Source: Eunapius fragilis (taxonomy: Eukaryota; Porifera; Demospongiae; Spongillida; Spongillidae). Taken from it: a stretch of 64,000 nucleotides of DNA. The notes under the pieces are model-generated. The model was not told the origin of the DNA. It saw only the letters and a program-made list of their open reading frames with translations, and made no database searches. The translations under genes and the position numbers were made by a program. Location of the stretch: assembly GCA_963681505.1 (NCBI GenBank), contig OY811986.1, positions 774,140 to 838,139 on the forward strand, written 5' to 3'. Every line of letters begins with the position of its first letter. Position 1 is the first letter of the stretch. Positions 1 through 64,000 of this stretch are shown here, piece after piece.

Positions 1-1
1 T

Positions 2-3000
2 CGCCGCCCAGCTCCCCGTGGGCGTAGTCGCGGTCGCGGAGGTCGTAGCAATGGGGGAGGCACCAGCCGCGGCGGTTACAGAGGTGATGAGAGGCGCTAT
101 CAGGCTCAGGATACCAGAGTGAGCTGAGATCCTTATAAGGTGTTCCCATTGAAATGTGTATGTGTGTATATGTATGTGTGTCTGCTATGGCTCTGATACG
201 TCCATCCCACTCGCAGGCCCATCAAGGGATACAGAATGGCTATGACTATGATGGTGAAAATAATCCACCTCCTGTGAGTTTTGTTCTACGAGTGACTTCC
301 ACCCTTTTTAAGTGTCTTGTAACCTCCACCCTTTGTGAGTGTCTTGTAACCTCCACCCTTTTTGAGTGTCTTGTAACCTCCACCCTTTGTGAGTGTCTTG
401 TAACCTCCACCCTTTGTGAGTGTCTTGTAACCTCCACCCTTTTTGAGTGTCTTGTAACCTCCACCCTTTGTGAGTGTCTTGTAACCTCCACCCTTTGTGA
501 GTGTCTTGTAACCTACACCCTTTGTGAGTGTCTTGTAACCTCCACCCTTTTTTAGTGTCTTGTAACCTCCACCCTTTGTGAGTGTCTTGTAACCTCCACC
601 CTTTGTGAGTGTCTTGTAACCTACACCCTTTGTGAGTGTCTTGTAACCTCCACCCTTTTTTAGTGTCTTGTAACCTCCACCCTTTGTGAGTGTCTTGTAA
701 CCTCCACCCTTTTTGAGTGTCTTGTAACCTCCACCCTTTGTGAGTGTCTTGTAACCTCCACCCTTTGTGAGTGTCTTGTAACCTCCACCCTTTGTGAGTG
801 CCTTGTAACCTCCACCCTTTTTGAGTGTCTTGTAACCTCCACCCTTTGTGAGTGTCTTGTAACCTACACCCTTTGTGAGTGTCTTGTAACCTCCACCCTT
901 TTTGAGTGTCTTGTAACCTCCACCCTTTGTGAGTGTCTTGTAACCTCCACCCTTTGTGAGTGTCTTGTAACCTACACCCTTTGTGAGTGTCTTGTAACCT
1001 ACACCCTTTGTGAGTGTCTTGTAACCTCCACCCTTTTTGAGTGTCTTGTAACCTCCACCCTTTTTTAGTGTCTTGTAACTTCCACCCTTTGTCTTTGTGA
1101 GTGTCTTGTATGCTATACCCTCTCAACCTCGTGAGTGTCTTATCAGTTGGTTTTTATTTCCGCCTGGTTGCAGATTGATCATCACGTTAGGTCTGGGCAC
1201 TGCCCTACTGCAGGCCAATCAGCTGGGCCTCCAGTACCCAGACCTCTGTCTAACACTGAAGCCAGACCTATACCTAGTCCAGTACCCAGACCTCTGTCTA
1301 ATGCTGAAGCCAGACCACTAACTAGTCCAGTACCCAGACCTCTGTCTAACACTGAAGCCAGACCACTAACTAGTCCAGTACCCAGACCTCTGTCTAACGC
1401 TGAAGTCAGACCACTAACTAGTCCTCATTATAGCTCTGAATCAGCATTGCTGCAGCCAATCAAAATACTAATTTCTAATATATCCTGCCAGTCTGTTTCA
1501 GATGAGGCTGTGAAAGCACTGTTGACAAGTGAAACAATTGAGGTACGTGTCCCTGTGCATGTTATGTAGAGGGGTGGGGGGTAGAGATGGTATGGAAGGG
1601 TGAGCCCTTACTTTAAAAAAAAAATACTTCTGGCCGTTATTTGGAAGTCAATAGAGTTACGAGTACCTTGATCAATGTATCTCTACCCTCCACCTTCCTC
1701 CTCATCCCTCCACCCTCCCTCCTCATCCCTCCACCCTCCCTCCTCATCCCTCCACCCTCCCTCCTCATCCCTCCACCCTCCCTCCTCATCCCTCCACCCT
1801 CCCTCCTCATCCCTCCACCCTCCCTCCTCATCCCACCACCCTCCCTCCTCATCCCACCACCCTCCCTCCTCATCCCACCACCCTCCCCCCTCATCCCTCC
1901 TCATCCCTCCACCCTTCCTCCACTTTTCTCCTCATCCCTCCACCCTCCCTCCTCATCCCTCCACCCTCCCTCCTCATCCCTCCACCCTCCCTCCTCATCC
2001 CTCCACCCTCCCTCCTCATCCCTCCACCCTCCCTCCTCATCCCTCCACCCTCCCCCTCATCCCTCCACCCTCCCTCCTCATCCCTCCACCCTCCCTCCTC
2101 ATCCCACCACCCTCCCCCCTCATCCCTCCTCATCCCTCCACCCTTCCTCCACTTTCCTCCTCATCCCTCCACCCTCCCTCCTCATCCCTCCACCCTCCCT
2201 CCTCATCCCTCCACCCTCCCTCCTCATCCCTCCACCCTCCCTCCTCATCCCTCCACCCTCCCTCCTCATCCCTCCACCCTCCTCCTCATCCCTCCACCCT
2301 CCCCCTCATCCCTCCACCCTCCCTCCTCATCCCTCCACCCTCCCTCCTCATCCCACCACCCTCCCCCCTCATCCCTCCTCATCCCTCCACCCTTCCTCCA
2401 CTTTCCTCCTCATCCCTCCACCCTCCCTCCTCATCCCTCCACCCTCCCTCCTCATCCCTCCACCCTCCCTCCTCATCCCTCCACCCTCCCTCCTCATCCC
2501 TCCACCCTCCCTCCTCATCCCTCCACCCTCCCTCCTCATCCCTCCACCCTCCCTCCTCATCCCTCCACCCTCCCTCCTCATCCCTCCACCCTCCCTCCTC
2601 ATCCCTCCACCCTCCCTCCTCATCCCACCACCCTCCCTCCTCATCCCTCCACCCTCCCTCCTCATTCCTCCACCTTCCTCATTCTCTCCACCTCCCTCCA
2701 CTCTCCCTCTCTCCACCTCTCCTCATCCCTCCACCCTCCCTCCTCATCCCTCCACCCTCCCTCCTCTCCACCTCTCTCCACCTTCCTCCTCATCCCTCCA
2801 CTCTCCCTCTCTCCACCTCTCCTCATCCCCACTTTTCATTTCTTTATCTACAGGGCACATTTCAAATCTTGCATCACACGAGGACTGATGTTCAGGTGTT
2901 GGTGAAGATGGATATCACTCAGACTGCCAAGCAGAAGGGAGATATGATATTTCGCCTGCTTCAGCGAGGAAGGTGTACCCCACAGGTGCGTTGCATTGAA

Positions 3001-6000
3001 CAATATTCATTAGTAATGCACATGTCCATATATGGAATTGTGCACCATAATCACCTCATGACACCTCTTTCAATCTTCCCTAGACGAGTAAAATTCGCAT
3101 TTAAATTTACATATGGCTAATTTAAATGTCAGTTCTTTTAATGCTATACAATGGATAGTCCAATTTTGATATGTATGAGGTGTGCAAAGTGTGTGCACAT
3201 TTTCCCCTTTGTTTTGCGCCAGTGATTTAGGCTCACCATGTCCAATTCAGTGCAGTTGCCTAAATCACTGGTGTGAAAATGTGCACATCTAACAGGTAGA
3301 TCAATGAACAGGACAAGTGACTCCTGTATATACAAATGTACTAATTTTGAACTGATATGGACACTTCTGCAGAAAGTTCGAAAGTATAGCAATTCAAATG
3401 CAGAGTATTTCAATACCATTATGTGTATCATAAAACAAGATACAATTTCTGTGGAAACTGTCCCATATGTATGTATGGAACAGTGTCCAGCAAAATCGCC
3501 CTTGTGATACTTTTTCAAATTTTCTGGACAAGCAAAAGAAAAGTAACACTTGCATTGAAATGTATGGCTAATTATAAATTCAGTGCCTAATAACTTTATG
3601 ATGGATAGTCCAATTTAGAATGTGTAAGGACCATTTGATAGAAACTCTTGGGAGTTCATGGAAATTTTGAAAACTTGAAAAACTACCCAGAAGGGTGATT
3701 TTGCTGGTCACTGTCCCCATATTATCATTGGCATTTGTTTATATAATTTTGTATTTTTTACAACATCATACACGTACACACAAAAGTGTTAATAAGCAAA
3801 GTCAGTGGGATTTGTATCTGCAAGGAAGGCTCTTGCATCACAAGTGTTAAGTTCAACGTTTTATATATAAGCTTGTAAGGGCAGTGGACTTGGTGCAGCA
3901 GCTGGTTTGTACGGACAAACGGTATGCCAGTTTGTGGCAATTTGACCCCAAACTCTGAAGGATTTCACAACCGGTGGCACGCAGATCTAACCCAGCTCAT
4001 CACAAATAAGACCATTACATTGAATTGGCATGTGTGTATTCATTTGTACAGATCAGCGATGCATTTTGCAACGGCTGCATCCAATCATTGAAGGGCATAA
4101 TAGACAGCAGCTGGATGGTGGGAAAGTGTGAGTGGAGTGGGGAGGAGGAGGAAGAAAGGCTTGTAAGGTAAGGTTTGGGGATGAGAGGCCCTAAGAACTT
4201 GCCCCCCCTTCTTTAGGTCTGAGATCATTGAGCACTTGAAAGCTTTCGACGGGGAGCCTATGCCAGTGCAAGTGCTTCTTGACAGGTATCATCACTGCAT
4301 GTACCTCTTGAATAAAATTAAGAACCTGTGGGGTTAACTATAACCTGAGCATTGTGGGGGTTAAATTAACCTGAGCACTGGGGGGTTAACTATAACCTGA
4401 GCACTGGGGGGTTAACTATAGCCTGAGCATTGTAGGGGTTAACTATAGGACAGCACATGCCCATACACACATACACACATACACACACATACGCTCATAC
4501 ACACATACACATATACACGCACATACACACATACACATACACATACGCACACATACACATACACACACATACACATATGCACATATACGGGTGCCCACGT
4601 GAATGCAATGCATATGAACAGAAATAACTAAAAAGTGTTGCATTTCACGTGTGGACACTAGTTTCAGTTGTAAGGTGTCTGAAAAAACACAGCTCATCTG
4701 TCTGCCTAGGGCATATTCCTTGGAACAAAGGGGAGGAGGGGGTGGAGTAGTTCAACATGCATGTATGCATGATGCACACACATTGTGTCACTGCAGATGT
4801 AGAAAAGGCTTGTCAGAAGGTGCCATTAAAAAAGTCTGCTCAGATGTGGTAGAGATACTGCCTTTCAACAAGGTACCTAAACCCACCATGGCGTTTTCAT
4901 TCCTCCTCCCCATCTTCTTATTACATTCCTCCTCCCCATCTTCTTATTGCATTCCTCCTACCCACCTTCTTATTGCTTTCCTCCTCCCCATCTTCTTATT
5001 GCATTCCTCCTCCCCATCTTCTTATTGCATTCCTCCTCCCCATCTTATTACATTCCTCCTCCCCATCTTCATATTACATTCCTCCTCCCCATCTTCTTAT
5101 TACATTCCTCCTCCCCATCTTATTACATTCCTCCTCCCCATCTCCATCTTCATATTACATTCCTCCTCCCCATCTTCTTATTACATTCCTCCTCCCCATC
5201 TTGATTACATCTGTGTGCTCATCAGACTGTGGTGTTCTGTGGCCACACCTACAAGCATGCTTTGGACACTCACGGTGGCATTGGAGCCATACAGCCTGGT
5301 GAGTTAGCTGCCTACATCCCATAGCCTTACTTCATCAGGTGTGATACCTTCATCAGGTGTGATACCTTCATCAGGTGTGATACCTTCATCAGGTGTGATA
5401 CCTTCATCAGGTGTGATACCTTCATCAGGTGTGGTACCTTCATCAGGTGTGGTACCTTCATCAGGTGTGATACCTTCATCAGGTGTGATACCTTCATCAG
5501 GTGTGATACCTTCATCAGGTGTGATACCTTCATCAGGTGTGATACCTTCATCAGGTGTGGTACCTCCATCAGGTGTGGTGCCTTCATCAGGTGTGATACC
5601 TTCATCAGGTGTGGTACCTTCATCAGGTGTGATACCTTCATCAGGTGTGATACCTTCATCAGGTGTGATACCTTCATCAGGTGTGATACCTTCATCAGGT
5701 GTGATACCTTCATCAGGTGTGATACCTTCATCAGGTGTGATACCTTCATCAGGTGTGATACCTTCATCAGGTGTGGTACCTTCATCAGGTGTGATACCTT
5801 CATCAGGTGTGGTACCTTCATCAGGTGTGGTACCTTCATCAGATGTGGTACCTTCATCAGGTGTGGTACCTTCATCAGGTGTGATATCTTCATCAGGTGT
5901 GATACCTTCATCAGGTGTGGTACCTTCATCAGGTGTGGTACCTTCATCAGGTGTGATGCCTTCATCAGGTGTGGTACCTTCATCAGGTGTGGTACCTTCA

Positions 6001-8583
6001 TCAGATGTGATACCTTCATCAGGTGTGATACCTTCATCAGGTGTGGTACCTTCATCAGGTGTGATACCTTCATCAGGTGTGATACCTTCATCAGGTGTGA
6101 TACCTTCATCAGGTGTGGTACCTTCAGGTGTGGTACCTTCAGGTGCGATACCTTCATCAGGTGTGGTACCTTCATCAGGTGTAGTACCTTCATCAGGTGT
6201 GGTACCTTCATCAGGTGTAGTACCTTCATCAGGTGTGGTACCTTCATCAGGTGTGGTACCTTCATCAGGTGTGATACCTTCATCAGGTGTGGTACCTTCA
6301 TCAGGTGCGATACCTTCATCAGGTGTGATACCTTCATCAGGTGCAATACCTTCATCAGGTGTGATACCTTCATCAGGTGTGATACCTTCATCAGGTGTGG
6401 TACCTTCATTAGGTGCAATACATGACTGTAATGATATATATGTCATGGTCTCTTTGCTAACTGTAGGGTCACCAGTTCCTGTCAGGGGTATGGATGTTGG
6501 ACCACTGTTCCCATTCAGGGATGAAATTGTTTCTGGCCCCCTACACCTTGTTCCCTCCTCCCTTAGGGGTGCAGGAGTTGCTCCAATAGGTAGTGTCCAC
6601 ACTCACCCTCCCTCCTCCTCCTTTCTATTAATAACATGTCCATCAGAACAACCACCTCAGAGGATGATGTATCCGTCTATGTCCGGCACACCTCCTGTTG
6701 TTCACAGTGTCCCTCCTCACCTCTCGTATGATCGCTTGGCTTCAAGACAAGCATCTGTTCGCAGCTTGGGGGACAAAAGGTAATTAATGTTCAATGCAAT
6801 TGGCATCCAGCCTTGCAGCCCCACCCCCTTGTCATCCAGCCTTGCAGCCCCACCTCCCTGCCATCCAGCCTTGCAGCCCCACCTCCCTGCCATCCAGCCT
6901 TGCATGCCCCACCCCCTTGTCATCCAGCCTTGCAGCCCCACCCCCTTGTCATCCAGCCTTGCAGCCCCACCTCCCTGCCATCCAACCTTGCAGCCCCACC
7001 TCCCTGCCATCCAGCCTTGCCTGCCCCACCCCCTTGTCATCCAGCCTTGCAGCCCCACCTCCCTGCCATCCAGCCCATTTGACCTCACTACTCAACACTT
7101 GGTGATTACCATATAGGCTGAGGTTTTACATGTAGAAGACACACTTGGGTGTATACATGTTATTATTACTATAACTTGAATGGCACAACTCTCAGAACAC
7201 CCAGATATCACGACAGATCAAAATTGCCTCTGGTACTGGCTGACATTCAGATCCCCTTGACCAGAGAAACGTACAAAGACAAGTTCAACAAGCTTCTCTT
7301 CTGGGAGGAGGGTGAACACATGGTCATTCTGAGGGATAAGTAAGGACTGATCAGTGAAGATATGTCTGGCAGTGTGTGTGTGTATGTGTGTGTGCTCGTG
7401 TGTGTCGTTGTTAACATTCCAATTAATGCCCAGGTGTGATGGCCGCTACCTTCTGACTCTTCAGTCCAATCTCAGGTCAACATATCCCACCCAGAGGCAT
7501 GGAATTATAACGGAAATCAGTGGGGACACAGTAGCATACGCGATGCAGGCAAGTGAGGGTGCCACTGTGGTCATTGAGCAAGGAACCAAGGTCGCTGGAG
7601 GGCAGCTCCTTATTCAGGAGGATGTGAAGTTTGGCATTGAGTTGTCCTTCCAGAACTACGCAGAGACGGAAGAAAAACTTAGTGTTACCCTACCTGAGGA
7701 TAGCGTTGGTCTACTTCGTGCATATGGGATCTCTGAGGAACAGTTCTCTTTCAGAGTCAAAGTTCAATTTGAGCTTAAGCACTCTTATTTTGACGGTCTC
7801 CATAGGAGCGTTGATCAGTTGTCACCGGCAACCATTGCACGTGTGCTACCAAAAGAGTTTCCACCGTTCCTTAAGCAGGCATTGCCAAAAGAGCTAGACT
7901 CCTACACCCAGCTTTGTTCCCAGGACCAGAGGGATGCCCTCCAAACCATCCTCTCCCTCCCACCCAACAGTCCTCCATTGCTGGTCAGGGGAGCGTTTGG
8001 GACTGGCAAAACCTTCCTTTTGGCTGCGGCTGTCCACTGTCTGTTCCGGAATGAGAGGGGAGGAGGAGGGGGAGGAGCTGTGAGGGTGTTGGTGTGCACA
8101 CAGCAACACACATCAGCTGTTGCATTTCTTGAGTGCTTTCACAACAAGTTCAGCTTAGCAACCTCTGGTGGTGATGACCACCAGAGGTGCATAATTCGAC
8201 TGGTTCCTGACAGCAAAAGAGATGCAGGTTACAGCGAATACAGCAAAGTACTGACTGGTCAAGAACTTAAAAATGAAAAAGGAAATGTTTTGCGTTTCCC
8301 TCAGTTGCTAATGGTTACCACTGGTGGCACTTCGAGGCAGCTGTATAGCGTCTTCAGTGAAGACTTCTTCACACACATTCTGCTGGATGAAGGGGCTCAA
8401 CTGAGGGAACCAGAGGCTATGGCTCCCCTTCAGTTGAGCTGTCCTCGTACTAGAATCATTATATCTGGAGATGAGTATCAGGTTAGGCTGGGAAGGGGTA
8501 CATGGTTAACCAGGAGAGGCACAGTGGGTTGGGGGTTTTTTTTTTTGCATGCATAAGATTGCTAAGATTATTGACTGCTTCAT

Positions 8584-8623
<40 letters not shown>

Positions 8624-9697
8624 TGTGTGTGTGTGTTGTGTAGGTTGGCCCAAACCTTCTGGTGCTGGGTGAGGATGCAAGGGAGTGTGGCCTAAAGCTG
8701 TCTCTCCTTGAGCGGCTACACCACCACTACATAGCCTGCAATGCCTCCATGTACGAGGCCGTGCTGACCACCAACCATCGCTCACACCCGGACATCCTCG
8801 GCCTTGCAAACGCACTCTTCTACAAGTGCAACCTCAGGACTGCCGTTAACCCCGGCTGTTCCCATCCCTTGGCCCCATTCCCTCTGGTGTTTGTGTGCTC
8901 CTCTGCGGACATGTCAGCCTCGTTGGTGGAACCTAGTGTGGACAACCACGAAGCGATAGTATTGCTGGAGCGTGCACGTGTGTACGCCAACAGCTGGCCT
9001 GAGACCACATGGGGGAAGATAGACTACTCCCAGCTCTGTATCGTCAGCGTTGGGCGTGGCCAGGTACGTTTTGATTGGTGGAGCTCCTCGTGTGGTGGTG
9101 ATGATGATGGTGGTGTGTGTGTGTTTGCAGCTTTATAGGATAGCAAAGCTCTTGAGAGACAAGCAGCGCTTCCCTTCTGCCATGAACTATATTCAGCGAC
9201 AGCCAACCTATGATTTGCAAGGTGGGCACAGTTGATATACAGTATGCAATGATCTCCTAGAATATCCTCGAGTAGTTAGTTGACCATTTGTTTTGTTTTT
9301 TCTAACCAACTATTGAACTCATATGAAGCACACTATCCTTTTAGGTCGTCAGTTTCGTGCAGTGTTTGTGAGTACTTCAGAACCCACTGAAGTGCCCCCT
9401 GATGGTGGATCTCTGAGCCCCTCAAACCACACCAAGAGCATCTGTGACCCCTTTGTGTTCAACACCGTCATGACTCGTGCCCAGTCCTTGGTGGTGTGTG
9501 TGGGGAACCCCTTCCTGCTGCTCAGGCTGGAGCAGTCCATGGTGAGGAAGTATGGAGACAGGGGGAAGTGTTGGAGCCACTACCTCAAGGCCTGCCTCGA
9601 CCATAACACTGTTGATTGCAGCTCTGTGCAAAGTGAGCCATCTGTACTACTACAGAAACTTAGCGAGGCTGTTGCTAAGAATTGCATCGCTCCCTAA
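2..9697 (+). CDS. HELZ/HELZ2-like UPF1-family helicase (5' partial)
   Basis: Superfamily 1 RNA helicase, probably cytoplasmic and acting in RNA metabolism (family inference). Exons: 2-118, 217-273, 1174-1542, 2854-2985, 4052-4125, 4217-4285, 4797-4872, 5226-5298, 6467-6779, 7196-7339, 7434-8481, 8644-9063, 9131-9221, 9345-9697. They sum to 3336 nt with one open frame and a TAA stop. Numbered from the first codon here, Walker A GAFGTGKT is at about 661-668 and Walker B-type DEGAQ at about 793-797. GDEYQVGP spans the 8481/8644 junction, TTNHRSHP is motif IV and NTVMTRAQS is motif VI. The first exon is RGG-rich, typical of RNA binding, and exon 3 carries a 16-residue coding repeat. The motif set fits HELZ/HELZ2/MOV10; I favour HELZ-like. 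The core helicase is certain; joining the first two or three exons to it is less so. The true start lies left of the window. Confidence 0.85.
283..1095. repeat. 27-bp minisatellite in helicase intron
   Basis: About 30 tandem copies of a unit with core CTTGTAACCTCCACCC plus TTTGTGAGTGT, filling most of the 274-1173 intron. Variants swap TTTGTGAG for TTTTTGAG or TTTTTTAG. The period is a multiple of three, so long spurious frames appear on both strands. The array begins just after the real donor GTGAGT at 274, and most copies contain GTGAGT. Confidence 0.95.
1231..1424 (+). repeat. 48-bp coding minisatellite in helicase exon 3
   Basis: Four near-identical 48-bp copies inside exon 1174-1542 encode a 16-residue proline-rich repeat of the form PVPRPLSNTEARPLTS. 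Small changes are mostly T/A at one position and a truncated last copy. The period keeps the frame, so copy number can vary without breaking the protein. It lies in the poorly conserved N-terminal part, before the helicase core. Confidence 0.9.
1684..2830. repeat. 21-bp C/T-rich minisatellite with higher-order structure
   Basis: Tandem TCCCTCCTCATCCCTCCACCC-type units fill the intron 1543-2853. A larger block of about 250 bp, marked by the variant CACCACCCTCCCCCCTCATCC, recurs near 1850, 2105 and 2355, so the array has two levels of repetition. The strongly pyrimidine-rich top strand runs up to the acceptor at 2853. Long frames across it on both strands are artefacts. Confidence 0.95.
3110..3740. 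mobile_element. Two related non-autonomous (foldback) elements in intron
   Basis: The helicase intron 2986-4051 holds two diverged direct copies of a segment containing ATGGATAGTCCAATTT (near 3150 and 3602). A foldback at about 3193-3288 has arms containing GTGCACATTTTC and GCCTAAATCACTGG. A second inverted pair, CAGCAAAATCGCCCTT (near 3487) and AAGGGTGATTTTGCTG (near 3692), brackets the second copy. A fragment related to the latter (TTTTGCTGGGCACTGTCCCAT) lies near 16318. This suggests MITE-like insertions; no transposase is seen. Confidence 0.55.
4325..4600. repeat. 26-bp GGGTTAACTATAACC repeat followed by (CA)n
   Basis: Four to five copies of a unit containing GGGTTAACTATAACCTGAGC (4328-4450) are followed by an interrupted CA/CACATA tract (4450-4585), all within the helicase intron 4286-4796. 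No coding signal is seen here. Confidence 0.85.
4903..5205. repeat. 26-bp CTCCTCCCCATCTTCTTATT minisatellite
   Basis: About 12 copies of a pyrimidine-rich unit of 20-26 bp fill the helicase intron 4873-5225, ending just before the acceptor ATCAG at 5225. Copy lengths vary because the CTTCTTATT part is sometimes shortened. Confidence 0.9.
5329..6418. repeat. 18-bp minisatellite, about 60 copies
   Basis: Tandem CCTTCATCAGGTGTGATA units (variants GTGTGGTA, GTGCGATA, one CCTTCAGGTGTG deletion type) fill the helicase intron 5299-6466. The period is a multiple of three, so both strands are open for over 1 kb. Neither frame is a gene. Each unit contains CAG followed by GTGTGA, a weak donor-like match. 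Confidence 0.95.
6805..7078. repeat. 28-29-bp minisatellite in helicase intron
   Basis: About nine copies of a unit containing CCAGCCTTGCAGCCCCACC alternate between CCCTTGTCAT and TCCCTGCCAT versions. They fill the intron 6780-7195. Spurious open frames exist on both strands. Confidence 0.92.
8586..8641. repeat. (GT)n microsatellite before acceptor
   Basis: An almost pure GT run ends in GTGTTGTGTAG, which is the acceptor of the exon at 8644. The microsatellite therefore forms the acceptor tract. Confidence 0.95.
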
Positions 9698-9865
9698 AAA
9701 ATTTTCTAAGGACTCTAATCAGCCTAGTCCCCATCCCTGTGACATCATATATTGTGAGATTGATTTTGTTGTTAGCTTCCACATACATACAACATGTAAA
9801 AAAAAAAAAAAAGGAAACAAGGCACAAACTGAAGTAGAGAGGTGAATACAAGAAGAATGAAGAAG
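9698..9865. other. Convergent 3' intergenic spacer
   Basis: Only 168 bp separate the helicase TAA (9695-9697) from the KDM3 TGA (9868-9866 on minus). It contains an A-run of about 16 at 9799. No clear AATAAA was found. The two transcripts may overlap at their 3' ends. Confidence 0.8.
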
Positions 9866-12256
9866 TCATTTTGAAGGTGCCTTGAGTATGCCTACGATGT
9901 CCTTCACTGAATGATAGATGATGTTCTTAACCTAATGGGATGGGGAAGAGTGGTGTAGTAAGGCTCGTAATGAGAGGTTGAGGGGTGCTGCACATACCTG
10001 AAGCTTATCCTCATGATTGGCATGTCTTTCAGAAAGTTGTCTGAACTCTCCTGTGAGTTTCAAACACTCAAATATGTGCTGAAGGACGAAAAGGAGTATC
10101 ATATAGACCACACCCCATTACTCTCTCAACTAACTGTCCCCAGTCCTGTCTATCCCTTCACTTCTAGACCACCCCATCTCCCCCTCCCTCCACTCCTCCC
10201 CCTCCACCCCCCTCTTGTCTAAAGCCTGACATCCTTGACTCCCTTACCTCTGGAGACACAAAGTCCTCTGCCACCTTGATGCAACTGGCGATATTACGAA
10301 CCTGAAGGGGGTGGGGCAAACATAACTGAAGGGGGTGGAGCAAACATAACTGAAGGGGGTGGGGCAAACATAACTGAAGGGGGTGGAGCAAACATAACTG
10401 AAGGGGGTGGAGCAAACATAACTGAAGGGGGTGGGGCAAACATAACTGAAGGGGGTAGAGCAAACATAACTGAAGGGGGTGGGGCAAACGTCCTCTGGTA
10501 CTACACACAAGATTACCAGATCTCTATATCTCACCAAACAATGGATCATTAATGGTATACTTTTGATAGCCTAACCACACACCACCTGTCTGCCCTGTTA
10601 CATCTCCCAGCAAACCACACCCTCTTCCAGCATCCTTTCACCTCCCACACGTACCTGGTGGGGTGCTCCAGCTGGAATAAAGATGGCATCCCCTACACAC
10701 TGAGCAACAGTCCATCCTTTTACTCCATACTCTTCAAATAGTCTTGTTCGTATCTCCGTGTCCATGTAGACCAACTGAAAAGAAAAACAATAATTAGAGG
10801 AATAAAAAACAAGCACCACACCACACACACACATACCTGATCATGGATAGGATCAGTCCCAAAAGGATGTATGATACCCCTCTCTTCCAATACCTGCGGA
10901 GTAATGAAGAGAAAAATGTCAATACTGCATTAGCCATATTCATCAGTATGCACCACAATGCAGGGTTTTTCATCTCAATTTCTGAATGAGGTACCTCTTT
11001 CATATTTTGAATTAAACGTTACTGCTTTTGGATTAAACTAAAGGTTATGCTGGATGCATCCGCCACATTGCAACATACAAAAGTCCAACTGAGAATGAGT
11101 TTAATGTGATTTGCTAGAAATCAGGTCATTTAGTCCGCTATGAGATGCCTAGCATGCAAGTGTAAAGGTGCCCAGGTTGGTGGCACATAGGCAAAGAGGT
11201 GTCTGTAACATGCATGTAACTAGTGCCTTACCTTCTTCAGCAATAACCTGATTTTGTCAGCATCATTGGCAGCATATATGTGCCATATTGCCCCCTGCAA
11301 GAGATGAATGGTGTTAGGAGGAAAGGGGAGGGGAGGAGGAGAAGGGGAAGGGCAATTTTCAGAAGTGGTGATGGGGAAGAGGGAGAGCAGAACTGATTGC
11401 TACTGACCACTTGCAGTGTGTTCTCCTGTATTCGCCTTAATGTCTCCGGACAACACTCTCTTCTCAGTGTATCCAGGATGAGAGGGCCTGGGGAGGAGAA
11501 AGATGTGCAAGATAATTATATTAGCATCATGACAACATTTTATGGGCACAAGTAAACCCCCTTGAAACCCCCGGCCCTCTTGAAACCCATGTGATCTCCT
11601 TACACCTTGAAACCCCATGTGATCTCCTTACACCTTGAAACCCCATGTGATCTCCTTACACCTTGAAACCCATGTGATCTCCTTACACCTTGAAACCCAT
11701 GTGATCTCTATTTCCTCCACAATTCTGAAAGTTACCAGAAGTTTTACAGATACCCCCTACTTACCACTTACCCAATAGAAGCTTCTCAATACATGTAACC
11801 CATAAATGTATATGTAATGAATACACTTATAAGTACTTACACTCTACTTCCTGCAATGGTGGTGGAATACAGCTGTACATCTGCAAGTGGAATGGGGAGG
11901 AGGTGATAGCATAACATCCAAGAATTATGCAACTTGTACTGCAGTGTGCATCAGATGGAGAATATAGGTGTTAATAGCTTAGGTCTCACAACCAAGCCAA
12001 TTTGCAGACTAGAAATATGCGAGCTACTAAAAACTAATTCTAACTGATGGTCCACAAACTATACACACTTCCAATCCCTGTGTACTATCGGAGGGGACAT
12101 ACCATCACATTGACTGCATCAGATATGTCTATATGGAGGTTTGTGGTACCACAAGAGGCATCAGAGGCTGAACCTAAAGGACAAATACATCAATTATAAA
12201 CACACATGCACATGCACGCACACGTGCACACACATGCACATGTGCGCGCACACACG

Positions 12257-12335
<79 letters not shown>

Positions 12336-15300
12336 TGGTCAGGTGACTTACCATATGCACAGTACATCTTTGGACCAAGGTCTGGCTTTACAAAGAATTC
12401 CGGTAGGCTGGAGGCCAAGTTCAGCTTCCCATCTCTCCTGGTGTACTCGGAAAGTGGCAGGGCTTTCATGATGTCATCAAACCTGAATTAGGTGGGGAAT
12501 TTTTACATCCGCATTTAAACTACACTCTTCCAACTGTACAAGTACACATCAACATGGTAACGTTACCTAACATGGTAATGTTACCTAGTACACACCAACA
12601 ATAAACATGGTACCGTTACCTAGTACACACCAACATGGTAATGTTACCTAGTACACATCAACATGGTAACGTTGCCTAGTACACATCAACATGGTAACGT
12701 TACCTAACATGGTAACGTTACCTAGTACACACCAACATGGTAACATTACCTAGTACACACCAACATGGTAACGTTACCTAGTACACACCAACATGGTAAC
12801 GTTGCCTAGTACACACCAACATGGTAACGTTACCTAGTACACACCAACATGGTAACGTTACCTAGTACACACCAACATGGTAACGTTGCCTAGTACACAC
12901 CAACATGGTAACGTTGCCTAGTACACACCAACATGGTAAATACAGTAATGCTTACAAAACTATGCACACACACCTATCTGGAAGCTTTTCACTAAAGTCT
13001 TCTTTAGTTGGCCAATCTTTCAACTTCAGTAATCTGTGTTCTCCAGATGTAGGATCAACCATCCTTGCTGAGAAAGGAGTACTACTTTATAACATACACA
13101 ATATGCCTGTGTTGACAATTTCTTTATGGGTATAGTACATCTACATTAGTACCCCCCCCTACTTAAGAGTGAAGTAGTACACCTCTCTATGGGTCACCTT
13201 TATGCTACCATAACTCCCTCACCATTTTCATCTTCAAAACCCTTCCAGAACACTTTGGTCAACACCTGAGGTAGCAACAGACTCAGCCTACAATCCACCA
13301 GGTCTGCCAGTTCATTACCTAAACAGGAGAGGAGAGGAGAAATGATGAGGGGGAGGAGGAAATTAAATATAATATTACTATTACTAACCAAAATCATTGT
13401 CAAAAGACACAGGACTCCAAAGGTTCTTGTCAAAACGCTCACTAACTCTTGCCACCACGACAGGCTAAAGGAGAGGGGAGGAGGATGGAGGAACATGCAT
13501 AACGGTACTCACTACCACTTACCTGTCCCCTCCTCCAATGATGCTGGAAGACTGAGAGGTTGTCCGGGTGGGTGGGGTCAAGGAGACACAGTAGTGTGGA
13601 GTTGGACAGCCATAGGTGTGGGGCCTTGATGGTGGTGATGTCACAGGGGACTTCCCCCCCATTGGAGCAGGAATGTGGAAGCTCTAAATGGAGCTCATCA
13701 TGCACATGGGCCGAAGGAAGTTCAGCTCCACATGGATGAGAGAGGTAGTCCTCAAGCATCCATGATGACTGCAGAGTGGGACAGTCACCAAAATGGAGAG
13801 CGAAGGAGAGGGGGAACGTGTAATGCAGCTAGCTGTGGAACAGTACAGCCATGCAGGGCTATGCAGGGACATAACTAACCATCTCCCCCCCCCCCCCCTC
13901 CCCTCTCTCTCCCTCCTCCCCTCTCCTCACCTGCATTTGTTGTTGCCTGTTCTTGATGCAGCCACGCGATCTCTTGCTCTCGTTCAGGAACCTGGACTGT
14001 GGCTCCTGTCTGCCCATGACGTTGAGGAGGTGGTATATGCTTTGGGGCACCTTCAGGGGTATGTGGTGCATCTCACATATGCGGAGGGCCTGAGAGACCA
14101 CCTCCGCCAGGACTGGGGAGGAGGATGGAGATGCGAGGAGTGGATAAATAGAATACAGAAGAGAGAAATTGAAAAATATATATATATACATGATATGCAG
14201 ACGTTACATGTTTGGTACAAGCACACCTCCATACACACACGCCCACCCACCATTTGCTGGTATGATCTGGGTGAGAAGGAGTGCAGATGGTCTGTGAGGC
14301 TGGCTGTTATATACACACATGGGCCAAGATGACTGGACTGAACTGACCGAGTCATGAGCTTCAGGAAAGGAGGGAGAGAGGGGAGGGAGGGAGGGAGGAG
14401 GGGAGGGAGGGAGGGAGGGGTGCTAGTTGTTGGTCGATAATTCCAGTCCCTCCCACCACCTACCGTCATCTGAGGTGTAACCTTGGTAACATGTTGGGCA
14501 TATGCAGAAGCCACAGTTATTGCAGACCCAGTGTAGGTTGAAGAGGGTGGTGTCACAGGTGTCACACAGTTCCCTAAGCCCCTTCACCGCCCTCTTCCAT
14601 ACAGGCAGGACTGCAGGGGTGTGGTGTGGGAGTGGGGGGAAGGTGAAGTGGTGGGAAGATGTGAGGATGAGATATCGAGATGGTAGGAGGGTATGAGAGG
14701 ATGTGGAGATATGGAGGGGTGGGTGGAGGTAGGTGAGGAAATGACATCACATAAGAGAGGACGTAAGCATGTAACACTGTGAACAAAGGGTTGGCTAACC
14801 TACGGGATGGTAACATTATGAGGGTGGTCACATGACAGAGATGGTGAGGGTCACGTGATGAGGGTGGACAAACAATGGGGACAGCCTGAGCCAAGTGTGT
14901 ACACAAGTTTCTGCATGACTGACTCCAATTACCTTGAAATGTATTTTATAGGTAGACAAAAGGTCACTAAATTACAAGTTCTATTTCTGGATAGATAACA
15001 ACCATTGCATTGCACCAAAAAATGCATCCATAAAACTTCAGGCATGAGTAGCACATACAAAAAGGACAAAACAAGGGGAAATGTGTGTGATAGTTCAACC
15101 ATTGTCGTTAGTGGCTGCTACAATGTGAATAGTTTATGTGCTCAGTACATGAATGGAATTCATATAATCACTCAGCTTGTGATGGACAAGACTTTTGATG
15201 CTCTTGGAAATAGAACTTGTAATTTACAGTATTACTTAAGACACTGTAATAAAACAAGGCTTTTCTGTTGATGCCAAAACTGTACTTGCAAGTTGATGGG

Positions 15301-18300
15301 GTCAAAACCTACATTAGACCAAGTTGCGAAAATGGTAGCAAAGGTCAACCTTTTGGTGCAAAGGTCAACCTTTTGGTAGGTGATAATCTCCCAAACAACT
15401 TGACCTGGGAAGGTGACCTTTTATATGAAGCAATGTCTCATGACCCCACAGCTATAAAATACATTTCAGGGTAATTGCAGAAACTTGTGTACAGGTTGTC
15501 CCAATGAGGGGGGTCACATGGCATGATAAGACGGTGCGTTGATAGTATAGTACTAGTGATGACAGCATGACAAGGGGTGTGGTCACTTGACATGGTTGTG
15601 GTCATGTGACATTGGTGCAGTATGTAAGCCACACCCACCATCCTCCTCTGGAAGCATGCTGGCCTCCTCCGCTAGGATATTAATGAACTGTGGCATGGTA
15701 TTGGTGACCACCAAGATGGCTGTCTCCTCGTCAATCCTACTATAGCCTAAAGTGGTTGGGGAAGGAGGGAGGAGAGATGGGAAGGGATGAGAAGAGAGAG
15801 GGTAGCAAGAGAGAACAACTGTGAAGGTTGGTTAAACAAGCAGAAATGTAACTGAAGAAGATCAAGTAGAAACCCAATGTGTGTTTCTGGGGTTATAATA
15901 TTATCTGTATGTTATGTATGTCTTTGCAACCTTACAATGCCTTCCTTTCAAATCTCATACACTTGTTCCCACACCATTTTTCTCTTTGGAAACCAATTTT
16001 GGAGCTGTAGATATTGTCACTACCATAAATACAAAGTTCACCAACCCATCTGGTTAGAATTCCACGTATGTCATAAGCATGTCAAATTTGATGTTTATAG
16101 AGGAGTCCTGTAGCTGCTTAGATCCTTGACTTCTGTTTCGAAGATATTAGCCGTGTAAAGTAAATGAACATTTTCCTGCTAGATTCCTGCCAACGTTGTA
16201 CTCATGCCAACCAGAAAAGATGGCCGCTTATCTTCCCAATGACACAGCAACCCCCCCTCTATATTGATTTAATTAATTTTTATAATGATAAAATTATAAC
16301 CGCAGAAGGTCGAATTTTTGCTGGGCACTGTCCCATGTAATGCACACACATGCGTATTAACATTGTGTGCACTAGACACATTTCAACATTGGTGAAGCAC
16401 TGCCGGTAACTACAGGTGCAGCGGACGTTCACTAAAACTAATACTTCACTGAAAATACAAAATGTGCAGCGTTGTGATGTAATGGTTATGTCCCTCACCA
16501 GCCTTGTGTATGTGTGATGTAATGGTTATGTAATGGTTATGTCCCTCACCAGCCTTGAGGGGCGTCCAAGGGACAAGGTCCTCTGCACATGTGTCACAGT
16601 AGGTAGCAAAGCCTTCCACACTCACCAGAGGTTGTGTGTTATCGTCCACTCTTAACCTGGGGAGGAGGCAAAGGAGATTGTTTTAAAAAATCATACTTGC
16701 CCCCTTCACCCCTCCTTTCCACTCCACCATCATCCAAACAACCTCTCCTCCCCCTTTGGCCAAACACCATCAATGTTCCCATACCTCCCCCCCCCCCCCC
16801 CCCCCCCCCCCCCCCAGCCAAACACCATCAATGTTCCCATACCCCCCCCCCCAGCCAAACACCATCAATGTCTCAACATACTTCCTGAACTCCAGGAAGC
16901 GGCAGTATCTGTTGAGGGGAAGGTCACCTTCACATGTGGCACATTCCAAACATTTCGGAACACCTGGAAATGCTTTGCAGAACCCATTCTAGGTGGTGTG
17001 TGGAAAGAAGTGTGTACATTACCTTGGTCATTACGATGATGGCTATGGGCTACATGTAATGCTAGGTGTACTGGTAGGTGACATTCAGGGCACATGTAAT
17101 GCTAGGTGCACTGGTAGGTGACATTCTGGGCTACATGTAATGCTAGGTGTACTGGTAGGTGACATTCAGGGCACATGTAATACTAGGTGTACTGGTAGGT
17201 GACATTCAGGGCACATGTAATGCTAGGTGTACTGGTAGGTGACATTCAGGGCACATGTAATGCTAGGTGCACTGGTAGGTGACATTCAGGGCACATGTAA
17301 TGCTAGGTGCACTGGTAGGTGACATTCAGGGTACATGTAATGCTAGGTGCACTGGTAGGTGACATTCAGGGTACATGTAATGCTAGGTGTACTGGTAGGT
17401 GACATTCAGGGCACATGTAATGCTAGGTGCACTGGTAGGTGACATTCAGGGCACATGTAATGCTAGGTGCACTGGTAGGTGACATTCAGGGCACACGTAA
17501 TGCTAGGTGCACTGGTAGGTGACATTCAGGGCACATGTAATGCTAGGTGTACTGGTAGGTGACATTCAGGGCACATGTAATGCTAGGTGCACTGGTAGGT
17601 GACATTCAGGGCACATGTAATGCTAGGTGTACTGGTAGGTGACATTCAGGGCACATGTAATGCTAGGTGTACTGGTAGGTGACATTCAGGGCACATGTAA
17701 TGCTAGGTGTACTGGTAGGCGACATTCAGGGCACATGTAATGCTAGGTGCACTGGTAGGTGACATTCAGGGTACATGTAATGCTGGTGCACTGGTAGGTG
17801 ACATTCAGGGCACATGTAATGCTAGGTGTACTGGTAGGTGACATTCAGGGCACATGTAATGCTAGGTGCACTGGTAGGTGACACTCAGGGCACATGTAAT
17901 GCTAGGTGTACTGGTAGGTGACATTCAGGGCACATACAGCGAGAATACTAATAGTAATAGTAAGAGTGATGCATGTACATGTACATGCATCACTCCATCA
18001 TTCCACACCTTCCCTCCATTACCTGTAGAAAGACAGTTCCATTGGCATACTGGCTGAGGTCCACAGAGACATAGACCACCTTACCAGTGGCTGCTCTGAT
18101 GATGTGCTTCTTACCAGAGCCGGGCTTACGTCCCCTCTTGGCTGGAGTAAGCACCTTCTGGGCTCTCCATTGTGCAACCTCTATTGGCACAAAGCACAAG
18201 GAAGGGGAAGGGGAGGAGGCGAAGGGAGGAGGGGAAGGGGAGGAGGGGAAGGGAGGAGGGGAAGGGGAGGAGGGGAAGGGGAGGAGGGGAAGGGGAGGAG

Positions 18301-21300
18301 GGGAAGGAGGAAGTGGGAGAAGGGAAAGACAATCAACCACACACCCACACACCCATACACCCACACCACCTTCTTTTGTTCTACGCTTGCTACGCTTCAT
18401 GAGGCCCATGTCTCTAAGTTCCTTCCTTCTCAGTTTCTCTTCTTCAGGAAGCCTTGGCCGACCACGCCCCCTCTTTGACTGTCCTGATTTCTCCTTCTGC
18501 AGGGGGTAAACGTTAGCACCATAACAACAGGGTGTGGTTAATGTAATCACAAAGTTATGACACATTTGCATTCTGCCTGCTAGTCATCAAACATTGCAAG
18601 TGCAAAATGACATTAACATGATGATGCAATGGCGAAGCCACACCCCACCAAACGTCCTACCTCACAATAGTGCTACCTAATCAGGTAACGCTATAATAAC
18701 TATGAGTTATTTTACTGCTATAGTGAAGTAGGTACCTCCTCTGTGAATGCATTCATTCCCCCAATGTAACTACGTGACCCCCAAGAGGAAGGAAATTGTT
18801 GAGTTATTTGTGGCCAACATGTGAACAGGTAGTTGGCAGGGAAGGAGAGGTTCCACTTTGTGAGTGTTTCTCAACAGGTGAGGTACCAGGCAACCATGCA
18901 ATAGTTCTAAGCCACAAGCCATAGGAAAGAGACTTAAAAGTACCACGTACATCCCAATGGCTGCCAAAACGTCTGCCCTTACACCTGTCTACCCTAACAA
19001 ACACTTGTGCACCATGAACAACAATGGAGACACATGCACACCCACATGCACACACACACACACATGCACACCCACATGCACACACACATGCACACATGCA
19101 CACACCTGTGATGATGTACTCAAGTTGGTTTGCTTCTTCTCCGAGTTAGGTGAACTTGAATGCGAGGAGAACTGACCATCAAGGAGGCTAAGGGGGCTTG
19201 ATATCTGATGGAGGTGATGGTGGTGGTCACAACATTAACATACCTAGAAGACATATAAATTACCCTTCATCCATCCCTTCCCTTCAACCTCTATCTACCC
19301 TTCAACCTCCCTCACACCTCTCCCCTTCCCTCACCCCTCTCCCCTCCCCTTCACCTCTCCCCTTCCCTTCACACCCCCCCCCCTTGACTCACCTGGGGAC
19401 CGGAGTACAGATGTTCCCCCTCAAAACCCAGCTCGGCCTCGCTCCCATCGACCATATGCTGAGGGTTCATCACACGAGAGATGGGCAGCTCTCCGGAGTG
19501 CTTCTCTACCATGGCTGCCGTAGGAGACAGGGGCTCAGCGTCCCCAGCTATGTGAGCGGAGTCCTTACTGCAATACAGGTCCCCTCTGTACATGGACGGG
19601 GGCACGGTGAGGGGGGAGGGGTTTTGGGCGTGGTCACCAGCGGGAAGGAGGATGGAGTTGGGGGTGTGGTCACTCGACATCCCCATGATGAGCTTAGAGA
19701 TACCAAGAGACTCGAAATCAGCACAGGAAGTGGGCGTGGCCATGCCAGGGAGGTAAGGGAAGGGAGTTGTCCCAGTGACGGGGGAAAGGTTGCAATCTGA
19801 TTGGGAGAATTTGAAACTGCTGGTATTGTGGGGTGGGGTGTAGGAAGAGGTGCTGGGCTGAAGGGGCTGATAGCCGTAGGAGTCCTGCAGGGTAGGTGGG
19901 TGGGATACGTGGGAGAGGGCGGAGCTTCCATAGCTCTGGCCGCCAAAGGACTGGTGGGCGGAGTTTGGGCTGAATTGGCAGCTACTGTGCGACAGGTGGT
20001 TGGAGAAATCCCCCCTGCCCCCCACGTGATGCAGGGGGCCCCCGCCACCCCCTCCTCCTCCATTGCTCTGGTCCTGCAAGCCTATGGCATCAGACAGGAG
20101 GGAGCCCTTCAGGTGGACGTGGTCACTCGGGTGGGCGTGGTTACCGGAGACCTCCAACTGCATGAAGTTAGGTGCACTCCTAAAGGAACTAGCCACGTGT
20201 AATTTGGACGGCTTGTGCAGTATGGGGAGGCTCGTGGCCCCTATGTTGGAGCTAAAAGCACCAGGTATGTCAGACACTGACTGAGACCTCAGCATGGTTG
20301 TGTCTGGTGCTAGCTGGTTATCCCTCTGGATGATGGACTGGATCATGTCGAGGTCATCCTCGTGGTGGGCATGGCTAGTGCCTGGCATGTGAGCGCTTCC
20401 CGGCAGCAGCCGGGACTGGAACTTCTGCTGCTGCCTGCCTTTTGGCAGAAAGATGGCGGGAATGGAGTAGCTGCGATTCAGGCTCCTGTTGGGAGGGGAG
20501 AGGTCTTTGTCCTGAGGGTCAGGTATGGAAGGGAGGAACCCCACACGGGAACGCTTCGCCTGTGATTTATCGGACCCAGGAGATCCCCCTAACAAGAGAC
20601 CTTCAGTGACGAACTCGCTATACCGTCTCTTGTGCGATACAGAGAGTGCCTGAGCATGGAGATGGATGTTACCCGTGGACTTTGACCTTTCGCTACGGAA
20701 TATAGACTCGGCAGAAGGAAATGTGGCCAGGGAAGAAGGACTATGGGTGGCCGAGGAGAGGGGGCTGTCGTGGAGCTGAGAGGAAGAAGGGGTGGGCCCC
20801 CCGTGGGGGGTCAAGGTGGATCCCCCGCCGTGGGGGGTGGGGCGAGGGGAGATGTTGTGGGCACCCATCGCAGTGTGGAAGATGGTCTGGGAGCCCCCGT
20901 TAGTGGGGGGAGGGGGGACAGCGGTTGAAGGCTCGTGTTGGGGATCAAAATGGCCGCCCGGATGTTGCAGTGTGGGTACCTCCATGGACCACCTGCGACT
21001 CAGGTTGGGGGCTGAGTGCATAATCGCTGGCTTGGGGTACTGCTGGAGACTAGCTGCCATTCGTGGGATGTCTCCTGATGGAGTTCGATAGACACCACCG
21101 TAGGTGGGCTTTAAATGGGAACTGAGTGCATCTGGTATAGAGCCTGTGGAGTTGTGGGTGCTGTTGGCAGAGCGTGAGCAGGCGAGGGTGGGGGTGGAGT
21201 TACCAAAGGGGGATCCCCCACCCCACTGGTGTGTTAGCTGCTGGTGACCGCTGTTGATCAATGTCTGTGGGTGTGCGTGTGGAGGTGGGTGTGCATGTGA

Positions 21301-22628
21301 TGTGATGATGTGAGTTGCATGAGAGGTGGATGTCACATAGCACACATCTTCATGGAGAACCTCACAGCACACAAGCAGTGATAACCCACAACTCCATACC
21401 CACCACCCACCACCCCCACACAAGCAGTGATAACCCTATTCAGTGGGATTACATAGCAATTTTTTTTTGTCACCAAATTATTCACTTCACTTCATCTGTA
21501 CAATTTTTTACACTAATTCCACCTTTTTTTTTCACTATCCAATAACGGTAATCACGTGGGTGGAAACTTGAGAACAATAAGAGATCTATGTTAGACCACT
21601 TTGGAGCTTCAGCCATTAGTGGAAACCACTATGTGCAGCCATACAGTACACAATTACCCCACGCACAAAGATGGGGGGCCCCCACAGCCACAGAAAGCTT
21701 GTGTGATGTGGGCACACTTGGGTACAAACATGTACATCTACGCCTACAGTAACCACAGCAACAGAGGGGTGTGTGTAAGCGTGTACGTGTGCGTGTGGGT
21801 ACACACACACCAATGCCATGTGATCATTACTTAATGAAGCAAACAACTTCCTATTTGGGGGTGTGGCAGACACCTCTTCCTTTTCACATACCTGCTCTAG
21901 AACAGACGGCTTGCGTCCATCTGCTGAATTCTGCAAACACACTTGGACCCTCAGAGGATTGACATTGTGGGAAAAATTGGTGCCATCTTCAACCACCATT
22001 AGCTCCTTTGGGAGAGAAAAGAAGAACTTGTGACAGGCCTCTTCCCTCTCCTTCGCTCCCCTCCCCTCCCCTCTCCTTCGCACCCCTCCCCTCCCCTCTC
22101 CTTCGCTCCCCTCCCCTCCCCTCTCCTTCGCTCCCCTCCCCTCCCCTCTCCTTCGCTCCCCTCCCCTGCCATCCCACTTCCCTCCCTTTATCGCTAGTTT
22201 ATCTGGAGCCAAATACTAAGTGTCTCCACTCACCCCTAGCTAAAATTCAAGACAACTAAAAAAATAGTTTTTTCACTAAACTATCTCATCACCTGTAGTC
22301 AAAATAAGTGGGTGTGGTCCAATTAGGGCTACTACCCCATGTACACATATGCACAAAGTTGGAAGTGGGTGTAGGGACCACACTGCTTCACATCAAAGCC
22401 TACAGTGTAGCACAGGTGCAAAGGCATTAAACATCAAAGAGGTTACCATGGTGATACCAAGGTGTCTGCATTATCAGCACAACAGGAATTTAAAGGTTTA
22501 ATCTAAAATCACCATCCGCACACACATGCACACACACATGCACACACACGCACACACACATGCACACACATGCACACACACATGTACGCACACATGCACA
22601 AACTGTGACACACTCATACACACATTAT

Positions 22629-22673
<45 letters not shown>

Positions 22674-24014
22674 CTGTCTACAATAGAGAAACTTTCCCTG
22701 TTACAATATTTTTCTAAGTGCATAAGGTAAATGGATGTGATAATTTATGGTGATCTGTGGGTGTGGGTGGGGTATTGTACCCATCCCAGCTGTGGGTGGG
22801 GCATTGCATCTATCCCAGCTGTGGGTGGGGCATTGCATCTATCCCAGCTGTGGGTGGGGCTTTGTACCCATCCCAGCTGTGGGTGAGGCATTGCATCTAT
22901 CCCAGCTGTGGGTGGGGCATTGCATCTATCCCAGCTGTGGGTGGGGCATTGCATCTATCCCAGCTGTGGGTGGGGCTTTGTACCCATCCCAGCTGTGGGT
23001 GGGGTTTTGCATATACCGCAGGTTTAGTCCTCTTACTTTGTCAATACAACTCACCCCACTAATTGTGTCATGTGCAGTGACAATGCCTGAGATCCAATCC
23101 TTGTTTGCCTGGGTGGAGCACACATTCACCCGACATCCATTGAGCGATGTGGTACCTGGGCAGTAGAGAGGAGTTCTGAGATCCTGCTGGTATTTGCGTA
23201 GTAAACCTCAGGGATTTATTTGAACCACCCTTTTTACGCACCCGCTACCCACCCGTGACTTTTGGGCTTTATCCACCTGTAAAAATTATATTGGATGGTA
23301 CCGCTTTTTATAGTTAATCACACTTCTCACCAGCGGTGTGGGCGTGATCTTTCAATGTGCGGATTTATACATGTAACTATTACTACATGTTGAATCGTGA
23401 ATTGATTGCACACAATTGAATTCTGGCATTTGACATATAACTTCCATGGTTGACATAACCCACCCGTGCCCAGTTGCCTACCCACCCATCATAAATAAAA
23501 GTCAGATAAATCCCTGAACCTTGAATACAGTTATGTAAATGCAAGCATGGGCACTCGCTGTCAAGCTCATGGTTGAGAAAGAACTGACCAATAGGCTGAC
23601 AGCAAACTGAAGCAACAGTGCAAGAAGGCATGTTGGCCGTTCTAACAACAGCCACAACTGAAATACCACATCTTCATCGACATTGCACTGCCACCTTACC
23701 ACACAGCAGACCTATAATAGTTCCCTCTAATAGCTGATCCCCGCCCCCTCCCCAGCACCCCCTCCACCCAAAACCTCCTACATGTAGCTAAATATACAGA
23801 GGTGACCCCATAAAGGTAATTTGGCCCACAAAAGGTCAAACTTGGTCACAAGCCTATGAGAACAAGATAAGATACCCCCCCCCCCCCCCCCCCCCCTGCT
23901 TACCAGTTAGCATGTCTCTGTTTCTCTTCTCTTCTTCCCATTGGTTCAGCTCCGCTATCATTTGAGGGTGCTGTGACAGAGTCATCTGTGCCTCCGATAT
24001 CTGATCCCACCAAC

Positions 24015-24045
<31 letters not shown>

Positions 24046-24856
24046 TAGCAAAGGGAAGGGGAGGGAAGGAGGATGAAAGAGGAGAGGGTAGTAAATCTGC
24101 ACACAACACTGCTGCTCCATAATAAAGGAGGTGATCAAAGGCATAGTGAGTGCAGTAATGATTTATGGCATTACAATACAATAATGCAATTATAGTGACT
24201 AATTCTGCCCAGCAAAAGGCATGGAGATATGATCTAAGGTCACCCAAACATGATAGTAAGGTCACCAAGTGTGATGAGCATACTAGGGTCACCAAGTGTG
24301 ACCCAGGGTCACCTAATGAGCATACACAGGTCTCCAGGGAAGCAAGATCGCAAAGGGAACTGCCAAATTACACAGTTATCCACTCACTACTAGGTCTTTT
24401 ATTTCAGATATGTGAATCTCAGATCTGCAAATGGGACATAATATCCATAGATGTGATGCAATACAAAGGAACATACCTCTCCTTGTCAAGAAGATATTCA
24501 ACTAGTAATGTATCAATAAATTGAGTTAAGCTTCCACACAAGAATGAAAATGACTGTAGGAATGTGTGATGGAAGGAACAACAAGACCAAGGTTATCTCA
24601 AGACTGACAGGTCGAGGGAGGAGGGAGGAGGGAGGAGGGAGGTGGTGAGGGCAGAGGCAATGGGAGGAGGTAAGGGGGAAGGGGAAGGAGGAGGTAAGGG
24701 GAAGGAGGTGGTAAGGGGGAAGGAGGAGGTAAGGGAGGTTGGAAGGTTAAAGAGTTTGGAGGAATGAAGTCAGAGGGAAAGGTAAAATGCAACAGTGTGA
24801 GGAGGAAAAGCACCAAAATAGGTCTCTCCAATATCTGGGTATGAACATCACATCAT

Positions 24857-24907
<51 letters not shown>

Positions 24908-27131
24908 CACGCAGACGCACACACACGCATGCACGCGCACACACACACACACGCACGCACACACTCATGCAAACACACACACACACACACTCACGCAAAC
25001 ACACTCACGCAAACACACACACACACACCATACATCCACACTCCACCCATACACAGTATACACCCCCACCCCAACCAAGGGGAGGGACATAACCAAACAC
25101 ACCACAAAGCAAACATAGCTGTGTGGGTGTCTCAGATCTACTAGAGCATTCTTAGGGACACTCTAGGTCAGATAGTGTCCCCAAATCACTCTGAAATAAT
25201 TCATTTTTAAGAGCAGATTATAACAGCCTCCCTCATTCTTTTCCCAAACCCACTCCCACTGAGGCGTGACGTGAAGGGGCACTCTAGAGCTTCCACCAAT
25301 GCACATATGCACGCACACACATGCAAAAACACACACATATGCACATATGCACACAAACAAATGAACACACACGCATACACATACTCCCAGCAGTGTGCAG
25401 ATGATGGAAGCAACATGCACATGTAGTGTGACGTGGCAGGCTCAGTGCAAGGTGGAGAGGTGAGGTAAGGAAGGAGGTGGAGGTAAGGTAATGGAGGAGG
25501 TGGAGGTAAGGTAATGGAGGAGGTGGAGGTAAGGTAATGGAGGAGGTGGAGGTGAGGTAACGGAGGAGGTGGAGGTAAGCTAACAGGAGGTGGAGGTAAG
25601 GTAATGGAGGAGGTGGAGGTGAGGTAATGGAGGAGGTGGTAATGGAGGAGGTGGAGGTGAGGTAACAGAGGAGGTGGAGGTGAGGTAACGGAGGATGGAG
25701 GTGAGGTAACAGAGGAGGTGGAGGTAAAGTAATGGAGGAGGTGGAGGTAAGGTAATGGAGGAGGTGGAGGTGAGGTAACGGAAGAGGTGGAGGTGAGGTA
25801 ACTGAGGAGGTGGAGGTAAGCTAACAGGAGGTGGAGGTAAGGTAATGGAGGAGGTGGAGGTGAGGTAATGGAGGAGGTGGAGGTGAGGTAATGGAGGAGG
25901 TGGAGGTGAGGTAATGGAGGAGGTGGAGGTAAGGTAATGGAGGAGGTGGAGGTAAGGTAATGGAGGAGGTGGAGGTGAGGTAACGGAAGAGGTGGAGGTA
26001 AGGTAATGGAGGAGATGGATGGAAGGAGTATACAAAGCACTCTGTACACCAACAACAAAAAAAGCAACCTTCAACTGAAGTAAACGCTGCAGTAACTTAG
26101 GCTGTGATGAGGTCATAAAGGAGAGTGGGCGAAACACAAAGCTAGGGAAAAACGGCAGCCAATTTGGTTACTCGTCGAAGGAAGTGACTGGGCACACAGT
26201 CCACATTCTAAAGGCCATTACGGCAAGTTCTGTGACCAAGGAGAGTGTCTGAAGGTCAAGCTATGTCTGCACAAACATAGCACTTGGCAGCACTCTCCAT
26301 CACACGTTACATAAAAAGGCTATGAATTGTCTTCATGGAAATGTGTTTACTTAAAAACTGGTCACTTTCACACTCATTGCTACCAGTGTCACCATTTTGC
26401 AGAGGCAAATGGGTAAGTGCCTGACTATTTTACAGAGACCTCTCCCTACGTCTGGGCCAGTGTGAAGGGTACGTTATACCAGACAGTTGCTGAATGGTTC
26501 AGTACGTATTGCCAACAGAATTATTCATCACTCTGAGGAATGTGGCATCCGAAAGTTTTGAGAAAATTGTTTTTTAAGGCTTGGCAATCAATCAGGTACA
26601 TCCTGCCACTCATCACACAAAGGCAGCTGCAACACAACCACCCCCTCCCCCCCATACACATACACACATGCACAATGCACACATATACATCCTCACAAAA
26701 ACACACATGAAAGACACATGGACAACTGGAAAAGTTGGAGCAAGATGACATGACAAACTACAGTCAACATCACACCATCCTAATGTAGCTGTCGAATCAC
26801 TGACCAAGCATTCTCCAGTGATGACTAGACAGTCTGATTAATACACTACAAACATTTGTATGCCATTGCACATCACAAACACACACAACACACACAGCGA
26901 ACACACACAGTCACCATGGTTACCTTGGCAGGCCAGGCCACCGCACGCTGCTGTGCTACCCTCTTGGCCCACACCAGCCTGTCCTCCACAAAGATGGCTT
27001 TGTACTTGTCAGCACTTGCTAGAACAAGCCACTCCCTCTGTTGATCTCCTTCTGACCACTCAATTAATATCTAGAGGAGCAAATGACAGAAGTGAGAAGC
27101 CATCAAGATGTCATTACCAAGCCAATTTTCA

Positions 27132-27188
<57 letters not shown>

Positions 27189-28530
27189 CACACACACACC
27201 AAACACTAAGGGATACCTTAGTATGTTACTCAAGATTAGTAGGGAAGCAAAGTGTGGTGGGACATGTCATAGTGAGAAAGATGAATGACAGGAAACAAAG
27301 ATGGAGGAGGGAAACAGATCAGAACACAAGAGTGGGCGTAAAGGATGAGGGAATTGAGAGGGGGAGGGAATGGAGGGGGTGAGGGAATGGAAAGGGGAGG
27401 GAATGGAGAGGGGGAGGGAATGGAGAGGGGAGGGAATGGAAAGGGGAGGGAATGGAGAGGGTGAGGGGATGGAGAAGGGGAGGGAATGGAGAGGGGGAGG
27501 GAATGGAGAGGGGGAGGGAATGGAAAGGGGAGGGAATGGAGAGGGTGAGGGGATGGAGAGGGGGAGGGAATGGAGAGGGGGATGGAATGGAAAGGGTGAG
27601 GGGATGGAGAAGGGGAGGGAATGGAGAGGGGGAGGGAATGGAGAGGGGGAGGGAATGGAGAGGGGGAGGGAATGGAGAGGGGAGGGAATGGAGAGGGGGA
27701 GGGAATGGAAAGGGTGAGGGGATGGAGAAGGGGAGGGAATGGAGAGGGGGAGGGAATGGAGAGGGGGAGGGAATGGAGAGGGGGAGGGAATGGAGAGGGG
27801 AGGGAATGGAGAGGGGGAGGGAATGGAAAGGGTGAGGGGATGGAGAAGGGGATGGAATGGAGAGGGGGAGGGAATGGAGAGGGGGAGGGAATGGAGAGGG
27901 GGAGGGAATGGAGAGGGTGAGGGGATGGAGAAGGGGAGGGGGTGGAGAAGGGGAGGGAATTGAGAGGGGGAGGGAATGGAGAGGGGGAGGGAATGGAGAG
28001 GGGGATGGAATGGAGAGGGGGGAATGGAGAGGGGGGAATTGAAATGGGAGAGTTTGAAGGGTAAGTGGAGAATGGTGAGATGGAGGGGAAGTGAGGGTGA
28101 GGATGGAGGGAAGGGAGATTGAGGATGGAAGGAAGGGGAGGGAAGGGAGGGTGAGGATGGAGGGGAAGGTAGGTGTAAAGCAGAGCAGAATTGGAAGACA
28201 AAATTTATTTTAACACACTACAGCTTTTACTGCAAACCACAGCTCAGCTGCATTGGGTTGTACAAGAGAGGTCCCCATAGACCTATGGTGCATGGGTGTG
28301 CTTCCAATAAACAATAGCTGGGATAAGGCTTCACACACACACACACACATATACACACATACACACACATCACACAGCATGATAATTGCCCCTCATCCCT
28401 TCACCTCCTTATCTCATTCTTTCCCCCTCACCACCCCATGTAAACAGCCAGATAACAAAGGTCAGGACCACAACACCACCTCCATAACTCTGCCTCTCCC
28501 TAATGGGAAGGGGAAAGGAAGTGGTGGGTG

Positions 28531-28562
<32 letters not shown>

Positions 28563-28648
28563 CACAGTGCAGGCAAACAGACCAAAGCAGTAACCCATCC
28601 ATGACCCCCTGAGGTGGCCACAATCACACATACACACACACAAGCATG

Positions 28649-28705
<57 letters not shown>

Positions 28706-29401
28706 ATGTGCCCACTGCCCAGCAGCCAGTCTCCACAACACTACTCACTACTGACTCTTTGCCTACAAGCTACATGTGTTGCGACGCACAACACAAGCAG
28801 AGTCAACCTGTTTGTCTGGAATGGTCTGTAAACAAAAGGGAGTGTGGGCCCAAAAAGAGGTGGTCATGAAAACACAGAAGCACTGGAGCCTATTTTTTAT
28901 AGATCAATTTTTTTAAGCTGGCAATGGGCAATGAACATGATAATATTCCAATAACAAACAGATAAATGTGTATACACCAAAAAAAGACTTCCAACACACC
29001 ACACGTCACACACCACACACCACACATCACACACCACACATCACACACCATACACACATGATTACATAACACAACAACCATCACTCTAGCTCAAATATTT
29101 TGATTACATAATATGATCACCCTACCATCACTCTAGCTCAAATATTTTGATTACATAATATGATCACCCTACCATCACTCTAGCTCAAATATTTTTTTCC
29201 TAACATCAAAGCACATCAAATGAGACATAGCAGCACACATACACATAAGCAACCTCTCACACACGCATACACACACACCTTTGCTTGGCTTAAATCTGAC
29301 GAGGAACCCTTATAGATGGGTCGACTGGATGCTCTAATAGTTGCTGTGTGCAGTTGGCCTTCAGTAGTGAGAATGATACAACGACTTCCAACTAAACTCA
29401 T
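9866..29401 (-). CDS. KDM3: KDM3/JMJD1-like JmjC histone H3K9 demethylase
   Basis: Nuclear Fe(II)/2-oxoglutarate enzyme that removes H3K9 me1/me2 (family knowledge). Exons in coding order: 29401-29279, 27070-26924, 24000-23904, 23155-23055, 22005-21892, 21264-19393, 19204-19106, 18496-18370, 18180-18023, 17101-17023 (tentative), 16963-16882, 16656-16550, 15746-15639, 14610-14464, 14112-13931, 13768-13523, 13464-13389, 13318-13223, 13067-12974, 12482-12352, 12173-12103, 11880-11841, 11487-11408, 11294-11232, 10893-10837, 10774-10655, 10301-10248, 10078-9998, 9931-9866. About 1605 codons. The N-terminus has the KDM3 LVWAKR domain, then a 624-residue Ser/Pro-rich exon and an AT-hook (RGRGRPRLP). 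A zinc finger (CLECATC, then [15 protein letters not shown]) follows. The JmjC domain has Fe ligands in [14 protein letters not shown] (HID) and IPAGAPHQ, and the tail NHEDKLQ is family-typical. The 5' UTR is spliced: an acceptor CTTCTCAG lies 4 bp before the ATG. Confidence 0.93.
10302..10492. repeat. 24-bp minisatellite abutting KDM3 acceptor
   Basis: Eight copies of AACTGAAGGGGGTGGGGCAAACAT lie directly upstream (in the minus sense) of the exon 10301-10248. On the minus strand each unit reads as a pyrimidine run ending CCCCCTTCAG, the same sequence as the true acceptor at 10302. Confidence 0.95.
11563..11710. repeat. 28-bp minisatellite in KDM3 intron
   Basis: Five or so copies of a unit containing CCTTGAAACCCCATGTGATC lie in the intron between exons 11880-11841 and 11487-11408. 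Copies differ by one C (27/28 bp). Confidence 0.9.
12200..12333. repeat. (CA)n microsatellite
   Basis: A CA-rich tract with a pure core of about 75 bp at 12258-12332, in the KDM3 intron next to the exon 12482-12352. Confidence 0.97.
12535..12950. repeat. 28-bp minisatellite in KDM3 intron
   Basis: About 14 copies of AACATGGTAACGTTACCTAG plus TACACACC, with shortened copies lacking the TACACACC part. The centre GGTAACGTTACC is a perfect 12-bp palindrome, so each unit can form a small hairpin. Confidence 0.93.
14345..14450. repeat. GGGAGGGAGG purine tract
   Basis: G/A-rich simple repeat in the KDM3 intron between exons 14464 and 14112. On the minus strand it is pyrimidine-rich. No other signal is seen. 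Confidence 0.8.
17040..17936. repeat. 40-bp minisatellite in KDM3, about 22 copies
   Basis: Highly uniform units containing GGTGACATTCAGGGCACATG and TAATGCTAGGTGCACTGGTA. Period 40 is not a multiple of three. The low-coordinate edge overlaps the tentative KDM3 exon 17101-17023, whose acceptor CACCTAG and first codons come from the repeat. Confidence 0.95.
18195..18320. repeat. GGGGAGGAGGGGAAGG purine repeat
   Basis: About eight short G/A-rich units fill the intron between KDM3 exons 18370 and 18180. On the minus strand they give the pyrimidine tract before the acceptor CAATAG at 18181. Confidence 0.9.
19020..19105. repeat. CACACATG-type (CA)n tract
   Basis: An interrupted CA tract begins at the KDM3 donor GTGTGTGC (minus, 19105). 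The microsatellite therefore supplies the donor sequence itself. Confidence 0.9.
22040..22175. repeat. CTCCTTCGCTCCCCTCCCCT repeat
   Basis: Five copies of a 25-bp pyrimidine-rich unit in a KDM3 intron, just upstream (minus sense) of exon 22005-21892. Confidence 0.9.
22520..22675. repeat. (CA)n/CACATG tract
   Basis: Interrupted CA repeat with a pure core of 40-odd bp at 22631-22672, in KDM3 intron 23054-22006. Confidence 0.95.
22755..23012. repeat. 29-bp minisatellite in KDM3 intron
   Basis: Nine copies of a unit containing CCCAGCTGTGGGTGGGGC, alternating ATTGCATCTAT and TTTGTACCCAT versions. The core CCCAGCTGTGGG is a near palindrome. Intron 23054-22006. Confidence 0.93.
23209..23516. mobile_element. 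308-bp MITE-like element with AACCT target duplication
   Basis: Ends are inverted: CAGGGATTTATTTGA at the left, TCAGATAAATCCCTG at the right. The 5-bp sequence AACCT is present immediately outside both ends (23204-23208 and 23517-23521), as expected of a target-site duplication. There is no transposase frame inside. It lies in the KDM3 intron between exons 24000-23904 and 23155-23055. Confidence 0.6.
24610..24740. repeat. GGAGGAGGTAAGGGGGAA purine repeat
   Basis: Short G/A-rich units in the large KDM3 intron 26923-24001. Nothing coding is seen. Confidence 0.85.
24858..25032. repeat. (CA)n tract with interruptions
   Basis: CA-rich microsatellite, pure over the first 45 or so bases, then broken by CG, GCA and CTCACG steps. 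KDM3 intron. Confidence 0.95.
25445..26018. repeat. 18-bp GGAGGTAAGGTAATGGA minisatellite
   Basis: About 30 units of GGAGGTGGAGGTAAGGTAAT and GTGAGGTAAC variants in the large KDM3 intron. An internal block with the rare variant TAAGCTAACAGGAGG occurs twice (25576 and 25818), so a segment of about 240 bp was duplicated. Confidence 0.93.
27130..27200. repeat. (CA)n microsatellite
   Basis: A pure CA run, then CACAACACACACACC, in the first coding intron of KDM3 (29278-27071). Confidence 0.97.
27340..28170. repeat. GGAATGGAGAGGGGGAG minisatellite
   Basis: About 40 units of 16-18 bp over 800 bp in the first coding KDM3 intron. A segment of about 118 bp containing GGTGAGGGGATGGAGAAGG recurs four times (near 27450, 27593, 27712, 27830), so there is a higher-order repeat. 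Open frames across it are artefacts. Confidence 0.93.
28527..28702. repeat. Poly-G (about 33) and (CA)n tract
   Basis: A G homopolymer at 28527-28559 and a (CA)n run at 28650-28701, both in the first coding KDM3 intron. The homopolymer length may be affected by assembly. Confidence 0.9.
29060..29195. repeat. Three copies of a 47-bp A/T-rich unit
   Basis: Units contain CATCACTCTAGCTCAAATAT and GATTACATAATATGATCACC. They lie about 80 bp downstream of the first KDM3 coding exon in the intron (minus sense). Confidence 0.85.
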
Positions 29402-29405
29402 TGCT

Positions 29406-31153
29406 CTGAGAAGAGAAAAAGGTGGAGCAAGTGATAAAGTAACCATGGCAACGCCCTAGCACAACACAAGCCATGGTGCACAGGTCCACACTTGTGAACC
29501 ATGTGAGAGTCATGGCATTGACTACGTGAGAGTCATGTCATTACCATGTGAGAGTCATGTCATTACCATGTGAGAGTCATGGCATTGACTACGTGAGAGT
29601 CATGGCATTACCATGTGAGAGTCATGTCATTACCTATGTGAGAATCATGGCATTGACTACGTGAGAGTCATGTCATTACCATGTGAGAGTCATGGCATTG
29701 ACTACGTGAGAGTCATGGCATTACCATGTGAGAGTCATGTCATTACCATGTGAGAGTCATTGCATTGACTACGTGAGAGTCATGGCATTGACTACGTGAC
29801 AGTAATGCAAAGATTATACAAGCATCCCACTATGATTACTAGCAAATAACAGATTGCCCCTGTAGTGACAGATTGTGCCTTTGAGGGGGGCGCTCAATGC
29901 CGTCTTATCCCGGGGCACATACTTCACACATAAGCATGAATACACCACACGTTACACAGCAAGCCAGACAGCTACACTAAGCCACCTATTCAAGACAATA
30001 ATGGGCCCTCAATTTTTCCATTTCTACACACTGCTCTAAGTGGGTGCCTTGCCACAGCTTGTCACGCTACACAAGAGTTTGAAGAAGAGATTAATAGCTG
30101 CCCTGGGCAATTTACAGTACAACAACACAAGCTAAAAATGCTAAAATTAAGATGAATGGAAGACATAGGATTTGTTTTTCAATACTGCCTCCTCCCTGTC
30201 ACTGAATGATACACACAACCTCCTCTTTCAGCATCACATTACTGCATATACAGACCCAAGCTAATTTTTTTAAAAATAAAATCATAGTTGACTTACTACC
30301 TTAATGTACTGCAGAGAACCTGAAACCAACAGCAGCTAAATGGTATTAAAAGCAAACACTTCCGTAAGCCAAAACATTTACCTTGCGACCGCTACACTTT
30401 TAACGGACGTAAAGACTGGTACCAGAAAAAGGCGCGCAATTCCGCACAACGTACAGCAGGTCGCACACCTTCGGTCTCCAATAAGCACACGTGCTAGCAC
30501 AAATTGGAGAAATTATTCCCGCCCGCTGGTTGAAGGCAAGGTACTTCGTTACCTTTCTTTTATTTTTTTACCCAAAATAAATAAATAAATAAATGAAAAA
30601 GTTGGGTGCTTGCCGGCTGGCATGTCAGTACTAAAGTGAACATACACACACCAGTATAAAACATGAGCCTGCCTCTCATTCCACGCATGGAGCAACCAGT
30701 CGATTTGAATTTTGTCACATACGACCATACGGTATTCATAATACGCACACCACTAAAGCAGCTTGCCTCTCCGAAAACATGCGCCCCCTCCCCTCTTTAT
30801 CCTTGCCTGTGGGCTTCGCATACGCCAACAACGCTAGCCGGTTATTTGCTCCAGCACACGATGTTGATCCACGAGGTCCAGATCCACGTTTCACTACTAC
30901 TCGCCGCTCTTTACGAATTACAACCGTTTAGCAGGGGTAGCAGCTAACCCCATAACTAAAACACGCACCTTCAGCTTCCTGTTATAAGCAGCTTTTTGAT
31001 TTGGGGCTCCTCTTTTCCTGATATGATGTTTATGTTGCGTACCGTATAGCGGGTTTTAAGCCTTCATAAATACGCGGCCAAGAGAGAAATTTTGGGAAAA
31101 TTAAGTGCAATTTTCGTAATTTTCGTGTTTGTTGTGTCGCGTTGACCGTTGTG
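29406..31153. promoter_or_regulatory. Divergent KDM3 / REEP upstream region
   Basis: The two start codons (KDM3 at 29401, minus; REEP at 31154, plus) face away from each other across about 1.75 kb. The KDM3-proximal part holds the minisatellite and a 5' UTR intron (acceptor CTCTTCTCAG at 29406). A possible noncoding donor (minus, GTAGTAAG) lies near 30297. I saw no TATA box. The transcription starts are not placed. Confidence 0.5.
29505..29805. repeat. Composite CATGTGAGAGTCATGGCATT minisatellite
   Basis: About 13 units alternate between a short form (TACCATGTGAGAGTCATGTCAT) and a long form (TGACTACGTGAGAGTCATGGCAT). They lie just upstream of the KDM3 coding start, in the 5' UTR intron if the acceptor at 29406 is used. 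Confidence 0.9.
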
Positions 31154-31293
31154 ATGGTAGCGGCCATTCTGTGCAGAGTTTTCATGTAAGCAAATGCTTG
31201 ATGCATTCTAGCCCAACCTGATAAACATACTCTTGATTTTAAAACTTGTACTTGTAATTTACCTTTGGTTCTAAACTTTGTCACCTTAACCCC

Positions 31294-31327
<34 letters not shown>

Positions 31328-34300
31328 ATGTGTTACTCCTACAATATTTTCACCATTCCTTCCCTTACCACTGCAGTCTTTTGTTCGGTATCGTTTATCC
31401 TGCCTACGCTTCGTTCAAAGCCATTAGGACAAAAAGCCACAGGGACTATGTGAGTACCAGCGGTGTGTAACCAATGAGAATGCGAGCGTAACTCTGTTTG
31501 GCCATGTATGGAGGGAGCAAGTTAACCCCCAAAAGCCTCGTTAGTGTGTGTGCTGATTCAGTAAACGGACATCGTTTGTGTTCGTACCAATGCATGCACA
31601 CGCACAACACCGCCTGTGTTTGTCACAGCACACACACTGACGCTGCGTCTTAAGACTGGTACCAACACGTGCGTACGCTTACAACATATGCACACACGTG
31701 CACAAACGGGGGGGCATTGTGCTCTTACTCATGATGTACGTGTACACTTGCTCTCTCTATCTCGCACACACACACATACACACACACATGCACCCACCCA
31801 CACTCATACACACACATACACACACACATACACACTCACAGACAAAATGGCTGATGTACTGGGTGGTATTTGCACTCTTCCAAGCAGCAGAGACTTTTAT
31901 GGATGTCTTCATATCTTGGTTAGTAACCATATGTTGTGGAGCATTATGAATCAGCTGGCATATGTTATCTCTATGGAAATAGCTCTATTGTAGGTTCCTT
32001 GGTAATTGGAACTGTGCTAAGGTTTAGGGAGTTATGGGATTTATGTGAGGTCATTTAGCACACTGAACAATCCAAATCAGTTGGCTGGAGCCAAATTAAC
32101 ATTGGAAATTAACATTGGGGGGCTTCCACATACCGTGTGTGTTGTGCATAAAAAGGGTGTGTGCATTGGCCCTGTGTATATGTGTGTATGTGTGTGTGTG
32201 TGTGCATGTGCATGCATGTGTGTGGGTGTGCGTGCACGTGTGTGAGTGTGCATGTATATATATGTGTGTACGTTTGCATGTGTACATGTATGTATGTGTG
32301 TGTACGTTTGCATGTGTACATGTATGTATGTGTGTGTATGTATATATATATGTGAGTGTGTGTGTGTTTTTGTATGTGTGTTTATGTGGATGTGTGTGTG
32401 TGTGTGTTTATCTTTTTGACGGTCCCCTTCTGTCTCTCACCCCATTCCCAGGATGCCACTCTACTATGAGCTGAAGATTGTGTTTGTATTGTGGCTAGTC
32501 TTGCCACTAACTGAGGTATGTCTGTATCACCATAGCGACTTAATCATTCAACCTTTTACAGGGGTCGATGAGGAGCATGACTGTGTCGGGGGTGGAGCAT
32601 GAGGGGCTGGGGGAGGAGCATGAGGGGCTGAGGGAAGGGCATGAGAGTGTGGTGGGGGGGGGGGGGGGGGGCATGAGGGCTGGGGAGGGGTGTGAGAAGG
32701 AAAAAAAGGTACTATCCTGTATTTTTGTATACAAACTATAACTGCTGGTGTAACTTAGTATAAACACACATGATTGAATTATACCAAAGTTATACCAGCA
32801 GTTATAGTCTGTGTATAACCATAGTCTGCTTGCAATGAATGGCAAACAGAAAGGCTACATAGTTCCTAGATATCAGATGGTTGCCTAGGTCTGTTGGTAT
32901 GGTTTATTTCTTTTTCTTTATCATTTGGGGTGCCCTTGCCAATTTTTGATGGTTGCCTTTGCCTTGTCCCCCCCCCCCCCCCCCCCCCCTTTTTTTTTTT
33001 TGTTGCATCTGCCAGGGGGCAAAGCAGCTGTACAGAGTAGTGGTGCATCCATTTCTCCTGCGACGTGAGGCACAGATTGATGTCTGTATTGCAAAGATGG
33101 GGACCACAGGATTGGATGCTTTGAGACGTGTGTCCAAGGAAGGCATCAGCATTGCTGCTGCAGCAGTGGTCACCACTGCCATGAAGGTAGGGGGTGGGGA
33201 GGAGATCAGTAGGGATGGATAGAAGACACTTATGAATGCTATGTCTGTGATGCTGAATATTGTAATGTGTTTGGGGAATCAGTTGTCTCCAACAGCTGCT
33301 TAATGTGTTAGAGGTCAGTTTGTTACCTTGTTTGGGGAATCAGTTGTATATGAATTTATCTAAAGGCTACATGATGTTTTTAAAGGTGGTTTATGTGGTG
33401 TTTGGGAGGGAACAGGCATATGGTGTCGGTGCTCTCTAAATAGGAGGAGGGGATATAGTGTTTGTTCTCTCTGAAGGCTATTGGACTTGGCTTTGTGTTC
33501 AAATTCCATAACAGTGCATCAGTTCTTTAGAAACCACTTTGTAAAAGTCTTATCTATCTGAATGCCCACCTGTGCACACCTTATGACTGAAACTGGAGAT
33601 CCATGTACCCCTATGATCAAGTACCCCTGGGTCAAGTACCCCTATGGGTCAAGTACACCTATGGATCAGTTACATTAACATGTTTTGGCCTGCAGGTACA
33701 AATCTGCCTGCTCTGTGGACAGCTCAGATGTAAACCCGCTAATGCTAAATTGTGTGGTCTGCAAGATGTGCAGTAGACAGCATGAAAATAATGAATTTAG
33801 GTTATGAGGCAATGTGACGATAGGCTGTGTGTCTACACCTTTATGGTGTTGGGCTTGTGAAGGGCATTTAAGCCATGGGTCAACTTCTGGGCAATTTCCT
33901 CAAATGAATATGAGTAAAAGTTCAGCAAACTAAACGTTTTACTTGTATTCATTTAAGTTGCAGGCAACAAGTTGGCCCACATATACCCCTGGCCACATAT
34001 ACATACAGCTGAGCCTGGGCCACATATACATACCACTGAACCTGGGCCCACATATACCCCTGGGTATGCCCCTATACCCACATATACCCTGGGCCCACAT
34101 ATACTCCTGGGCCCACATATACTCCTGGGCCCACATATACCCCTGGGTATGCCCCTATACCCACATATACCCTGGGCCCACATATACCCCTGGGCCCACA
34201 TATACCCCTGGGCCTTCATATACCCCTGGGCCCACATATACCCCTGGGCTCACAAACGCCCCTGGGCTTTAGATATTAAGAGGTGGCAGTAAAGTGTTTA

Positions 34301-34913
34301 AGTGGGTGTGGTCAGTAAAAGGAGGGCACGACCAATTAAGAGGGGCATGGTCAGTGAGTGCTCCTCCCCTTCCCCCCCCCCCCCCCCTTCTGCATAGCGT
34401 CATCACCCTTTTCCCCCCCGTAGGGTCAAGTTGTTCTCACAGAGGTCTTGCAGCGAGGGGTTGATAACCAAGTTCCAGCTGTTCAGGTACCACGGGGCAA
34501 TATATCAGCTGCTGGGCCTTCCACCGACATGGCTGATGTGAGAAGGCCCAGCTTTGAAGAACATAACTTGGCAACAGATGGGTTTACCATCATTGACACA
34601 CCTGAGCGTAGCAGACAAGGTTAGTAGTTGGGGTATATGCAGTTGCATTGTGGGTGTGTGCAGGTGTGTGAGGGTGTTGTGGGCATGTGCAAGTATGTGG
34701 GTGTGCAGGTGTGTTGGTATATTGTGGCTTTGTGCAGGTACATTGGGGTATTGTGGCATGTGTGTGGGTGTGCAGGTGTGTTATGTGCATGCTTGTTGGA
34801 TATTGTGGGCATGTGTATGTAGTGGACAAACTGTAGGATTTCTTTCCAAATGTCTTCCTCCTCTTTCAGATTTCATCAGTGCCCACTATCAATATGACCC
34901 TAGCCAGCAATAA
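31154..34913 (+). CDS. REEP1-4-type TB2/DP1/HVA22 ER-shaping protein
   Basis: Receptor expression-enhancing protein, a hairpin membrane protein that curves ER tubules and links ER to microtubules in the REEP1-4 branch (family knowledge). Exons: 31154-31185, 31377-31449, 31842-31918, 32452-32515, 33016-33186, 34424-34619, 34870-34913; 218 residues, all phases agree. The start [10 protein letters not shown] matches the short REEP1 N-terminus. It continues through [38 protein letters not shown] and YRVVVHPFL, the TB2/DP1/HVA22 domain in order. The rest, after VTTAMKGQ, is a hydrophilic tail with no recognised motif. The lack of the extra N-terminal segment of REEP5/6 and the AATAAV-like segment favour REEP1-4. 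It reads convergently toward CYB561D2. Possible poly(A) signal ATTAAA near 35084. Confidence 0.92.
31292..31326. repeat. Poly-C tract before REEP exon 2
   Basis: A run of about 32 C in the REEP intron 31186-31376. Its length is uncertain in any assembly. Confidence 0.9.
31765..31841. repeat. CACACATACACA tract forming acceptor region
   Basis: Interrupted CA repeat ending in ACTCACAG, the acceptor of REEP exon 31842. Confidence 0.92.
32170..32418. repeat. TGTGTATG/(TG)n tract
   Basis: Degenerate TG-rich repeat with internal duplication of a unit containing TACGTTTGCATGTGTACATG (near 32269 and 32304). REEP intron 31919-32451. Confidence 0.92.
32640..33001. repeat. Poly-G (32652) and poly-C/poly-T (32967-33001)
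   Basis: Homopolymer runs in the same REEP intron. The C20/T12 run directly precedes the exon 33016 acceptor TGCCAG and serves as its pyrimidine tract. Confidence 0.85.
32727..32810. repeat. Short inverted repeat (foldback)
   Basis: Arms of about 22 bp, ACTATAACTGCTGGTGTAAC and GTTATACCAGCAGTTATAGT, separated by about 36 bp in REEP intron 32516-33015. It looks like a small MITE or MITE remnant; no target duplication was established. Confidence 0.6.
33903..33965. mobile_element. Short relative of the 50.9-kb foldback element
   Basis: TCAAATGAATATGAGTAAAA and TTACTTGTATTCATTTAAGT flank a few bases and are near-inverted copies, followed by TGCAGGC. The same motif pair (TCAAATGAATATGGGTGAAA, then TGCAACTCAA) forms the arms at 50884-51100. 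This is a dispersed foldback family. Confidence 0.5.
33967..34262. repeat. CCCACATATACCCCTGGG minisatellite
   Basis: About 15 units of 17-22 bp, with a longer period formed by TATGCCCCTATACCCACATA at 34065 and 34148. REEP intron 33187-34423. Confidence 0.92.
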
Positions 34914-36024
34914 AAGAAGTCAACCCACTTTGTTTGGTGATATGTGTATGTGTGTGTGTTGTGTAGACTTTTGTCTTTCGTCATGTTTCTCTTCTCTGTA
35001 AGAACATTTCTGTGATTCACTGTGTGGTTATACATGCATTTGGTGTGGATTTTCACCCTGTATATGTATTCCATTCAATCCAGCATTAAACCAATGGGAA
35101 CAGTGCAGATCATCGAGGGGTCCCCCTTGCCAATCCCTTAGCAATTATTGAGTGATTTTTTAAATAAGTGATTACGTGGTATTGTAGACCGTATGTTCCC
35201 GCCTAAATGGAGCCGGTAGTCGTGGTAATGATGAGTGGCGGGATTGTGCATGATTATTGGCAAGGGGCTAGCTGTATGTGCCAGCTGGGAATGCAGATAT
35301 AAGCAGTTGCTGGAGACTGTGGTCATTCTAAGCGTTCTTGCACACAGTGACTTAGACACCATTATTATTTTGGCCACCCTTGGTGTTTGATGCAGTTATG
35401 CGTCTGGTTCCATGAGCAGAGCAGATTCCTTGACTGATCCCTGAGCAGATGACACTGCAGCAGTTTAACTTTTTTGTGTGGACTGTATGTGGCTGGGCAG
35501 TGCTAAATACACAGTTATTTTCCCCCCAGTATGTATGTTGATTTTTCTTTTCCACGGGGGTTTTTCCTTATGGAGATGTGGGCTGAAATATAGTTTTGTG
35601 TTGAGCCCCCTTCCTGGCCTTGTGTTTGGTGTTGTGGTGGCAATCCTGATGTTGGTGTCGTTGGTGTCCTGTGTGGAGGATTTGTCCATGTGCTGTACCA
35701 TTCTGTTTGTGTCCTATTAAGTTGGCGTGCACAGGTGATGACGATGCTACACCAATTGTTATGCGATATGGGATTGTGGGGATACCATGTAAGGCATGTG
35801 GCGGGAGATCAAACAACAGCATCAGAATAATCTATTAGATGTGCATTTACGAGACAAGCTCAGAGTAATCTGGTTTGCCTTATTAGTCCAATCTTGAATC
35901 GTCCCCTTCTAGAAAGTATCAACTCAATCCCCCCCCCCCCCCCCCCCCCCCGGCAAGGTTTTTTGTCGATGAAACCTGCAATGTACATATAATACACAAT
36001 GATATTGATGTACATATATGACAA
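34914..36024. other. REEP-CYB561D2 convergent intergenic region
   Basis: No gene is recognised. It contains a possible ATTAAA poly(A) signal (about 35084), an LTR-like stretch (see 35180-35830) and a poly-C run at 35931-35951. A short plus-strand hydrophobic frame at 35478-35720 has no family I recognise and no splice support. Confidence 0.6.
35180..35830. mobile_element. Possible solo-LTR-like retroelement fragment
   Basis: The stretch begins TGTAGACCG. It has a TATA-like GATATAAGCAG near 35297 with a GC-poor spacer after it. Near 35721 it has TTGGCGTGCACAGG followed by CTACACCAATTGTTATG, resembling a primer-binding region after an LTR. No second LTR, no gag/pol frame and no target duplication were found. 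Weak call. Confidence 0.25.
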
Positions 36025-39000
36025 TCAGGTTAAGTGGTTCTTTGCCACTTGAATCACCACGGCAACAAGAACAATGGGCGGGGCAGCTGCACAAGCCTTC
36101 CAGAGCAGGTCGTGTGATGTGCTGCCAACAAACCAGGAGGAGTACAGACCTAGCACCATGGCAACCACAGCAGATGCATAGGTGACTATCCCAGAGAAGG
36201 CGTGAAGACGTTTCACCGTGACAGGCCTGAGTTTGAAGGGAAGGATGTCAGGGAACAGCTGCAGGAGACCTCCCGAGGCCTCAATGGCCACCAGACCACA
36301 CACCAGTAGGCCGGTCTGACCGTGCCAGGTGCTATAGTGGGGTTTCCCCCCCTGGTACTTCACCACGGTGATGACCACAAGGGCCGTGAATATGCACACC
36401 ATGGCTGACGTGTGGAGCACCCAATGCCAGGATACCTTGCTGGACCTTGGGTTGGTGTAGATGGGGGTGGACCAGCGGGAGAAGATGAGGATAGCCTCGG
36501 GCATCAGGAGCATGAACTTAAGACGAGGGGGGGGGGGGGGGTGGGTGGGAGGGAAGAGGAGATGTCAGCACCGATCACATCAGAGGTATCTAAGTACACA
36601 CAGGGGGGCAATGGGTTAAGGACCAAGGCATGGCTACTGTTACCACACGAGAGCTTGTACAGTTCTTGCCCATAACCCACCCCTCCCACCATCACTTCCT
36701 TCCCCCCATTTTCCGATCCTCCTCCCCACCCCCACTGCATTAAGCCGAAGAGAGCCTTACCCCAAGTGACATGAGGGTTGGGTGCCACGAAAACAAAGCT
36801 GCAGGAAGGGGTAGAGGAGAACATAAACACACATTTCAACAATGGTACTACAGTGATAATAATGGTATTCACAGCTTATGCCATGGGAATAAAATGTCTC
36901 CATTTTGACAGTGTTAATGCACCACTGACTTAGGGCAAGGAGGGCGGTGATAACATTAACATGGCTCAGGACCCTCGACAACCACAGTACTTGAAATATT
37001 CAGACGAGTGCATTCAAATGCAATGGTCCACATGCACTCCATAATGGTCCACATGCACTCCATAATGGCCCACATGCAACCCATATAGTGGGTCCCCATG
37101 CACCCCGTAATGGTCCACATGCACCCCGTAATGGCCCACATGCACCCCATAATGGTCCACATGCACCCCGTAATGGCCCACATGCACCCCATAATGGCCC
37201 ACATGCACCCCATAATGGTCCACATGCATCCCATAATGGTCCACATGCACCCCATAATGGCCCACATGCACCCATAATGGTCCACATGCACCCCATATAG
37301 TGGGTCCACATGCACCCCGTAATGGCCCACATGCACCCCATAATGGTCCACATGCATCCCATAATGGTCCGCATGCACCCCATAATGGCCCACATGCATC
37401 CCATAATGGCCCACATGCACCCCATAATGGTCCACATGCACCCCATAATGGTCCACATGCACCCCATAATGGTCCACATGCAACCCATATAGTGGGTCCA
37501 CATGCACCCCATAATGGTCCACATGCACCCCATAATGGCCCACATGCACCCCATAATGGCCCACATGCACCCCCCATAATGGTCCACATGCACCCCATAA
37601 TGGCCCACATGCACCCCATAATGGTCCACATGCACCCCGTAATGGTCCACATGCACCCCATAATGGCCCACATGCACCCCATAATGGTCCACATGCACCC
37701 CATAATGGTCCACATGCACCCCATAATGGCCCACATGCACCCCATAATGGTCCACATGCACCCATAATGGTCCACATGCACCCCATATAGTGGGTCCACA
37801 TGCACCCCGTAATGGCCCACATGCACCCCATAATGGTCCACATGCATCCCATAATGGTCCGCATGCACCCCATAATGGCCCACATGCACCCATAATGGCC
37901 CACATGCACCCCATAATGGCCCACATGCACCCCATAATGGCCCACATGCACCCCATAATGGCCCACATGCACCCCATAATGGCCCACATGCACCCCATAA
38001 TGGCCCACATGCACCCCATAATGGTCCACATGCATCCCATAATGGTCCACATGCACCCCATAATGGCCCACATGCACCCATAATGGTCCACATGCACCCC
38101 ATATAGTGGGTCCACATGCACCCCGTAATGGCCCACATGCACCCCATAATGGTCCACATGCATCCCATAATGGTCCGCATGCACCCCATAATGGCCCACA
38201 TGCATCCCATAATGGCCCACATGCACCCCATAATGGTCCACATGCACCCCATAATGGTCCACATGCACCCCATAATGGTCCACATGCAACCCATATAGTG
38301 GGTCCACATGCACCCCATAATGGTCCACATGCACCCCATAATGGCCCACATGCACCCCATAATGGCCCACATGCACCCCATAATGGCCCACATGCACCCC
38401 ATAATGGTCCACATGCACCCCATATAGTGGGTCCACATGCACCCCATAATGGCCCACATGCACCCCATAATGGCCCACATGCACCCCATAATGGCCCACA
38501 TGCACCCCATAATGGCCCACATGCACCCCATAATGGCCCACATGCACCCCATAATGGTCCACATGCACCCCGTAATGGTCCACATGCACCCCCCATAATG
38601 GTCCACATGCACCCCATAATGGCCCACATGCACCCCATAATGGCCCACATGCACCCCATAATGGTCCACATGCACCCCGTAATGGTCCACATGCACCCCC
38701 CATAATGGTCCACATGCACCCCATATAGTGGGTCCACATGCACCCCGTAATGGCCCACATGCACCCCATAATGGTCCACATGCACCCCGTAATGGTCCAC
38801 ATGCACCCCCCATAATGGTCCACATGCACCCCATATAGTGGGTCCACATGCACCCCATAATGGCCCACATGCACCCCATAATGGCCCACATGCACCCCAT
38901 ATGATAGGCACACATTTTTATCTTTGGGACAAAGTTATTTACAGCTGGGATTTTTTACCCGTAAAATGTACATGGTGTAGAATGTTATGCTTCTGATAAA

Positions 39001-39607
39001 GCTTTGGTTTGCATGAATTCTTTCTACTTCCCATCGCACAACTATTAAATATTTGTCCTAAAAGTATGGGTCAAATTTATGTTTAACTGTAAGTACAAAA
39101 CATGTCTTTATTCATCAAGACCTAACACATGCGTATTTTAGCACCTTACGGGTTAACCATGAAGAGTTTACCCTATTCAGCTTTCTCAAGTGCTTAGATC
39201 TATATACTTACTTGTATCAAAATATCTATGATAGAGGTGCTTTCTAAGCAGTACAACGTGGAGCATGTGTTTGTACATAGAAGATGCCGCGCGCACTGCA
39301 CTTACCGCTGCTAGGTTTGGCGATCCACACCACAACAGCAGTAAACGCCAAGGCCACAAGATGCGGGATGGCGCCGAAAACCAGGCCGACCTTGCTGCGT
39401 TGCTGGCGTAATGTCACTTGCTCTAAACACCAAAAATGTGTTATACATACTGCACTGATGCACCATTATAAATAGTACTCGGACTTGTACGTACAGTTGT
39501 AGCAAATTAATAAATAGCGTACCCATATGTGTCTCTACAGCAGACTCAAATAATTCCCCTACTTGTTCCACACCAGTCTTGAAGTCCTTTCTGATCCTCT
39601 TAGACAT
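36025..39607 (-). CDS. CYB561D2: CYB561D2-like cytochrome b561 transmembrane protein
   Basis: Six-helix, two-haem b561 protein that transfers electrons across ER or vesicle membranes (family knowledge; donor not known from sequence). Exons in coding order: 39607-39523, 39422-39306, 36798-36761, 36516-36025; 243 residues, phases agree. Haem-ligand histidines are visible in LFSWHPTLM, HWVLH, WHGQTGLL and KRLHAFSG, in helices 2-5 as expected. The N-terminus (MSKRIRKDF) is hydrophilic, with helix 1 in AIPHLVALAFTAVVVW. The second intron (36799-39305) is expanded by a 21-bp minisatellite of 1.9 kb. Transcribed divergently from the ATP synthase e gene. CYB561D1 is the alternative. Confidence 0.9.
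37018..38905. repeat. 21-bp minisatellite, about 90 copies, in CYB561D2 intron
   Basis: Units of GGTCCACATGCACCCCATAAT and GGCCCACATGCACCCCATAAT, with marker variants (ATATAGTGGGTCC, CACCCATAATGG, CCCCCCATAATGG) that recur in the same order. Blocks near 37288, 37790 and 38098 are long near-identical copies. Because 21 is divisible by three, all three minus frames stay open for over 600 codons. None is a gene. Confidence 0.96.
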
Positions 39608-39708
39608 GATGTTCTATGCAATATCCGAACAAAAGTTATACAACTCAATTACTAATACTCGTCCACAAACGTGCGTTAATTAGAGCTATATCAGCGCCCT
39701 AAAAAACA
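39608..39708. promoter_or_regulatory. Bidirectional promoter CYB561D2 / ATP synthase e
   Basis: Only 101 bp separate two divergent start codons. The spacer has no TATA box that I can see. Both 5' UTRs must be very short or overlap. The ATP synthase e start context is ACAATGG. Confidence 0.75.
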
Positions 39709-40779
39709 ATGGCAGTTTCGCCGCTCATAAAGGTAAGTTTGCTTTCTAACCTCCCGTTCTTGTAACTTTTGTTATTCTAGTTCTCCAGATATTCAATGCT
39801 AGGTCTGGGCATTTTGTATGGATACAGAAAGAACAGTAAGCACTCCCTCCTTTGTACGACCTAATACGTCAGGGAGCTAAGAAGCTAACCAGCGTAGAAA
39901 TAGCATTCGAGCGGGTACTGTTAAAAAGCGCACCGTTTTAAATGTTATTGTCACTGGACTATCAGCAGTTTGGAAGAGGGGTGGGGACGTCATTGCAGTA
40001 GGTCGCATAATGAATTGCGTAAGTGTACAGCCTTTTGGCCTTCTATAATGTTGAGAGCATTTGGATCACTTTTTTTTTTAAATACAGCTATCATTAGAGT
40101 GTCACTGATACAGCCCTGTACCATATGCACATGGTCCCTGGTTGCCATGTGGTACATGACTGTACAGGGACCATGTGGTACACGTCTGTTACATGGCTGT
40201 ATAGGGACCATGTGGTACATGTCTGTACAGGGACCATATGGTACATGGCTGTACAGGGACCATGTGGTACACATCTGTTACATGGCTGTACAGGGACCAT
40301 GTGGTACACGTCTGTTACATGGCTGTACAGGGACCATGTGGTACATGTCTGTTACATGGCTGTACAGGGACCATGTGGTACATGGCTGTACAGGGACCAT
40401 ATGGTACAGTCTGTTACATGGCTGTACAGGGACCTTGTGGTACATGGCTGTACAGGGACCATATGGTACAGTCTGTTACATGGCTGTACAGGGACCTTGT
40501 GGTACATGGCTGTACAGGGACCGTATGGTACACGTCTGTTATATGGCTGTACTGGGACCATGTGGTGGTATGGATGTACGAGTACTATGTCTAAGGATAC
40601 TACTGTGGTGGTGCATATCCAAGGGGACCATGTACAGGACACCTTCAGGACAGTATCTCAAGGGTGTATTGTTGGACCAATTGTTCAATACAAATTTCTG
40701 TATTATATTTGCTGCAGATAAACTGAAGGCTGAGGAATCTGCCAGAAAAATCCGGGACACGATAGCAAAGGGACATTAG
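39709..40779 (+). CDS. ATP5ME: Mitochondrial ATP synthase subunit e
   Basis: Small inner-membrane subunit of F1Fo-ATP synthase that supports dimer formation and crista shape (family knowledge). Exons 39709-39732, 39781-39835 and 40718-40779; 141 nt including stop, phases agree. The start MAVSPLIKFSRYSMLG closely follows the family pattern VSPLIKLGRYSALFLG. The single membrane helix is LGLGILYGY and contains the GxxxG-like spacing. The tail KLKAEESARKIRDTIAKGH is basic/acidic. At 46 residues it is clearly shorter than the roughly 70 usual in animals, with the tail cut. A further exon hidden in the repeat-rich second intron cannot be excluded. Confidence 0.85.
40130..40580. repeat. Composite ACATGGCTGTACAGGGACCA minisatellite
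   Basis: About 17 units of 25-42 bp, with or without a CGTCTGTTACATGGCTG insert, fill the second intron (39836-40717) of the ATP synthase e gene. Open frames on both strands are artefacts. Confidence 0.93.
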
Positions 40780-40908
40780 TTTGCTGCTGTTGTATAGGGA
40801 CCTAGAGCTTGGCACAGCCCGTTAGATTGCAGAGTGATATGGTGTACCACATTTGTAGAAGACAGTGCGTGTTGAGTATCACTTCATCCTTGGTGGATAT
40901 TCATAGCA

Positions 40909-40987
<79 letters not shown>

Positions 40988-41770
40988 TCTCCCGGGAGGT
41001 TAAATTACATTAAGATGACCTATATGTTAAGATTACCTCCCCTCCCTGGTACCCTCTCCAGTGGTAGATCGCAGTAGGCGCACATGGTCCCCTTGGACTT
41101 GATTTAATTTTTTAAAAATGACATCATCATCATCATCACACAATATCTAGTTACATCCCAGAAGCTAAAAGATTTTCTAGACTCCACTCCCCCCACCTCT
41201 TATTGTATGACCACACCTCCCCAAATACGTTACCCCCTTGTCGAAATCCTGGATCCACCACTGCTTCTCCCATACATCTATCGCATGATACACCACTTTG
41301 CTATACCACACGTTTTACAAGACTCAAGTGGAAGACAGAACTAGTGGGCTAGGGCTGCTGTGCAAATGATGCACTTATACCCCCTTGTTGACTAGCTGCC
41401 TGAAGGATATACCTATATTCCAACCACCATGTGCAAATGATGCACTTATACCCCCTTGTTGACTAGCTGCCTGAAGGATATACCTATATTCCAACCACCA
41501 TGTGCAAATGATGCACTTATACCCCCTTGTTGACTAGCTGCCTGAAGGATATACCTATATTCCAACCACCATGTGCAACTGTTTGGGCAGCTTGAGACGT
41601 CAACACGTGGGTCACACGCCTCCCACGTGACACGAGACGAGCTAGCGCCCATAAGATACTTTAGAGATCAATGCAGTCTGTGGATACATTACCGCTCTTG
41701 AGTATTCAGTTAATTGTACCTTTGAGTGCACTAATATGTGCACTGCGAACTTAGCGATCAAGGTCGTTCG
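40780..41770. other. Intergenic region between ATP synthase e and RING-H2 genes
   Basis: Contains a pure (GT)n run at 40912-40985 and three copies of a 71-bp unit (below). No gene is recognised. Confidence 0.8.
41360..41575. repeat. Three exact-looking 71-bp tandem copies
   Basis: Copies start at 41360, 41431 and 41502 and contain TGCAAATGATGCACTTATAC and CTGCCTGAAGGATATACC. TGCAAATGATGCA contains an octamer-like motif ATGCAAAT on one strand. They sit about 200-400 bp upstream of the RING-H2 start codon. Confidence 0.9.
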
Positions 41771-42741
41771 ATGAATGGAGGATACGACGCAAGGAGTGGT
41801 GATTATCATGTCTACCGCCGGTTTTGTGTGCTTCTTACTGCTCTTGTTCTCCTGTGCTATGCGCTGCGCTCAGCAAGCTTGGTGCGTCATATTCTGAACT
41901 AAAGTTAAAGCCGGTGTTGTACTGTGACGTGGCCTGAATGTATTGCATGGTTCGATCGCGCGCGTCATGCGCACCTTGCAAGCTTTCGCGCGGCTGATAT
42001 TTACAACCTTTACCTCTGTGCTCCGTTTACTTTATCTCTGTGCTCCGTTTTCGTGTCCCCCGAACAGCGCGCGTGCTTTTGTCTGTCATAAAACTAACGA
42101 CGGCGCGTGTGCATATATATCAGCTAGCTACATGTGATTGTGAGTGTGTTCGCCAGCAGTCCGGACTACTGCGCTGAACGGCGAGCAAGAAGAGTAAATC
42201 GAGCGGCTCTCAGCGTCTGCAGGAGTGTGAGCTAATAGCCTAGGGCATGTTCACCTGCCTGCATCTTAATGTGAGATTCTGCCGTTAGGTAAACTTCGGG
42301 GTATCTGGAGGAACCTTTGTTTTAAATGAGGTCAGATGGGAATAATATATCGCTACTGTTTTTAACGTTATGGGTTTCTAGTCTTGTCCAATCTGCATAG
42401 AGGATTTTGTGTCTAGTGAGAAGATTTTGGTGTGTCCCTGTAACCATGGTTACCACAAACAGTGAGTTGTCCACGTGTAATGATGGCCCACCCTCGGGGG
42501 GGGGGGGGGGGGGGGGGGAGGGGGGAGAAGAAGAAAAGACATGTGCATTCAGAATTGGAGTTAAATGGGCTAATGTGTAAGTAAATTGTGTGAGTGAACT
42601 CCTACCTCCCCATCAAATTATTATAGGTGCTTGCTGCATTGGTTGGACTCCCATGTGGAGTGTCCCATATGCAAATCTGTGGTTGTCAGCAATACAGAGG
42701 CTCCCAGCCATGAACATGAGACCACTTCACTACTTGTGTAG
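41771..42741 (+). CDS. Small membrane RING-H2 E3 ligase-like protein
   Basis: Predicted ubiquitin ligase of 115 residues, one transmembrane helix then a C-terminal RING. Exons 41771-41881, 42289-42330, 42382-42461 and 42627-42741; phases agree and the stop is TAG. The RING is clear: CPICIEDF, CPCNHGYHKQC, then HWLDSHVECPIC, giving the C3H2C3 pattern. The N-terminal exon MNGGYDARSGDYHVYRR precedes a helix in FCVLLTALVLLCYAL. The chain ends in SLLV. Architecture resembles RNF24/RNF122 but the middle part is much shorter. The start is uncertain: ATG 41771 fits the phase. An overlapping frame from 41775 also encodes a helix but would not splice in frame to the RING exon. The 42-nt exon 2 is the weakest part. 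Confidence 0.75.
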
Positions 42742-44301
42742 CTGGGTTAGATTTATGTGCACACATGTGTTCTCAGTTTTTTTGGTCTGTCACATGCTTC
42801 TATATATTTGAGTGCTGTATCATTTTTAAAAGTTCAACACTGGACTACCAGATCCTCTATTTATTCACATATCACACTTATTATGCATGCGGTTGCATGT
42901 ACAGTAAATGACAGAATTTCATTCTGACAATAGCACTGTATAATTAACCAATTTCGTTCTGACAACAGTACTGTAAAATTAACCAATTTCGTTCTGACAA
43001 CAGTACGGTATAATTAACCAATTTCGTTCTGACAACAGTACTGTATAATTAACCAATTTCGTTCTGACAACAGTACCATAGAATTATAATGTAGCAACAA
43101 AGGGGATGTATGATTAATATTTTATGTTTGGGCTCATTACAGGGAATGCAATAGCCCCTTGAGAGCATGTGTACTTGTCAAGCAGTATTAGTGATGGGAC
43201 AGTTAAAAAAAGTTTTTTGCATGTTAATCAGTTCTGTATCAAGTTGATAATGTTGGCTGTCCATCCTACTCATTAGATAATAGCTCTTAACTAATTCATT
43301 TTATTCAGTTAAATAATTAAACCAGCTATAGTGTGTCAAGTTAAATAAATTTATTGTTAACTTATAGACCACTTTAACATCTACTGCGGTTCTTAAATCC
43401 ACAGTCCTTCCTTTCTTGGCTTGCGATGTAGCCCCTGTATTGGGGCAGAGGCCATATGTGGGGGTGTTGAGCTGAGATTACGGAGGAGATAGTGCTAAGA
43501 TTACAGAGAAGATATTGCTGAGATTACAGAGGAGATAGTGCTGAGATTATAGAGAAGATAGTGCTGAGATAACAGAATAGTGCTGAGATTACAGAGGAGA
43601 TAGTGCTGAGATTACAGAGGAGATAGTGCTGAGATCACATAGGAGTGATGTTTTAATAAGCTAATGCATCTTAGACAGTGGGAGGAGGAGGAGGTTGGTG
43701 CTTTACTCCCACTGGTGAGGATATTCCTACCCCACAGACCCTCTTTGATTGTAGGTTACAAATGATCCCATCAGTGCTGGCCATGTCAAAATTTACATTG
43801 TCTCTGACAGGCAGGTTTACTTAGAACTGCATTTAGTGACACCTAATTGCTCCTCCCCTCTTTGTGATTCAGAGGTCACTTGTAAGATGGCAGTTTAACG
43901 AGACACCCAGATTTGGCTAATCTAGCTTGCCCACAGCTACACATCTTTACACCAATGCTGTATTCATGCGCTTGGACTTACAGCTTGAAATAATGCATGC
44001 AAGTAATATTTGAACACACCCACAACACATAAGTTGCGGGGTTAACCATATTGCATATTGATGGCCATGATAAAGTATAAGTATCTTTTAATCTTCTGTT
44101 CCCTACCACATGTACATGGAACTTGTTGTTTCCATGTTCTGATTGGTGGGGGGGGGGGGGAGGGGAAACTAAAATAAAATAAAATAATGGATGCTCATAT
44201 CAGTTTGGAGTAAGAGACGGGAGTGCATGAATGTTTCATCTACACATGCGCACGCAGCACTAAAATATGGTCAGTATTTACCACAGACCAAAATAACAGT
44301 A

Positions 44302-44455
44302 CAGTACCGGCTCGATCATAGCTCGATCATAGAGAAAAGCGTATACATTGGTAACTAAAGGAACCATCAGTGTTCATAGCAACCGCTATGAAAATTAATA
44401 GTTGGCTTAGTCCCAATGTATACGCTTTATTTTCTCTATGACCGAGCCGGTACTG
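44302..44455. mobile_element. 154-bp TA-flanked MITE upstream of NUP107
   Basis: Terminal inverted repeats CAGTACCGGCTCG and CGAGCCGGTACTG are perfect over 13 bp. The pairing resumes inside as AGCGTATACATTGG and CCAATGTATACGCT. TA flanks both ends (44300-44301 and 44456-44457). TA duplication and this size suggest a Tc1/mariner-type non-autonomous element. It ends about 180 bp before the NUP107 start codon. Confidence 0.75.
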
Positions 44456-44467
44456 TATATATAATCG

Positions 44468-44526
44468 GTCCCCAGACCCACGTGCACATTACATCGCCGC
44501 TACTGTAGTATGTGGGTCTGGGGACG
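44468..44526. repeat. Short perfect hairpin near NUP107 start
   Basis: Arms GTCCCCAGACCCA and TGGGTCTGGGGAC (13 bp, perfect) enclose about 32 bp. It lies between the MITE and the NUP107 start, in the likely promoter or 5' UTR. Confidence 0.7.
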
Positions 44527-44636
44527 ACACTATTTCGGACATGTGTTGTTTAATACTATAATCATCGATACAGACTAGTATTATAGGTCCAGTCGTAGTA
44601 TAAATCGAGAGTGCTACTGTTCTCCGTTCAATACAA

Positions 44637-46281
44637 ATGTCACGTGGTGGTTCAGACAGAGCGGGAACAGGTTCAAGTCTCTGGGACGTAAGTGGGCGCC
44701 AACTGCCAGCTCGAGGTGGTGCGATCCAATTAGGAGCTATACTGTGTTTCTTCTTTTAGCAGGACACCGAAGACTCTTTTCGCAATGTTTCGCTTCTTAA
44801 AAAGAGCTCGTTGCAAAGGTTAGTCTGTATACACGACTAGCTCTGGTATATGTTATTGAACCGGCGAGGTGTGGGGAGTTTTAGGTCCAACGAGGAAGTT
44901 TTTTCAAACGGTAACATTCCATCGTCACAATTAGGCCGGTCGTAAAGTGACCAGGCACAGTCTTGAATAAAAAAAAAAAAAAGAATTCTCTCTTGTACAA
45001 TTTTTATTTAAGTGTGTTATCGTTACTACAACTTACCTCTTGCTTGCCTTGTAAACTTATTCCATGGGTAGGACCCTTCCTGCTAGTTTTTATCGAGGGG
45101 GAGCAGCCATTTTTTGCTAGTTTTGTTATTCGTAAAGACCAACCCTTCCTACTTAGTTCGTACTAGTTTGTCAATGATCGTTGCATGATGCAGGATAACT
45201 GGCCTGGGGCCTGGTCTGCTGAGGCCAGAGCTAAGTCCTGCAGTGGTGAGGAGTGGGAAGGGATCACACATGCTGAGACGAAGAAGTGAAGCTGCTGAAA
45301 GAATTCAAAGCTGTATGTACTCTCTACTGCATGACATCATTGTCATGTTTCTTTTCCTACCCTTCCTGGGCCTTCTCTTTCATTTCATGTCTTATAATTT
45401 AACCTCTTCTGTCTGTCCCTCCTCTATTTGCACCTGTCCTCACTATCCTCCTCGTCCACCCACATCCACCCTCCTCCCCATCACCTCCACCACCTTCCAT
45501 CCTCCTCCCCATTACCTCCACCTTCCACTCTCCTCCCCATCACCTCCACCTTCCACCCTCATCACCTCCACCTTCCATCCTCCTCCCCATCACCTCCACC
45601 TTCCACCCTCCTTCCCACCACCTCCACCCTTCTCTCATCTGCCTCCATCCTCCTCCCCATCACATCCACTCTCTCATCCTCTTCCCCATCCCTCCACTCC
45701 TTTGTCAAAGCTCTTGCGGCTCTGGATGAGGTGGTCTCTACCCCTCAGAAGACTGCAGGATCCTTGTTAAAGGTAAAGTACTGGCACACAGGGGGGGCTA
45801 ATGTCAGCCAGGCCATCATGCACACAGCTAATATCACCTGGTCATCAGGCAAAGTCTGGCAAAGTCTGATCAAATTAACCACTTGTCGGTTTTGTTATAG
45901 CATTCATGTGTGTTCTTTTTTAGGAACCAGTTCTTGAAGCTGGCCTAGCATTTGCAAGCCCCGCCCAGCTCACACCTCTCAGCACCACAGCGAGAGAACT
46001 GTATGACGTGGACACGCCTCAGGTATTGCAATATCCTCTACCCCTCCCCCCCCAAAAAATAAAGACAACATAAAAAGAAGAAAAACAAAAAACAAAAAAA
46101 AAAAAGAATGCCGTAACCAGGATTCGAACCTGGGTTATTGCGGCCACAACGCAATGTCCTAACCACTAGACGATCACGGCTTTTGACGAGTAGGGGCTTC
46201 TATAATAGTTCTTTTATCCCTGAATAGGCATCGGAGACTTTCTACCATGATCGGACCACGGTAAGTGGTTTTATATAATTA

Positions 46282-46366
<85 letters not shown>

Positions 46367-47470
46367 TTCAAATCCAACGACTGATGTGTGCACTTCCACC
46401 CTTTTAATAAGTCTCCACATGGAGACATAAGTAGATTAGGACATGTCACACTTTTTGAAGAGACCCAACATGATATCACAATGGAGGAACCAGCCATTAA
46501 AAGTATGAGTGGGGAGGGGGGGGGGGGGCGATGGTGAGTTTATTATTTACGTACATTTATTTTGCAGCTGGGAAGGAGCTCCTTCAGTCCTTTCATCAGG
46601 CGCTCAAAAAACATCCTGATCATTCAGACATTTTAGAACTAGTTTCAGCATTTGAGGAGGTGGGTGTGTGGCATGGGTTTGGGCAGTTGCTGATATACAC
46701 AAAGCTGCTTTAGATTGTGTACATGCTGATACACCACCTGGTCATGGTACCACCTGGTCGTGGTATCACCTGGTCATGGTACCACCTGGTCGTGGTATCA
46801 CCTGGTCATGGTATCACCTGGTCGTAGTACCACCTGGTCGTGGTACCACCTGGTCTTGGTACCACCTGGTCTTGGTACCACCTGGTCGTGGTACCACCTG
46901 GTCGTGGTACCACCTGGCCATGGTACCACCTGGTCGTGGTAACACCTGGTCATGGTACCACCTGGTCATGGTACCACCTGGTCTTGGTACCACCTGGTCG
47001 TGGTACCACCTGGTCTTGGTACCACCTGGTCATGGTACCACCTGGTCGTGGTACCACCTGGTCTTGGTACCACCTGGTCGTGGTACCACCTGGTCACAGG
47101 TCATGGTATCACCTGGTCATGCATGATGCATACATACACGTTTGCATAAACTTTCCTGAGCATGCCTATGTTCATTACTAACTCCATCCATCCCCACCAA
47201 AACACACCTTCAGGCATGCCAGGAAGAGATGGATAAGTTGAAAGGACTGCAGGCCTATAGCAGGTAGAGTGTCTCATGATAGGTGTGTGCATGTGTGCAG
47301 GCCTATAGCAGGTAGAGTGTCCCATGATAGGTGTGTGCATGTGTGGAGACCTATAGCAGGTAGAGTGTCCCATGGTAGGTGTGTGCATGTGTGCAGGCCT
47401 ATAGCAGGTAGAGTGTCTCATGATAGGTGTGTGCATGTGTGCAGGCCTATGGCAGGTAGAGTGTCCCATG

Positions 47471-47521
<51 letters not shown>

Positions 47522-50500
47522 TGTGTATATATGTGTGTATGCACATATGTGTGTGCATGAGTGTGTACGTGCATGTGTATGCATGTGTGTAGTTTGTATA
47601 TGCACATGTGTGTGCGTGTGAGTATATGTGCGCGCACGTGTGTGTGTGTGCGTGTGTGTGTGTGTGTGTGGGTATGTATATGTGCCTATATATGTGTGTT
47701 GTGTGCATGCAATATGTGTGCAGGATGAAGGGTGAATGGTCTACCTCCTGGCAACAGGTCTACCTATCGTCCACCCATGCTCACTGAGCTCAACTTGGAG
47801 AGGAGCACGTGGCAGTTGATTGGAGCACTTTATGGCGACAGGATTAACCATGAGCAGCATGATGACAGCGTTGAGGACATGGATCTGGTTGTATGTGCAG
47901 CCCCTCTTGTGTGCTTGGTTGGACTCCTTACTTGTGTCCGCCCTTTTAGTCCTCATCCAATTTGTCAGACAAGGAGGCAGCAAATAATTTATTTGAGCGA
48001 GACAGTTCTGTGCGCCAAGCCCAGGTAAGCTGCACTAGGGGGGAGGGGATGGTGTAGGGAAGGTAAGGTGGTGTAGGGAAGGTGGGGTGGTGTAGGGAAG
48101 GTGGGGTGGTGAGGGAAGGTGGGGTGGTGTAGGGAAGGTGGGGTGGTGTAGGGAAGGTGGGGTGGTGTAGGGAAGGTGGGGTGGTGTAGGGAAGGTGGGG
48201 TGGTGTAGGGAAGGTGGGGTGGTGTAGGGAAGGTGGGGTGGTGTAGGGAAGGTGGGGTGGTGTAGGGAAGGTGGGGTGGCGTAGGGAAGGGAGGGTGTAG
48301 GGAAGGGAGGGTGTAGGGAAGGGAGGGTGTAGGGAAGGGAGGGGTGGTGTAGGGAAGGGAGGGGTGGTGTAGGGAAGGTGGGGTGGTGTAGGGAGGAAGG
48401 CAGTGTAGGGAGGAAGGCAGTGTAGTGGAAACTGCAATAAATATTAAGTGGTCTTCACACATTGGGTGATATTGCTGGTGATTGCTGTATTTATTAGTTG
48501 GACCAAATAGGGGAATCACCCCTCATGTTTAATTGCTGGGGGCCTAAGGGATGGTGCCTCTGTCGTGGTCTGGGGAGGGAAGCTGATGAGAACAAAGTTA
48601 GGGATGTGTTATCTTTTGGACTTCACAGCTTGTGGTGGACTGGTTGGAGAAGAATGCTCTCTCCAATCTGGAGGAACACCCTTCCAAGATCAGCTATTTT
48701 GCAGATGCCATTACTTGGGATAACACCCACCACGACCTGCGTCACAACATTGGCACCAAGAACCTGGTCACCTCTTTGGTACGGACACCGTATATATCCC
48801 ATCGGTGGTGCCTGTGGTATTATGGAGCCCCCCCCCCCCCCACCATTTTAGGATGTTGATGCCCCCACACGAGAAGGGAAGCACCTTTCAGATCTGGATG
48901 AGAAAGATGAGCTGTCCTTCTCAAAGCACCTGTTTGCCTGCGTCTGTGCAGGGCAACTATCCAAGGTAGGAGGGAGGACCTCCAAGGTAGGAGGGAGGGA
49001 GGGCCTCAGTGAACATGGTGCAAAGTATGGGCACCAGTCTGCTATGTGCGCAAGTGCTAACTGGTATAATGATTTGTTGTATCTTGTGCTCATTTTCATT
49101 TGTGCTTTTAACACCCGTTTTGCATAAGACACAGGGGTAATTAGGCCAACCTTGGGGAAAAGCAGAAATATATATATACAGAGAGCCGGCGAAAGGTCTA
49201 AAATTCAACCCAGGCAAGAGGAAGGGTGCGAAGTAGGGGGAGGAGCGGGAGGGGGATGTGCCCCCTCCCGCGCTAAGCGTGGAAGCTTTTTAAGTATATG
49301 TAATTGATACATGAAACTAGGTTGTTTTTTTAAATAGATGTAATCTCCTACATCTTTCATTGTCAAAGGTAGCGTCAACATCTTTTCCACGGCTTCCTTA
49401 TGGCAGTCACTGGCCTTATGCTGGCGGAAAGCGCTGGTAGCTAACTTTCAGTTTGTAAACCCATGGGTAATGAAGGCTTTGTCAGCATTTTTAGTGCTCA
49501 ACTTGTGCTCCTTGAAAGCGTATTCGCATGTGTGCACAAGACACTATCGTCAGCTTCACAATAATGAAGCCATTTCCACGTTACAAACCATGCTGATTGA
49601 AAAGCACGTTGACTACTGCCAAAGTTACGCTTTGGGAAGGCAAAACTTGCAGGCTGGTTTGGTTGTTCTGAAATAACAATTTCGGACTTGTCGGATTCAT
49701 TTGTCACTTTCGACGCCATTGCAATCACGTGATTGGATGCTAACTAAACATAAATTTTATCACGAAGCGAATTACACATATATTAATTTATTAATTAATT
49801 TATTTTTTAAGCCCAAAAATCTACCCAGGCAATTGCCTGGGTTGCCTGCTGGGCTCCGCCGGCCATGATATATATATATATATATACGTTTGATTAAGCC
49901 CAGGCTAACTGCCCAGGAAGCTACGTTTTGGGGGGGGGGGGGGGGGGGGGGGGGGTGTTGCTGCAAGAAGGACCTAATGCATGTCTTTTCTTATTTGATA
50001 TTCTAAGGGTTACCCAGGTCCTAGACTATAACTTCTTTCTTATGCACTGGAAATTGGTCTGTCCATCATGTTACAATGAAGTTACAATGGCCTGAATTTT
50101 TACATGTATATTTCAATTACACGCATCAACTTTGGTGTTCCTTCATGAAAAATTCTGTAGTGTAAGCTTAGCATTAGATCATGTCAGTGATCCTCCCTAT
50201 ACACTTTGTTATAAATACTAGTAGGATGGGAGTAATGATATACTGATCAGCACCTGAGCAGCAGAAGTGGGGGTAGTTGACCCCAAGCAGTAGTTATCAA
50301 ATTTTTAAAAGTATGTTTTAATTCCGTTCTGAGATTTTAATGATCTATCCTATTTTCAGATTGAAAATATGTGCTAAGAGTTAGTTGAAGGTTCTTACTT
50401 GCATACCACGGATGCTGTAGTATGAAAGCCTTTGTAGCTCAGTGGCAGAGCACTGGTCTTGTAAACCAGGGGTCGGGAGTTCAATCCTCTCCGGAGGCAC

Positions 50501-53228
50501 TTTTTTTTTTTTTCAATTTCCCTGGCACAGGGTGTGGAATTTGATAATTAAATATCTCTAATTTATGCTTTCTCATCACAGGACAAATTACAGTATTAAA
50601 TGGTAGGAAGACCCCACACTGCAGGAAAAGTATTGTTTATGCCAGTTGAAATAAGTGCACAAATTGAGTTATACAAGGGAGTTTGTCACAAGAGTTATAC
50701 ATGGACCATATCAGACCGTGGTAGTTATAGCTAAGTCTGCAGACACTAATGCACGATTATCCCAATTGCAGCATAACCACATTTGTCTTGCAGTGCCTAG
50801 TATACGTACTTGTGAATCATTCTATTTTCCCTCCATGAATTCATTTGGACTAAGCACCCTCCATGAATGTATTTGGGATACTCTAGTAAAGGCCGACGTC
50901 GATACACGGGTCGACTTCCTGCCGATTTATCGCCTGCAACTCAAATGAATATGGGTGAAAATTCAGTAAACTTTTTTCAAATGAATATGGGTGAAAATTC
51001 AGTAAAATAAAAAGTTATACTGAATTTTCACCCATATTCATTTGAGTTGCAGGCGATAAATCGGCAGGAAGTCAACCCGTGTATGTCGGCCTTTACTGGG
51101 ATGCAAGACTAAGCACATAAGGGTCGTATGAGTACAACCTCACCATATATGGTATGGTATCCAGGACAATATAAATTAGTGCATTATGTGTCATGTTTGT
51201 TTACACTGCTTTGCATGTGACAATGAAAACCTCTGTACATCAAGAAATAAAGCAATTCTTCAAGTACATGAGAGTGTGGGGTAGCCCTTGTCCCTCTTGA
51301 AGAATAAGAGTGTGGGGTAGCCCTTGTCCCTCTTGAAGAATAAGAGTGTGGGGTAGCCCTTGTCCCTCTTGAAGAATAAGAGTGTGGGGTAGCCCTTGCC
51401 CCTCTTGAAGAATGAAATGCTTCTTAGCTGGGCACTGCTTATAGTAAAACGCCATTGGCACAGTGACTTGTGTGTGTTTGGGAGTTACTACACGCCTGTA
51501 AGCATTCTCTCATAGCGGAGAAAGTGCCGGTCTTTAAAACTTGAGGATGTATTCGCCTTTGTAGCTCAGTGGCAGAGCACTGGTCTTGTAAACCAGGGGT
51601 CGGGAGTTCAATCCTCTCCGGAGGCACTTTTTTCACACACACAAAAAAAAAAAAACTTTTTGTTCGCTCTCCCTTTGATGGCTTTTTTTTTTTGATCCGT
51701 AAGGGTTAAAGGTGGTGGCATTGTTTGAAGCTCCAATAGTTTTTTTTTTAACAATCCTTATGGAAAGGAGAAAAGAAAAAAGAAAGATTGTTATGACATT
51801 TAATGTTTTTATTGACACCATCGAGGAAGTAAACGTTAATGGCTTCTTAATGAATAACATTAAATTCATGCCCACAGTACCACAATGTGTAGAAATCTAC
51901 CAGCTATGTTGGCTGTAAAAATGAACATTGTGCAGCTTAATAATTAGTCAAAAATTTCAAGTTAACAGGGGGTACTTTTGAAATATTTATTCAATTGTCC
52001 CATGCTACCTGTCTATTGTATGGCAGGCTTAGCCTGACTTTGATGCGAGCCAACGCACGGGCACTCCTGTCTCGAGCAGGATCATCTGTGGAAGATCCGT
52101 AGAACTTATTGTATATTAGTCCTTTTGTTTGTAATGTATATGTGTAACAAGATTCTTCAATAATAATAATATTCAATTCGACCATAATTTTGTATCGCAT
52201 CCAAAATATTTTGATTCTACATGTATTGATACCTCTAAAATACAATATCTCGTCTTCTGCTTTTACACTGTCTGTTTGATTTTCAAGAATACCTTTCAGC
52301 CTCATTACTAGCGCCACCTTTAGAGTGTGTAAACAAACACTTCTTGCTAAAATAACCATAGTTTGCTTAGTGTTAGGTAAGGGCCCAGAGGCCGTACATT
52401 ACTGTTGTGTTTTCTGTGAATTTCATTAGTGGCCACTTGTTAACTATCGTGAATAATAGTCTTGCTCATTAGTATTCAACTCACTGAACTTAATACGAGA
52501 TGGTCTGTGGAAAATAATATGTCTAACCTATTTTTTTGACCCCACAGACACCTTTTAAAAAAGAGTGCATAATTTTTACTTTCTCGATGGTGTCGCGTAC
52601 TATAATATCACTGATATGAGACAATTGTAAATGGTCCTTTTTTAGGCTCAGGACCTGTGTGTTGAATGTGGTCAGCCATGGAAGGCAGCTGTATTAGAGG
52701 GATGGAAACTGTTCCACGACCCAAACAGGGGCAAGGGTGAGTTATGAAGTTGGATGGATGGGCATGGTGTAGTTAACATAAGGGTTACAGGCATGGTGTA
52801 GTTAACATAAGGGTTACAGGCATGGTGTAGTTAACATAAGGGTTACAGGCATGGTGTAGTTAACATAAGGGTTACAGGCATGGTGTAGTTAACATAAGGG
52901 TTACAGGCATGGTGTAGTTAACATAAGGGTTACAGGCATGGTGTAGTTAACATAAGGGTTACAGGCATGGTGACGTGCGTGTTAATTACTGAACTAATGG
53001 ACTAGTTAGGTATATATGTGACTTGCACAGTAGCAAAGCAGAGACTGCTGGAAAGGCATTCTTGCGGGTGTTGTTTGGGAGGTCCCCCCCCCCCTGCCCC
53101 GGCCAGTAACCTGCTCGTATTATCCTCAGGTGAGTATGATGAGGTGGTGCCTATTGAAGGTAATCTACAGAGAGCCAAGTGGAAGGTGTCTTGCTGGGAG
53201 ATGTTGAAGGATGTAAGTGCTTGTGTGT

Positions 53229-53310
<82 letters not shown>

Positions 53311-56300
53311 ATGTGTGTGCGTTGGGTGGTGAAGGCATGCATGTGTATTTGTGTGTAAGTGCTAGTCTGGGTGATGTGCATGTAAGTGAGAATGGCTATG
53401 CTAGTCTGTTGTGTGTGACAACTTGTGTGCTTATGTTAAACACATACAGGCAGAGTATGTGTAATCCTGTATGCATATGATGTATATATAGTCTGTACTG
53501 GGGGTGGGGTATATATAGTCTGTACTGGGGGGGGGGGGGGGGGGGGTATATATATAGTCTGTGTATATATAGTCTTTGCTGGGAGTGGGGTACATATAGT
53601 CTGTACTGGGAGTGAGGTATATATAGTCTATATTGGGGGTGGGGTATATATAAGTCTGTGCTGGGAGTGGGGTATATAAAGTCCTGGGGGTGGGGTATAT
53701 ATAGTCCTGGGGGTGGGGTATATATAATCTGTGCTGGGGGGTGGGGTAGGGTACATATTTGTATGTGCATGTATCCTCACTTCATACTCATGGGGGGGGG
53801 GGGGAGCTTCTTAACATCGGCCACCATCTGTTACCTTCTCTTCTCTCTCACTAGCCTGACTACAATGTATATGAAAAGGCTGTTTTCTCAGCTCTGTGTG
53901 GAAACTTGAGGCTTGTAAGTTGAACAGTCTCTTTTCTCACCACACACACACACACACATGTGTACAGGTTGTATGTATATGGGATCATTGCAGCGAAATG
54001 AGTCCTCGTGCATATTTTTTTCAAATTATTTGATATACTAAGAGATCTACAACTTTATTCTTACGTACTGGAAATTAGTCTGTCCATCATGGTTTTACAG
54101 TGGCCTGAATTTTTAATTACGCTTGCATTTTAATTGGACGCATCAACTTTGATGATCTTTCCTGGACAATTGTATTAGGTCCCTTTTCGCTGCCACAATC
54201 CCATATGTATGTACACATATGATTGTTATTGCTTTATTTAAAAAAAAAAAATTTTTTTACTGTGTTCATTTGATTCCGTTGGTATAATAGCATTTACCAC
54301 TCCCCAGCTGCTTCCAGCCTGTCAGTCATGGCTGGACTATACATGGGCCTACTTTAAGGTTATGGTGGATGTACTCACAGAGCAGGTGAGAGTGTTGTAC
54401 ACACACCTGCACATGCACACAAATGTGCATGCATGTACATACATGTACATACATGTACATACACATTCATGATTATAGTGTTCAATAACATCAGGTATCT
54501 AATTCAAAAGAAACTGTGCTGTGATAGTTATTGTCCCATTCTACTATTTTTAAGTGATGTAGTTAATCATTCATGGCTTAGGTTAGAATTACAATGGTGG
54601 AGTGTGTTGGAAAGGTCAGGAGTTACCCTGTTAAAGGTTTCGTCATTGGAATATTAATACATGTTAATCATGATACGAGTACTTAATAATTGTGCAGTAT
54701 GCATACTTATGAAGTAGTCATACCTTTGTTACCAGGCCAGGAAATTAAATATTAGCGTCTTTGTTCTAATCGTCTGTCAGTTTGGGCGTTTTGCTCATCA
54801 GTCAATGTGGACATAGATTTGCAGTGTGTTTCTGTTGGCTGCAGTTGTTAATGGCAGTGTGAACGGCAGTAGTGCTTAGAAACTGTTGGCCATTACTATT
54901 GACAAAAAAGGTGAATGAAGTCAAACCTTTTGTGCAGAACCTGCGTTCTGTTTCACGTGCTGAAGAAGAAGTGGAAGAACTACCTACAGAATACTGGAAT
55001 GTGCCGTGAGTGGCCATTATAGAATACTGGAACGTCCATTATACGTTCTATAGAATACTGGAGTGTCCAATATATTTCCTATAGAATACTGGAGTGTCCA
55101 TTATATGTCCTACAGAATACTGGTATATGTCCTATAGAATACTGGAGTGTCCAATATATGTCCTATAGAATACTGGAGTATCCATTATATGGTGGTCTTG
55201 CCAATTGCATTTTCGTTTGTGTGTGGATTTGTCGAGGGGGTTGGTTGAGGGAGAAATATTTTCATCACTTTATGTTCTGTTCAGTTTCACTTCAGAAGCA
55301 ATATTTCGGGAAATTGACGCCAGTCCATCCCAGGTGAATTATGAAAAATATTAGAAGGGTGGCATTGAATGGAGGTTTAATTTATACGCATCGTAATGTG
55401 TGTGTGTGGTCGAGATGAATGACAGCCAAGGATACATCTATCTAATAGTGATCACAAGTGTGTACCCTTCAGTTGATAGTGGTCACAAGTGTGTACCCTT
55501 CAGTGATCACAAGTATGTACCCTTTAGTGATCACAAGTGTGTACCCTTCAGTGATCACAAGTGTGTACCCTTCAGTGATCACAAGTGTGTACCCTTCAGT
55601 GGTCACAAGTGTGTACCCTTCAGTGGTCACAAGTGTGTACCCTTCAGTGATCACAAGTGTGTACCCTTCAGTGATCACAAGTGTGTACCCTTCAATGATC
55701 ACAAGTGTGTACCCTTCAGTGGTCACAAGTGTGTACCCTTCAGTGATCACAAGTGTGTACCCTTCAGTGGTCACAAGTGTGTACCCTTCAGTGATCACAA
55801 GTGTGTACCCTTCAGTGATCACAAGTGTGTACCCTTCAGTGATCACAAGTGTGTACCCTTCAGTTGATAGTGGTCACAAGTGTGTACCCTTCAGTGGTCA
55901 CAAGTGTGTACCCTTCAGTGGTCACAAGTGTGTACCCTTCAGTGGTCACAAGTGTGTACCCTTCAGTGGTCACAAGTGTGTACCCTTCAGTGATCACAAG
56001 TGTGTACCCTTCAGTTGATACAGAGGCAGCGACATGAACACTTCTATCAGGTGCAGAAGCTAGTCATTCTGAATGATCTGAAAGGTTTGCTACTTTGTGT
56101 GAAGTGAATTTTGATTACACTTCTCATGAGTGTGTTATTCTGGTTGGTGGGGGTTCAAGCCAGAGTGAGATGGCATACTGATATCTCCTTTCAGCTCTTG
56201 TTAATTTGGGGGGTGGGGGGGGGGGGGGGGGGTAAGGCATGACAGAGTGTAGATTTTGATTTTTAAATTGGTTCCTCTACACAATGCTGTAAATCTTATT

Positions 56301-59300
56301 TGTTTGAGCGTGATATTTTGTTTCGCAGTACCTATTCATCTTAATAATTTGATCCTATGTGTGCAAGGTTTCCTAATACGGATAGGGTGTTGGTATCCGG
56401 GCAGCGTTACATAAACATGTAAAGGAGAGAAAGTATTGTTTGCAGTGCAGTTGAAATATTAGTGATTGTTTCATTGTCACACACAGATGCTTGCCTACTC
56501 AGATAATAAATGGCTGCATTGCTTGAATAACTCTATGCACTTCTCAGTGTGCACAACTGTTGAGAAAACAGAAAGCAGCCATTGAAATAGAAGTAGTCTA
56601 ATTAACCCTTTTGCATGACTAACTGATGACCTCATAGCACTTCTGGAGGCATTCAAATTGAGTATCCTTTTAAAGGTCAAGTAATTGATAGGGTGATTAA
56701 GTGTGATTAAGTGGCTTCTAAATATTAATTTTCAGGGGTTAAAGAACTAAATCCAAGGGACGCCTGCTGATAAGCCACGTGTGTACTATCTTTTTGATTG
56801 GAGGATTGAGGTGGCTGGAGTCATAACTATCCTTTGTGGGATCCCTCTGCACACTGTGTGGGATCCCTTTTGTGGGATCTCTCTGCATACTGTGTGGGAT
56901 CCCTGTGGGGGATCCCTCTGCATACTGTGTGGGATCCCTGTGGGGGATCCATCTGCATACTGTGTGGGATCCTCAAAGGACCCCCCCAATGGTACCCAAA
57001 AATATGCACCTCTCTGTGGGCAGTTCCACTTGGACCTCACCAACCCTACATTAGTAAACCCTACAAGTTAATAAGAAGCGTTCTCTGAGGGAAAGGTGGT
57101 GTTATGTAGGGAAATAGTGGAATTCTCAATGTGACATTTATTACATTCTTCACTTCCAATCAAAGCGGTCCAGAGACACAGCTATTTGAATGAGGTGTAT
57201 GTGTTGCTAGTATCTTGAAGGGACAGCTGTTTGATGATGTTAGGTTTGATGGCTGTTTATTCTGACGTTAGGTCTGGTGTCCCTGATGCATAGCTGGGTG
57301 ACAGACAAGACCAAAACACTGACCATCCACCAGCTAAGGTTCCTGGTAAGGTGGTGTGGTGATTGGGGTGTGTGATTGGGGTGTGGTGGAGGTGATGTTG
57401 ACACATTGATGGTGTGATGGTGACGTTAATAGTTCCTTCATATTTGCAGTCACATCTTGTCATCTTCATCGCTGGGTTAGGATCGGAGGAAGTGGAGGTT
57501 TGCATTGGTTGGTGTGTGGTGCGTGTGAGTATCTGTATTTGTTGTGTTGTACAGGAAGAGAAGTGCACAGAGATACTGGAAGCCTTCGTGAAAGTATGTG
57601 AACACATCAATACGTGCACACGTGGTCCATCCATGATGTGCACACGTGTGGTCCATCCATGATGTGCACACGTGTGGTCCATCCATGATGTGCACACGTG
57701 TGGTCCATCCATGATGTGCACACGTGTGCGAACATCTGATGTGCACACGTGTGCGAACATCTGATGTGCACACGTGTGCGAACATCTCATGTGCACACGT
57801 GTGCGAACATCTCATGTGCATGTGTGTGTGTGCACTTCTCATATACACGCACATGTAAGGTGTTGTCACACACCAACTCATGGTGGTAGGGTTTCGCACT
57901 ATTTTGTCATCAATGTACCCATCCCCACATCTCCCCCATATCTTCCCATCCCACATCTCCCCCACATCTTCCCATCCCACATCTCCCCCACATCTTCCCA
58001 TCCACACATCTCCACATCTTCCCATCCCCACATCTCCCCACATCTTCCCATCTCCACATCTTCCCATCCCCACATCTCCCCCACATCTGCCAACACGTCT
58101 CCCTCCACCCCACCCGCCCAAGTCCCTCACACACAGTGGATACCACTCGCTTGTAGCCATCTATGCTGCCAGGGTTGGCTTTGATCGTCAGATCAAGTGC
58201 TATGCTGAACTTCTTGAAGGTAACCCTGTGACTACGGTAACCTGTAACCCTGTAACCCTGTGACTATGGTAACCTGTAACCCTGTAACCCTGTGGTAACC
58301 CTGTTACTATGATAACCCTATGGTAACCCTGTGACTATGGTAACCCAGTGACTGTGGTAAACAAGAATAGTTGTTTACAATAATGTGTTGCAGGGATCAA
58401 TGTTACAGAGGAGCAGAAGAGATGTTTGGACTTAGGGAAGGAAGCAGGTGTGTTGCTGATTAATAGCTGAACATACACTTGTATGGTCAACTACATCTTT
58501 GTGCCTCTTATCTTTGTGCCTCTTATCTGTCTCTGTCTCTACGGGCCTTTAAACTTAACCCTCTCCCTTCCAGGATTGGATATTGCAGCTATTACAAAGT
58601 CAGTTGTTGAGAACATTCGAAACATGGATCCAGTAAGTATACCCCCACAGTCATGATCCATTAAGTATATCCCCACAGTCATGATCCAGTAAGCATACCC
58701 CCACAGTCATGATCTAGTAAGTGTTCTCCCACACTCATGATCCAGTAAGCATACCCCCACAGTCATGATCCATTAAGTGTTCTCCCACACTCATGATCCA
58801 GTAAGCATACCCCCACGGTCATGATCCAGTAAGTATACCCCCACAGTCATGATCCAGTAAGTATACCCCCACAGTCATGATCCAGTAAGTATACCCCCAC
58901 AGTCATGATCCAGTAAGTATACCCCCACACTCATGATCCAGTAAGTATACCCCACACTCATGATCCAGTAAGTATACCCCCACAGTCATGATCCAGTAAG
59001 TATACCCCCACAGTCATGATCCAGTAAGTATACCCCCACACTCATGATCCAGTAAGTATACCCCCACAGTCATGATCCAGTAAGTATATCCCCACAGTCA
59101 TGATCCAGTAAGCATACCCCCACGGTCATGATCCAGTAAGTATACCCCCACAGTCATGATCCAGTAAGTATACCCCACAGTCATGATCCAGTAAGTATAC
59201 CCCCACAGTCATGATCCAGTAAGTATACCCCCACAGTCATGATCCAGTAAGTATACCCCCACAGTCATGATCCAGTAAGTATACCCCACACTCATGATCC

Positions 59301-60989
59301 AGTAAGTATACCCCCACACTCATGATCCGGTAAGCATACCCCCACAGTCATGATCCAGTAAGTATACCCCCACAGTCATGATCCAGTAAGTATACCCCAC
59401 ACTCATGATCCAGTAAGTATACCCCCACACTCATGATCCGGTAAGCATACCCCCACAGTCATGATCCAGTAAGTATACCCCCACAGTCATGATCCAGTAA
59501 GTATACCCCCACAGTCATGATCTAGTAAGCATACCCCCACAGTCATGATCCAGTAAGTATACCCCACAGTCATGATCCGGTAAGTATATCCCCACAGTCA
59601 TGATCCAGTAAGTATACCCCCACAGTCATGATCCAGTAAGCATATCCCCACAGGGATGATCCAGTAAGTATACCCTCACAGTCATGATCCAGTAAGTATA
59701 CCCCCACAGTCATGATCCAGTAAGTATACCCTCACAGTCATGATCCTGTAAGTATACCCTCACAGTCATGATCCAGTAAGTATACCCCCACACTCATGAT
59801 CCAGTAAGTATACCCCACACTCATGATCCAGTAAGTATACCCCCACAGTCATGATCCAGTAAGTATACCCCCACAGTCATGATCCAGTAAGTATACCCCC
59901 ACACTCATGATCCAGTAAGTATACCCCCACAGTCATGATCCAGTAAGTATATCCCCACAGTCATGATCCAGTAAGCATACCCCCACGGTCATGATCCAGT
60001 AAGTATACCCCCACAGTCATGATCCAGTAAGTATACCCCACAGTCATGATCCAGTAAGTATACCCCCACAGTCATGATCCAGTAAGTATACCCCCACAGT
60101 CATGATCCAGTAAGTATACCCCCACACTCATGATCCAGTAAGTATACCCCACACTCATGATCCAGTAAGTATACCCCCACAGTCATGATCCAGTAAGTAT
60201 ACCCCCACAGTCATGATCCAGTAAGTATACCCCCACACTCATGATCCAGTAAGTATACCCCCACAGTCATGATCCAGTAAGTATATCCCCACAGTCATGA
60301 TCCAGTAAGCATACCCCCACGGTCATGATCCAGTAAGTATACCCCCACAGTCATGATCCAGTAAGTATACCCCACAGTCATGATCCAGTAAGTATACCCC
60401 CACAGTCATGATCCAGTAAGTATACCCCCACAGTCATGATCCAGTAAGTATACCCCCACAGTCATGATCCAGTAAGTATACCCCACACTCATGATCCAGT
60501 AAGTATACCCCCACACTCATGATCCGGTAAGCATACCCCCACAGTCATGATCCAGTAAGTATACCCCACACTCATGATCCAGTAAGTATACCCCCACACT
60601 CATGATCCGGTAAGCATACCCCCACAGTCATGATCCAGTAAGTATACCCCCACAGTCATGATCCAGTAAGTATACCCCCACAGTCATGATCTAGTAAGCA
60701 TACCCCCACAGTCATGATCCAGTAAACATACCCCCACACTCATAGCATACCCCCACAGTCATGATCCAGTAAGTATACCCCACAGTCATGATCCATTAAG
60801 CATACCCCCACACTCATAGCATACCCCCACAGTCATGATCCAGTAAGTATACCTAGGATAGTGTATGTAGTGGGAGTACTGAGACTATTCCTACCTCTTC
60901 CTCATTGATTGGCTTTGTGGGAGGGGGAGAGAAGTGGTGCCTGCTTGTGTGTGTGTGTATGTGTGTGTGTGTGTATGTGTGTGATGTGT

Positions 60990-61023
<34 letters not shown>

Positions 61024-61788
61024 CTATATGTGTGTGATGTGTGTGTATGTGTGTGTGGTGTGTGTATGTGTGTGGTGTGAGTGTTAAGTCGCTCACGTAT
61101 TGGGTGTGGACCCTGTTCATAGTTGCAGGCATTATAATACAATGATCTCAACCTTCCCATGTGACTGTCCATCAAAATGTGGTAACTGCAAGGGTTTAAA
61201 CATAAAGTATAATTTACATACCTTGTGGAACAAGATAGCAATAGCCTTATGTCCAACTTTGAAAACCAGTCCTGTGTTTGACCACAGGTATGATCTGATT
61301 GGTGGTACTGTGTTACCATTGGCGATTAGCCTGGCTGCATACATGTGCTATGGGCCACATAAAGGTGTGCTGTGTCCTTAATTGGGCTTCCAGGGGGTTA
61401 ATGTAGTGCGGTGCAGTTTAGCAGGTGGCCCACTTTATTAGAGGGTCAACTTAGAGGAAGGGAGGGGATGGGGAGGAGGGATGTGGGGAAGGAAGGAGGT
61501 GGGGAGGAGGGTGTCGGAAGACATGAATACTTCTGAATGGCTTCCTGCAATGTTTAGAGGCTCAGTCAAGTATGAGATGTGTTTCCACACATAGTGTAGT
61601 ATGTTGGAATGTGTACATGTGTGTAGGAAGCTATGTATCCCATTTGTGTGTGTGTTGGGTATGGTGTGCTTCTATGCAGGAAGAAGCTGGTGATGCCTGT
61701 GCATTAGAGCTGGGCAGAGAGGTGGAAATCACCAAGGTAACGTGTGTGGACCTTGAACAACCATCCCGCCTTCATCCTGAATGTGTTC

Positions 61789-61872
<84 letters not shown>

Positions 61873-62873
61873 GCATGTGTGTGTGCATGTGTGTGCATGT
61901 GTATGTGTGTGTATATGTTGCATTTGTGTGTTATGTGTGCATACAGGCTGACCGACATAAGATAGAAGTCATCAGTTGGCTTGTCTTTGAGGAGTCACAG
62001 AGAGAAGAAGCCATCAAACAAGGGAATGCACTCATCAGAGCATTTCTAGGTGACCTTCCCACTTCTACCCTTTGCCCTCCTCATGCACACCCTCATCCAC
62101 ACACCTTCATACACACCCTCACTCTATCTTCACTGTACCTCATAGCCATATGGGATAGTTTACAGTACAATTACATTACTACATAACATGGCCTACATCT
62201 TCCAACCTTCAATATCACTGTATTCAGGTAACAGTGAAGGCGTGAGTGTGTGTGTGGAGATGTAACTTTACAATACACTATCCAATATAGCTATGAGGTG
62301 CAGTGATGTAACTGTACTGTAAACTATCCCATATGGCTATGAGGTGCAGTGATGTAACTGCACTGTAAACTATCCCATATGGCTATGAGGTGCAGTGATG
62401 TAACTGTACTGTAAACTATCCCATATGGCTATGAGGTAGTGATGTAACTGTACTGTAAACTATCCCATATGGCTATGAGGTAATGATGTAACTGTACTGT
62501 AAACTATCCCATATGGCTATGAGGTAGTGATGTAACTGTACTGTAAACTATCCCATATGGCTATGAGGTGCAGTGCTGTAACTGTACTGTAAACTATCCC
62601 ATATGGCTATGAGGTAGTGATGTAACTGTACTGTAAACTATCCCATATGGCTATGAGGTGCAGTGCTGTAACTGTACTGTAAACTATCCCATATGGCTAT
62701 GAGGTACAGTGCTGTAACTGTACTGTAAACTATCCTATATAGTTATGAGGTACAGTACTGTAACATTATTGTACACTGTTGCAGCAATGAGAAAGCATAT
62801 GGCAGCCAGGGAGGTATTCCACAAGATCCCAGCCAACTCGGTTGAAGTGATTCAGAGGAACTGGAAAATGAAG
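44637..62873 (+). CDS. NUP107: NUP107 nuclear pore Y-complex scaffold (3' partial)
   Basis: Structural alpha-helical nucleoporin of the NUP107-160 (Y) complex in the nuclear pore scaffold (family knowledge). Exons: 44637-44687, 44763-44818, 45194-45312, 45711-45772, 45924-46022, 46228-46260, 46412-46502, 46568-46659, 47214-47263, 47758-47890, 47950-48024, 48629-48778, 48852-48965, 52646-52736, 53130-53212, 53855-53914, 54308-54385, 54938-55005, 55285-55333, 56024-56084, 57272-57345, 57450-57497, 57555-57593, 58123-58219, 58394-58447, 58574-58632, 61680-61736, 61947-62049, 62785-62873. Total 2235 nt, in phase (745 codons). Diagnostic stretches: [11 protein letters not shown] (about residue 288), [44 protein letters not shown], and DWLVF-like [10 protein letters not shown]. 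The last 200 or so residues of the family lie beyond the window. Exon 58574-58632 to 61680 is joined across a 3-kb repeat intron; phase fits. Confidence 0.95.
45440..45690. repeat. CCATCACCTCCACCTTCCACCCTCCT minisatellite
   Basis: About ten pyrimidine-rich units of 24-27 bp in NUP107 intron 45313-45710, running up to the acceptor GTCAAAG at 45710. Confidence 0.9.
46109..46180 (-). tRNA. tRNA-His (GTG)
   Basis: The minus strand folds as a full cloverleaf: acceptor GCCGTGA pairs with TTACGGC plus discriminator A. The D arm contains CTAGTGGTTAGG, and the anticodon arm TTGCG-TTGTGGC-CGCAA gives anticodon GTG. The T arm contains GGTTCGAATCC. A run of A on the plus strand just beyond its 3' end (46078-46104) gives the Pol III T-run terminator. 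It lies antisense inside NUP107 intron 46023-46227. Confidence 0.97.
46283..46362. repeat. (GT)n microsatellite
   Basis: GT run with TTT interruptions in NUP107 intron 46261-46411. Confidence 0.97.
46733..47125. repeat. 15-bp CACCTGGTCGTGGTAC minisatellite
   Basis: About 24 units, variable at CAT/CGT/CTT, in NUP107 intron 46660-47213. The unit GGTACCACCTGG contains GGTACC palindromes. The period of 15 keeps all forward frames open, but this is not coding. Confidence 0.95.
47249..47475. repeat. 48-bp minisatellite containing copies of the NUP107 exon end
   Basis: The first unit begins inside exon 47214-47263 (GCAGGCCTATAGCAG). About five units follow, each with the 11-nt exon tail GCCTATAGCAG preceded by an AG and followed by a GTAGAG donor. 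The intervening sequence contains TGATAGGTGTGTGCATGTGT. Period measured from 47249 to 47297. Confidence 0.93.
47475..47700. repeat. (GT)n and TG-rich tract
   Basis: A pure GT run of about 45 bp followed by degenerate TGTGTATGCA-type sequence. NUP107 intron 47264-47757. Confidence 0.95.
48030..48425. repeat. GTGTAGGGAAGGTGGGGTG minisatellite
   Basis: About 20 units of 18-20 bp in NUP107 intron 48025-48628, beginning about 10 bp after the donor at 48025. Later copies shift to GTGTAGGGAAGGGAGG. Confidence 0.93.
49179..49867. mobile_element. Decayed hAT-like element (689 bp)
   Basis: Left end CAGAGAGCCGGCG and right end CGCCGGCCATG are imperfect inverted repeats. TATATATA-type sequence lies outside both ends, compatible with an 8-bp target duplication, although the flanks are themselves AT repeats. 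Inside, on the minus strand, is a broken TTF-type zinc-finger segment (see 49330-49728). The rest of the transposase is absent. It lies in NUP107 intron 48966-52645. Confidence 0.6.
49330..49728 (-). pseudogene. hAT/ZMYM-type TTF zinc-finger fragment, broken
   Basis: Minus-strand remnants [30 protein letters not shown], then in another frame [16 protein letters not shown] and TMKDVGD are typical of the TTF-type zinc finger that starts many hAT transposases. It is disrupted by a one-base frame change near 49536 and by an in-frame stop (TGA) near 49448. There is no downstream catalytic domain, so it cannot be active. Confidence 0.7.
49922..49954. repeat. Poly-G tract
   Basis: About 30 G in the NUP107 intron 48966-52645, just right of the hAT-like remnant. 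Confidence 0.9.
50030..50160. repeat. Dispersed block shared with 54055-54170
   Basis: Contains CTGGAAATTGGTCTGTCCATCATG, a related TGGCCTGAATTTTTAC, and ACGCATCAACTTTGGTG in the same order as the MITE interior at 54055-54170. This copy lacks recognisable ends; probably a fragment. Confidence 0.6.
50428..50499 (+). tRNA. tRNA-Thr (TGT), copy 1
   Basis: Cloverleaf: acceptor GCCTTTG pairs with CGGAGGC (two G-T pairs), with discriminator A. The D arm is TAGCTCAGTGGCAGAGCA, and the anticodon arm CTGGT-CTTGTAA-ACCAG gives TGT. The T loop is TTCAATC. A T-run starts 2 bp after the gene (Pol III terminator). It is sense-oriented inside a NUP107 intron. Confidence 0.97.
50884..51100. mobile_element. 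Long near-perfect foldback element
   Basis: About 90-bp arms: AGTAAAGGCCGAC ... TGCCGATTTATCGCCTGCAA at the left is mirrored by TTGCAGGCGATAAATCGGCA ... GTCGGCCTTTACT at the right. The inner motif TGAATATGGGTGAAAATTCA is duplicated once in the left arm. It lies between the two tRNA-Thr copies and has no coding capacity. Confidence 0.8.
51265..51415. repeat. 36-bp minisatellite, four copies
   Basis: Units of AAGAGTGTGGGGTAGCCCTT plus GTCCCTCTTGAAGAAT lie just upstream of the second tRNA-Thr. The sequence right after (CTTAGCTGGGCACTG) resembles the MITE end noted near 16318. Confidence 0.92.
51555..51626 (+). tRNA. tRNA-Thr (TGT), copy 2
   Basis: Identical to copy 1 over all 72 bases, including discriminator A, and followed by TTTTTT. 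Flanks differ from copy 1, so either the duplication is old with gene conversion, or the copy arrived separately. Same NUP107 intron, same orientation. Confidence 0.97.
51640..52640. other. Unassigned intron sequence
   Basis: AT-rich part of NUP107 intron 48966-52645. Short frames on both strands (51712-51918 plus, 51991-52359 minus) match no family I know and lack splice or codon support. I see nothing functional here. Confidence 0.6.
52760..52975. repeat. 29-bp minisatellite
   Basis: About seven almost identical units of CATGGTGTAGTTAACATAAG plus GGTTACAGG, beginning about 25 bp after the NUP107 donor at 52737. GTTAAC is palindromic. Confidence 0.95.
53232..53310. repeat. (GT)n microsatellite
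   Basis: Pure GT run of about 78 bp immediately after the NUP107 donor (GTAAGT at 53213). Confidence 0.97.
53475..53755. repeat. GGTATATATAGTCTGTACTGGGGGTG minisatellite
   Basis: About ten units of 20-30 bp, interrupted by a poly-G run at 53527-53546. NUP107 intron 53213-53854. Many TATATATA motifs are present by repetition only. Confidence 0.92.
53978..54205. mobile_element. TA-flanked MITE, about 228 bp
   Basis: Ends TGGGATCATTGCAGCGAAA and TTTTCGCTGCCACAATCCCA are inverted with a few mismatches. TA flanks both sides. The interior, containing TGGCCTGAATTTTT and GCATCAACTTTG, shares a block with 50040-50150 in another NUP107 intron, so the interior is dispersed. Likely Tc1/mariner-type non-autonomous element. 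Confidence 0.65.
55000..55195. repeat. Minisatellite of copies of a NUP107 exon end
   Basis: Exon 54938-55005 ends ACAGAATACTGGAATGTGCC. The intron carries five or six diverged copies of ATAGAATACTGGAGTGTCC with a TATATGTCC linker (30-38 bp units). The exon tail has been amplified into the following intron. Confidence 0.9.
55448..56018. repeat. 24-bp TGATCACAAGTGTGTACCCTTCAG minisatellite
   Basis: About 23 units with GATCAC/GGTCAC alternation, in NUP107 intron 55334-56023. A longer version with GTTGATAG occurs three times (55471, 55862, 56012). The array ends at the acceptor GTTGATACAG (56023). Each unit ends CCCTTCAG, an acceptor-like string. Confidence 0.95.
56848..56972. repeat. CTGCATACTGTGTGGGATCC repeat
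   Basis: Four units of about 35 bp with GGATCC palindromes in NUP107 intron 56085-57271. The rest of this intron (56085-56840) shows a poly-G at about 56210-56231 and nothing else recognised. Confidence 0.9.
57610..57835. repeat. GATGTGCACACGTGTGGTCCATCCAT minisatellite
   Basis: About eight units in two types (ending GGTCCATCCAT or GCGAACATCT). Each has TGTGCACACGTGTG, near-palindromic with CACGTG. NUP107 intron 57594-58122. Confidence 0.93.
57925..58095. repeat. CATCTTCCCATCCCACATCTCCCC repeat
   Basis: About seven pyrimidine-rich units forming the tract before the NUP107 acceptor GCCCAAG at 58122. Confidence 0.9.
58222..58350. repeat. GTAACCCTGTGACTATG repeat
   Basis: Irregular units beginning at the donor (exon end GAAG then GTAACCCTG at 58220). 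Most copies contain GGTAACC. NUP107 intron 58220-58393. Confidence 0.9.
58625..60852. repeat. 28-bp minisatellite carrying the NUP107 splice donor, about 79 copies
   Basis: Exon 58574-58632 ends GGATCCA and the donor is GTAAGTATACCCCC. The intron consists of about 79 units of TGATCCAGTAAGTATACCCC plus CACAGTCA, so exon tail and donor are repeated throughout. Each unit also ends CCCCCACAG, acceptor-like. Variants (CACACTC, GGTAAGCAT, a unit with 4 C) recur in blocks of several hundred bp, for example 59030-59280, 59890-60110 and 60240-60450. Confidence 0.97.
60946..61083. repeat. TGTGTATG/(GT)n tract
   Basis: Interrupted GT tract in NUP107 intron 58633-61679. The rest of the intron (61090-61670) shows no gene. 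Confidence 0.95.
61791..61915. repeat. (GT)n microsatellite
   Basis: A pure GT core of about 68 bp followed by ATGTATGTATG steps, in NUP107 intron 61737-61946. Confidence 0.97.
62262..62770. repeat. 44-46-bp ACTGTAAACTATCCCATATGGC minisatellite
   Basis: About 11 units with GTGCAGTGATG/GTAGTGATG variants in NUP107 intron 62050-62784. CCATATGG in each unit is a palindrome, matching a CArG-like core by chance or repetition. Confidence 0.94.
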
Positions 62874-63145
62874 GTGTGTACCAGGTGGTGTTCATTGGTA
62901 GTGTACCAGGAGGTATTCATTGGTAGTGTACTAGGAGGTGTTAATCGGTAGTGTACCAGGAGGTGTTCATTGGTAGTGTACCAGGTGGTGTTCATTGGTA
63001 GTGTACCAGGAGGTGTTAATCGGTAGTGTACCAGGAGGTGTTCATTGGTAGTGTACCAGGAGGTGTTCATTGGTAGTGTACCAGGAGGTGTTAATCGGTA
63101 GTGTACCAGGAGGTGTTCATTGGTAGTGTACCAGGAGGTGTTCCT
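62874..63145. repeat. 25-bp GTAGTGTACCAGGAGGTGTT minisatellite at donor
   Basis: Starts within the donor region of the last visible NUP107 exon (AAG, then GTGTGTACCAGG). About ten units follow, alternating CATTG and AATCG. Confidence 0.93.
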
Positions 63146-63184
63146 CCCTAATGGACAGATAAAAATTTCCAGTGTGTATAATAA

Positions 63185-63540
63185 AGACCTGTAGAGGACC
63201 TGTAGATGACCTGTAGATGACCTGTAGAGGACCTGTAGAGGACCTATAGAGGACCTGTAGAGGACCTAAGAGGACCTATAGAGGACCTGTAGAGGACCTA
63301 TAGAGGACCTGTAGAGGACCTGTAGAGGACCTATAGTGAGGACCTATAGAGGACCTATAGAGGACCTGTAGATACCTGTAGAGGACCTATAGAGGACCTG
63401 TAGAGGACCTATAGAGGACCTGTAGAGGACCTATAGAGGACCTATAGAGGACCTGTAGAGGACCTATAGAGGACCTGTAGAGGACTTGTAGAGGACCTAT
63501 AGAGGACCTATAGAGTACCTATAGAGGACCTGTAGAATAC
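63185..63540. repeat. 12-bp GAGGACCTGTAG/GAGGACCTATAG array
   Basis: About 28 short units, directly downstream of the previous array. Occasional one- or two-base changes (GATGACC, AAGAGG, GATACC). Confidence 0.95.
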
Positions 63541-64000
63541 CAAACAATTTGAAAACTTCAACAATTCCAAGTATTTGGCTCATAACTACTACACACTATA
63601 ACTATAAACTGCCCAATAATTAGATTCTGGGGTGCATTAATCTGACTGAAGATAACACAAGCACTGATAGTTGGATAGTGCTGTGAACACGGACAACTTT
63701 CCTAGCAAGCCAATGAATAAGACGGGCAAGCCTTTACTGTATACAACAGGGACAAAGCTACCGATGAACACCTCCTAGGTCCTTAGTTGTGACACTATCT
63801 CAATACATGTATATACAAAATCTGATTGGTAGGTCCTAATGCATCAGTGAATAAGACTTAATTGCTAAGGGAGGGGGGGGGGGGGGGGGGTTACCTAAGA
63901 CAGTTGTAGTGGGTATACCCTTTGTGTGTGCACACATGTATTTAGGGTACATGTGTGCAAAAGCGGGTGTGGTAGCATAGCATTTCCCACCACCATCCCA
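63541..64000. other. Right-edge intron sequence of NUP107
   Basis: No exon is recognised. It contains a poly-G run at 63873-63890. The NUP107 C-terminal exons should lie further right. Confidence 0.7.

What the first reader, a model, noticed from the sequence alone, without database searches (positions are those of the whole stretch)
58574..60852. Splice donor of a NUP107 exon amplified about 79 times as a 28-bp minisatellite
The repeat unit contains the last bases of the coding exon (GATCCA) and its donor GTAAGTAT. Each unit also ends CCCCCACAG, which looks like an acceptor. The spliceosome would face dozens of equivalent donors in a row. This could act as a buffer, delay splicing, give tiny in-array introns (recursive or nested splicing of 28-nt multiples), or be neutral. 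The block-wise recurrence of variants shows recent unequal exchange.
Basis: partly seen in the sequence, partly recalled or inferred. Interest (0 to 1): 0.8.

Follow-up and report, generated by a model that had tools for sequence, protein, structure and literature searches.

The report
Splice donor repeated in NUP107 intron
In an animal genome, probably a sponge's, the end of one NUP107 exon and its splice signal have been copied about 79 times in a row into the next intron, an accident of DNA copying that has close counterparts in human genes and lancelets.

Summary
Intron 58633-61679 of a NUP107 gene begins with 79 head-to-tail donor-bearing units (28 or 27 bp, two of 47). The array starts 6 bases inside the exon, and 76 of 79 units keep a GT donor, 62 of them GTAAGT. 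The exon chain on both sides is open and human-like, so the array is intronic.

Only donor 1 can give NUP107: extension to any of the 78 later units meets an in-frame stop. Identical blocks of 18 units (501 bp, two copies) and 12 units (three copies) show recent large exchange.

Most likely it is a near-neutral minisatellite seeded on the donor, tolerated because the exon-proximal copy is used. It is a known kind: human ABCA7 has a 25-bp VNTR whose first GT is the exon-18 donor, with measured splicing effects; human CBS has one across exon and intron; lancelets have "mirages".

Open lead: arrays start within 25 nt of the donor in 17 of 32 array-bearing introns, against 8.5 expected; post hoc, and a tiny repeat gave 0 of 2. 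No RNA or read data were available.

The parts
58574..58632 (+). NUP107 exon (e16 of this model), coding [19 protein letters not shown], ends in phase 0 at CCA|GTAAGT
   Evidence: Joined with its neighbours it aligns to human NUP107 591-700, E 4.3e-22; 20-exon chain open
58627..60853 (+). Minisatellite of 79 donor-bearing units, 28/27/47 bp, starting 6 bases inside the exon
58633..58640 (+). Donor 1 (GTAAGTAT), the only one that keeps the NUP107 frame
   Evidence: extension to each of the 78 later units holds an in-frame stop
58633..61679 (+). Host intron, 3047 nt, of which 2271 nt tandem repeat
61680..61736 (+). Next exon e17, 57 nt, phase 0 on both sides: skipping it would be in frame (19 codons)
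58857..59357 (+). 18-unit block (units 9-26), identical to 60054-60554 (units 52-69)
60054..60554 (+). Second copy of the 18-unit block
48960..48996 (+). Another donor-spanning duplication in the gene: TCCAAG|GTAGGAGGGA at exon e4 and again, exactly, at 48981-48996 in the intron
   Evidence: 16 of 16 bases
54983..55191 (+). Exon e9 tail CCTACAGAATACTGGAATGTG, repeated (19 of 21 bases) in the array at the start of its own intron
   Evidence: 1/401 against stretches of other introns
58220..58360 (+). Arrays starting on the first intron base after exon e14 (AAG|GTAACCCTGTGACTA)
55478..56015 (+). 24-bp array, 22 copies, ending at the acceptor of exon e10 (CCCTTCAG|TTGATA)

Best explanation
A single-locus intronic minisatellite whose founding unit straddled the donor of NUP107 exon e16. 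Shown: the array begins 6 bases inside the exon, has 79 units, 76 with GT, and was homogenised and enlarged in blocks of up to 18 units. Inferred: it grew by slippage and unequal exchange; the spliceosome uses the exon-proximal donor and removes the other 78 units as intron; use of any later donor, or of an in-array micro-exon, gives a stop and is lost. So the array is close to neutral. By analogy with human ABCA7, the expected side products are a few percent of donor-2-like use (here the next live donor, since unit 2 reads TTAAGT) and in-frame skipping of the next exon (e17, 57 nt) that rises with array length.
For: Unit 1 is phase-locked to the exon end and the array is a single locus. The exon chain, covering roughly residues 208-730 of human NUP107, is open and human-like, with the array in an intron. 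Extension to any of the 78 later units meets a TGA at the eighth codon after the exon. Units 1-10 differ from the consensus by 1.6 bases on average, 28-bp units among 11-70 by 0.71, and identical 12- and 18-unit blocks recur, ordinary marks of minisatellite turnover. Tandem repeats fill about 41% of the 48 introns measured (9444 of 22762 nt), so the setting is repeat-prone. ABCA7: first GT of a 25-bp VNTR of about 12-427 units is the exon-18 donor; one-unit retention about 2%, exon-19 skipping 12-45% by tissue and rising with length. Lancelet mirages are reported not to disturb regular splicing.
Against: No RNA or read data, so donor-1 use, splicing efficiency and neutrality are inferred. RNA of four units folds better than shuffles (z -3.83, 0 of 200 as good; 301 nt at the left edge z -2.93, 0 of 100), with GUAUAC of the donor paired unit to unit, so some effect on splicing is possible; the same four units as DNA do not stand out (z -1.32, 23 of 200 as good). 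Five of the six units next to donor 1 (units 2-7) have a weak or dead donor, against 17 of 79 overall; three of the last five units do too, so edge decay explains it, but selection against near competitors is not excluded.
Confidence: 0.72

Rival explanations
1. Length-dependent splicing rheostat: dozens of U1-binding donors compete for or hold U1, slowing removal of this intron and causing skipping of e17 or poison transcripts, so array length tunes NUP107 output.
For: 62 GTAAGT donors in 2.2 kb; exon skipping rises with array length in ABCA7; more copies go with lower CBS activity (passage of a review); e17 is in frame on both sides; weak donors in units 2-7.
Against: No expression data; the weak donors near donor 1 are matched by weak ones at the far edge; NUP107 is presumably essential (recalled), so strong loss would be selected against.
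Confidence: 0.13
2. Nested splicing: in-array donor-acceptor pairs remove stretches of 18 + 28n nt before the final joining of donor 1 to e17.
For: 55 of 79 units carry CACAG; a donor to the acceptor of the next unit is 46 nt, near the shortest introns seen (50-56 nt), and larger spans are available.
Against: The run before CACAG is short and no branch site was looked for; there is no AG|GT junction in the unit for zero-length recursive splicing; any retained 10-nt micro-exon gives a stop.
Confidence: 0.07
3. The copy number is an assembly artefact; the true array is much shorter or longer.
For: Identical blocks of 334 and 501 bp are what assemblers collapse or duplicate.
Against: No Ns in the window; 20 unit types in an ordered pattern; long arrays are common in the window. 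Reads could not be seen.
Confidence: 0.06

Closest known systems
ABCA7 intron-18 VNTR, human (PMC5954066; passages and one section read)
   Same: Array starts on the donor of a coding exon, 25-bp unit, dozens of donor copies, use of the second donor breaks the frame, skipping of the next exon is in frame
   Different: Unrelated gene; there the repeat begins at the GT, here it includes 6 exon bases; ABCA7 has measured polymorphism (about 12-427 units) and splicing effects
CBS 31-bp VNTR, c.1444_1467+7, human (PMC2630376 passages)
   Same: Unit made of exon tail plus the start of the intron
   Different: 16-21 copies; unit mostly exonic (24 exon + 7 intron bases, read from its name)
Lancelet mirages: Adh3, globins, TnC, and the imperfect PGBD5 repeats (PMC3087553 and PMC3902484 passages; the 2002 Adh paper not held)
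   Same: Tandem repeats spanning exon-intron boundaries, several in one genome; Adh3 units 10-72 bp
   Different: Other animal group (inferred); in globin BflGb6 the copies are few (3 or 6 units) and long (150-160 bp)

Membership tests
Minisatellite / VNTR | Head-to-tail units of 10-100 bp at one locus | tested here: met
Minisatellite / VNTR | Length differs between individuals | not testable with these tools
   one assembly only
Donor-bearing VNTR (ABCA7 type) | First unit holds the canonical donor of a coding exon | tested here: met
   By homology and reading frame, not by RNA
Donor-bearing VNTR (ABCA7 type) | Array length changes splicing of neighbouring exons | not testable with these tools
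   no RNA data
Mirage | Repeat unit spans the exon-intron boundary | tested here: met
   6 exon bases GATCCA in the consensus unit
Mirage | Lancelet host (all reported cases that I saw) | tested here: inconclusive
   18 homeodomain matches (30 candidates), 219 Mb in 24 contigs: sponge-like by recalled homeobox counts; no tool names the species
Mirage | Regular splicing of the mRNA is kept | not testable with these tools
   no RNA data
Intron gain from tandem duplication (Rogers model) | Both intron borders derive from one duplicated segment | tested here: not met
   Intron e16 is not among the six of 55 introns whose donor and acceptor windows are most alike

The most novel reading that the evidence does not exclude
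In this genome intronic minisatellites preferentially start beside the 5' splice site, so that exon ends and donors are now and then caught in the array; the 79-donor NUP107 array would be the extreme case of a process tied to donors (for instance to U1 or R-loop edges), and a source of expanding introns.
Probability: 0.2. Interest if true: 0.6.

Novelty: new member of a known kind. Interest (0 to 1): 0.38.

Why it matters
It adds a large (79-copy) donor array in a housekeeping gene of what is probably a sponge to a short list from human and lancelet. It is a natural test of how the spliceosome chooses among dozens of nearly equal donors and of whether array length drives skipping of the next exon, as in ABCA7. 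If arrays really favour donors, it would tie minisatellite birth to splice sites.

Tried and rejected
Donor motifs are not enriched in minisatellite units: 35 of 123 arrays (filtered from 252 in 284 kb) reach score 6, against 36.6 (sd 4.0) in shuffles; at thresholds 5, 7, 8 and 9 it is 60, 23, 9 and 3 against 56.5, 20.8, 12.0 and 5.2. Splice-site windows of NUP107 are not more often repeated nearby than other intron positions: 4 of 20 donors and 1 of 19 acceptors score 26 or more, against 40.5% (forward) and 46.5% (backward) of 1500 random intron positions each and 52.8% of 800 intronic GTs; the rank tests put splice sites lower (P 0.02 and 0.003). The exonic half of the window may explain the deficit.

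Exon tails of 25 nt repeated in their own intron: 2 of 56 at P<0.01 (e6, e9); exon heads 0 of 55. e16 is not among them because only 6 exon bases are shared.

Triple-donor patterns in 329 kb held: GTAAGT 2 places against 3 for the reversed motif, GTGAGT 4 against 6, AGGTAA 4 against 3, AGGTAAG 3 against 1, AGGTGA 15 against 1, AGGTGAG 5 against 0. Mixed: the AGGTGA excess may only reflect G-rich repeats. The genome-wide form of this search did not complete.

A codon-usage exon finder was too weak (5 of 20 NUP107 exons) and was dropped; its stretches were only listed. A likeness of the two borders of intron e5 (52737-53129), first read as intron gain, is not significant: 15 of 2970 mismatched pairs score as high, and 55 introns were looked at.

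Rejected: array outside the transcript; array as a dispersed repeat.

Full report
What is there. The window is bases 774140-838139 of contig 16 of a 219-Mb genome in 24 contigs. From 58633 on, 79 units follow each other, most of 28 bp, 12 of 27 and two of 47, in 20 types. The first unit begins directly after exon bases ...ATGGATCCA, and GATCCA (with variants) closes the consensus unit, so the array starts 6 bases inside the exon (TRF 58627-60853). The 14-mer GATCCAGTAAGTAT occurs 59 times in the genome, all here, and its backward control 0 times. An 84-base piece gave 32 matches, all here. The copies are thus one locus, as far as these searches reach, not a dispersed family.

The gene. Peptides of five consecutive exons around the array align as one stretch to human NUP107 residues 591-700 (E 4.3e-22). 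After one acceptor was moved to keep the frame (e14), the chain translates without a stop. The Pfam family Nup84_Nup100 has three matches in the genome, all in this gene. Exon e16 (58574-58632) ends in phase 0 after D-P. The D lines up with human KKD, which suggests that the exon end is old and the array derives from it. The reverse is not formally excluded.

What the extra donors could do. Of 79 donors, 62 are GTAAGT, 13 GTAAGC, 1 GTAAAC and 3 are dead (TTAAG). Reading on from the exon gives VSIPPQS-stop, so extension to any of the 78 later units yields a premature stop, and a 10-nt micro-exon between an in-array CACAG and the next donor also gives a stop. CACAG is in 55 of 79 units. Only donor 1 makes NUP107. 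The next exon, e17, has 57 nt and phase 0 on both sides, so skipping it would stay in frame. RNA of four interior units folds better than all 200 shuffles (z -3.83), through GUAUAC and UCAUGA pairing unit to unit; 301 nt at the left edge give z -2.93; as DNA the four units do not stand out (z -1.32).

How it grew. Units 9-26 and 52-69 are identical over 18 units (501 bp), and a 12-unit block of 334 bp stands three times (units 11-22, 42-53, 54-65). Units 1-10 differ from the consensus by 1.6 bases on average, 28-bp units among 11-70 by 0.71. This is the usual picture of recent block exchange inside and decay at the edges. Five of units 2-7 and three of units 75-79 have a weak or dead donor, against 17 of 79 overall. 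Edge decay covers both ends, so this is no proof of selection against competitors of donor 1, nor does it exclude it.

Is it general here? In 48 introns (19 of NUP107 and 29 of six myosin genes; 4 of 33 myosin introns with a negative score were dropped, and 8 of the 29 kept have a stop in the joined matches, so their borders are less sure) tandem repeats make up 9444 of 22762 nt. Other boundary repeats in NUP107 are an exact 16-base donor duplication at intron e4, a repeated exon tail at e9 (19 of 21 bases), arrays starting on the first base of intron e14, and a 24-bp array ending at the acceptor of e10. Among 32 introns with arrays, the first array starts within 25 nt of the donor in 17, against 8.5 expected when the same arrays are placed at random (0 of 5000 reach it); within 10 nt it is 7 against 3.8 (P 0.07). 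At the acceptor it is 11 against 8.5 (P 0.17) within 25 nt and 5 against 3.7 (P 0.31) within 10. The idea came from looking at the same offsets, so this is post hoc. In two further myosin genes (7 introns, one more dropped for its score) 0 of 2 introns with minisatellites fit. Other tests gave no general link of arrays and donors or mixed results.

Which organism. Not named by any tool. Only 18 homeodomain matches (30 candidates), five of them within 110 kb on contig 16, fit a sponge rather than a lancelet. This rests on recalled homeobox counts.

What is known. A 25-bp VNTR in human ABCA7 starts with the exon-18 donor; alleles have about 12 to 427 units. One-unit retention is about 2%, a cryptic acceptor about 14%, and exon-19 skipping 12-45% by tissue; only skipping rises with array length (PMC5954066, passages and section 21). 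The human CBS VNTR c.1444_1467+7 has 16-21 copies; its name implies 24 exon and 7 intron bases (PMC2630376 passages); a review states that more copies go with lower CBS activity (PMC5188458 passage). Lancelet mirages span exon-intron boundaries in Adh3, globin and TnC genes, with imperfect relatives in PGBD5, and are reported not to disturb regular splicing, though some copies carry usable signals (PMC3087553 and PMC3902484 passages); the 2002 Adh paper was not held. A search for sponge, genome, introns, tandem repeats and minisatellite with at least four terms listed 15 of 406 papers, none of which by title or abstract start described such arrays in sponges. That is no proof of absence.

Verdict. 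The best account is a near-neutral minisatellite seeded on a donor, with donor 1 in use (0.72). Its value is as a natural experiment in donor choice, and as a pointer to a possible donor bias of array birth, which is unproven.

Noticed in passing
window 7230-9679 and L010 6467-9446: Neighbouring paralogous helicase genes on the same strand (PF13086 in the window copy); a block near the end, around window 9350-9600, is nearly identical at the protein level, the rest far less (37% in the long exon).
   Followed up: partly
L010 548-6406: A 5.9-kb array, period 76, about 78 copies, just upstream of the window.
   Followed up: no
window 1-64000: Tandem repeats cover 32% of the window, more than in 19 of the 20 random 10-kb stretches (L019 has 55%); the neighbour L010 has 63%.
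   Followed up: partly
window 52737-53129: Donor and acceptor of NUP107 intron e5 share GGTGAG(T)TATGA; suggestive of origin by duplication but not significant after counting introns.
   Followed up: yes
L026, minus strand: A KIF11-like kinesin gene; an insert of 22 codons (66 nt), probably an intron, is read through inside the match.
   Followed up: no
L027, minus strand: Coding-like stretches resembling a gypsy-type retroelement (by eye, not searched).
   Followed up: no
genome C16:2877845-2986789: Five homeodomain matches within 110 kb, perhaps an NK-type cluster (the name is recalled).
   Followed up: no
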